35,771 bases of DNA, taken from the NCBI GenBank assembly GCA_025355325.1, contig JANXZX010000117.1:1-35771 (forward strand), in the 5' to 3' direction. This DNA comes from Geobacteraceae bacterium (lineage in GTDB: Bacteria > Desulfobacterota > Desulfuromonadia > Geobacterales > Pseudopelobacteraceae). This document shows, piece by piece, positions 1 to 35,771 of the stretch. Position 1 is the stretch's first letter, and the number at the start of each line of letters is the position of its first letter. The position numbers and the translations under genes are program-made. The notes beneath the pieces are model-generated. The model had not been told where the DNA came from. It worked only from the letters and a program-made list of their open reading frames with translations, and made no database searches.

Positions 1-1
1 G

Positions 2-14
2 TCAGCCCTTGACA
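2..14. repeat. Left 13-bp inverted repeat flanking the RAYT gene
   Basis: TCAGCCCTTGACA at 2-14 is the exact reverse complement of 1023-1035. The first 13 bases (GTCAGCCCTTGAC, 1-13) also form a short hairpin with arms GTCA and TGAC. The repeat lies at the window edge, so its outer limit cannot be seen. Confidence 0.75.
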
Positions 15-66
15 CGAAACATATATTTATATAAGTTCCCTTAATCTCTCGGGGGGGGGCTTTTCA

Positions 67-1035
67 ATGGCGAGACCACTACGAATAGAATATGAAGGTG
101 CTTTGTATCATGTTACCGCGCGAGGTAATGAACGGGGAAAGATCTTCTTTACTAAATCTGACTACCAGAAATTCAAAGAATACCTTGCTGACGTGCAAGA
201 AAAGTATGGAGTTATTCTCCATTGCTATGTCCTTATGACAAACCATTATCATCTACTTATTGAAACACCAGAAAAGAACCTGAGTAAGATAATGCATTTT
301 CTAAACAGTTGCTATACAACGTATATAAACATCAAGAGAAAGCGAAATGGTCACCTTTTGCAGGGCAGGTATAAGTCAATTGTTATTGACAAAAGCAGCT
401 ATCTTCAGGAATTGAGCAGGTATATTCATCTTAATCCTGTGCGGGCAAAAATGGTTGATCGTCCAGAAGAATATCCCTACAGCAGTTATAACGCATATAT
501 CTCGGACATCGACGAGCTTGTTACATCAACAGCGGTTTTATCAATGTTTCACCAAGATATTGCAATCGCGAGAGAAAAATACAGGGTATTTATAGAAAAC
601 TCACCGATAGGAGAAATTGAAAATCCTTTTAAAAATGTTTACGGTGGAATGATTTTAGGCAACCCGGCTTTTATCAAAAGCACTTTGCAACGGATTGACG
701 GAAACAATTTGGACAATCAGGAAATATGTCACAGAAAAGCGTTGCAGGCACTCCATAACGTCGATGATATAATCACGATCATTTGTAAGCGAAGAGGTCT
801 GCTACGGGAAGAGTTATTCAGTAAAGACCGGAACAATCTCCGGAAAATATGCATATATCTGATGAAGAAATACGCCGCTGAGACTAATCGACAGATAGGG
901 GCGCTATTTGGTGGAATGAGCCATCTTGCTGTAGCTAAAGCTTATCAGCGAATTATTTTTGACTTTAAAACAGATACATCTCTGAGAAAAGAAATAGAGT
1001 GGTATGAAAATGAATTGTCGCATGTCAAGGGCTGA
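67..1035 (+). CDS. REP-associated tyrosine transposase (Y1/HUH family) with DnaA-like C-terminus
   Basis: The 322-residue product has the Y1 transposase fold signature: an HUH metal-binding motif (His60-Tyr-His62 in TNHYHLLIE) followed by a segment RYIHLNPVRA typical of RAYT proteins, with the nucleophilic tyrosine probably Tyr112 or Tyr119. Such enzymes nick and join single-stranded DNA at small palindromes. The C-terminal part (about 250-312, with RQIGALFGGMSHLAVAKA) resembles the DNA-binding domain IV of DnaA (consensus IGxxFGGRDHxTV), an arrangement I know from long RAYT-type proteins. The gene is AT-richer than the pan genes beside it. Its stop codon lies inside an inverted repeat whose partner is at the left edge of the window. 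No good ribosome binding site is seen; a run of nine G lies at 51-59. Family assignment is firm; mobility is inference. Confidence 0.9.
   Translation: MARPLRIEYEGALYHVTARGNERGKIFFTKSDYQKFKEYLADVQEKYGVILHCYVLMTNHYHLLIETPEKNLSKIMHFLNSCYTTYINIKRKRNGHLLQGRYKSIVIDKSSYLQELSRYIHLNPVRAKMVDRPEEYPYSSYNAYISDIDELVTSTAVLSMFHQDIAIAREKYRVFIENSPIGEIENPFKNVYGGMILGNPAFIKSTLQRIDGNNLDNQEICHRKALQALHNVDDIITIICKRRGLLREELFSKDRNNLRKICIYLMKKYAAETNRQIGALFGGMSHLAVAKAYQRIIFDFKTDTSLRKEIEWYENELSHVKG
1023..1035. repeat. Right 13-bp inverted repeat, overlapping the RAYT stop codon
   Basis: TGTCAAGGGCTGA pairs perfectly with positions 2-14. Its last three bases are the stop codon of the transposase gene. Together the two arms bracket about 1.03 kb that contains only the transposase gene, which is what a minimal RAYT unit would look like. 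Confidence 0.75.
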
Positions 1036-1043
1036 ACCTACTT

Positions 1044-1895
1044 TTACAATTCCTCTCCAAGTACTGTATTGTCGATCAACCGGGTTTGTCCTATTTTTAC
1101 TGCCAAAGCCAGCAGAGTATCACTGTCGGCAACTTCCTGATCTTGCAGCAGCACACCATCTCTCATTTCAACATAGTCGATAGTTGCCGATGGTTCCTGT
1201 TCAATAACGGCTCGCGTCTCCCTGGTCAGGACGGCGATTGAACGTTCTCCGCCAGCAAACAGTTCGCGAGCACGTTTAATGGCACGAACCAGGCAAAGGG
1301 CACTCTGCCGCTCTGACGGTGACAGGTAGGCGTTGCGTGAACTCATCGCCAGTCCGTCCGCCTCACGCACTATCGGCATGCCGACAATCTCCACCGGCAT
1401 GTTCAGATCTGCTGCCATGCGCCTGATTACCGCCAATTGCTGATAATCCTTGCAGCCAAAAAACGCTACGTCGGGTCGGACGATATTGAAAAGCTTGGCG
1501 ACAACAGTTGCCACACCGTCAAAGTGCCCCGGGCGGCTGGCACCGCAGAGCGGCAGCGCAATATCCCGCACGGTGACTCCGGTCTGAAACCCCTGCGGAT
1601 ACATCTCGGCAGCGGTAGGGACGAAAACAATGTCAACACCGCACGCCTCGGCGATCTTGCAGTCGCCTTCCATATTGCGCGGATACCGGTCCAGATCCTC
1701 ATTTTGCCCGAACTGGATCGGGTTGACAAAAATTGAAAGCACCAGGACATCACCACGCTTGCGCCCTTCACGCAGCAGCGATGCATGCCCTTCGTGCAGA
1801 AACCCCATGGTCGGGACAAACGCGATACGCCTCCCCTCCCGTTCCGGGGCGATTGCTAGCGCCTGCATATGCATAATGCTGTTGATTATTTTCAT
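1044..1895 (-). CDS. panC: Pantothenate synthetase
   Basis: PanC condenses pantoate with beta-alanine using ATP, the last step of pantothenate (vitamin B5) synthesis, in the cytoplasm. The 283-residue product carries the family signatures: [15 protein letters not shown] (ATP-binding HxGH-like motif), [26 protein letters not shown] and the MSSRNAYLS loop near the KMSKS position. The reading frame is open further upstream to 1928, but that extension runs through a palindrome and has no ribosome site. The ATG at 1895 has AGGAAC six bases upstream and gives the usual family length. It follows panB by 71 bp and is probably co-transcribed with it. Confidence 0.97.
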
Positions 1896-1908
1896 ATAGT
1901 TCCTATGG

Positions 1909-1964
1909 CTTCGACTCCGCTCAGCCAACGATTGTTTTCGACTGCTCCCTGAGCGGAGTCGAAG
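1909..1964. repeat. Palindromic repeat in the panB-panC gap
   Basis: CTTCGACTCCGCTCAG (1909-1924) and CTGAGCGGAGTCGAAG (1949-1964) are perfect 16-base inverted arms around a 24-base loop. The element fills most of the gap between the panB stop and the panC start. It can form a strong hairpin in the mRNA but has no U-run, so it is not a simple terminator. Similar TTCGACTCCGCTCAG palindromes occur between genes in many bacteria (from memory, not checked). It may be mobilised by a RAYT such as the one next door, which is inference. Confidence 0.85.
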
Positions 1965-1966
1965 GG

Positions 1967-2767
1967 TCAGCTGAATGAATGTTCTTCTGTTGGAAACTCG
2001 CCGTTCCTGACCTCAGCCACATACTGCGTAACTGCGGCGGATATAATCGGTCCAAGATCGGCATAGCGCTTGACAAATTTGGGCGAGTATTTTTCACACA
2101 AACCGAGAATGTCGTGAATGACCAGCACCTGGCCATCGCAGGACGGCCCCGCTCCGATGCCGATAGTCGGGATAGTCAGTTCGGCGGTGATCTCTGCCGC
2201 CAGCGACGCCGGAATACCTTCCAGCACTACGGCAAACGCGCCGGCATGTTGTACTGCATAGGCGTCATCCATGATCCGTTCAGCCTGCTCGTTTCTGCCC
2301 TGGACTTTATAGCCCCCCATGCGATGAACCGATTGCGGCGTCAAGCCGATGTGCGCCATTACCGGAATATCAATGGCCGCAACGGCCCGGATAACGTGGG
2401 TCATGCTGCTGCCGCCTTCAACTTTGACCGCCTCGGCGCCACCTTCCTTGATCATCCGGCCACAATTGCGACAGGCATCTTCAATGCCGGTCTGATAGGA
2501 CATAAAGGGCATATCGGCGACCACGAGGGCTTTCGGATCAGCACGTTTTACTGCCCGCGTATGATACAACATTTCATCCATGGTTACCGGCAGGGTCGTG
2601 TCATGGCCGGCAAAAACGACACCGGCGGAATCGCCCACTAAAATGACGTCAATCCCGCTGCCGTCAATAAGACGGGTAAAGGGAAAATCATATGATGTCA
2701 GAACCGAAATGCGCTGCCCGTTCTGCTTCATTTTCAGGATATCAGGTATTGTAACTTTCTTTCTCAT
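1967..2767 (-). CDS. panB: 3-methyl-2-oxobutanoate hydroxymethyltransferase
   Basis: PanB transfers a hydroxymethyl group from methylene-tetrahydrofolate to 2-oxoisovalerate to make ketopantoate, the first committed pantothenate step. The 266-residue protein starts with the typical [11 protein letters not shown] segment and shows [66 protein letters not shown] and [20 protein letters not shown], all family hallmarks. GGGAG lies seven bases before the ATG. It is upstream of panC on the same strand. No panD or panE is in the window. Confidence 0.97.
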
Positions 2768-2790
2768 ACAGCTCCCATTTGTATTTATCA

Positions 2791-2978
2791 GAATTTATCC
2801 TAAAAAAAGCATTTGAAACACAGAGCAACTGAGCAACGGAGCAAAAACAAAGAAGAATTCAGGTTAAAACCAGAAATAATAACTCACCATTTTGGTTATG
2901 CCTGTTGTTGATGTAACAGTTTGATTCTCTGTTGCTCAGTTGCTCTGTGGTTCATGAACTGCCGATTTTAGGTTCATT
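2791..2978. mobile_element. MITE-like repeat, copy 1
   Basis: A non-coding element of about 185 bp ends in long imperfect inverted repeats. A perfect 19-bp core, CACAGAGCAACTGAGCAAC (2819-2837), matches the reverse complement at 2931-2949, and outer weaker pairing includes CCTAAAA against TTTTAGG. Nearly the same sequence recurs in the same orientation at 28485-28663, including the shared unpaired middle (AAATAATAACTCACCATTTT). The element lies upstream of panB, and its left end is about 25 bases from the panB start. Repetition, terminal inverted repeats and lack of coding potential fit a miniature inverted-repeat element. No target-site duplication was identified with confidence. Confidence 0.85.
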
Positions 2979-3007
2979 ACAGGTATTTTTTTCTGCCATC
3001 TGACAAA

Positions 3008-3031
3008 CAAAAAACGCGCCGGAGGGCGCGT
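3008..3031 (-). terminator. Rho-independent terminator (leftward)
   Basis: On the minus strand the arms ACGCGCC (3025-3031) and GGCGCGT (3014-3020) close a four-base loop (CTCC) and are followed by six T (3009-3014). It ends leftward transcription coming from the chemoreceptor gene or from a transcript starting in the 3032-3244 stretch. Confidence 0.9.
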
Positions 3032-3244
3032 CGAGAACGGTCAGATCGGTGTTATTTAAAAACCAGTCCCGGGGGATTCCCCTGCCGTCCCGGTTCGCTT
3101 CCGAATCCGTGCGGTATGTGCTGCTGCAAACTGCCGACTTCTGATCAACTCCCGGTGGGGTAGCCGTCAAGGCAGGCGTATCTAAATATCAGAGCATAAA
3201 TTTTAAATCCAGATATTTATTCACAACCCTATATATTCACCTGC
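3032..3244 (-). other. Unassigned non-coding stretch ending in a terminator
   Basis: These 213 bases between the chemoreceptor stop and the terminator are GC-rich and contain several short complementary stretches (for example GGGGAA/TTCCCC-type pairs around 3070-3085 and CCGGTT/AACCGG-like runs nearby). An open frame at 2952-3170 runs through the terminator hairpin and into the MITE and looks accidental. The stretch could be a long 3' untranslated region, a small RNA, or a relic. I recognise no RNA family in it. Confidence 0.4.
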
Positions 3245-5224
3245 TCAAAGAGGACAGGTCAGGTTTTTCATCTGCTCCAGTTCCTTGACAACCTCGGTAC
3301 TCTGGGCTCTGCGCATTTCCATATTATCGAACATTTCGGTAACCATGTCGCTGACCAGTTCCACATTTTTGCGAATCACTTTGCCGTCATCAACCTGGCG
3401 TGATGTGGAATGCACCATTTCATGAGTCATATCCTTGATTGTCTCAATGGATCTGGCAATGCTTTTGGTTGCTTTGGACTGATCCGTCGATGCCGCGAAT
3501 ATCTGAGACGTCATGGAGCTGATCTCTTCCATGGAGCGCGCCACCAGCTGGACGCTGGTCACCTGTTCCTGTGTCGCCTGCTTGATCTGCTTGGTCATAT
3601 CGAGCGAGCAGTCGGAACTGTCAAAGATCGCCTTGAGAGATTCTCCCGTGGTGCGCCCCAGTTCAACCCCTCGCTGCACCAGATCCCTGCTTACCCTGAT
3701 ATTATTGGCGGCAGTTTTCGACTCAGTCATGATTTCTTCAATAATGGCGGTTATTTCACCGGTTGAATGACCGGTCTGAAGCGACAGGTTGCGCATCTCA
3801 TCAGCAACAACACCAAAGCTTTTTCCGTATTCACCGGCCTGGGCAGCAATGATGGATGCATTCAGTGCCAGCAGGTTGGTACGCTTTGTGATGTCGTTAA
3901 TAACGCTGACGATGTTTTCAATGCGGGTGCTGTTCTCGGACAAACGCTGAATAGCGTCAAATGAAAGGCCTACGGAGTGCTTGATTTCGTCAAGAGCGCT
4001 GATCGTTTCCGTAACCACGGCCCGGCTCTCTTCGGCGCGTTCTTTTACCTGGTGTGACACCTCATGCGAAAGCGCCGCATTCTGTTCAACATTGCCGATG
4101 GTGCTGTAAATCTGCTCCATGGCTGATGCCGACTGATGAACAACTCCTGCCAGATGGTCAAGATTCCTGGTAACCTGCTCGATGGCAATCGAAATCTGAT
4201 TAACAGCAGAACTGGTTTCATCTATCGAGGCCATCACCCCTTCTGAAGCCGAGGCAATAATTGAAGTCCCGTCTGCGACGGAATCAACGCCATTTTGCAA
4301 GTTGGCCACATTTCTGGAATACTGGCCGCGGCTCGCCAGAAGAAATTTGAATGAACTCTCCATTTCGGAGGTAAGAGTGTCGATCGACGTCAGCAGATTG
4401 ATACGGGTTACGGCCGCCGCCACCTGATCCGCAAACAGAATGATGGTATCGACGTCCGAATCGTTAAGGGCACGGTGACTGTTTTTATTGTCGATTCCGA
4501 AGACTCCGATAGAATTGTTCTTCACGACGATCGGACAGAGGATAAAACTTCGTGAACGCAACGGCGAGAGGGCGTTGTGAGGAGGCTTCAAATGGTAGTC
4601 GTCAGGATAGCGGGAGATATCATCAATCAGATACACTTTTCGTTCATTAAAACACTTCCCGATAACTCCGATACTTGAATCTATCGGCATTTCAACAGCG
4701 GAAGTATCAAAACCCTCCGTCCCGACTGCGGCAAAAAAGCGAAGATTCTTGCCGTCCTCCGCCATCAATATATTGACGCGCTCGTACCCCAGAATATTAT
4801 GCAATCCCTCGGCACAGAGCATCAACACCTCGTCGAGATTGAGCGACTTCTGAAGTTTGCTGCTGATTTGATGAAAATTCTTGATGTTCCTGTCCAGCAC
4901 TTTGTAACGATTTTCAAAAATTTCCTTCTGTTCGCCAACTTCCTTATGAAGGATGTTAAGCTCTACGGCCCGTGCGCGGAGTTCATCCCCGTTATTGCCG
5001 ATTAAATATCCAAGCACAGCAAGGACAATGGCAGTTCCGCCACCCATATACGTGTACTGGGCAAAATGCTCACTATCCCTGAAAACATCATTGAGAATCT
5101 GCTCAAAGAGCCCGTGTGAGGGATCATAAAAGAAAAGCAGCCTGATCGCGATCCAGCCGACAGGGGCACCAACGCCAAGCAGACATCCGCCGATTGAAAA
5201 AAGAGTTGAATGCCTTTTTATCAT
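3245..5224 (-). CDS. Methyl-accepting chemotaxis protein with GAF domain
   Basis: The 659-residue chemoreceptor would pass sensory input to CheW/CheA. It has two membrane segments (about 10-32 and 58-76), a short coiled coil, a GAF domain (about 125-275, containing GVIGKCFNERKVYLIDD and PIVVKNNSIGVFGIDNK) and a long helical signalling domain (about 300-640). The hairpin tip is present but divergent: RTNLLALNASIIAAQAGEYGK (about 448-468), where the common form has NAAIEAARAGE, followed by FGVVADEMRNLS. There is almost no periplasmic domain (about 25 residues), so sensing is probably by the cytoplasmic GAF domain. It starts 30 bp after the PilZ gene and is probably in one operon with it. Confidence 0.92.
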   Translation of the reverse strand: MIKRHSTLFSIGGCLLGVGAPVGWIAIRLLFFYDPSHGLFEQILNDVFRDSEHFAQYTYMGGGTAIVLAVLGYLIGNNGDELRARAVELNILHKEVGEQKEIFENRYKVLDRNIKNFHQISSKLQKSLNLDEVLMLCAEGLHNILGYERVNILMAEDGKNLRFFAAVGTEGFDTSAVEMPIDSSIGVIGKCFNERKVYLIDDISRYPDDYHLKPPHNALSPLRSRSFILCPIVVKNNSIGVFGIDNKNSHRALNDSDVDTIILFADQVAAAVTRINLLTSIDTLTSEMESSFKFLLASRGQYSRNVANLQNGVDSVADGTSIIASASEGVMASIDETSSAVNQISIAIEQVTRNLDHLAGVVHQSASAMEQIYSTIGNVEQNAALSHEVSHQVKERAEESRAVVTETISALDEIKHSVGLSFDAIQRLSENSTRIENIVSVINDITKRTNLLALNASIIAAQAGEYGKSFGVVADEMRNLSLQTGHSTGEITAIIEEIMTESKTAANNIRVSRDLVQRGVELGRTTGESLKAIFDSSDCSLDMTKQIKQATQEQVTSVQLVARSMEEISSMTSQIFAASTDQSKATKSIARSIETIKDMTHEMVHSTSRQVDDGKVIRKNVELVSDMVTEMFDNMEMRRAQSTEVVKELEQMKNLTCPL

Positions 5225-5254
5225 GACTTCAGTACCCCTGCGAAAGGACGGATA

Positions 5255-5629
5255 TTATTTTTCGGAAGAAAATTTTTCATCGATTGATTGGCCGATTTCT
5301 TCCATGACCTTTTCCGCATCGTCAATATTATACGCAATAATGTTTTTCAGATGCATGTACGAATCTAGGTCTATTTTATCGAAAGTAAAGCCGATGCCAT
5401 CATCACATAAACGGGTGACAACCCCGTTGAAATTAACCGCAATCTCCGGAAGGGTGCCGGTAAGGACGATAGTAATATCAACCCGTTCACCATCATCAAG
5501 CTGCTCGCTGGTCATGAGAAACATACCGGTCATGCTGAGATCTCTTACCGCACCATGAAATTGTCGATCTGCAACCTTGATGGTCGCTCCGACATTAAAG
5601 CGTACACGGGAAAACTTGCGGGTACTCAT
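5255..5629 (-). CDS. PilZ domain protein, predicted cyclic-di-nucleotide receptor
   Basis: This 124-residue cytoplasmic protein is a single PilZ domain. The RxxxR motif is RKFSRVR near residues 4-10, and the second motif is DLSMTG (about 31-36), matching the (D/N)xSxxG pattern. Both motifs are needed for c-di-GMP binding in the family, so ligand binding is likely. A C-terminal helical tail follows (about 95-124). A very strong ribosome site (AGGAGGTG) precedes the ATG. It lies between fba and a chemoreceptor gene, which suggests that it ties cyclic-di-nucleotide level to motility or to that receptor; this role is inference. Confidence 0.92.
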   Translation of the reverse strand: MSTRKFSRVRFNVGATIKVADRQFHGAVRDLSMTGMFLMTSEQLDDGERVDITIVLTGTLPEIAVNFNGVVTRLCDDGIGFTFDKIDLDSYMHLKNIIAYNIDDAEKVMEEIGQSIDEKFSSEK

Positions 5630-5669
5630 CTTTCACCTCCTGCGGCGCCAGGCCGTCGAACACGAGACA

Positions 5670-6647
5670 TCATGCTTTTCCAGCCGAACCAAGAACCGTT
5701 TCATTTTTGTGTTTCACCAGCTTGACCAGCTCCTTGCGCGCTTCACCAAGATATTTACGGGGATCGAATTCTTTCGGATCCTTGGCGAAATATTCACGAA
5801 TTTTGGCAGTTACCGCCAGTCTTCCGTCGGAATCGATGTTAATCTTGCAGACAGCGCTCGCAGCGGCCCGGCGCAGCTGGTCTTCAGGGATTCCGACAGC
5901 TCCTGCGAGATTGCCGCCATACTGGTTGATCAATGCAACGTATTCCTGAACCACCGATGAGGCACCATGAAGAACAATCGGGAAGCCGGGGATGCGCTTT
6001 TCGCACTCTTCCAGGATATCGAAGCGGAGTGGCGGCACCGGTTGACCGGCCTTGAATTTAAAGGCTCCGTGGCTGGTTCCGATTGAGATTGCCAGCGAAT
6101 CGACGCCGGTCTTTTTTACAAACTCTTCGACCTCTTCAGGTTTTGTGTAGGTAGAGTGTTCTGCCGAAACTTCGTCCTCAATTCCGGCCAGAACTCCCAA
6201 CTCGGCTTCAACCGAAACATCAAACTGATGGGCATATTCGGCAACTTTTTTTGCAAGTGCCACATTCTCCTCGAACGGAAGATGCGAACCGTCAATCATG
6301 ACTGATGAAAAACCGCTATCGACGCAGGACTTGCACAGCTCAAACGTATCACCATGATCGAGGTGCAGGCAGATAGGAATGTTGGAGCCGGCTTCACGAG
6401 CCATCTGTACGGCCCCCATCGCCATACAGCGGAGCATGGTTTCATTTGCGTAACTGCGAGCGCCCTTGGAAACCTGAATAATAACGGGTGAGTTAGTTTC
6501 AACACAGGCGGTCACAATCGCCTGAAGCTGTTCAAGGTTATTGAAATTGTAGGCGGGAATGGCATATTTACCGGCCATGGCCTTGCTAAACATCTCTTTC
6601 GTGTTGGACAATCCTAAATCACGGTAGTGTACGTTCTGCTTTTCCAT
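5670..6647 (-). CDS. fba: Class II fructose-bisphosphate aldolase
   Basis: The enzyme cleaves or forms fructose 1,6-bisphosphate in glycolysis/gluconeogenesis using zinc. The 325-residue sequence shows the zinc and phosphate motifs: YNFNNLEQLQAI, HLDHGD (catalytic Asp and Zn ligands), DGSHLPFEENV, EAELG, IGTSHGAFKF (Zn His), VLHGASS (Zn His) and KINIDSDGR. Its length and the inserted segments suit the longer class II type common in deltaproteobacteria. GGGAG lies ahead of the ATG. It is 40 bp upstream of the PilZ gene, so the three genes may share a transcript, although a glycolytic enzyme with two signalling genes is an odd set. Confidence 0.96.
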   Translation of the reverse strand: MEKQNVHYRDLGLSNTKEMFSKAMAGKYAIPAYNFNNLEQLQAIVTACVETNSPVIIQVSKGARSYANETMLRCMAMGAVQMAREAGSNIPICLHLDHGDTFELCKSCVDSGFSSVMIDGSHLPFEENVALAKKVAEYAHQFDVSVEAELGVLAGIEDEVSAEHSTYTKPEEVEEFVKKTGVDSLAISIGTSHGAFKFKAGQPVPPLRFDILEECEKRIPGFPIVLHGASSVVQEYVALINQYGGNLAGAVGIPEDQLRRAAASAVCKINIDSDGRLAVTAKIREYFAKDPKEFDPRKYLGEARKELVKLVKHKNETVLGSAGKA

Positions 6648-6826
6648 TTCGTCTCCCTCGGTGCGTTATTTATGTGGATAACCACAGTGCATTCAAGCAT
6701 GTACGATTGATACAAATACCACGCAACTCTAGTATAATCAAGGCGTAAACTCACATGCGCCACATTGTTGAGGTCATGCAATGGCCATTTTTCACGGGAC
6801 TGAAACGGGAGGTTCTGAAGCACTCA
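6648..6826. other. Gap between fba and gluQ
   Basis: No gene is seen in these 179 bases. It should hold the leftward fba promoter. A weak match on the minus strand is TTGATT, 17 bases, TATTTG, between about 6709 and 6741. No terminator after gluQ is evident. Confidence 0.3.
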
Positions 6827-7792
6827 TTAAAACACCAGTGCACCACCATGAACTATCTGAGTGATCGGCTTGAAATGAGCTACACCCCAATCAAGAATAG
6901 CACAGCATGGATGCCCCGCAAGCTCCTGCGGTGGATTCTGACCGAGGAAATGGAGCACCGCACACAGCAGTTCCTGTTCCCGACCGGTCACCGTGCCGAG
7001 CTGGTGAGAAACCAGATGGTCGCGTTTGCTCAGTTTTGTACCGTCCGGACCGGTCACCAATGGCAAATGGCAGTAATCCGGCTGCGGAAAACCAAGCAGC
7101 CGTTGAAGATATATCTGCCGTGGCGTTGAAGCCAGAAGATCCTCTCCCCGCACCACCTGATTTACGCCGGCCAGGTAATCATCAACCACGACCGCCAGTT
7201 GATAGGCAAACTCTCCGTCGCCGCGCCGCACAATAAAATCCCCGGAAACCTGGGTGAGATTCTGGCAACAGCGCCCCTTCCGGAGGTCGGTAAAGCATAA
7301 TTCTTCATCCGGCACTCCAACTCGCCAGGAGCGTATGGCAGCGGCATCCCCGCTCCCCACCTTCATCCCTCCCCGGCATGCGCCATAATACGGAATGCAA
7401 TCGTCGTCGGGGTGGGGAGCTGATGTGCTAAGGGCAATTTCTTTGCGGGAACAGCCGCAGGGGTAGATTTCGCCTGCACGCTGTAGCTCTCCAAAAAAGC
7501 TGAGATAGTCACTCAGATTCCTGCTCTGAAAGGTCGCTTCACCATCCCAGAGCAGACCGAACGACTCCAGTGTACGCATGATATCATCGGCCATTCCGGG
7601 CACCTGACGCCGGGTATCAAGATCATCAAGTCTAAGCAGCCACCGTCCGCCGGACTGCCGGGCCATCAGATAGCTTCCTACTGCCGTTGCCAGTGAACCG
7701 GTGTGCAGTGCACCGGTCGGTGACGGTGCAAAGCGACCGACAATGGTAGTATCAGGGTTCCTTTCCACTAACTGAATCTGGCTGTCAGGCAA
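6827..7792 (-). CDS. gluQ: Glutamyl-Q tRNA(Asp) synthetase
   Basis: GluQ activates glutamate and attaches it to queuosine at position 34 of tRNA(Asp). The 321-residue protein is a truncated glutamyl-tRNA synthetase: it has the Rossmann catalytic core but no anticodon-binding domain. Visible motifs are GRFAPSPTGALHTGS (HIGH region, 20-33), RLDDLDT, the zinc cysteines 112, 114 and 139 (YPCGC and YGACR) and KLSKR (253-257). The start is uncertain: the frame opens with TTG at 7792, overlapping the ppnP stop by 8 bp and without a clear ribosome site, and a GTG at 7768 is an alternative. The overlap suggests translational coupling with ppnP. Confidence 0.94.
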   Translation of the reverse strand: MPDSQIQLVERNPDTTIVGRFAPSPTGALHTGSLATAVGSYLMARQSGGRWLLRLDDLDTRRQVPGMADDIMRTLESFGLLWDGEATFQSRNLSDYLSFFGELQRAGEIYPCGCSRKEIALSTSAPHPDDDCIPYYGACRGGMKVGSGDAAAIRSWRVGVPDEELCFTDLRKGRCCQNLTQVSGDFIVRRGDGEFAYQLAVVVDDYLAGVNQVVRGEDLLASTPRQIYLQRLLGFPQPDYCHLPLVTGPDGTKLSKRDHLVSHQLGTVTGREQELLCAVLHFLGQNPPQELAGHPCCAILDWGVAHFKPITQIVHGGALVF

Positions 7793-8099
7793 CGAAGGAG
7801 CAGCAATAATCGGTTACAACGGGCACCTTCATCAGAAAAACGGAGTTGGCCGGTACATCAAACGCTTCACCGCCAACTATTTTCTTCCACTCTTGACCAC
7901 CCTTCATCTGCCACTCCAGTTCACCCGACAAAATTTCCATAATTTCGGCGGTTCCGGTAGAAAATTCATATTCTCCCGCCTGCATAATGCCGAGCGTTTT
8001 CTTAGTGCCGTCTGCAAACAGAACGGTATGGCTGGCGACTTGACCACCGAAATAGATATTAGCTTTCTTGACAACGGTGACATTCTTGAATTCTGACAT
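7785..8099 (-). CDS. ppnP: Pyrimidine/purine nucleoside phosphorylase, PpnP (YaiE) family
   Basis: This 104-residue single-domain cupin matches the PpnP/YaiE (DUF1255) family, which splits nucleosides with phosphate into base and ribose 1-phosphate. Signature segments are VTVVKKANIYFGGQVASHTVLFADGT in two parts, KTLGIMQAGEYEFSTGTAE, MEILSGELEW, and the C-terminal GEAFDVPANSVFLMKV. The length is full for the family. AGGAG precedes the ATG by seven bases. It is followed directly, with overlap, by gluQ. The enzymatic role rests on family knowledge. Confidence 0.94.
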   Translation of the reverse strand: MSEFKNVTVVKKANIYFGGQVASHTVLFADGTKKTLGIMQAGEYEFSTGTAEIMEILSGELEWQMKGGQEWKKIVGGEAFDVPANSVFLMKVPVVTDYCCSFVA

Positions 8100-8165
8100 T
8101 CTGTTCTCCTAATAATGTAGTGTAGTGCGGCATGTATATACCGTTTTCAACCGGCGTGAAGCAAA

Positions 8166-8197
8166 TAAAAAAACCCGCAGGATCACTCCGGCGGGTT
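8166..8197 (-). terminator. Rho-independent terminator (leftward)
   Basis: On the minus strand AACCCGC (8191-8197) pairs with GCGGGTT (8172-8178) across a 12-base loop and is followed by a T-run (8166-8173). It ends the transcript of the small exported protein gene at 8226-8618, separating it from ppnP-gluQ. Confidence 0.88.
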
Positions 8198-8225
8198 CTT
8201 TGATACTGGTACAAACGCTGCGGGG

Positions 8226-8618
8226 TCAGTTGAATGAGCCCCGGATCAGATCTGCTTTCCAGGCGATGGTTGTCCGACCTGGAACAGATGATTCAACCAA
8301 CTCGGGAATAATGGTTGGAAAAGCCATCCTCACTTTGCCGTTTTCTACTTCTGCGAACGCCCGGGTTGATTTGACCAGCCCGTAGGCTGTTCCAGCCAAA
8401 ACACCGGATGCCGCGCCATAGGCAATATAATTGAGGTGGTCAAACGGTTTTTTCTCAAAAACCATTATGGCTCCACCGACAAGTGCGCCGATTGCAGCAC
8501 CGAAACCTGCATCAACAAAAACTTCCTTGAGGGCATTGTCCTCGGCAAACGCCGCAGAAGCAGTTGATATAAGAGAAACCAGGGTCAAGATTGTAAACAG
8601 TTTTTTACACAACTTCAT
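8226..8618 (-). CDS. Small exported protein with glycine-zipper segments
   Basis: I do not recognise a named family for this 130-residue protein. It has a signal peptide (about 1-25, ending SAAFAED). A glycine- and alanine-rich segment (about 32-52, GFGAAIGALVGGAIM) and a second one (about 67-80, YGAASGVLAGTAYGLV) follow; both have small-residue spacing typical of glycine zippers. The C-terminal 50 residues are polar. Glycine-zipper proteins are often outer-membrane or lipid-associated. AGAGGATC precedes the ATG, and a terminator follows the stop, so it looks like a genuine single-gene unit. Function unknown. Confidence 0.75.
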   Translation of the reverse strand: MKLCKKLFTILTLVSLISTASAAFAEDNALKEVFVDAGFGAAIGALVGGAIMVFEKKPFDHLNYIAYGAASGVLAGTAYGLVKSTRAFAEVENGKVRMAFPTIIPELVESSVPGRTTIAWKADLIRGSFN

Positions 8619-8714
8619 AGCGGTTGATCCTCTGAAATATCATTTATTTTACATATTTCTTAGCAATGCCCAACACTATATCACGCCAAGCGGGTTTCAT
8701 GCAACCACATAGTT

Positions 8715-11384
8715 TCAGCGTTTTTTCGACTTACCCACTGTCGGCGCAAGTGACTGCGCCAGAGCCACTTCATCGTCACGACTGCTCACCTCTCCATCAA
8801 GACGCGCCTGCAGCAACCGTTCCTTGATGTGCCGGAACAGCGGTCCGGGTTCCAGGCCAAGCGCATGAAGATCCTCTCCATCCAGCAAAGTGGAAACAGT
8901 ACGCAACCGGGTCAGGTAGAGCGATACGAAGCGTCTGATCTGCTCGCTGCTTGCCCGTGACGCGAGATACAGCAGCATCTCCAGCGCAAAGCCGCTGAAC
9001 CAGGTATACAGCTCACTGTTTCGCACATCGGCACCCTGCTTCAGTCGCCGCTTGATGGTATTCAAAGTGGTGAAAACCAGACGGCGCTGACTACAGAGCC
9101 GGGACGCCAGACGACCGGGAATCGCAAGACGGTGGCAGGCGTCGCGGAACTGATCTGCGGTAAGCCCGTCACTCAGCGCCATGAAATAAACCTGCCACGG
9201 CTCGCAGCGATCCTCAAGGTACAGCAGTCGGAACCAGGACATCACCTGCCTTGTTTCCTGAAGAACCCGCTCCGTGGCCGGCACCAGCTTAAGCGCGGGG
9301 TGTATGAACGGAAGCAGCTCGAAGGAAGACATACGAGCGATGGCCGCCAACGGCTCCTTTTCCTGCATGATCTGTACTAGTTCACTCTGCAGCCGTTCAC
9401 CTCCCAGCTTGTCGAGGAGATGCATTCGTACCGCGCTCCGCATCAGATTTTCGGTATGGGGGGCAATGTGAAAGCCGAGACGCTGCTCAAAACGGATCGC
9501 CCGGAACACGCGCGTCGGATCTTCGACAAATGACAGGTTGTGCAGCACTCTGACGACCCGTTCCTGAATATCCTGCTGACCGCCGAAATGATCGGTCAGA
9601 TGACCAAACCGGTCGCGGTTAATACAGAGCGCAAGAGTGTTGACGGTAAAATCCCGCCGGTACAGGTCATGCCGGAGCGAGGCCCGCTCAACCGTCGGCA
9701 GAGCGCCGGGGGAGTCATAATATTCAAGCCGGGTACTGGCCACGTCGATTTTGAGACCATCAGGCAACACAAGAACCGCCGTGCCGAATTTTTTGTGGCT
9801 GCGAACCCTGCCGCCATGACGTTCTGCAAAACACTCCGCGTAAAGGACTCCGTCCCCTTCAACGGTAATATCAATATCCAGGTTGGCAAAACCCAGCAGC
9901 AGGTCACGCACAAAACCGCCGACCGCGTAGACCGCCACTCCCAAAGCGTCCCCAACGGCACCAAGGGTGTGCAAGGTCGCACGAATTTCCGGCGAAAGCC
10001 GTTTACCGAGCAGTCCTGCAACCGAACGGGTTCGCGTCGGAACTTCCAGCGATTCGAGATCGTAGAGCGCACCGGTCTGCCCACGCCGCCCGCCATAACT
10101 ATACCGCATGAGATCAGTCCGCGTCACGGCCCCGACCAGCTGCGTTCCCGTAAAAATCGGCACAAAGCGGCGATTGCCGGTCACCATATAGGACTGGATA
10201 TCGGTAATGGGAGTATCAGGAGTTGCCGCCAGATATTCCGTATGCATGAAATCTGTCACCGGAGACCCGGACAGACCGTGATGCAGTGCCTTTTCGACCG
10301 TCCTTCGCGAAATCAGTCCGACCACCGTCTGTCCGGACACAACCGGCATGGCGTTGCAGTTGTAGCGCGTCAGAAGCTCACGAGCCTCGGCGATGCTGAC
10401 CGTGTCCGGTATGGTCTTGACCGGAGCAGACATGATGCTCCCCGCAGTGGCTTCGCACTTGACGGAACTCTGTAGTAGCTGTTCAAGACGCGCCAGCACC
10501 TGTTTCAGCGATTGATTATGCACTACAGCCGAGGCGGCAGTGGCATGACCGCCACCTTCGAAGCCTTTCATAATTTCAGCGGCATCTACTTCAGGAATAT
10601 GGCTGCGGGCCACCAGATAGACATGGTCTTCCATGGCGACCGCCAGAAACAGGGCATCCATATTTTTCATATCCCGCATCAGATGGGCCAGAGAGGCAAT
10701 ATCCCCAACGTAGTGGTTGCAGGACGCATGGGCAATGGAGATGACAACTCCGTTCATTGAACTGGTCTTGATGGTCGTCAGCAGCTGCTTCAAAAGCTCC
10801 ATTTGCGCTTTGGTCAACTCCGGCGTCAAGGCATCGCTCACAACGGCAAGCCGGGCTCCCTGCCCCGCCAGCCACCCCGCAACACGGTAATCTTCCGGTG
10901 TTGTCGAGGCAAACAACAAACGCCCGGTATCTTCATGAATTCCGAGCAGAATCAGCGTAGCCTCTTCGGGACTCAGCTGAATTTCCAGTTCCATCAAGCG
11001 GGTGGCCAGCAGCGTTGAGGCGGAACCGCAGGCAGCAATAGTACCGCCGGTTGGCGATATGCTTTCGGCGGTCACCGGATGGTGATCATAAATATGGATT
11101 TCGAGGCCGGGGCGACCGATAATTTCTGCGAAGCGACCGATACGGGTGCCATACTGGCAATCGACAATAATCAGGCGGGTGATTTCTTCCAGGTTGATAT
11201 CTTTGGCGCGGGTGAAGCGGGGCAGGAATTCCGGATGACGCTCAACAAAATCGCGCACCGCTTTCTCCTGCGATCCGGGAAACGACAGCAGCGCGCCGGG
11301 ATAGAGCTTGAGCGCCGCCGTCATGGCGCCCAGGCAATCGAAGTCGGCATTCGTATGAGTTGTGATTACATCCATTTTGCTCAC
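8715..11384 (-). CDS. DHH phosphoesterase-CBS-tRNA nucleotidyltransferase fusion
   Basis: The 889-residue protein joins three modules. First is a DHH/DHHA1 phosphoesterase-like part (about 1-305): NADFDCLGA at 12-20, DHH at 100-102 and GGGHATAAS at 277-285. Then come two CBS domains (about 315-430). Last is a class II nucleotidyltransferase with RNA-binding tail (about 455-880): GGFVRDLLLG at 489-498, catalytic DxD at 503-505, and VEDPTRVFRAIRFEQRLGF. In organisms with this architecture the polymerase part is known as an A-adding or CCA-adding tRNA enzyme; which nucleotides are added here cannot be told by eye. The DHH part may be a nuclease or nucleotide phosphatase. The start is GTG at 11384 or ATG at 11375, both with weak ribosome sites. 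Confidence 0.93.
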   Translation of the reverse strand: MSKMDVITTHTNADFDCLGAMTAALKLYPGALLSFPGSQEKAVRDFVERHPEFLPRFTRAKDINLEEITRLIIVDCQYGTRIGRFAEIIGRPGLEIHIYDHHPVTAESISPTGGTIAACGSASTLLATRLMELEIQLSPEEATLILLGIHEDTGRLLFASTTPEDYRVAGWLAGQGARLAVVSDALTPELTKAQMELLKQLLTTIKTSSMNGVVISIAHASCNHYVGDIASLAHLMRDMKNMDALFLAVAMEDHVYLVARSHIPEVDAAEIMKGFEGGGHATAASAVVHNQSLKQVLARLEQLLQSSVKCEATAGSIMSAPVKTIPDTVSIAEARELLTRYNCNAMPVVSGQTVVGLISRRTVEKALHHGLSGSPVTDFMHTEYLAATPDTPITDIQSYMVTGNRRFVPIFTGTQLVGAVTRTDLMRYSYGGRRGQTGALYDLESLEVPTRTRSVAGLLGKRLSPEIRATLHTLGAVGDALGVAVYAVGGFVRDLLLGFANLDIDITVEGDGVLYAECFAERHGGRVRSHKKFGTAVLVLPDGLKIDVASTRLEYYDSPGALPTVERASLRHDLYRRDFTVNTLALCINRDRFGHLTDHFGGQQDIQERVVRVLHNLSFVEDPTRVFRAIRFEQRLGFHIAPHTENLMRSAVRMHLLDKLGGERLQSELVQIMQEKEPLAAIARMSSFELLPFIHPALKLVPATERVLQETRQVMSWFRLLYLEDRCEPWQVYFMALSDGLTADQFRDACHRLAIPGRLASRLCSQRRLVFTTLNTIKRRLKQGADVRNSELYTWFSGFALEMLLYLASRASSEQIRRFVSLYLTRLRTVSTLLDGEDLHALGLEPGPLFRHIKERLLQARLDGEVSSRDDEVALAQSLAPTVGKSKKR

Positions 11385-11431
11385 GATTCGGCGTGAAGTC
11401 TTTTTGACCGTTCAGTAGAGCCGGTTTTGGG

Positions 11432-11455
11432 GACTCATCGTTACCTTAATGAGTC
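11432..11455. other. Hairpin downstream of the antitoxin gene
   Basis: GACTCAT (11432-11438) and ATGAGTC (11449-11455) form a 7-bp stem with a 10-base loop in the gap after the toxin-antitoxin pair. There is no T-run on either side, so it is at best a weak or factor-dependent terminator, or a binding site. Confidence 0.4.
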
Positions 11456-11508
11456 GGCCACTGGTGTGATTATGAAGGATACTCGTAATCAAAGTCTGGT
11501 AAGGAATG

Positions 11509-11844
11509 TCACAGAATAGCTTCAATCCCTTTACGGTGAATGACGTTTAACAACATGAGTGCCGCACCTGTAGGGCGTTTTGCCCCACGTTCCAATTGCG
11601 ATATGTACCCTACAGTAACATTGAGACATTTTGCAAATACAGACTGACTCATGTGTGTTTGTTCGCGTATCTTGCGTATGTCCTCGCTTGACAGTGGCTC
11701 AATTTCCGGTTTCTTTGTTCCCAGGTGCCGCATGGTTATTTTTTCATAAGCATTGTTTCCCAGAAGGCCGATGCCGTGCATGTCGTCGGCAGTTTCAAGT
11801 AATGCCTGTGTCAACGGGCTCGTCTTATTTATTTTTGTTGTCAT
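11509..11844 (-). CDS. HTH (XRE) antitoxin, HigA/RelB-type
   Basis: This 111-residue protein should neutralise the toxin encoded just upstream and repress the shared promoter. A helix-turn-helix of the XRE/Cro type occupies about 50-105 (IRKIREQTHMSQSVFAKCLNV and GYISQLERGAKRPTGAALMLLN). The N-terminal half (1-48) would be the toxin-binding arm. Its ATG has GGAGG nine bases upstream and lies 20 bp inside the toxin gene, so translation is coupled. Toxin-first order is typical of higBA-like pairs. Confidence 0.92.
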   Translation of the reverse strand: MTTKINKTSPLTQALLETADDMHGIGLLGNNAYEKITMRHLGTKKPEIEPLSSEDIRKIREQTHMSQSVFAKCLNVTVGYISQLERGAKRPTGAALMLLNVIHRKGIEAIL

Positions 11845-12208
11845 CGTTTATTTCCTCCAAAATTCCTTCTCTAACGGCATGGTCAAGTTGTTCCGGTTGT
11901 GCCGCAAGCCATGCCGCGCCGATCTCTCGCAAGGTTGCCAGTTCATCTTCGTCAATATTACCCCGATCATTTTTAGCAATACCGAACATAAAAACAGCCA
12001 TTTTGCCGACGCGGTAAGCAATCAACATCCGGTAGCCGCCTGAACGTCCCTGTCCCGTCCGTGCCACCCGCTGTTTGATAACCCCTCCGCCTAAATCGGC
12101 ATCCACCAGACCACGCTCGGCACGTCCAATTGCATCACGCAGGCCATGGTCGTTGATCCGTTCCTGTCGCACGTAACGGGCGAACCACCTTGTTTTAAAT
12201 ATTCGCAC
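11825..12208 (-). CDS. RelE/HigB-family toxin
   Basis: The 127-residue product resembles RelE-type toxins of the group that contain FxxRWFARYVRxERI and GGYRMLIAYRVGKMAVFMFGIAKND. In this group the YR-containing beta-strand and the FLFGFAKN-like segment are characteristic, and the proteins are thought to act as ribosome-dependent mRNA interferases. The start is GTG at 12208 with a strong GGAGGTGAA site in front. A well-formed promoter with a palindrome lies 25-50 bases upstream. The 3' end overlaps the antitoxin gene. The toxic activity is inferred from the family. Confidence 0.9.
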   Translation of the reverse strand: MRIFKTRWFARYVRQERINDHGLRDAIGRAERGLVDADLGGGVIKQRVARTGQGRSGGYRMLIAYRVGKMAVFMFGIAKNDRGNIDEDELATLREIGAAWLAAQPEQLDHAVREGILEEINDDNKNK

Positions 12209-12231
12209 TTCACCTCCATTACCACGAAGAA

Positions 12232-12260
12232 ACTATAACACTATGAATCATAGATTGCAA
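12232..12260 (-). promoter_or_regulatory. Sigma-70-type promoter of the toxin-antitoxin pair with operator
   Basis: Read leftward, TTGCAA (12255-12260) and TATAGT (12232-12237) are separated by exactly 17 bases. The palindrome CTATGATTCATAG (12241-12253, arms CTATG/CATAG) sits inside the spacer, where a bound antitoxin would block RNA polymerase. The toxin GTG is 24 bases downstream of the -10 element. Confidence 0.75.
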
Positions 12261-12327
12261 TCCGCATTTTTATAAGTACTGATTTTGGATAAAACAGTAA
12301 AGGGGATTTTCTGTGGTAGAATGAAAC

Positions 12328-12879
12328 ATGACACTGGAACTGTTTATCATAACCTACGGTTATTTAGCGCTTTTCGTGGGCTGTTTGCTGGAGGGTGGCA
12401 CTGTTGTAGTAATTGCCGGCGCCCTCTCCCACCAGGGGTATCTGCGGCTTGAGTGGGTTATCGGCATCACCTTTTGCTGTGCCTTCGGTGCAGATCAGTT
12501 CTTTTATCAGGTAGGAAAGCGGAACGGCCCAAAAGTGATTGGCCGATTTCCGAAGCTTGAGCCCAAAATCAACCGGGTGCGACTTTTTCTGGTTACCTGG
12601 CAGATTCTGGCCATATTGGGGTTCCGGTTTATCTACGGCATGCGCACCATCACTCCAGTCGTCATCGGCATGAGTGGCTTCAAGCCCCGCTCTTTTGTTC
12701 CGCTCAATCTCTGCAGCACGTTACTCTGGTCCTGTACAATTGCGGTTTTTGGCTACTTCTTTGGCCACCTGATCCAGGACACACTCACCACATTTGGCAG
12801 GTACGCATTAGCGGTTTTGGCAGCTGGCACCGTCTTCATAGTGCTCTATCGCCATTATCGGCGACCGCCGGGAACTTGA
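12328..12879 (+). CDS. DedA-family inner-membrane protein
   Basis: The 183-residue polytopic protein belongs to the DedA/SNARE-associated family, some of which act as lipid scramblases or flippases affecting membrane potential and envelope integrity. The conserved features are an N-terminal reentrant-type helix with LLEGGTVVVIAGALSHQGYL (acidic residue E22), AFGADQFFYQVGKRNG, and RFIYGMRTITPVVIGMSGF (the FRFxxGxRxxxP motif with conserved arginines). Two C-terminal helices follow (about 128-147 and 158-176). It is transcribed away from the toxin-antitoxin pair and converges on the phosphorylase gene, leaving 29 bases between them. Confidence 0.9.
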   Translation: MTLELFIITYGYLALFVGCLLEGGTVVVIAGALSHQGYLRLEWVIGITFCCAFGADQFFYQVGKRNGPKVIGRFPKLEPKINRVRLFLVTWQILAILGFRFIYGMRTITPVVIGMSGFKPRSFVPLNLCSTLLWSCTIAVFGYFFGHLIQDTLTTFGRYALAVLAAGTVFIVLYRHYRRPPGT

Positions 12880-12908
12880 GGAGTTCAGGCAAGTGCGTGC
12901 CGTTGAAT

Positions 12909-15419
12909 TTACAGCTCCACACTCCCAATCTCCATCGGCTTCAAATGCCAGATATCATTGTTATAATCGGTGATTGTCCGGTCGGTGGAAAACTTGCCGC
13001 TACAGGCTGTGTTGAGGATGCTCATACGGATCCAGCGTTCGCGGTCCTGATATGCAACAGCCACACGCTGCTGGGCATCGACAAAACTGCGGAAATCTGC
13101 AGCCACCATCCATGGATCATGCGGTGAACAGATCGCGTTAATGATCGGGTCAAAGAGACCGGGCTCGAACAGATTGAAGTGGCCGCAGCGGAGAAGATTC
13201 ATGACTCCCTGCAAGTCTGTGTCACAGGCAATCACGGCATTCGGATCATAATTGCCGCGCAATGCATCAACTTCTTCACTCGTCAGGCCGAACATGAAGA
13301 AATTATCCTCACCTACCTCTTCGCGGATTTCTATATTCGCGCCATCAAGGGTTCCGATAGTGATCGCCCCGTTCATCATAAACTTCATATTGCCGGTTCC
13401 TGAAGCCTCCTTGCCCGCAGTGGACAACTGTTCCGACAGATCGGTGCCGGGGCAGATCACCTCCATCGCGGTGACACTGTAGTTGGGCAGAAACGCCACT
13501 TTGAGCTTGTCGCCGACAGCCGGGTCGGCGTTTACTACTCCGGCAACATTATTGATCAGTGTGATGATAAGTTTCGCCATCGCATAACCTGGCGCCGCCT
13601 TCCCGCCGATCAGCACACAGCGATCAGTCCACCCTGCCGTGTCGCCACGCTTGATTCGATCATACAGATGAATGACATGCAGTATATTGAGCAGCTGGCG
13701 CTTATACTCATGAATGCGCTTTACCTGGACATCGAACAATCCTTCCGGGTTGAAATCCACTTTGCATTTGGCGTGAACAAGAGCCGAAAGCTGCGCCTTG
13801 TTGGCCTGTTTTACATCATGCCATTGCTGCCGGAATTCCCGATCATCGGCAAGTGCGGCAATCCGGCTGATCTGTTGCAGGTCGGAAATCCACCCTTCAC
13901 CGATTTTTTCGTTCACCAGCCGGCTTAAACCGGGGTTACAGCGGGCAATCCAGCGTCGCGGGGTTACACCGTTGGTCTTGTTGTTGAACTTCTGCGGCCA
14001 GAGTTCGTAAAAATCACGGAACAATCCTTGAATCAGCAACTGAGAGTGGAGGGCAGCCACGCCGTTAACGGAAAAACTCCCGACGATGGCCAGATATGCC
14101 ATCCGGATCTGCGGAACGTCACCCTCTTCAATGATCGACATACGGCGCATCCGGTCAATATCACCGGGCCAGTGACTGGAGACTTCCGCAATGAACCGGG
14201 CGTTGATCTCCAGAATTATCTCCAGAATCCGGGGCAGAAGCTGGCCGAAAAGCGGCAGCGGCCATTTTTCCAGCGCTTCGGGCAGCAGCGTATGGTTCGT
14301 ATATGCCATCGTCCGGCAGGTGATCCCCCAGGCCGTATCCCAGCTCATTCCCTGATCGTCCATCAGAATGCGCATCAGTTCCGGCACGGCACAGCTCGGA
14401 TGAGTGTCGTTCAGCTGAAAACAGTTTTGGGCGGCAAAATCGGTGAAATCACCCTTACGCACCATCACCCATCGATCAACAACATCCTGCAGACTTGCTG
14501 AAGCGAGGAAATACTGCTGACGCAATCTCAGTACCTTGCCGTTTTCGCTGGCATCGTTCGGGTACAGCACCATCGTGATATTTTCGGCTTCATTCTTGGT
14601 AGCAACCGATTCCGCATAGTCTCCTGCGTTGAATTCGCCAAGATCAAAGGCATCGGTAGCTGCCGCTTTCCAGAGTCGCAGGGTATTGACCGTGCCGTTG
14701 CGATAACCGGGAATCGGAATATCGTAAGGGACGGCCAGAACATCGCGGCTGTCAACCCAGCGGACCCGCAGTTCGCCATTTTCGGCATGAAACTTTTCAC
14801 TGCGTCCGCCGAACCTCACCCGCTGGGTATATTCAGGCCGCTCCTGCTCCCACGGGTTGCCGTCGCGCAGCCAGTGATCAGGCTCCTCAATCTGGCGGCC
14901 ATTTACGATGCGCTGACGGAACATGCCGTACTCATAGCGGATACCATACCCCATAACCGGCAGTTGCAGCGTGGCACAACTGTCCAGAAAACAGGCTGCC
15001 AGCCGCCCAAGTCCGCCGTTGCCGAGTCCGGCATCGATCTCCGCTTCTGCCAGATCCTCCAGGTTGATGCCGAGTTCATGCATCGCCTGTGTCGCGGCAT
15101 CGGTAATGCCGAGATTCAGCATGGCATTACCAAGAGTTCGTCCCATCAGAAACTCCAGCGAAAGGTAATAGCCCCGCTTGCATTGAGATTCGATGTAGGT
15201 GTAGCGGGTCTTTTTCCAGCGTTCCATCAGGCGGTCGCGCACCGTCAACGCCAGTGCCTTGTAAAAATATTTGACCGAATGGCAGTACTTGTTCTGACCG
15301 AGAGTATAGGTAAAATATCGCCGGTAATCGTAAATAAGGCCGGCAGCGTCCGGCGCCAGCGGAGGGAGCTCCGTCAGGCCGGGCGAAGTGATTATGGTGC
15401 GCTTCTTTTTATAAACCAT
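12909..15419 (-). CDS. glgP: Glycogen/alpha-glucan phosphorylase
   Basis: This 836-residue, PLP-dependent enzyme releases glucose 1-phosphate from glycogen or maltodextrin. Conserved segments are AEIDAGLGNGGLGRLAACFLDS, GYGIRYEYGMFRQ, QLNDTHPSCAVPELMRIL, ARFIAEV, NGVAALHS, KTNGVTPRRWIARCNPGLS, VQVKRIHEYKRQLLN and the PLP-lysine region GTGNMKFMMNGAITIGTLDGAN (split here only for description). The length is normal. GGAA precedes the ATG. It lies 123 bp downstream of the aminotransferase gene on the same strand. No other glycogen genes are in the window. Confidence 0.96.
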   Translation of the reverse strand: MVYKKKRTIITSPGLTELPPLAPDAAGLIYDYRRYFTYTLGQNKYCHSVKYFYKALALTVRDRLMERWKKTRYTYIESQCKRGYYLSLEFLMGRTLGNAMLNLGITDAATQAMHELGINLEDLAEAEIDAGLGNGGLGRLAACFLDSCATLQLPVMGYGIRYEYGMFRQRIVNGRQIEEPDHWLRDGNPWEQERPEYTQRVRFGGRSEKFHAENGELRVRWVDSRDVLAVPYDIPIPGYRNGTVNTLRLWKAAATDAFDLGEFNAGDYAESVATKNEAENITMVLYPNDASENGKVLRLRQQYFLASASLQDVVDRWVMVRKGDFTDFAAQNCFQLNDTHPSCAVPELMRILMDDQGMSWDTAWGITCRTMAYTNHTLLPEALEKWPLPLFGQLLPRILEIILEINARFIAEVSSHWPGDIDRMRRMSIIEEGDVPQIRMAYLAIVGSFSVNGVAALHSQLLIQGLFRDFYELWPQKFNNKTNGVTPRRWIARCNPGLSRLVNEKIGEGWISDLQQISRIAALADDREFRQQWHDVKQANKAQLSALVHAKCKVDFNPEGLFDVQVKRIHEYKRQLLNILHVIHLYDRIKRGDTAGWTDRCVLIGGKAAPGYAMAKLIITLINNVAGVVNADPAVGDKLKVAFLPNYSVTAMEVICPGTDLSEQLSTAGKEASGTGNMKFMMNGAITIGTLDGANIEIREEVGEDNFFMFGLTSEEVDALRGNYDPNAVIACDTDLQGVMNLLRCGHFNLFEPGLFDPIINAICSPHDPWMVAADFRSFVDAQQRVAVAYQDRERWIRMSILNTACSGKFSTDRTITDYNNDIWHLKPMEIGSVEL

Positions 15420-15493
15420 GTGTATGTTTCCTTCGTCTGCATATCGTTGTTTCGGTGCGGTAATGTAATTTTACGATTTATTATCGCTGCTGG

Positions 15494-15524
15494 AACCGTA
15501 CACGGTTTTGCCAATTTTGGCAAA
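15494..15524. repeat. Two abutting palindromes between aminotransferase and phosphorylase genes
   Basis: AACCGT/ACGGTT with a 2-base centre (15494-15507) is followed at once by TTTGCCAA/TTGGCAAA with a 2-base centre (15507-15524). They start about 18 bases downstream of the aminotransferase stop. They could form paired hairpins ending that transcript or be operators for glgP. No clear T-run follows on the minus strand. Confidence 0.5.
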
Positions 15525-15542
15525 TTCGAATCAAACTGCCGA

Positions 15543-16709
15543 TCATTCCGTCAGGGCACAAAAGCGCCTGACCGCCTCCGGAATAGCCTCTTCCCGGATA
15601 TTGCCGAACGCCAGCCGCAGATATCCTTCCAGGCCGGGGCCGAAGACCTCGCCCGGCAAACAGAGAATCGCCGCTTCGTCCACCAAACGTTTTGCCACCT
15701 GGCGCCCGCTGCAATCGCCAAATGGATGGCGCACCCAGGCGAAGAATGCACCACTTGCCGTCAGCCGGAACCGGTTGCCGGGTCGGGTGAATTCGGTGCG
15801 GAACAGGTCATGTCGGCGAGTCATCATATCCCGGTTTGCCGCAACCCACTGATCAAGCCGCTCGACGCCAAACTTGATCGCCTGCTGCGTTATGCGCGGT
15901 TGACAGACCACCATGGTGTCCTGTGCCTTGAGCGCATTGCGGATAAATTCCCGTGACGCAACGAGCTGCCCGGCACGGTATCCGGTCAAAGCGTAGGTTT
16001 TGCCGAAGGAAGCAATTTGCACGAAATGATCCCCCCAGGCCAGGTCGCTAAACAGGTCATGCGGACGGAGGCCGCCGGGAATAAATTCATTGTAGGTTTC
16101 GTCAAGGATAAGGGCAATATTGTGGCGGCGGGCCACATTAAACAGCTCCCGAATGGTTTCCGGCGGACTGATGGCACCGGTTGGATTGCTGGGCGAGACT
16201 ACCAGAACAGCCTTCGTTCTTTCAGTAATCAGGCGTTCAATCGCTGCCGGATCGGGAAGCCCCCGGTCAGCCTCGACAAAGGGGGCGTACACCCCGCGAA
16301 TACCGAGAATATCAAGGGCCATCGGATGATCGAAATAATAGGGCGCCTGCACTACGATCTCGTCACCTGCGCGGCAGAGCGTGACAATCGTCAGCCAGAA
16401 GGCCTGACTCGCGCCAATGGTCAGACATAAATTATCCGGCGATAGCTGTGCGCCGTATTTCCTGCCGTAATACGCGCAGATTGCCTCGCGTACCTCCGGC
16501 AGTCCCTCGTCAGGCGAATATTTGGATATGAGTGGGTCGCTCAGCAATCCGGACAGATGGTCGGTCAACTCCGGAGCGGGGGCGTAATCAGGCACCGCCT
16601 GGCAGAGATCGATCAACTCCCGGCCATCGTTCGGACGGTCGGCCAGCCACTGTTTGACCTCGGAAATGGGGGGGAAATGTACGTTGGTAATTAATGGTGA
16701 CAGGTTCAT
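15543..16709 (-). CDS. PLP-dependent aminotransferase, class I/II (fold type I)
   Basis: The 388-residue enzyme has the aspartate-aminotransferase fold signatures: KYSPDEGLPEVREAI, LTIGASQAFWLT (PLP phosphate), PYYFDHPMALD, VVSPSNPTGAISPPE (conserved Asn), LILDETYNEF (Asp and Tyr), SFGKTYALTGYRAG (Schiff-base lysine) and the substrate-binding arginine in YLRLAFG. Its substrate cannot be told from sequence. The frame is open to 16838, but the ATG at 16709 with GAGG before it gives the proper N-terminus (MNLSPLITNVHFPPI). A 72-bp copy of exactly this 5' end lies at 22283-22354, on the other side of the NosL operon. Confidence 0.93.
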   Translation of the reverse strand: MNLSPLITNVHFPPISEVKQWLADRPNDGRELIDLCQAVPDYAPAPELTDHLSGLLSDPLISKYSPDEGLPEVREAICAYYGRKYGAQLSPDNLCLTIGASQAFWLTIVTLCRAGDEIVVQAPYYFDHPMALDILGIRGVYAPFVEADRGLPDPAAIERLITERTKAVLVVSPSNPTGAISPPETIRELFNVARRHNIALILDETYNEFIPGGLRPHDLFSDLAWGDHFVQIASFGKTYALTGYRAGQLVASREFIRNALKAQDTMVVCQPRITQQAIKFGVERLDQWVAANRDMMTRRHDLFRTEFTRPGNRFRLTASGAFFAWVRHPFGDCSGRQVAKRLVDEAAILCLPGEVFGPGLEGYLRLAFGNIREEAIPEAVRRFCALTE

Positions 16710-16912
16710 ATGAGCCTCGATTTCAGAAGATTGTATCAGGCAACTATTCAGCATAGCACAGCCTTGCAATCGTAACCCCTCTGTTCTCCCCTTAACGCAA
16801 AGGGATGTGGGAAAAAACATAAAAGTGGTGACTTCCAACTAATTTGTCGAGGACAAGGCTTCCAAACAAAACAGTCAAAAGTGAAAAGGCACGACAGTGT
16901 ATCTGCCCGTAA
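16710..16912. other. Gap between aminotransferase and nosL-like gene
   Basis: No gene is seen in these 203 bases. It should contain the leftward aminotransferase promoter (candidate -10 TACAAT or TATGCT at about 16725-16755, no strong -35) and the end of the NosL operon transcript. I see no convincing intrinsic terminator. Confidence 0.3.
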
Positions 16913-17419
16913 TCAATGTGTTTCATGGCGCATTTTGTCTTCCACTTTTTTGCTCTCGTCAGCCTGTTCTTTCACCTCTTTGATGGCAGCATCCATCGCC
17001 TGACTAAAAGTGCTTACACTTCCACCATCTTCCTCAACAAATTTACGGGCATCTTCAGCCTTGTAAAAAGCCCATTTGGGCATCGCCGTCATAACGCCTC
17101 TTTTTGACCCGCCAATGACCCAGGTGGCCGCATTGACATCCATCAGTTGTTTTGTTGTGTAATCGGCAACCTTGAGAGAACTGACCTTTTTACCGTTGTT
17201 GCCATGCATTTCCGTAGCTGTGCAATGTATGCTGCACACCGCGACAGAAGTCCCGTCGGCATAGTTTATCAGCATCCGGCTGTGGCTGAACATGCCCCGA
17301 TCCATGCCGCAGTGGTGGCACGATGGAGCTTGCGTCACATCAGTGAGTGATGATGCACCCGCAATCGATGAACACCAGAAACTGAACCCGCAGACCAGTA
17401 ACAAAACTAATTTGTTCAT
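16913..17419 (-). CDS. NosL-family copper-binding protein
   Basis: NosL proteins are exported Cu(I)-binding chaperones best known from nitrous oxide reductase maturation. This 168-residue protein has a signal peptide (about 1-22), the family motif CHHCGMDRGM (Cys34, Cys37, Met39), and the second motif VCSIHC (Cys62, Cys66). WVIGGSKRGVMTAMPKWAFYKAEDARKFVEEDGG is the expected middle region, here described by its ends. A charged helical tail (about 140-168) is extra. No clear lipobox is present, unlike many NosL. It is the last gene of the six-gene block and overlaps the ATPase gene by 4 bp. Confidence 0.92.
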   Translation of the reverse strand: MNKLVLLLVCGFSFWCSSIAGASSLTDVTQAPSCHHCGMDRGMFSHSRMLINYADGTSVAVCSIHCTATEMHGNNGKKVSSLKVADYTTKQLMDVNAATWVIGGSKRGVMTAMPKWAFYKAEDARKFVEEDGGSVSTFSQAMDAAIKEVKEQADESKKVEDKMRHETH

Positions 17420-18141
17420 GTTGTCCTCCTCAGAAATATTGTCCTATCGCAACTTTCATATGCCTTACCGTCCCGCATCTCGATCTGCCTGCCCCCGAGT
17501 TTGGCAAGTTCAGGATTGTGGGTAACCATGACAATGGTAAGTCCGGTGTTTCTGTTCAAGTCCTGCAAAACCTCGCCAATTTCCCCCGACCGCTTGGTGT
17601 CAAGATTTCCGGTCGGCTCATCGGCAAGGAGAATATCAGGACTGTTGACCAAAGCCCGGGCTATAGCGGTTCGCTGCATCTCCCCTCCGGAAATCTGGCT
17701 GGGCAGATGATTCATGCGGTGCTCCATGCCAAGCATCGTCAGGAGCCGTTCGCTCTCGCCCCTGGCTCCGGATTTATTGTAAAACGCAAGGGGCAGCTCA
17801 ACATTTTCCCGCACGGTCAGAGTTGGTACGAGATAAAAGTTCTGAAATATATAACCGTAAATTTCGCGGCGTATTTTGGTCAGCGCTTTCTCGTTGAGAA
17901 ACGTGCCGCCACCGAATATACTTCTGCCCACCAGGTCCAGTTCTCCGGTAGTCGGATTTTCCAGGCAACCAAGAAGGTTAATCAGGGTTGTCTTGCCGGA
18001 TCCTGAAGGCCCCATGAACGAGACAAAATCTCCCCGTTGAATCGAAAGCGATACTCCGTCAAGAGCACAGATATGTTCGTTCCCTCGACGATAGGTTCGC
18101 GTCAGGTCACGCGCTTCCAGTACGGTGTTATTGCCGATCAT
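17416..18141 (-). CDS. ABC transporter ATPase, LolD/MacB type
   Basis: This 241-residue cytoplasmic ATPase powers the permease encoded just upstream. Motifs are Walker A GPSGSGKTTL (about 43-52), Q-loop FQNFYLVPTLTVRENVELPL, signature ISGGEMQRTAIARAL, Walker B ILLADEPTGNLD and the H-loop VMVTHN. GNLD after Walker B and the overall pattern place it in the LolD/MacB/FtsE group. It overlaps both neighbours by 4 bp, so the three genes are translationally coupled. Confidence 0.95.
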   Translation of the reverse strand: MIGNNTVLEARDLTRTYRRGNEHICALDGVSLSIQRGDFVSFMGPSGSGKTTLINLLGCLENPTTGELDLVGRSIFGGGTFLNEKALTKIRREIYGYIFQNFYLVPTLTVRENVELPLAFYNKSGARGESERLLTMLGMEHRMNHLPSQISGGEMQRTAIARALVNSPDILLADEPTGNLDTKRSGEIGEVLQDLNRNTGLTIVMVTHNPELAKLGGRQIEMRDGKAYESCDRTIFLRRTT

Positions 18142-19322
18142 CCGTCACTCCTTATCGAGTCAAGGGGACGCACCCTACCCGCCTGCCACGCCGGATAAAT
18201 CCCGCTCAGCAGGCCAATTACCATAATAATAGCCAGCGTGAGCAGAACTGATTTACCATCGATAGAAACAAGCCCGCCGCCGGGACTGTATGGCAGAATA
18301 CGTCGCACCAGTACATCAGTCCCTCTGGCGAAGAGCAGGGCGCACCCAATCCCGGCAATACCGCCAATGCTACAGATGATGAGGGTTTCAGTCCAGACCA
18401 GACGAAAAATATCGCCCGGCATCGCTCCCATCGTTTTCAGGATACCGATCTCCTGTCTGCGTTCAAGAACCGACATGAGAACGGTATTCACCACACCGAC
18501 CATGGCAATAAGAATAGCAACTATGGCAATGGAAAGTGCCATGACCCGTGCGGTGGAAATCAGCTTCATGATTGTTTGCTTTACCTGAGTGAAGCTTACC
18601 ACCTGCACATCCGGGAGCTGATATAAATCGTTTTCAAGCTTTGCGCTGTCGGTATTATTTTTTACCTTGATGCCGATGGTAGTGATCTTGTCCGTTCCGG
18701 CAATTTTTTGCAGCGCCTTCAGAGGGACAAAGATGGTACCGTCATCCTGAGTCCCGGTCCGTTCCAGAATGCCGACCACCTTGAGAGGTACATTCTTTTC
18801 CGGAACCATGATCATATCCCCCACTTCCCGCTGTTCAAGTTCCGCAGCTTCGTACCCCATGACCGCCTCGTCAGAAGTTTCACTCCGGAACCATCCTCCC
18901 GTGCGGAAGCGGAAAAACGGCTTCATACCGGGAAACGATGCCGCTTCAACGCCGAAATAACCGGCAATGCCGCCACCATCACCCTTGTCGGGATCAAAGT
19001 ATGCCTGCATCAGGATCGGAGTGACTTTGTCCACTTCCGGTTTATTTATGATCGAATCAATCATTGACCGTTCGATGTAGCGAAGACCGGTCCCGCCCTG
19101 GAGCATCAGGGTGGCAGCTTCATAAGGGCACCCCTTGGCCATGACCATGAGTTGATACCCCATGTTGTCAATGTCGTGATTCAGTGCATTCTCATAACCA
19201 CGGTTGAAACCAAGCAGACTCGCAAGCACCCATGACGAAAGCATGATGCCGACCAGCGTCAACAGGGTACGCACCTTCTTGCGCAGGAGGTTTTTGGTGG
19301 CAATCTGAAACTTGCTGATCAT
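18138..19322 (-). CDS. ABC transporter permease, FtsX/MacB type
   Basis: The 394-residue protein has the MacB topology: an N-terminal helix (about 16-36, RTLLTLVGIMLSSWVLASLL), a large periplasmic domain (about 40-260), and three C-terminal helices (about 270-290, 313-335 and 355-378), with SVLERRQEIGILKTMGA as the conserved coupling region. Such transporters move or transduce force to periplasmic partners rather than importing solutes; the partners here may be the exported proteins in the same operon. It starts 5 bp after the FMN-binding-like gene. Confidence 0.93.
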   Translation of the reverse strand: MISKFQIATKNLLRKKVRTLLTLVGIMLSSWVLASLLGFNRGYENALNHDIDNMGYQLMVMAKGCPYEAATLMLQGGTGLRYIERSMIDSIINKPEVDKVTPILMQAYFDPDKGDGGGIAGYFGVEAASFPGMKPFFRFRTGGWFRSETSDEAVMGYEAAELEQREVGDMIMVPEKNVPLKVVGILERTGTQDDGTIFVPLKALQKIAGTDKITTIGIKVKNNTDSAKLENDLYQLPDVQVVSFTQVKQTIMKLISTARVMALSIAIVAILIAMVGVVNTVLMSVLERRQEIGILKTMGAMPGDIFRLVWTETLIICSIGGIAGIGCALLFARGTDVLVRRILPYSPGGGLVSIDGKSVLLTLAIIMVIGLLSGIYPAWQAGRVRPLDSIRSDG

Positions 19323-19326
19323 TGGT

Positions 19327-19986
19327 CTACCTCTTTACGGAGTAAAAAAACTCATCCATTAGAATGAGATTCTTCTTTAATGCCCGCAGCAGCCCGTAAA
19401 AATCGGTCATAGCCTCGGGAGCCGGATTGATGATTGAAGCCACCGCGCCTGTCCCTTTGCATGTCACCGTGTCATACAGCTCGAAATCTGCAAGGGAAAG
19501 CCCGATAAACTGTTTGCCAAATGTGTGTGAAGTAAACTTTTTCGTCCAGGGCCCCGCCATTCTCTGGATGTAGAATGCTTTGATCGTACCGTGCATATCC
19601 AGGGAAACGAATACCTCGATGACACCGTATTGACCCTTTTGGTTCACACCATGGATATAGCCGATTTTCTTCTTGTCTTTGTAGATTTCATACAGCGTGT
19701 ACGGAACGTTAAGCGGGGCATACAGGACCGGAACTCCGCCAAGCCGGGCCTCGACTTTTCGCAGCAACGGTTCTTTTCCGGGTTGGGAAAACGAGAAGTA
19801 TGTTTTTGTAAAACTGTTGGATACCGGAAAGAGCCTGGGCACGTCGCTGGATGGATTGTTCAGCTCGCAGTTAACGGCGGCCAGCGCCGGAAGCGCACAC
19901 CAGGTGCTTATAAACAGCAGGATTGATATGGTTGTTAATACGAATCTGCGCATTGTGACCTTATGCTGTTTGATATCGGATGTCAC
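19327..19986 (-). CDS. Exported FMN-binding-domain-like protein
   Basis: The 219-residue product has a signal peptide and a region (about 95-190) that resembles the FMN-binding domain found in NosR, RnfG and related proteins: YTLYEIYKDKKKIGYIHG, IEVFVSLDMHGTIKAFYIQRM, then KFTSHTFGKQFIGLSLADFE and TCKGTGAVASIINPAP. In covalently flavinylated members the last motif reads (S/T)GA(S/T); here it is TGAV, so the acceptor threonine seems missing and FMN may be bound non-covalently or not at all. The start is either GTG at 19986, overlapping the upstream stop (GTGA), or ATG at 19953, which gives a cleaner signal peptide. The domain call is by pattern only. Confidence 0.65.
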   Translation of the reverse strand: MTSDIKQHKVTMRRFVLTTISILLFISTWCALPALAAVNCELNNPSSDVPRLFPVSNSFTKTYFSFSQPGKEPLLRKVEARLGGVPVLYAPLNVPYTLYEIYKDKKKIGYIHGVNQKGQYGVIEVFVSLDMHGTIKAFYIQRMAGPWTKKFTSHTFGKQFIGLSLADFELYDTVTCKGTGAVASIINPAPEAMTDFYGLLRALKKNLILMDEFFYSVKR

Positions 19987-21707
19987 CGGCTAACCTGACT
20001 GCTTTTGTTGACCAGTTCGGGATTGGCGCCTTTGGAAAGCTGGACGATAGCGCATCCTCCGGCTACATAGCGTTTGCCGACACCAAAGCTGATTCGCCCA
20101 TAGAGCGGATATTCCTGATCCGCCATCATTCCGGTAACGTCAAGCAAATTGTCACGATAGTAATTGCCCTTCAGATCCATCAGCAGTCCTGATAACATCT
20201 GGGTGAGCGCCGTTGTCAGGCTTGCCATCTTCTGTACGTCATCCTTGAGCGGAATGTCTCCCTTTTTTATGCGTACTTTGGTGTCGCCCGGGATTGGCTG
20301 TTGTCCCATTGCCGTTCTAGGTACGTAGGGAGAAAAAGAATAGGGGTAGGTTAGCAGGGTGACATCCCGGATTGATTCCGGCAGGTTCCATAAACTCTCT
20401 CCGAAGTAGCGCCCGGAGAGGAAATACCGTTTCGGCCCATCGTTCCGTTGGCTCAACGATTCTACCAACCGGACGGAAGTTGCGTCATCCCAGACCATCA
20501 GCACAGCCGGTTTGTTTGTGGTGAGAGACGATTGCAGCATTTCCGGGTCAGCGGCTTTGCCACGGGGCAGAGAAATCGTGATTGGAGCCTGATGGCCCAG
20601 TTCCTGCCATGCCTGCTGAAATCCCTCCGCAAGAGCCTTTGCTTCAGGGGAATCCCGTACGATCTGGACAACCGGTTTTTCGTTGAGAATTCCTTCGTTG
20701 CTGTTCAAATAGTGGGCTGCTGTTTCTCCTTCCTGATAATACCCTTTGGACAGATACAGGGTGTACCAGTCAGAGTCGGAGATAACCGGAAAGTCCGTGT
20801 TGGGAAACAGGCACGGAATTCTGTTCTCCTCGCAGAATTGGTGAATGGGGCGCCATTGGCCGCTGACAGAGCCTCCGAGCAGTGCAAACACCGGCTCCGT
20901 TCGGTTGTATTCCTCCAGCTGGCGGCGCCATGTTTCTGGTGGCCCCTTTAACACCCACGTTGACAACAGTATGTTCCTTGTCGCCAGTTCCCGTGATGCA
21001 AACATATTTTCCGCCATGAGGCGGGATTTTGCCCCATACGGAGTGTTGTACACCGTAACCTGCCGGTTCTTCAGGCCGAACGTGTAATTAAATGCAGAGA
21101 GCATTGCATCACGTATCTCCGGGCGTATATCCTCGGAAATAACGGTTGCAAAACGAATAGCGGTATCACTTACTCCTGGTGAAAATTGTGCCGAAAGGGT
21201 TTTGAGATAAGCAACAAGTGTTCGTGCATCACCATCTTCAAGGTGATACTGCGGCATCGACTCGTTCATTTTCCGGCCATTGGGATCACGACCGTTCCGG
21301 AGCGCCTCCACCAGAGATTCTTCGGTATATGCCGGTCGAAGAGGGGGTGCTGATTTTTGTTCAATACCTTTAAAAACCAGCGGGAGCGATCGAAAGAGCT
21401 TGGCACCATTGACAGGCGGGGAGTAGATGCCATCGGCAAAGGCACCGAGCCCACTACGCAGATGACAGCTTGCGCAGGCATAGATGGTGCCGGGGACGGC
21501 AGAGCCTGTTTTGACAACCGCTTGCAGCGGCGCCCCGGACGGCAGTGCCCCCTCCCGATACATTTTTTCTCCCAAACGGATTATTTCCTGCGAGCGGGTG
21601 GATGTTGCGGGGGAATCCGCATATGAGTCTGCACAGCAAAACAGACACAGAAGGATTGCAAAACATGCAGCCAATACTGATTTGCATGAAACTGGAAATC
21701 TGTTCAT
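19983..21707 (-). CDS. Cytochrome c domain fused to a periplasmic ligand-binding protein
   Basis: The 574-residue exported protein (signal peptide about 1-31) begins with a monohaem cytochrome c domain: CASCH haem site (Cys78, Cys81, His82), GAKLF, and a likely axial methionine in ESMPQYHLEDGDARTLVAYLKTL. From about residue 185 onward it resembles type I periplasmic substrate-binding proteins of the branched-chain amino acid/receptor family: GYYQEGETAAHYL, VVQIVRDSPEAKALAEGFQQAW and a C-terminal LTTALTQMLSGLLMDL region. The ligand is unknown. ATG at 21707 is preferred over the longer frame to 21779, because GGAGGGG lies upstream and the signal peptide follows directly. It could be a redox-linked ligand sensor working with the ABC permease. 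Confidence 0.85.
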   Translation of the reverse strand: MNRFPVSCKSVLAACFAILLCLFCCADSYADSPATSTRSQEIIRLGEKMYREGALPSGAPLQAVVKTGSAVPGTIYACASCHLRSGLGAFADGIYSPPVNGAKLFRSLPLVFKGIEQKSAPPLRPAYTEESLVEALRNGRDPNGRKMNESMPQYHLEDGDARTLVAYLKTLSAQFSPGVSDTAIRFATVISEDIRPEIRDAMLSAFNYTFGLKNRQVTVYNTPYGAKSRLMAENMFASRELATRNILLSTWVLKGPPETWRRQLEEYNRTEPVFALLGGSVSGQWRPIHQFCEENRIPCLFPNTDFPVISDSDWYTLYLSKGYYQEGETAAHYLNSNEGILNEKPVVQIVRDSPEAKALAEGFQQAWQELGHQAPITISLPRGKAADPEMLQSSLTTNKPAVLMVWDDATSVRLVESLSQRNDGPKRYFLSGRYFGESLWNLPESIRDVTLLTYPYSFSPYVPRTAMGQQPIPGDTKVRIKKGDIPLKDDVQKMASLTTALTQMLSGLLMDLKGNYYRDNLLDVTGMMADQEYPLYGRISFGVGKRYVAGGCAIVQLSKGANPELVNKSSQVSR

Positions 21708-21775
21708 GGTGGTATGTACCCCTCCGGATGCATTACAAAAACCTGACTGGCCATCCTGGCCGTGCAGGAAAATAA

Positions 21776-22204
21776 TCAAAGGTCAAACAGGTACGCGCCC
21801 CGGAATATGGTTGTGCCATTTTTCATGAACGTGAAGCGGATTTCCCAATCCCCCGGCATAACGAGTCGAACGGGGAGCAGATACAGACCCTTTGCGGAGA
21901 GTGAAAAGTCTTTGTCACCCGAGCTGTGCGCTCCTCTCATTGAAGGCATGTCTGCATCACCTTTCACAGCAAATGACGTGTCACGCTTGCCCTCCGGAGT
22001 GAATATCTCCACTCTCATAATGGCCATGCCGAGCTTGGGCGGCTTCTCGAAGCCATAAGTGAAATAGCGGCCATTATCCAGCCGCACCTTTTCACCCGGT
22101 TTTGGCATCGGGCGATATTCAACTTTGGAGGGTGGTTGTGGGGCTGCAGATAGTGATAGAGGAATAGAAATTCCAAGGATAAGAACGAGCACTATTTTAA
22201 ACAC
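21776..22204 (-). CDS. YtkA/FixH-like exported protein
   Basis: The 142-residue protein has a signal peptide (about 1-21, ending LSAAP) and a beta-rich domain resembling the YtkA/FixH group, seen in LGMAIMRVEIFTPEGKRD, FAVKGDADMPSMRGAH and LYLLPVRLVMPGDWEIRFTF. These domains often accompany copper proteins and cytochrome oxidase assembly; the MPSM segment and nearby His could bind metal (inference). The start is GTG at 22204 with AGGGG before it. The same frame runs upstream without a stop into the aminotransferase remnant at 22283-22354, so a longer fused product is possible but would bury the signal peptide. It is the first gene of the six-gene block. Confidence 0.78.
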   Translation of the reverse strand: MFKIVLVLILGISIPLSLSAAPQPPSKVEYRPMPKPGEKVRLDNGRYFTYGFEKPPKLGMAIMRVEIFTPEGKRDTSFAVKGDADMPSMRGAHSSGDKDFSLSAKGLYLLPVRLVMPGDWEIRFTFMKNGTTIFRGAYLFDL

Positions 22205-22245
22205 ATATTTTCCCCTGCGGTTAAACCCCCTGGCTTCCCATCCGA

Positions 22246-22266
22246 GTCTACCAGAAACTGGTAGAC
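22246..22266. repeat. Perfect 9-bp-stem hairpin upstream of the YtkA-like gene
   Basis: GTCTACCAG (22246-22254) and CTGGTAGAC (22258-22266) close a 3-base loop. It lies exactly between the aminotransferase remnant and the GTG start of the YtkA-like gene, so it may mark the breakpoint of the duplication or act in the leader of the operon. Confidence 0.7.
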
Positions 22267-22282
22267 TGCAACGGCGAGCAAG

Positions 22283-22354
22283 GTTGGCCAGCCACTGCTT
22301 GACCTCTAAAATGTTGGGGAAATGGACGTTGGTAATAAGAGGCGACAGCTTCAT
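22283..22354 (-). pseudogene. Remnant of the 5' end of the aminotransferase gene
   Basis: The first 24 codons of the aminotransferase at 16638-16709 recur here: KLSPLITNVHFP then EVKQWLA match, with about 60 of 72 bases identical by eye. After that the similarity stops. The remnant keeps its ATG and a GGAGAG site upstream (22363-22375) and remains in frame with the YtkA-like gene. It is in the same orientation as the full gene and 5.6 kb from it. Confidence 0.88.
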
Positions 22355-22460
22355 ACTCATCCGGCTCTCCTGAATTGAAATTATACGGATGAATATACCA
22401 GAAATAGCATACCCCGCACGCACTAATTTCTTAGCAACCGAATGACTGATAATGCTGTAT

Positions 22461-24833
22461 CTAAATTAAACCGACTTCGGCCGGTTGTATTTCAATCCTG
22501 AATTCAACTCCGCCATCCGTATTGTACGCGGCAATTTTACCGCCCATATTCTTCTCGATGATCACCTTGGACATATACAACCCGATGCCGGTTCCTTTGC
22601 CCTGTTCCTTCGTGGAAAAATAGGGATCAAAAATTTTAGGGAGAACATGTTCATCGATCCCTCCGCCATTATCCCAGATTGTTACTACAGATTTGCCGTT
22701 TTCGCGGAAAGCTCTTATCCGGATGCGCGGTTGCTGCACTTGAAGCTCTATCAGCACATCCCTGGAATTATTAAGTATGTTAAGTATAACCTGAGAGTAT
22801 TCATTTGGATAACCGACGGCCGATATTGACTCTTTCGTGTCGAGTTCGACAGCAATATTCACATTTTTGAAGCTTGCCGACAGGAAATCAATAGTTCTGC
22901 CTACCATGGCATTGATTGAAAATGTTTGTATGTGTTTGTCATTCCGAAACAAATTGCGAAAATCATCAATGGTCTGGGACATAAACATGATGGTGCCCAT
23001 TGCCATTTCCATCTCGGCATTCATTTCTTCTTCGGTCAGCTCGCCTGCCTCGAAAGAAGTCTTGATGCATTGAACTATCAAGCCAAGATTATTGAGCGGT
23101 TGCCGCCACTGATGTGCGATATTGTTGATCATCTCTCCCATTGAGGCATGGCGACTCTGCTGGATAAGCATCTGATCTTTTTTGCGGAGCTCGCCAACAG
23201 CCCCGGCAACCTGCTGCTCAAGCGATGCGTTCAGTTTCTCAAGCTGGCACTGCTTAGCCGCCAGAGCCTCCTGGGCCATTTGCCGCTCGCCAATCTCATG
23301 TTCCAGATGGCGGGCCTTTTCGTGTAGTTCCTCTTCAATACGCTTACGTTCAGTTATGTCCCGGGAAATACCGATAACTCCCGCTATATGTCCAACGTTA
23401 TCAAAAAACGGAACTTTGAGCGTTTCTACCAGGATTTTACGACCGTCACGCAGGTCAATCCATACCTCGTAACTGCATGGCCGGGCGCTCAGCATCACCT
23501 CCTGGTCGCTTTTTTGGTACTGTTCAGCCATTTCCGCCATACTCGCAAAGTCGTAATCGCTACTACCAATGATGGTATCTTTGGATTGTCCCACGATTTG
23601 CTTGGTAAATGATTCATTGCATCTTCGGTAAATGCTGTCACGGTCCTTAAAAAATATGGGATCGGGGATTGCATCCATCATGGTCTGCAGGAAAAGCCAT
23701 TCATACTCAATCCTCTTTTTCTGGAACTGCAACTCGTCACGCTGTTTGTCCAGGCTGTCGATCATCGTATTGAATGCCGTTGCCATTACCCCGATTTCGT
23801 CACCGGCCTCAATAGCGACATGGCGTTCCTGCCCCGATTTGTCCGGCAGACCTTCGAGATGTCGAGTGATTGTATGAAGTGGAGACATAAGGTGCTTCAT
23901 GACAAACCAGGTGACACAGAGCAGCATGACCATAGCCACAAACGCGACAATACAAAAATAGCGCTTCGCTTTATACAGTGGTGCATAGGCCTCGGACAGC
24001 GGGTAATTGGCCACAAGAATCCAGGAAGTCAGGGTAAGGCTTCTACAGGATGAGAGCATCGGGACACCGTAGGAAGTAACCGTTTCCCCACTCCCTTCAT
24101 ACCCATTCACCGCCCGGTCATACAAACTGTTAATACCGGGCGGTACGGCCGTTTTCATGATTCTGCTTTTATCAGGGTGCACTACCATGGTGCGGTTCTT
24201 GTCCGAGATGTAGAGATACCCTCCTGCGCCGATCTTTAACCTGGACAGAGCCGCCAGAAAATTTTCTCCCAACAGGTCAAAACTACCGGTCATCATCCCT
24301 GCCAAATGCCCCTGCCTGTCAAAGATCGGTGCGGTCAACACGATTGCCGGCTGCCCCGGAGTATGAGTGGAAAAATAGGGATCGGAAATATATGGTTTCC
24401 TGCCGGCAACGGTCTTCAGCACCCACTCCCGGGTCGAAAGGTCTTTGCCTCTTCGATGTGCTCTGTAGGGACTCTCGACTATCAGCGTGCCGTTTTTGTC
24501 TATGAAAAAAATACCATTGTCAAAAATGGACAGGAGACCAACATTGCTGTCAAGGAAACGCTGGCTCTTTTCCGCATTGGTAAAAGCATCCACGGGCGCT
24601 GTCGCGGCGACGGCATTCAGCGCGTTTTGTGAAACCCTGAGCTTTTCATCGATGGTGTTCGCGAGGCTTGAAACATGGGAGAATTGCTGATTTGAGACTG
24701 TTTCCTTAAACGTACGTCCGAAGTATGAAAGCGTTGAATATGCCGCTATAATGACAAACAGGATAAACATGGCAGAAACGGATAGTGCCATTTTTGATTT
24801 CAGGCTTAGACTTTTGAAGTGATTTGAGAACAT
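22461..24833 (-). CDS. Membrane histidine kinase (dCACHE-HAMP-PAS-HisKA-HATPase)
   Basis: The 790-residue sensor kinase has a first membrane helix (about 15-37), a double-CACHE extracellular domain (about 40-285, with YISDPYFSTHTPGQPAIVLTAP reading like a CACHE ligand site, given here by its main part), a second helix (about 290-312), HAMP (about 313-365), PAS (about 383-500, PDPIFFKDRDSIYRRCNESF), a coiled coil, and a kinase core. Phospho-acceptor His574 lies in MGEMINNIAHQWRQPL, the N-box is NILNNSRDVL, and ATP-lid motifs are DNGGGI, FDPYFSTK and GTGIGLYMSK. No response regulator gene is adjacent. It lies 256 bp upstream of the six-gene block on the same strand, so it may control it. Confidence 0.95.
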   Translation of the reverse strand: MFSNHFKSLSLKSKMALSVSAMFILFVIIAAYSTLSYFGRTFKETVSNQQFSHVSSLANTIDEKLRVSQNALNAVAATAPVDAFTNAEKSQRFLDSNVGLLSIFDNGIFFIDKNGTLIVESPYRAHRRGKDLSTREWVLKTVAGRKPYISDPYFSTHTPGQPAIVLTAPIFDRQGHLAGMMTGSFDLLGENFLAALSRLKIGAGGYLYISDKNRTMVVHPDKSRIMKTAVPPGINSLYDRAVNGYEGSGETVTSYGVPMLSSCRSLTLTSWILVANYPLSEAYAPLYKAKRYFCIVAFVAMVMLLCVTWFVMKHLMSPLHTITRHLEGLPDKSGQERHVAIEAGDEIGVMATAFNTMIDSLDKQRDELQFQKKRIEYEWLFLQTMMDAIPDPIFFKDRDSIYRRCNESFTKQIVGQSKDTIIGSSDYDFASMAEMAEQYQKSDQEVMLSARPCSYEVWIDLRDGRKILVETLKVPFFDNVGHIAGVIGISRDITERKRIEEELHEKARHLEHEIGERQMAQEALAAKQCQLEKLNASLEQQVAGAVGELRKKDQMLIQQSRHASMGEMINNIAHQWRQPLNNLGLIVQCIKTSFEAGELTEEEMNAEMEMAMGTIMFMSQTIDDFRNLFRNDKHIQTFSINAMVGRTIDFLSASFKNVNIAVELDTKESISAVGYPNEYSQVILNILNNSRDVLIELQVQQPRIRIRAFRENGKSVVTIWDNGGGIDEHVLPKIFDPYFSTKEQGKGTGIGLYMSKVIIEKNMGGKIAAYNTDGGVEFRIEIQPAEVGLI

Positions 24834-25192
24834 AGTGAAGTACCTATTACACTGATTGGAAATGTACAGCGTATTACAACTTCATGCGGGCTCAATACCA
24901 TGCCCATTTTGCTACTTTCGCAAGATAACAAACAATTCAATAAAGTAAAAGCACTGAACAGAGTGCGGTGTACAACAAAAATGTTGGTGGATTCAATAAC
25001 AAGCTCACTTCATTCAAAATCAGATCCCTTGACTTTGTATACACACGTAATTAATATAAAGCCGCTCTGCTTGGTATTGCGTTTTCTAGGCATTATATTT
25101 TGATAATTTTATCTTACATTTACCATGTAACTATAATTAATTATAAATTAAAATGTTATACTAGTACGTCGCTATACTTATGACAGGAAGCG
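24834..25192. other. AT-rich divergent intergenic region
   Basis: No gene is seen in these 359 bases between the leftward kinase and the rightward MBL-fold gene. It should hold both promoters. A good rightward candidate is listed separately. Base composition is much AT-richer than in neighbouring genes. Confidence 0.5.
25029..25057 (+). promoter_or_regulatory. Candidate sigma-70 promoter for the MBL hydrolase-cyclase unit
   Basis: TTGACT (25029-25034) and TAATAT (25052-25057) are separated by 17 bases. Transcription would start about 130 bases before the first gene, leaving a long leader. Confidence 0.5.
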
Positions 25193-25990
25193 GTGCAATC
25201 TATGATGATAGGAATTACTTTCCTTGGTGTAGGATCAGCATTCACAACACAAGAATACTATCAGTCTAACATTTTGATTACTACTGCAAACGGCAAAAGC
25301 CTACTCTTGGATTGTGGATCTGATATAAGGTTCTCAATAAGAGAAATCAAATCTCGTAAAGAATATTCCGACATAGTAATTGACGCTGTTTATATCTCCC
25401 ATTGTCATTCTGACCATGTTGGCGGCTTGGAGTTTCTTGCAGTCACCAACTATTTTAGTGACAGGCGAGGTAAACTCAAACTTTTTGCTGAAGAAAATCT
25501 TCTGTGGAGTCTGTGGAACGAGACGCTAAAAGGCTTGATCAACTGCATTCAGGGCAAATCCATGCAGATTGACGATTATTTTATATGCAATCCTCTTGGG
25601 GACAATTCTTCCTTTAAATGGGAAGGGCTCTCTTTCACTCTGGTGAAGATGCCGCACATTGCATACGATGGCGGGACGAAATACAGCTACGGGCTTCTCA
25701 TTGGTAACAGCAGCACCGGTAAACACACCGTTTTTATCAGCACCGACACCCAATTCCAGCCGGACACCCTATCTCTCCTGGCACCCGAAGTCGAAGTAAT
25801 CTTCCACGATTGCGAGACCACCCCTTTTAAAACCGGCGTTCACGCTCACTACGAAGAGTTGCTATCCCTCCCGGTCGCTATTCGAAATAAAATGTGGCTC
25901 TACCACTATAATCCTGACCCAGCGTATGATCCGGTAACCGATGGTTTCAAGGGATTTGTTGCGAAAGGGCAAGACTTCCTTTTCGACTAG
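25193..25990 (+). CDS. MBL-fold metallo-hydrolase, RNase Z/phosphodiesterase-like
   Basis: The 265-residue protein has the metallo-beta-lactamase fold: TFLGVGSAF at the N-terminus, metal motif SHCHSDHVGG (about 69-78), a later His in KMPHIAYDGG, an Asp in FISTDTQF, HDCET, VHAHYEEL and a final LYHYNP. The pattern fits the RNase Z/class II phosphodiesterase branch, which acts on phosphodiester bonds. Because it precedes a nucleotide cyclase gene by 38 bp, a cyclic-nucleotide phosphodiesterase role is attractive, but this is inference. The frame starts with GTG at 25193, very close to AGGAAG; ATG at 25202 or 25205 gives better spacing. Confidence 0.85.
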   Translation: MQSMMIGITFLGVGSAFTTQEYYQSNILITTANGKSLLLDCGSDIRFSIREIKSRKEYSDIVIDAVYISHCHSDHVGGLEFLAVTNYFSDRRGKLKLFAEENLLWSLWNETLKGLINCIQGKSMQIDDYFICNPLGDNSSFKWEGLSFTLVKMPHIAYDGGTKYSYGLLIGNSSTGKHTVFISTDTQFQPDTLSLLAPEVEVIFHDCETTPFKTGVHAHYEELLSLPVAIRNKMWLYHYNPDPAYDPVTDGFKGFVAKGQDFLFD

Positions 25991-26028
25991 TTGCACCAAC
26001 AACTATATTGGCAATGGAGGACAATTTC

Positions 26029-28017
26029 ATGACTACCGAATCGATTTCTTCAAATAATGACGATGTAAAATATCTACTCGGTCACATACTTGTTGATAAA
26101 AAGATTCTGAATGAAAATGATTTGAATGAAGCGCTTGCTGAGCAAAAGAAATCATCCAGGCCCTTGGGAGAGATTCTTGTAAAGCGGGGCCTGGTTTCCG
26201 AGCAGGATATTATAGATGCTTTTACAATGCAGACTTCCCAGCGAGTGGTGCCGGATCAGGACAAATCCCGTCTCGGGCGTTTGAGGAGCTTGCGCATACC
26301 AATAAGTATCAAGCTGGCTATGCTGATCACAACTCTCATTGTCGGCATTATGATAATTGCAAGTGTCTTTTTCTATTACAGCCAGAAGGAAGAATTCATT
26401 GCGCAATCAATGCGTTTCGGCGGCGCAATAGCTGGCAATCTGTCTCACAATTCTTCCGTTGCTCTTCTGGAAAATGATGAAGCCTCGCTGAATATCCTGC
26501 TGGAAGAAGTTTCCAAAATGCAGGACATCACTTATGTAATGATTCTTGACAAGGCTGGAATAATAAGAGCTCATTCAGATGTCCAGAAGATAGATAAACC
26601 TTACAGGCCAATTGTCAATCCGGAAACGATCTCAAAAACCGAGAAAAATGAAATATCAAAATACAAGATAGGCCACAAAGAGATACTCGATTTTTCTACA
26701 CCGGTCATGTTTAACAATACTTTTCTCGGCACCATTCACATCGGAATTTCCCTCGATTCACTCAATAAAAAGATAGAGCGCTTCGGAATTATGGTGTTGA
26801 TCCTTACCACCGCTCTGACAGCTGTCGGCATCTGGATTTCATTCTTTATTAGCGGCAACTTTTCCACGCCTATTATTGACCTGGTACGAGGTACCAATGA
26901 AATAAAGCAGGGGAATTTTTCATACCGCTCAAAAATAAGTTACAATGATGAGTTGGGAGATCTTACGCTTGCCTTCAATGATATGGCTGATGGTTTGCGC
27001 AAAAAGGAAATAATTCAAAACGCTTTTGGTCAGTATGTTAATCATGAGATTGTGGACTTGATTTTAAAAAACCCTGACAGTTTTCTCGGCGGCGAAAACA
27101 GGCTGATGACCATTATGATGACCGATTTGCGCGGATTTACAGCCATAAGCGAAACGTTGCCGGCCAAAGATGTTCTTAAAATTGTCAATATTTATCTGGA
27201 GACAATGACTGAGGTCGTCATGAAGTACAATGGCACTATTATCGAGTTCATTGGCGATGCAATTCTTGCCGTTTTCGGGGCTCCTATTCTTCGTGAGGAC
27301 GATGCAAAAAGAGCTGTGGCCTGTGCGATTGAAATGCAAAATGCCATGATTGACGTTAATGCCCGGTGCCGCGAATTGGGGTATCCTGAGGTCGAACAGG
27401 GGATTGGCCTTAATACAGGAGAGTCGGTTGTTGGCAGTATAGGGTCGGACAAGAAGACCAAATATGGCCTTGTCGGAAGAAATGTTAATCTCACCGGACG
27501 TATTGAATCATATTCCGTCGGAGGACAGATTCTTATTTCAGAAAGCACCGCCAAGGCTTGTGGGGCGATACTCAAAATTCATAATACCCTGGAGGTTATG
27601 CCGAAGGGGGTGAAAAAACCGATCTCCCTCTACGATGTTACGGGGATAGAGGGTGAATTCAACGTATTTATTCCAGTCAAAGCAAAGGTAAAACTCATAG
27701 AACTTAAAAAAGGCATGCCGATCGTGTTTTTTGCCCTTGAAGGAAAGTATGCGACAAAAACATGCTATGAGGGGATAGTAACCCACCTGAACGCAAACGA
27801 GGCTCTCATTCAATCTGAAACGATACCTGAGGCCCTCTCTAATATCAAATTCACCATAACCACTGAAGATAACAAAGAAAATGCGCCGGATCTCTATGCC
27901 AAGGTTATGGAATCCCCTTCAAGCGGTCCATCGACATTCAAGGTTTATTTTACGTCTGTCCCGTACGAAGCCCGGGATCATCTGAATAAGGTTTTGCAGG
28001 AAAGCAGCAAGAGCTGA
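26029..28017 (+). CDS. Membrane class III nucleotide cyclase with MshEN domain
   Basis: The 662-residue protein has an MshEN-type domain (about 15-70: two motifs of the form LGxxLVxxxxLxxxxLxxALxxQ, the second ending DAFTMQ), a membrane helix (about 94-116), an extracytoplasmic sensor (about 118-250), a second helix (about 252-274), HAMP (about 275-328) and a class III cyclase domain (about 355-535). Metal aspartates are D366 (MTDLRGF) and D410 (FIGDAILAVFG); transition-state residues are N487 and R491. The base-specifying positions are E406 and G480, the glutamate being guanylate-cyclase-like. A C-terminal domain (about 545-655) looks PilZ-like. ATG at 26029 is chosen for its GGAGG site. Confidence 0.93.
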   Translation: MTTESISSNNDDVKYLLGHILVDKKILNENDLNEALAEQKKSSRPLGEILVKRGLVSEQDIIDAFTMQTSQRVVPDQDKSRLGRLRSLRIPISIKLAMLITTLIVGIMIIASVFFYYSQKEEFIAQSMRFGGAIAGNLSHNSSVALLENDEASLNILLEEVSKMQDITYVMILDKAGIIRAHSDVQKIDKPYRPIVNPETISKTEKNEISKYKIGHKEILDFSTPVMFNNTFLGTIHIGISLDSLNKKIERFGIMVLILTTALTAVGIWISFFISGNFSTPIIDLVRGTNEIKQGNFSYRSKISYNDELGDLTLAFNDMADGLRKKEIIQNAFGQYVNHEIVDLILKNPDSFLGGENRLMTIMMTDLRGFTAISETLPAKDVLKIVNIYLETMTEVVMKYNGTIIEFIGDAILAVFGAPILREDDAKRAVACAIEMQNAMIDVNARCRELGYPEVEQGIGLNTGESVVGSIGSDKKTKYGLVGRNVNLTGRIESYSVGGQILISESTAKACGAILKIHNTLEVMPKGVKKPISLYDVTGIEGEFNVFIPVKAKVKLIELKKGMPIVFFALEGKYATKTCYEGIVTHLNANEALIQSETIPEALSNIKFTITTEDNKENAPDLYAKVMESPSSGPSTFKVYFTSVPYEARDHLNKVLQESSKS

Positions 28018-28034
28018 AAAATCGTGAATTCGCT

Positions 28035-28460
28035 TTATCTTGCATTTAATGCAGATTGAGCATTCTTTAGAGATAACATCAGCACTATGACCATGGAAAA
28101 GTCCAGTGAAGCCGCAATCAGGATCATCTCCGGTTTAGCGGCTAAATGGGCATTGAAGAGGAGAAACAACACGGCAAGAATTTTAGTCAGAATCATAGCT
28201 ATAACCTGAGGTAGACTACGCTTCAGATCAGCGAGAGGCGCAAGATAAAAGAAACTCATGCATAAAAGGAATAATCCAGATTGCTTGACAAAAAAGTAAT
28301 TTTCTATACCTGCCTTGAAAAACAGCCGGTAAAACAATTCCGTAAAAAAATAAATAAAGGTACCCAGAATCAGGCTGTGCATCCCGATCAAGAAGACACT
28401 CAGCGCGAGAAGCTGTAATTTGACCGGAGCCGAGAAGATTTTCCGTAGTATCTGTCGCAA
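28035..28460 (-). CDS. Small four-helix membrane protein of unknown function
   Basis: I recognise no named family. The 141-residue product has four predicted membrane helices (about 15-40, 57-76, 84-102 and 109-130), with a basic N-terminus (MRQILRKIFSAPVK). It converges with the cyclase gene, leaving 17 bases between stops, and its start is next to the second MITE copy. ATG is at 28460, with GGAAGG about ten bases upstream. It is probably a real gene, given four consistent hydrophobic segments. Confidence 0.7.
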   Translation of the reverse strand: MRQILRKIFSAPVKLQLLALSVFLIGMHSLILGTFIYFFTELFYRLFFKAGIENYFFVKQSGLFLLCMSFFYLAPLADLKRSLPQVIAMILTKILAVLFLLFNAHLAAKPEMILIAASLDFSMVIVLMLSLKNAQSALNAR

Positions 28461-28484
28461 ATCCTTCCCACCCCGTTGTTTAAT

Positions 28485-28663
28485 GGATTAATCCTAAAAA
28501 AACATTTGAAACACAGAGCAACTGAGCAACTGAGCAATAACAAAGAAGAATTCATGTTAAAACCAGAAATAATAACTCACCATTTTGGTTATGCCTGTTG
28601 TATTCGATTCCTCTGTTGCTCAGTTGCTCTGTGGTTCATTAACCGCCGATTTTTGGTTAATCC
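28485..28663. mobile_element. MITE-like repeat, copy 2
   Basis: This is the second copy of the element at 2791-2978, in the same orientation. The 19-bp inner arms are at 28512-28530 and 28615-28633; the outer ends GGATTAA (28485-28491) and TTAATCC (28657-28663) also pair, giving an element of 179 bp. It differs from copy 1 by scattered substitutions and a small deletion around 28603-28610. It lies between the divergent starts/ends of the small membrane protein gene and the fusion gene at 28686. Confidence 0.87.
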
Positions 28664-28685
28664 GCCTGATGGTTTTTCACCACGT

Positions 28686-31265
28686 CTACAAAATGATCAA
28701 AAACACCAGTATCACAAAAACCATAACCGCCTGATGACCTCGATACACCGCCCGCGAAAATTCATATTTATCAGCCATTACTTTCAGCATGAGAAGTGAA
28801 GCAATCCCTCCCGCCAGCGTGATCAGTGGCAATAGCGCCTTCAATGTTCCCAAATTTGGTATTAGCGCATCCGGCAGGGTTAGGGAGCCAAAGGAAAATA
28901 AATTGACCATCCAGGGAAGTAGATTGTGGCCATTATAGATGAACTCATGGAGATATATGTTGAAGAATCCGGCAAAACCGAGAAATTGATAGGTGTACCC
29001 TGCATGGATGAAATGCCGTTGCCCTTCCTTTTTAAAGGGCAAGCCCGAAGCCGCGAGCATCAGAACAACAAATGCTATCAGGATCGGCAGCCCTTCGACA
29101 AGACCGGAAATGGGAGAGTGCGACAGGATTGGTTCGCGAAGGACAAATGTCCGGTATAGTTCTGACTGTGGCAGTTTTACAGCCAATACTGAGGCGGTCA
29201 GAAGAACTGCAAATGTGGCTCCGCTCAGTTCCCACCTTTGTTTATTGAGTAATTCCTGCCATGGATAGCGGGCATCAATCCTGACTGAACGATGCTGACA
29301 ACTCTTCATGCAGGCAAAACAGAGAACGCAATCTTTCGTGCTGGATGCGGCAGAGGGATGAATCCCCATCGGACAGTTGCCTTCTCTGACGCAATCATGG
29401 GTTTGACACTGGCTGGTACAGACATTGCTGTTACTGCCGAGCTCAAGCATCGAAATTGTTGAATACTGAGCCACCATTCGCCCCAACGGGCATATGTGTT
29501 TACACCAGGAACGCTTGCCAAAGAGGATGGTCGTGAACACAGCCCCGGATAATATAGTCACGAGAAGGACTCCGGTGGCATGTGCCTTGTTGAACATATT
29601 AAAGAGGTGTTCTGTCTGGAGAATAAGAATGAAACCAACGACACCAATCCAGATGCCGTACTTGATCAACACCCCCGGCACCGACCGGAATCCCTTTCGG
29701 AATTTACCGACATACTCTCCCACTACCGGCAGAGGACAATAGCCGCACCAACTCCGGGCAGAGAAAAAGATTGAAAAAATAAGAAAAGGCCACCATATCG
29801 CCCATACGACAAGGTTCGCCAGATTATGTTCCGGTGGACCGACAAGGGTATAGATGATCAGGAGCAGGATAAACGGAACGGTGACCAATTTGAGCCCGGC
29901 CGGAATCAACCGGTGGCTGAGCGTATCACGCACAGAAGAGAACTTGAGAATGTTGAATTTCCCCGTAGTGGAAAACGTCGGAAGATTCAGGAATATCTGA
30001 CTTACGTTAATGACAGGTACTTCGGCAATTACAACAGCCCGTTCAATTACCTGGCGTAACTCGTCGACGTTTAACGGCCAATCATGGTCTACAATTAGAT
30101 TCATGGCCTCTTTGGAGAAACCTGTAACGTGTCGGCTGAATTTTTCATTGAACTTGCTGACGAAGTATTCTGCTATTACCGGGATGTCCTTTTTTCTTTC
30201 CCGTAATGGTTTGAGTTGGAGAATTTCTACGCCTGCCAGGTCCAGCAACTCCTTCTCGATTCCTCCCTCTTCTTTCAGTTTCTCCAAAGGTTGAGCGGTA
30301 GTTGCAATCAGGCGGACTTTACTGGGTATCTGCCGATTTCCACCACTGGGAGTAAAGACCCCGGACCGGTAAAACTGAACAAGGAGCCGTTGTACACGAT
30401 GAGAGAGGAAATCAATGTTTTCCAGAATGATGGAGCCTCCATCGGCGAGTTCCAAATATCCGCGTCTTATTCCCTTGGCATAACTTCCCGCATCAGCGCT
30501 ATGACCGAACAATGCAGATTCCTGAGCAATTTCAAAATGCAGCACATCCTTTTCATTGTTTCCTTCTCCGCTGTCACGCTGGACAGGAGGGGGATTTGCA
30601 CAATCAAGGCGATACAGTGGTCGATTCCCGACCGGACCATGCATATGAATCAGACGAGCGGCAAGGTCTTTCCCGGTTCCCCTCTCACCAAGAATCAGTA
30701 CATTTCCTTCAGCTGTTGCGAGCTTGGCAATTGCAGTATTGGTATCGGTGGTCCACTTCGTCTTGCCGATAAAATGGTCGATATCTGGGTCCTGCCGGGA
30801 TAAAAACTTGGCAATTATCTCTTCTCGTTCCAGACTTGCGTACTGCTGCCGCACTGTGCTTCTCGCCTTTCTCTGCATGAGCAGGCGAAGAAGGTTCTCA
30901 TTCAATTTCGGGAAGGTTGTGACCAATTCCAGAAAAACTTCCTGACTGAGTTCGGCAAGACGAACATCCGTCAAAGCTTTAACGTTGGCGGAACGCGGCT
31001 CTCCGGTCATGAGCGCTATCTCGCCGAAGACATCACCCGGTTTCTGAGTTGTAAGAACATATTCAACTTTTTCGTCGTTAATCAGGGTTACGTTTACCGT
31101 CCCGCTGAGGATCATGAACATGGAATATCCGGGGTCACCGCGGTAGATAATAGTGGTTCCGGCAGGAAAGTGTTTTTCGGCAAGGCGGGGGATAACGGCG
31201 GAAATTGTATCGAGAGGTAAATCTTCGAAAATTCCTATTGCTTGGAGGTCATTGGAGGTAATCAT
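28686..31265 (-). CDS. Cyclic-nucleotide-binding/AAA+/membrane polyferredoxin fusion
   Basis: The 859-residue protein joins three parts. Residues 12-130 form a cyclic-nucleotide-binding domain with an intact phosphate cassette (FGEIALMTGEPRSANV, Glu82 and Arg91). Residues about 163-410 resemble a sigma-54-activator AAA+ domain: Walker A GERGTGKD at 193-200. However, GAFTGA is replaced (near 255-262), Walker B DE reads EN (282-283) and the arginine-finger region is changed. The rest is a NosR/NapH-like membrane protein: helices from about 458, CxxCP at 507-511, CxxxCP at 588-593, Cys616/620/625/631 and Cys646/649/652/656 for two [4Fe-4S] clusters, then about five helices with several His. There is no DNA-binding domain. 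It follows the TPR lipoprotein gene by 56 bp. It is probably a ligand-gated electron-transfer or redox-sensing protein. Confidence 0.9.
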   Translation of the reverse strand: MITSNDLQAIGIFEDLPLDTISAVIPRLAEKHFPAGTTIIYRGDPGYSMFMILSGTVNVTLINDEKVEYVLTTQKPGDVFGEIALMTGEPRSANVKALTDVRLAELSQEVFLELVTTFPKLNENLLRLLMQRKARSTVRQQYASLEREEIIAKFLSRQDPDIDHFIGKTKWTTDTNTAIAKLATAEGNVLILGERGTGKDLAARLIHMHGPVGNRPLYRLDCANPPPVQRDSGEGNNEKDVLHFEIAQESALFGHSADAGSYAKGIRRGYLELADGGSIILENIDFLSHRVQRLLVQFYRSGVFTPSGGNRQIPSKVRLIATTAQPLEKLKEEGGIEKELLDLAGVEILQLKPLRERKKDIPVIAEYFVSKFNEKFSRHVTGFSKEAMNLIVDHDWPLNVDELRQVIERAVVIAEVPVINVSQIFLNLPTFSTTGKFNILKFSSVRDTLSHRLIPAGLKLVTVPFILLLIIYTLVGPPEHNLANLVVWAIWWPFLIFSIFFSARSWCGYCPLPVVGEYVGKFRKGFRSVPGVLIKYGIWIGVVGFILILQTEHLFNMFNKAHATGVLLVTILSGAVFTTILFGKRSWCKHICPLGRMVAQYSTISMLELGSNSNVCTSQCQTHDCVREGNCPMGIHPSAASSTKDCVLCFACMKSCQHRSVRIDARYPWQELLNKQRWELSGATFAVLLTASVLAVKLPQSELYRTFVLREPILSHSPISGLVEGLPILIAFVVLMLAASGLPFKKEGQRHFIHAGYTYQFLGFAGFFNIYLHEFIYNGHNLLPWMVNLFSFGSLTLPDALIPNLGTLKALLPLITLAGGIASLLMLKVMADKYEFSRAVYRGHQAVMVFVILVFLIIL

Positions 31266-31321
31266 AGTAAATCACCAAAGTCGAACATGTTCAAAACAGG
31301 TCTGAGTAATGACGCGTAAAT

Positions 31322-32233
31322 TCAGTGTTGTTTTTTCAGCGCACTCTCGAGTTTATTTGCTTTCTCAATATACTCTTTTGCCTTCAGATGACCCGGTTCG
31401 AGCACAAGAACCTCGTTCCAGCGGGCGATTGCTTCCTTCAGTTTTTGTTCCCGGAAAAATTTCAGACCCAGTTTGTATAGCGTTTCCACCTGTTTCTTTT
31501 GTTCGCTGCGGCATTTCTTCTCATAATTATCAGTATCTTCGAACCCTTTTTTAACTTTTGTAAATGCATTCAAAGCTTTTGAGTATTCACCCTTTTTGTA
31601 GTGGGAAACGCCAATATTGTACCAGCAAAGATTGAGGTATCGCTGAATTTCCGGATCGTTGGGAGAGTGCGACCTTGCCTTCTGAAATTCGTTGATGGCT
31701 GCTGCATAGTCGCCATCTTCAAATAACGCAATTGCACGATCAGTGGCAGTCTCTTCAACCGTTTCTTCGTACGTTATTTTGACTTTTTCCTGGGTACGCG
31801 CAACCGATGCCTCACGTTTTGCCCTGACTTGCAGAGTAGCTTCGGAAGATTCCAGCTGAAGATTCTTTAATTCCTTCATTGCCTCCTGATAATCAGTTCG
31901 TATCCGGAGAGCGGCAAGAAATTCCTTTTTTGCCCCCTGCAGATTGGTCTGTTTCAAAGCCAGGCCCGCTTTGTAATGTTCCTCTGCCAATTTTGCCTGC
32001 TTTATGATCAGCTTGTTAAGTTTTTCCTTGGCCACACTATTATTGGGGTCAATAGTCAGAGCTATTTTTAATTCTTCTACCGCAATAGCAATATCCCCTT
32101 TTTCTTCCGACGCATCAGATTGTTTTATGGATTCATCGGGTTTCTGGGGCATTTCATGGGCGCAACCGCCTGCAATCAGCAAAATTGCGGCCAAAATAAG
32201 AACATAGGTTAATCTGATGAATTTGGAATGCAT
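31322..32233 (-). CDS. TPR-repeat lipoprotein
   Basis: The 303-residue protein has a lipoprotein signal peptide (lipobox IAGGC, lipidated Cys24) and TPR-like helical repeats in two blocks: about 35-130 (AVEELKIALTIDPNNSVAKEK; AKKEFLAALRIRTDYQEAMKE) and about 165-290 (AINEFQKARSHSPNDPEIQRY; ALNAFTKVKKGFEDTDNYEKK; AIARWNEVLVLEPGHLKAKEY). These usually hold protein partners together at the envelope. The ATG at 32233 with GGGG upstream is preferred to an earlier in-frame ATG at 32254, which lacks a site. It starts 17 bp after the deacetylase gene, so the two are in one operon and may serve one envelope or exopolysaccharide function. Confidence 0.88.
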   Translation of the reverse strand: MHSKFIRLTYVLILAAILLIAGGCAHEMPQKPDESIKQSDASEEKGDIAIAVEELKIALTIDPNNSVAKEKLNKLIIKQAKLAEEHYKAGLALKQTNLQGAKKEFLAALRIRTDYQEAMKELKNLQLESSEATLQVRAKREASVARTQEKVKITYEETVEETATDRAIALFEDGDYAAAINEFQKARSHSPNDPEIQRYLNLCWYNIGVSHYKKGEYSKALNAFTKVKKGFEDTDNYEKKCRSEQKKQVETLYKLGLKFFREQKLKEAIARWNEVLVLEPGHLKAKEYIEKANKLESALKKQH

Positions 32234-32250
32234 GTAGTCCCCTTTCACCA

Positions 32251-33282
32251 TCAATCCAGTTGAGACGTTTCGAGCAACTTTGAAAAATCTTCAATTTTTT
32301 CGCTGCGATAGACCATTGATCTGCTCAGCGAGTAATTATTGTAGAAAAATGCGTTACTTCCTTTTATGACCGTAAATCCGGCCAGATATCCGATGTCTTT
32401 CATCGAAGCGACAACCTTATCGTTAAAATTTCCATACGGGTACGCAAGAAAATGAGATTCTATTCCGGTTCTTTCCTTGATAATCCGCCGTGACTCCTTC
32501 AGCTCCCTGAAAATATTTTCTTCTGAAATTTTCGTCATATCAGCATGACTTACCGTGTGTGATTCAATTTCGATCACCCCTGATGCAGCCATTTCCTTAA
32601 GATCATCCCAAGAGAGAGTAATTGAACTCGGTTTTGACTTCATCAACTCGGTATAAACGAAAAGTACTGCGGAAAAGCCGTATTTTTTCAAGATCGGGTA
32701 GGCGATGGTTTTTGTTGACTTCCACCCATCATCAATGGTGATCAGTACAGATTTTTTTGGAGGACGTTGGCGGTACTCGATAAAATCATAAAATTGCCTG
32801 AGAGTTATGACGTTATAGCCATTATTTTTTAGATAGGCCATCTGTCGATCAAATGCTTCGGCAGAGATATCAATCTTGTTGGTACTCGTTTTAGGGCTGA
32901 ACTTGTGATAGCAGAGGACTGGAACGGTTTGGTAGCCTCCAGCCGTCAATCCCCCGGGATTAACCGGCTTAAGCGGTATCACGACAGTCTTGCCAACAGT
33001 TATAGGGGCATCTTTATTAAATTCCGAGATCAGGTAACCAAGTTTGCTATTGCCTAAATAGGTTTCCGCCAGTGACTCATAGCTGTCGGAAGCGCCCGCG
33101 ACGATAACGGCGTAATTTTCGGAAATACTTTTAGGTGCCTTTACGGACTGCGTATCGTCGAGTGGAGCAGCAGGTTGTGGTTGGCCGGGAGTGGTTGCGC
33201 ACCCCGCCGCTAACAACTGGATGAGAGCGAGAAGAATCAGTGACCAGGCAGGAAATTGTCCCAGGAATATTCGGATCGACAT
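32251..33282 (-). CDS. LysM-like/polysaccharide deacetylase lipoprotein
   Basis: The 343-residue protein has a lipobox (LAAGC, Cys28), a LysM-like segment (about 58-104, ending TVVIPLKP) and a NodB-type polysaccharide deacetylase domain (about 118-330). Catalytic motifs are TIDDGW (182-187, usual form TFDDG) and SHTVSH (241-246) with both metal histidines, followed by FLAYPYGNFND. It should remove acetyl groups from an N-acetylated glycan such as an exopolysaccharide or peptidoglycan; the substrate is unknown. ATG at 33282, with GAGAGG eight bases upstream, is chosen over an in-frame ATG at 33297. Confidence 0.92.
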   Translation of the reverse strand: MSIRIFLGQFPAWSLILLALIQLLAAGCATTPGQPQPAAPLDDTQSVKAPKSISENYAVIVAGASDSYESLAETYLGNSKLGYLISEFNKDAPITVGKTVVIPLKPVNPGGLTAGGYQTVPVLCYHKFSPKTSTNKIDISAEAFDRQMAYLKNNGYNVITLRQFYDFIEYRQRPPKKSVLITIDDGWKSTKTIAYPILKKYGFSAVLFVYTELMKSKPSSITLSWDDLKEMAASGVIEIESHTVSHADMTKISEENIFRELKESRRIIKERTGIESHFLAYPYGNFNDKVVASMKDIGYLAGFTVIKGSNAFFYNNYSLSRSMVYRSEKIEDFSKLLETSQLD

Positions 33283-33297
33283 TGAGTAACCTCTCAA

Positions 33298-33738
33298 CTG
33301 TTTTCGATGATAATCCTATGTAACTTGGATATTTTGGAGCATGTGAATTTTCGAGTGGTCTGTGAAAAAACTGTTTCGTGTAAAAAACAATGAAAAGCAT
33401 TCAAAAGACGTGTTGGACTGAAGAAATCAGTTGGGTGGAGGACTCCATACGGAAAAGATCGTGGAGGCACTGTTTTTACAGTATCACCCATTGATTAAAC
33501 CCGCTGTTACTTTCATGAGGAGCATAATCCATATACATGATAATTGCATATATTGCAATTATTCTATTGTTTCGAAATAGCCGATTATGTTCATTTCAAC
33601 CGTATCGCCTGACAATCTCACCTTGCACCAGACCAACACTTTCAAACCAAATTCTAAAAGCATGTGGAACCACAATTTTTACAAAAGATAAAGTCATGGT
33701 TCCAGTGACAATTTCCCCTACAAAATTCACATTTTATA
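33298..33738. other. AT-rich intergenic region before the dcw cluster
   Basis: No gene is supported in this stretch, which separates the leftward envelope operon from the rightward dcw cluster. It contains a 23-bp palindrome (33540-33562, listed separately). Short open frames in it have no ribosome site or coding character. Confidence 0.5.
33540..33562. repeat. AT-rich palindrome, possible operator
   Basis: ATAATTGCA (33540-33548) and TGCAATTAT (33554-33562) are perfect 9-base arms around TATAT. The size and symmetry suit a dimeric regulator. Its position suggests control of the leftward deacetylase unit or an unrecognised transcript; the target is unknown. Confidence 0.5.
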
Positions 33739-33767
33739 TTGACATGGACATTGACCGACGGTATAAG
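33739..33767 (+). promoter_or_regulatory. Sigma-70 promoter of the dcw cluster
   Basis: TTGACA (33739-33744) is a perfect -35 element, followed after exactly 17 bases by TATAAG (33762-33767). Transcription would begin near 33774, just before the MraZ boxes. Confidence 0.85.
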
Positions 33768-33777
33768 TTTCCATAGT

Positions 33778-33803
33778 GTGGAAAAAAGTGGAACATTGTG
33801 GAA
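33778..33803 (+). promoter_or_regulatory. MraZ-box direct repeats
   Basis: GTGGAA occurs three times at exact 10-base steps (33778, 33788, 33798), just after the predicted transcription start and 21 bases before mraZ. MraZ is known to bind such evenly spaced GTGG-type repeats ahead of its own operon, so this is very likely its autoregulatory site. The repeat unit here is GTGGAA rather than the GTGGG seen in enterobacteria. Confidence 0.85.
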
Positions 33804-33823
33804 ATTAAGACCAAAGAGATGCC

Positions 33824-34300
33824 ATGTTCAGGGGAATTTTCGAGACAACCATAGACGCCAAAGGGCGCACCAGCCTACCGGCCAAATTCCGGGAAGTTCT
33901 TTCCGGTACGCACGGAGACGAGCGCTTTTTCCTGACCAATTCGGTGCCGGTTGATCTGGGCGGAGGCCTGCACAGCTCCGGCCTGCTCATTTTTCCTTAC
34001 AAGGAGTGGTTCGATTTTGAGGAAAATTTCCGCATCAGCAAAGGATTCACCTCCGAACAGCGCAACAGCATCATGCGGACAATTATTTCTCCGGCCCAGG
34101 AATGCAGCGCCGATAAACTTGGACGCTTCCTGATTTCACCCAGTTTCCGCAAGAGTGCCGTTCTTGAACGAGAAATTCAGTTCGTCGGCAAAATGGATAA
34201 AATTGAAATCTGGAGCATGAGCGAGTGGGACAAGGTTCGTGCCCAAGATGTGAAGAACTTCCCGAGCGGCACTGAAGCAGCCGCAGAGCTTGGCCTCTAG
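33824..34300 (+). CDS. mraZ: Transcriptional regulator MraZ
   Basis: MraZ is the AbrB-fold regulator that begins dcw clusters and represses them. The 158-residue protein has two SpoVT-AbrB-like halves: [23 protein letters not shown] near the start (described by its ends) and [21 protein letters not shown]-like sequence at about 88-108, each with the DxxGR...P pattern. A short insertion (about 28-50) precedes [10 protein letters not shown]. The ribosome site is weak (AAGAGA). Its stop overlaps the first base of rsmH. Confidence 0.96.
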
Positions 34301-35235
34301 TGAGCGCATTTCATCACCTCTCGGTTCTGCCGGATGAAGTTATCCGCTTTCTGGAACCGGCTGATGGAAAAACCTATCTGGACGGTACGCTGGGCGGTGG
34401 CGGTCACACCGCATTGATCCTTGAAAAAGCCCCGGGCGCCTTCGTAATCGGCATTGATCGTGATCAGGCGGCACTGTCCGCAGCCGGTGAGCGACTGGCA
34501 GCACACGGCGGTCAGATCCGCCTCGTACATGGCGACTTTGCCGGTGTAACCGGACATTTGAGTGCTCTGGGTGTAACCGGATTGGACGGTTTCATACTTG
34601 ACCTGGGAGTGTCGTCACACCAACTGGACACCAGAGAACGCGGCTTCAGCTTCCAACAGGATGCCCCGCTGGATATGCGGATGGATACCAGCTGCGGTGA
34701 AACCGCCGCGGATCTGCTTAATAAGCTTCCGGAGCAGGAACTGGAACGGATCATCAGCGAGTATGGCGAAGAGCGCTGGGCCAAACGGATCGCGTCTTTC
34801 ATCGTCAAGGAACGCGCAGAATCACTTATTACAACCACGTTCCGGCTGGTGGACATCATTAAAGGAGCGGTGCCGAAAGCCAAGTGGGATGAACGGATTC
34901 ACCCGGCCACCCGCACCTTCCAGGCACTCCGCATCGCGGTAAACAGCGAACTGGACAGTCTGGAGCAGGGAATGCGATCAGCTCTTGACCTGCTGAAACC
35001 GGGCGGACGGGGCGTGATCATTTCATTCCACTCGCTGGAAGACCGGATCGTCAAGCACATCTTCCGGGAATATGCTGAAGGGTGCACCTGTCCACGACAA
35101 CTCCCGATCTGTGTCTGCGGCAAACAGCCACGAGTCAAGGTATTGACGAACCGGCCGGTGACGGCAAGAGAGACGGAAACAGACGAAAATCCACGGGCGC
35201 GCAGTGCCAAATTGCGGGCAGTAGAAAAGTTGTAG
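34300..35235 (+). CDS. rsmH: 16S rRNA (cytosine(1402)-N4)-methyltransferase
   Basis: RsmH (MraW) methylates N4 of C1402 in 16S rRNA with S-adenosylmethionine. The 311-residue sequence shows [11 protein letters not shown], the SAM motif [10 protein letters not shown] (about 28-37), [67 protein letters not shown] and [12 protein letters not shown], all expected. The start is GTG at 34300, overlapping the last base of the mraZ stop, which indicates coupled translation. Confidence 0.97.
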
Positions 35236-35239
35236 TTCA

Positions 35240-35317
35240 AACCAACCCCTCCCGACCTCCCCTTATCAGGGGAGGAGCTTTGAAGCCTCCCCTGATAAGG
35301 GGGGATTGAGGGGGGTT
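35240..35317. repeat. Long inverted repeat between rsmH and ftsL
   Basis: The arms at 35240-35275 and 35286-35317 pair over about 30 bases, including a perfect stretch CCCCTTATCAGGGGAGG against CCTCCCCTGATAAGGGG, around a 10-base loop. C-rich and G-rich outer parts pair with small mismatches. It lies inside the dcw operon, 5 bases after the rsmH stop and 20 before ftsL. There is no T-run after it, so it need not terminate transcription. It resembles dispersed CTCCCCTGATAAGGGG-type intergenic repeats (from memory). Confidence 0.85.
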
Positions 35318-35336
35318 AAAATTCGAGGTAACCATC

Positions 35337-35678
35337 ATGGCACAAGCGAGAACAGACTATACCAAAGTCGCCGCACCGCGGGTCCTTGGCGGGATAGCGG
35401 TCACACCGCACCGGATCGATATATTCAAATACCTGATGATCTGCATGATCGTGTTTACGATTGTCTCCGTCTTCCATGTCTGGTCGCGCTTCAAACTGGT
35501 TGACCTCAATCTGCAGATTTCCGAGATCAGCAAGCAGCTGAGCGATGCGGGACAGGAGCAGAAGCGCCTGAGACTCGAAGCGGCATCGCTGAAAGCACCG
35601 GCCCGCATTGAAGCGATCGCCAAGAATGAACTGGGCATGGCGCTCCCGACCGAACAACAGGTTATCCACGTAAAATGA
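35337..35678 (+). CDS. ftsL: Cell division protein FtsL
   Basis: FtsL is a small bitopic protein that joins FtsB and FtsQ to activate septal wall synthesis. The 113-residue product has a cytoplasmic N-terminus (about 1-30), one membrane helix (about 31-50, YLMICMIVFTIVSVFHVW) and a periplasmic coiled coil (about 52-92), ending with the family-typical ARIEAIAKNELGMALPT. GAGGT precedes the ATG. Its stop overlaps the ftsI start (ATGA). The position in the cluster supports the name. Confidence 0.93.
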   Translation: MAQARTDYTKVAAPRVLGGIAVTPHRIDIFKYLMICMIVFTIVSVFHVWSRFKLVDLNLQISEISKQLSDAGQEQKRLRLEAASLKAPARIEAIAKNELGMALPTEQQVIHVK

Positions 35679-35771
35679 AAGACGAACGGGAAAAATGGGC
35701 GCGGATACGGATCATCATGATCGGGACTATTTTCGGCCTGCTGTTCCTGACGGTGGTCGGACGGGCGTTCT
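35675..35771 (+). CDS. ftsI: Start of penicillin-binding protein/FtsI, cut by the window end
   Basis: An ATG overlapping the ftsL stop opens a frame that is not interrupted to the window end. The first 32 residues are a charged N-terminus (MKDEREKWARIR) followed by a hydrophobic helix (IIMIGTIFGLLFLTVVGRAF), as in FtsI/PBP3 proteins with their single membrane anchor. The name rests on this and on dcw gene order (mraZ-rsmH-ftsL-ftsI). The catalytic part is outside the window. Confidence 0.85.
   Translation, partial: MKDEREKWARIRIIMIGTIFGLLFLTVVGRAF

Follow-up and report, generated by a model that had tools for sequence, protein, structure and literature searches.

A cyclic-nucleotide-binding domain, a degenerate sigma-54-activator-type AAA+ domain and a membrane polyferredoxin in one Geobacteraceae protein: a possible FesM-type effector of electron transfer

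The stretch of DNA analysed here (the window: 35,771 nucleotides from a Geobacteraceae bacterium, contig JANXZX010000117.1, positions 1 to 35,771 of the forward strand) contains a single open reading frame at 28686-31265 (-), with an ATG start and 859 codons for amino acids, in which a cyclic-nucleotide-binding (CNB) domain is joined to an AAA+ domain of the sigma-54-activator type and then to a polyferredoxin embedded in the membrane. This raises the question as to what a module of the transcription-activator type is doing between a cyclic-nucleotide sensor and a membrane redox head, and whether the protein regulates genes at all or acts on electron flow itself. The features of the gene are as follows, residues being numbered along the protein:

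28686..31265 (-): whole gene, CNB - degenerate activator-type AAA+ - membrane polyferredoxin, 859 aa
30918..31175 (-): cyclic-nucleotide-binding domain PF00027, residues 31-116 (Pfam)
30972..31031 (-): phosphate-binding cassette region, residues 79-98, Glu and Arg intact
30798..30911 (-): long helix from CNB to AAA+, residues 119-156 (AlphaFold2 model)
29988..30770 (-): degenerate sigma-54-activator-type AAA+ domain plus lid, residues 166-426
30669..30689 (-): Walker A GERGTGK, kept, residues 193-199
30477..30494 (-): DAGSYA at the position of the GAFTGA loop, residues 258-263
30417..30422 (-): Glu-Asn at the position of the Walker B Asp-Glu, residues 282-283
28689..29957 (-): NapH-like membrane polyferredoxin, residues 437-859
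29733..29747 (-): CxxCP motif, residues 507-511 (Cys 507, 510)
29487..29504 (-): CxxxCP motif, residues 588-593 (Cys 588, 592)
29370..29420 (-): cysteine set 1 (616, 620, 625, 631), first of two proposed [4Fe-4S] clusters
29298..29330 (-): cysteine set 2 (646, 649, 652, 656), second proposed [4Fe-4S] cluster
28692..29228 (-): extra C-terminal membrane helices, residues 680-858, beyond the NapH profile match

Pfam families matched above their curated cut-offs are cNMP_binding (31-116), Sigma54_activat (best stretch 249-341), Sigma54_activ_2 (166-342), AAA_lid_14 (355-426) and, in two stretches of the hydrophobic C-terminal half, Fer4_5; the scores reach 79.9 bits for PF00027 (cut-off 27.5), 89.5 bits for Sigma54_activat and 70.4 bits for AAA_lid_14. 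Neither a DNA-binding or helix-turn-helix (HTH) family (at E 0.01) nor an FMN-binding family was matched by Pfam in the window protein. Together with the motifs and cysteines discussed below, these matches uphold the first-pass annotation, which had read the gene as a CNB domain, a degenerate AAA+ domain and a NapH/NosR-like polyferredoxin lacking any DNA-binding domain. An AlphaFold2 model of the whole protein, built with 26 aligned relatives, has a mean pLDDT of 81.5 and a pTM of 0.53, a value at which the relative placement of the domains is unreliable; it contains one long helix (119-156) between the CNB and AAA+ domains and, in agreement with hydropathy, membrane helices following the lid. 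Modelled alone with 44 sequences, the membrane part reaches a pLDDT of 88.1.

A chain of this kind could in principle be an assembly or sequencing fusion of two genes, and a domain-architecture search across genomes had been proposed as a check. Across 395 genomes of the phylum, searches were run first with the whole protein and then with a polyferredoxin profile; the best two candidates per genome were scored in the former search and the best four in the latter, so that all counts are lower bounds. At E 1e-60 the profile marks at least 68 places in at least 59 of the 395 genomes (best four candidates per genome), which open-frame length and follow-up divide into 28 long fusions, 33 stand-alone polyferredoxins with open frames of 453-528 residues, and seven longer polyferredoxins, five with YHS, cytochrome c or cupredoxin in front and two with nothing recognised. 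The long fusions thus occupy at least 28 loci in 20 of the 395 genomes; in its own genome the window gene is the only full-length match. Even sampling covers this one phylum, other phyla being reached through plasmid records. The nearest named relative is a Syntrophobacteraceae record (Thermodesulfobacteriota), and a scan of named genome contigs by one protein together with exact peptide patterns returned a single match, L038, a fusion on a separately assembled Syntrophobacteraceae contig. A search of plasmid proteins with the polyferredoxin part gave eight records, two of them cyanobacterial: a protein of Aulosira laxa NIES-50 annotated as "nitrogen assimilation regulatory protein" and one of Pseudanabaena galeata annotated as "cyclic nucleotide-binding domain-containing protein". 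In both (L125 and L126), CNB, Sigma54_activat, AAA lid and Fer4_5 are all matched, and they align with the window protein over the full length at 25% identity with 12 of 12 cysteines in common. Since the same architecture recurs without interruption in independent genomes, on the Syntrophobacteraceae contig and in two named plasmid records, the fusion is not an assembly error, and a two-gene artefact can practically be discounted.

An alignment (A1) was made of 26 rows, namely the window protein, 24 other loci of the searched genomes and L038, in which AAA_lid_14 and Fer4_5 are matched in 26/26 members, Sigma54_activat in 25/26 and cNMP_binding in 24/26. Contig ends truncate two of these members, L062 and L063, so that neither has a readable CNB domain, and the AAA+ motifs of L063 are unreadable except for sensor II; a further fusion locus, L026, likewise cut by a contig end, was left out of A1, of the motif table and of the Pfam scan. 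Two further confirmed fusions found after A1 (L109, L110) were added to the motif table and to both trees.

The AAA+ part has the fold and lid of sigma-54 enhancer-binding proteins such as NtrC, PspF, FleQ and VpsR: the sequence of the window protein matches an NtrC-family structure at 5e-38, and Foldseek pairs the AAA+ part with NtrC1 at 9.7e-20. Its motifs were compared in 30 fusions (A1, the two cyanobacterial members, L109 and L110) aligned with 19 other AAA+ proteins, the latter being those found by the same searches and among gene neighbours rather than a random sample; those of L030, L031, L032 and L058 were checked with Pfam as complete activators. All 19 comparison proteins have the GAFTGA loop (exact in 13, one residue off in six), against 0/29 readable fusions; DAGSYA replaces it in the window protein, a faint trace of the loop persists in four fusions (GTFATA in L041, GAIPSV in L042, GSFSFA in L043, GAIPSA in L044), and the two cyanobacterial members have no letters at that position of the alignment. 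The Walker B Asp-Glu pair shows the same division (19/19 against 0/29), with Glu-Asn in the window protein and the Asp alone retained in L039. Sensor II Arg is found in 19/19 comparison proteins and in 2/30 fusions, the window protein having LNVDEL in place of GNVREL, a loss that the earlier list of missing motifs did not include. That list (GAFTGA, the Walker B pair and the arginine-finger region) is otherwise confirmed, the last item by eye only, from IEKELLDL in the window protein against FRRDLYFR in activator L030. By comparison, the Walker A Lys is kept in 27/29 fusions, among them the window protein with GERGTGK, and is lost in L039 and L058. The window protein thus resembles the enhancer-binding proteins in fold, lid and Walker A, and differs from them in lacking the loop, the Walker B pair, the sensor II Arg and an HTH domain and in carrying a membrane tail. 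The closest contrast is offered by L030, found in the same search, in which a CNB domain is also joined to a sigma-54-type AAA+ domain but GAFTGA, the Walker B pair and an HTH_8 domain are kept and no ferredoxin is matched.

In a maximum-likelihood tree of the AAA+ domains, one branch (support 99/98) parts 29 fusions from the 19 other proteins; the tree is unrooted, and this topology suggests a single origin for the fusion AAA+ domains. The degenerate domain is also well preserved. Between the window protein and L038, identity is 62% in the CNB domain, 59% in the AAA+ domain, 56% in the polyferredoxin core and 37% in the C-terminal helices; dN is close to 0.3, with dS above 2 and near saturation, everywhere but in the C-terminal helices, where dN is 0.59. 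As the dead AAA+ domain is conserved like its neighbours in the chain, it appears to be kept for use, a useless relic being hardly so preserved.

The membrane part contains 12 cysteines, each found in 26/26 aligned members, a constancy beyond what chance would give, arranged as the CxxCP and CxxxCP motifs and two sets of four anticipated in the first reading of the sequence. The distribution of positive charges predicts that all the cysteine-bearing loops lie inside, where the CNB and AAA+ domains are as well. The best-scoring named families are NapH models, at scores far under their cut-offs (TIGR02163, the best NCBIfam match, 35.0 bits against 213.05; NF007013, 31.1 against 234), followed by NosR. 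The window protein shares with NapH, NosR and RdhC a membrane module with two cysteine-proline motifs; unlike that module, with its two CX3CP motifs, it has CxxCP as the first motif (the second being CxxxCP), and it also differs in its extra C-terminal helices, in the CNB-AAA+ part and in having no match to an FMN-binding family. In the passages concerned, the [4Fe-4S] clusters of NapH are placed on the cytosolic side (PMC5449189), NapH is proposed to take electrons from quinol (PMC5449189, PMC5928378), and NapH and NosR are each given two 4Fe-4S motifs (PMC5928378).

The polyferredoxin tree is less simple than that of the AAA+ domains. Nine stand-alone copies cluster with L043 (100/99) inside the fusions, so that the fusions do not form one clade in this tree; these copies have likely lost the sensor part, judging from their position, and they indicate that the membrane part can exist without a sensor. 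Three other stand-alone copies (L057, L108, L127) sit with the YHS, cytochrome and cupredoxin fusions, at a weak support of 73/93. The joining of the module to cytochrome c or cupredoxin elsewhere fits a role in electron transfer.

At the sensor end, the phosphate-binding cassette of the window protein, FGEIALMTGEPRSANV, has the conserved Glu and Arg, and the cassette had rightly been described as intact. In aligned columns, the cassette Arg is kept in six of the 28 readable members (the window protein, L038, L039, L040, L043 and L053); L056 and L060, with an Arg one column further on, were scored as having lost it, and it is missing from both cyanobacterial members. With the Arg in 6/28 members, the family as a whole need not bind cyclic nucleotide; from the residues present, such binding is a fair expectation for the branch of the window protein. 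The genes around the fusion include the following:

26008..28017 (+): class III nucleotide cyclase with MshEN-type, sCache_3_2 and HAMP domains
25193..25990 (+): Apyc1-like protein of the metallo-beta-lactamase fold
31322..32254 (-): TPR protein, on the same strand as the fusion and upstream of it, 56 bases away

The neighbouring cyclase, whose substrate-choosing positions are unusual and whose product may be cAMP or cGMP, is a possible source of the cyclic nucleotide, and the Apyc1-like protein, which directly precedes it and carries an HCHSDH motif, a possible cyclic-nucleotide phosphodiesterase; the TPR gene and the fusion may form one operon. Homologous cyclases with sCache_3_2 and HAMP domains adjoin the fusion both in the window and at L043, their N-terminal parts align end to end, and both fusions have an intact cassette. 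A cyclase within 4 kb is seen at two of 28 loci against 0.36 expected, which is barely above chance (P = 0.05 for at least two). Genome G083 has a third, some 7 kb away from its fusion (P = 0.04 for at least three within 8 kb). At least one match to the class III cyclase family is found in 19 of the 20 fusion genomes. The remaining one, G025, has no such match although its fusion, L040, keeps an intact cassette; this counts against coupling, and lowered our confidence in the mechanism set out below from an even chance to slightly less.

What might such a protein do? The nearest characterised relative is probably FesM, which Xu, Liu and Zhao are said to have described in 2005 as one membrane protein combining cAMP-binding and NtrC-like domains with redox and 4Fe-4S motifs, and whose function is reportedly abolished by loss of the cAMP-binding domain. 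The window protein probably shares this domain order, having an N-terminal CNB domain, an NtrC-like domain and cysteine redox and 4Fe-4S motifs in a membrane protein; cyanobacterial proteins of the same order are L125 and L126, from which it differs in keeping the cassette Arg, the likeness to FesM itself being drawn from the reported description. If that description holds, the domain order is not new, and the claim of the first-pass annotation that no characterised protein has it is probably wrong; the non-transcriptional reading would then agree with the one characterised relative. A protein of cyanobacterial photosynthesis would then belong to a family that is spread over another phylum and whose NtrC-like part, by the comparison of motifs, is incapable of ordinary sigma-54 activation. 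FesM is described as taking part in cyclic electron transfer around photosystem I, and Synechococcus PCC 7002 without it does not grow mixotrophically with glycerol (PMC9003380).

The reading that we tentatively prefer, at a little under an even chance, is that of a FesM-type protein in which a signal, probably a cyclic nucleotide in the branch concerned, passes through a non-hydrolysing AAA+ domain and tunes electron transfer between quinone and ferredoxin, the gating and the partners being conjectural. The sequence and model supply a CNB domain, a long helix and an AAA+ domain with Walker A but devoid of the Walker B pair, arginine-finger region, sensor II Arg and sigma-54 loop. The CNB domain would bind a cyclic nucleotide, for which the neighbouring cyclase is a candidate source; the AAA+ part may bind ATP without hydrolysing it and may keep the protein oligomeric; the helix and AAA+ part would pass the change in the CNB domain on to the redox head, so that electrons would move more or less readily between the quinone pool of the membrane and a soluble carrier in the cytosol, for instance ferredoxin. 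On this reading the protein is an effector adjusting electron flow, not a gene regulator, and gating by a cyclic nucleotide is plausible. Besides genome G025, the points that weigh against it are the near-chance frequency of cyclase neighbours, the cassette Arg in 6/28 members, the stand-alone polyferredoxins that group with L043, and gene neighbourhoods in which no general operon partner points to an electron donor or acceptor. The Thermodesulfobacteriota are not known for photosystem I or photosynthesis; there the partners would presumably be menaquinone and a soluble ferredoxin-like carrier, in a direction that is equally conjectural. The idea of a coupler put forward in the earlier reading, in a role other than transcription, fits the absence of the motifs from 29 fusions, the lack of an HTH domain and the same architecture in cyanobacteria. 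A wider proposal, to which we give distinctly less credence, is that a second messenger, read together with ATP by a dead sigma-54-type AAA+ domain, directly switches ferredoxin-quinone transfer while gene expression stays as it is. Members differ at the sensor end, with or without the cassette and with FHA (2/26 members) or GAF (2/26) domains added in front, so that FesM would be one branch of a wide signal-gated family. If true, a nucleotide second messenger would here exert allosteric control over respiration-type electron transfer through a pseudo-AAA+ transducer, a rare arrangement; and if the description of FesM holds, the family offers a second setting in which to ask how the CNB and NtrC-like parts act and whether electron flow is under the direct control of a cyclic nucleotide.

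Signals might also travel the other way, the membrane iron-sulfur part acting as a redox sensor for quinone or ferredoxin, whose state the CNB/AAA+ part would report to a soluble partner such as a kinase, a cyclase or an ordinary activator. Signalling genes do adjoin several members, with Ser/Thr kinases at L039, L045 and L060 (a CNB-kinase) and, by clustering with that of L045, at L062 and L063, and with a two-component system upstream at L058 and, by clustering, at L061, its histidine kinase and sigma-54 activator genes standing in line with the fusion; the FHA and GAF domains in front of two members each can be counted on the same side. Nevertheless FHA, GAF and CNB domains are usually inputs, the output surface would have to be an AAA+ domain free of motifs, L045, L062 and L063 are not independent because they come from one genome family (f15), and gene neighbours vary across the family; we hold this reversal to be rather unlikely. 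The polyferredoxin could instead serve another enzyme by reducing or loading its metal or iron-sulfur centres, the AAA+ part then being a scaffold. Such a maturation or assembly factor would have parallels in NosR, whose described roles include the activation of its reductase, and in NapH, which is required for the membrane attachment of NapG (PMC5928378), and at other loci the membrane part is joined to YHS, cytochrome c or cupredoxin domains; the loss of the AAA+ hydrolysis motifs and the want of a consistently adjoining client enzyme make it improbable.

A role in transcription would have to take a form such as mixed rings in which the fusion poisons true sigma-54 activators from the membrane. 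The closeness of the AAA+ fold to those activators and the activator encoded directly upstream at L058 and L061 speak in its favour; against these stand the missing DNA-binding domain, a GAFTGA loop in 0/29 readable fusions, and the existence of cyanobacterial members. The sigma-54 DNA-binding domain was found in four of 14 control genomes, but not in the sole cyanobacterium of the set, Synechococcus elongatus; cyanobacteria in general are not known to have sigma-54. This last alternative is the most improbable of the functional ones, and the tuning of electron transfer by a cyclic nucleotide is retained as the preferred reading. Of the outcomes that had been named at the outset as contrary to the first reading, neither was seen: the fusion stands in independent records, and no fusion with intact GAFTGA and Walker B motifs was encountered.

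Among the remaining neighbours, a gene with a DisA-type domain adjoins L042. Both cyanobacterial members have a cysteine synthase gene downstream, within 20 bases, and their plasmid regions also carry genes for a photosystem Q(B) protein, a Rieske-type protein and sulfur or thiol handling.

The class III nucleotide cyclase (26008–28017) near the fusion gene of the window, which joins a CNB domain, a degenerate AAA+ domain and a membrane polyferredoxin, retains both metal-binding Asp motifs (TDLRGFT and GDAILAVFG), and carries Glu and Lys (IIEFIGD, TKYGLVG) at the sites occupied by Lys and Glu in the homologue that adjoins the L043 fusion gene, where the corresponding segments read DKFIGD and MEYTVIG. 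The Glu/Lys sites are substrate-selecting positions in class III cyclases, and the product of the window enzyme may be cAMP or cGMP. Two further genes lie close by:

25193–25990, same strand as the cyclase: MBL-fold protein matching PF23023, Anti-Pycsar Apyc1 (9.2e-26)
28035–28460, between cyclase and fusion gene: hydrophobic ORF of 141 residues

The MBL-fold protein contains an HCHSDH motif, and its gene is followed on the shared strand, after a gap of 17 bases, by that of the cyclase; the two proteins may form a pair for the breakdown and synthesis of a cyclic nucleotide. At E 0.01, neither Pfam nor NCBIfam gives any match to the hydrophobic ORF.

Among homologous fusion genes elsewhere, genes with nucleotide-binding domains occur near two from the same phylum, and two members reside on cyanobacterial plasmids:

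L042, 7904–8686, downstream on the fusion gene's strand: DisA-type (DAC) nucleotide-binding domain gene
L060, 12561–13982, near the fusion gene: protein kinase that carries a CNB domain at its N-terminus
L125, 6612–10303: plasmid fusion gene
L126, 6630–10267: plasmid fusion gene

In both plasmids a cysteine synthase gene follows within 20 bases of the fusion gene, and the region holds photosystem Q(B) and Rieske-type genes, with DsrE/rhodanese genes at L126 and a DsbA gene at L125; these regions are possibly sulfide-related islands.

The polyferredoxin module is also joined to YHS domains at L101, L102 and L103, each with an adjoining second related ORF (from clustering; Pfam-checked at L101), to a cytochrome c domain at L104 and to a cupredoxin domain at L106. 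Back in the window, TPR-protein and polysaccharide-deacetylase (PgaB-like) genes (31322–33297), overlapping by 4 bases, share the strand of the fusion gene and are directed towards it.
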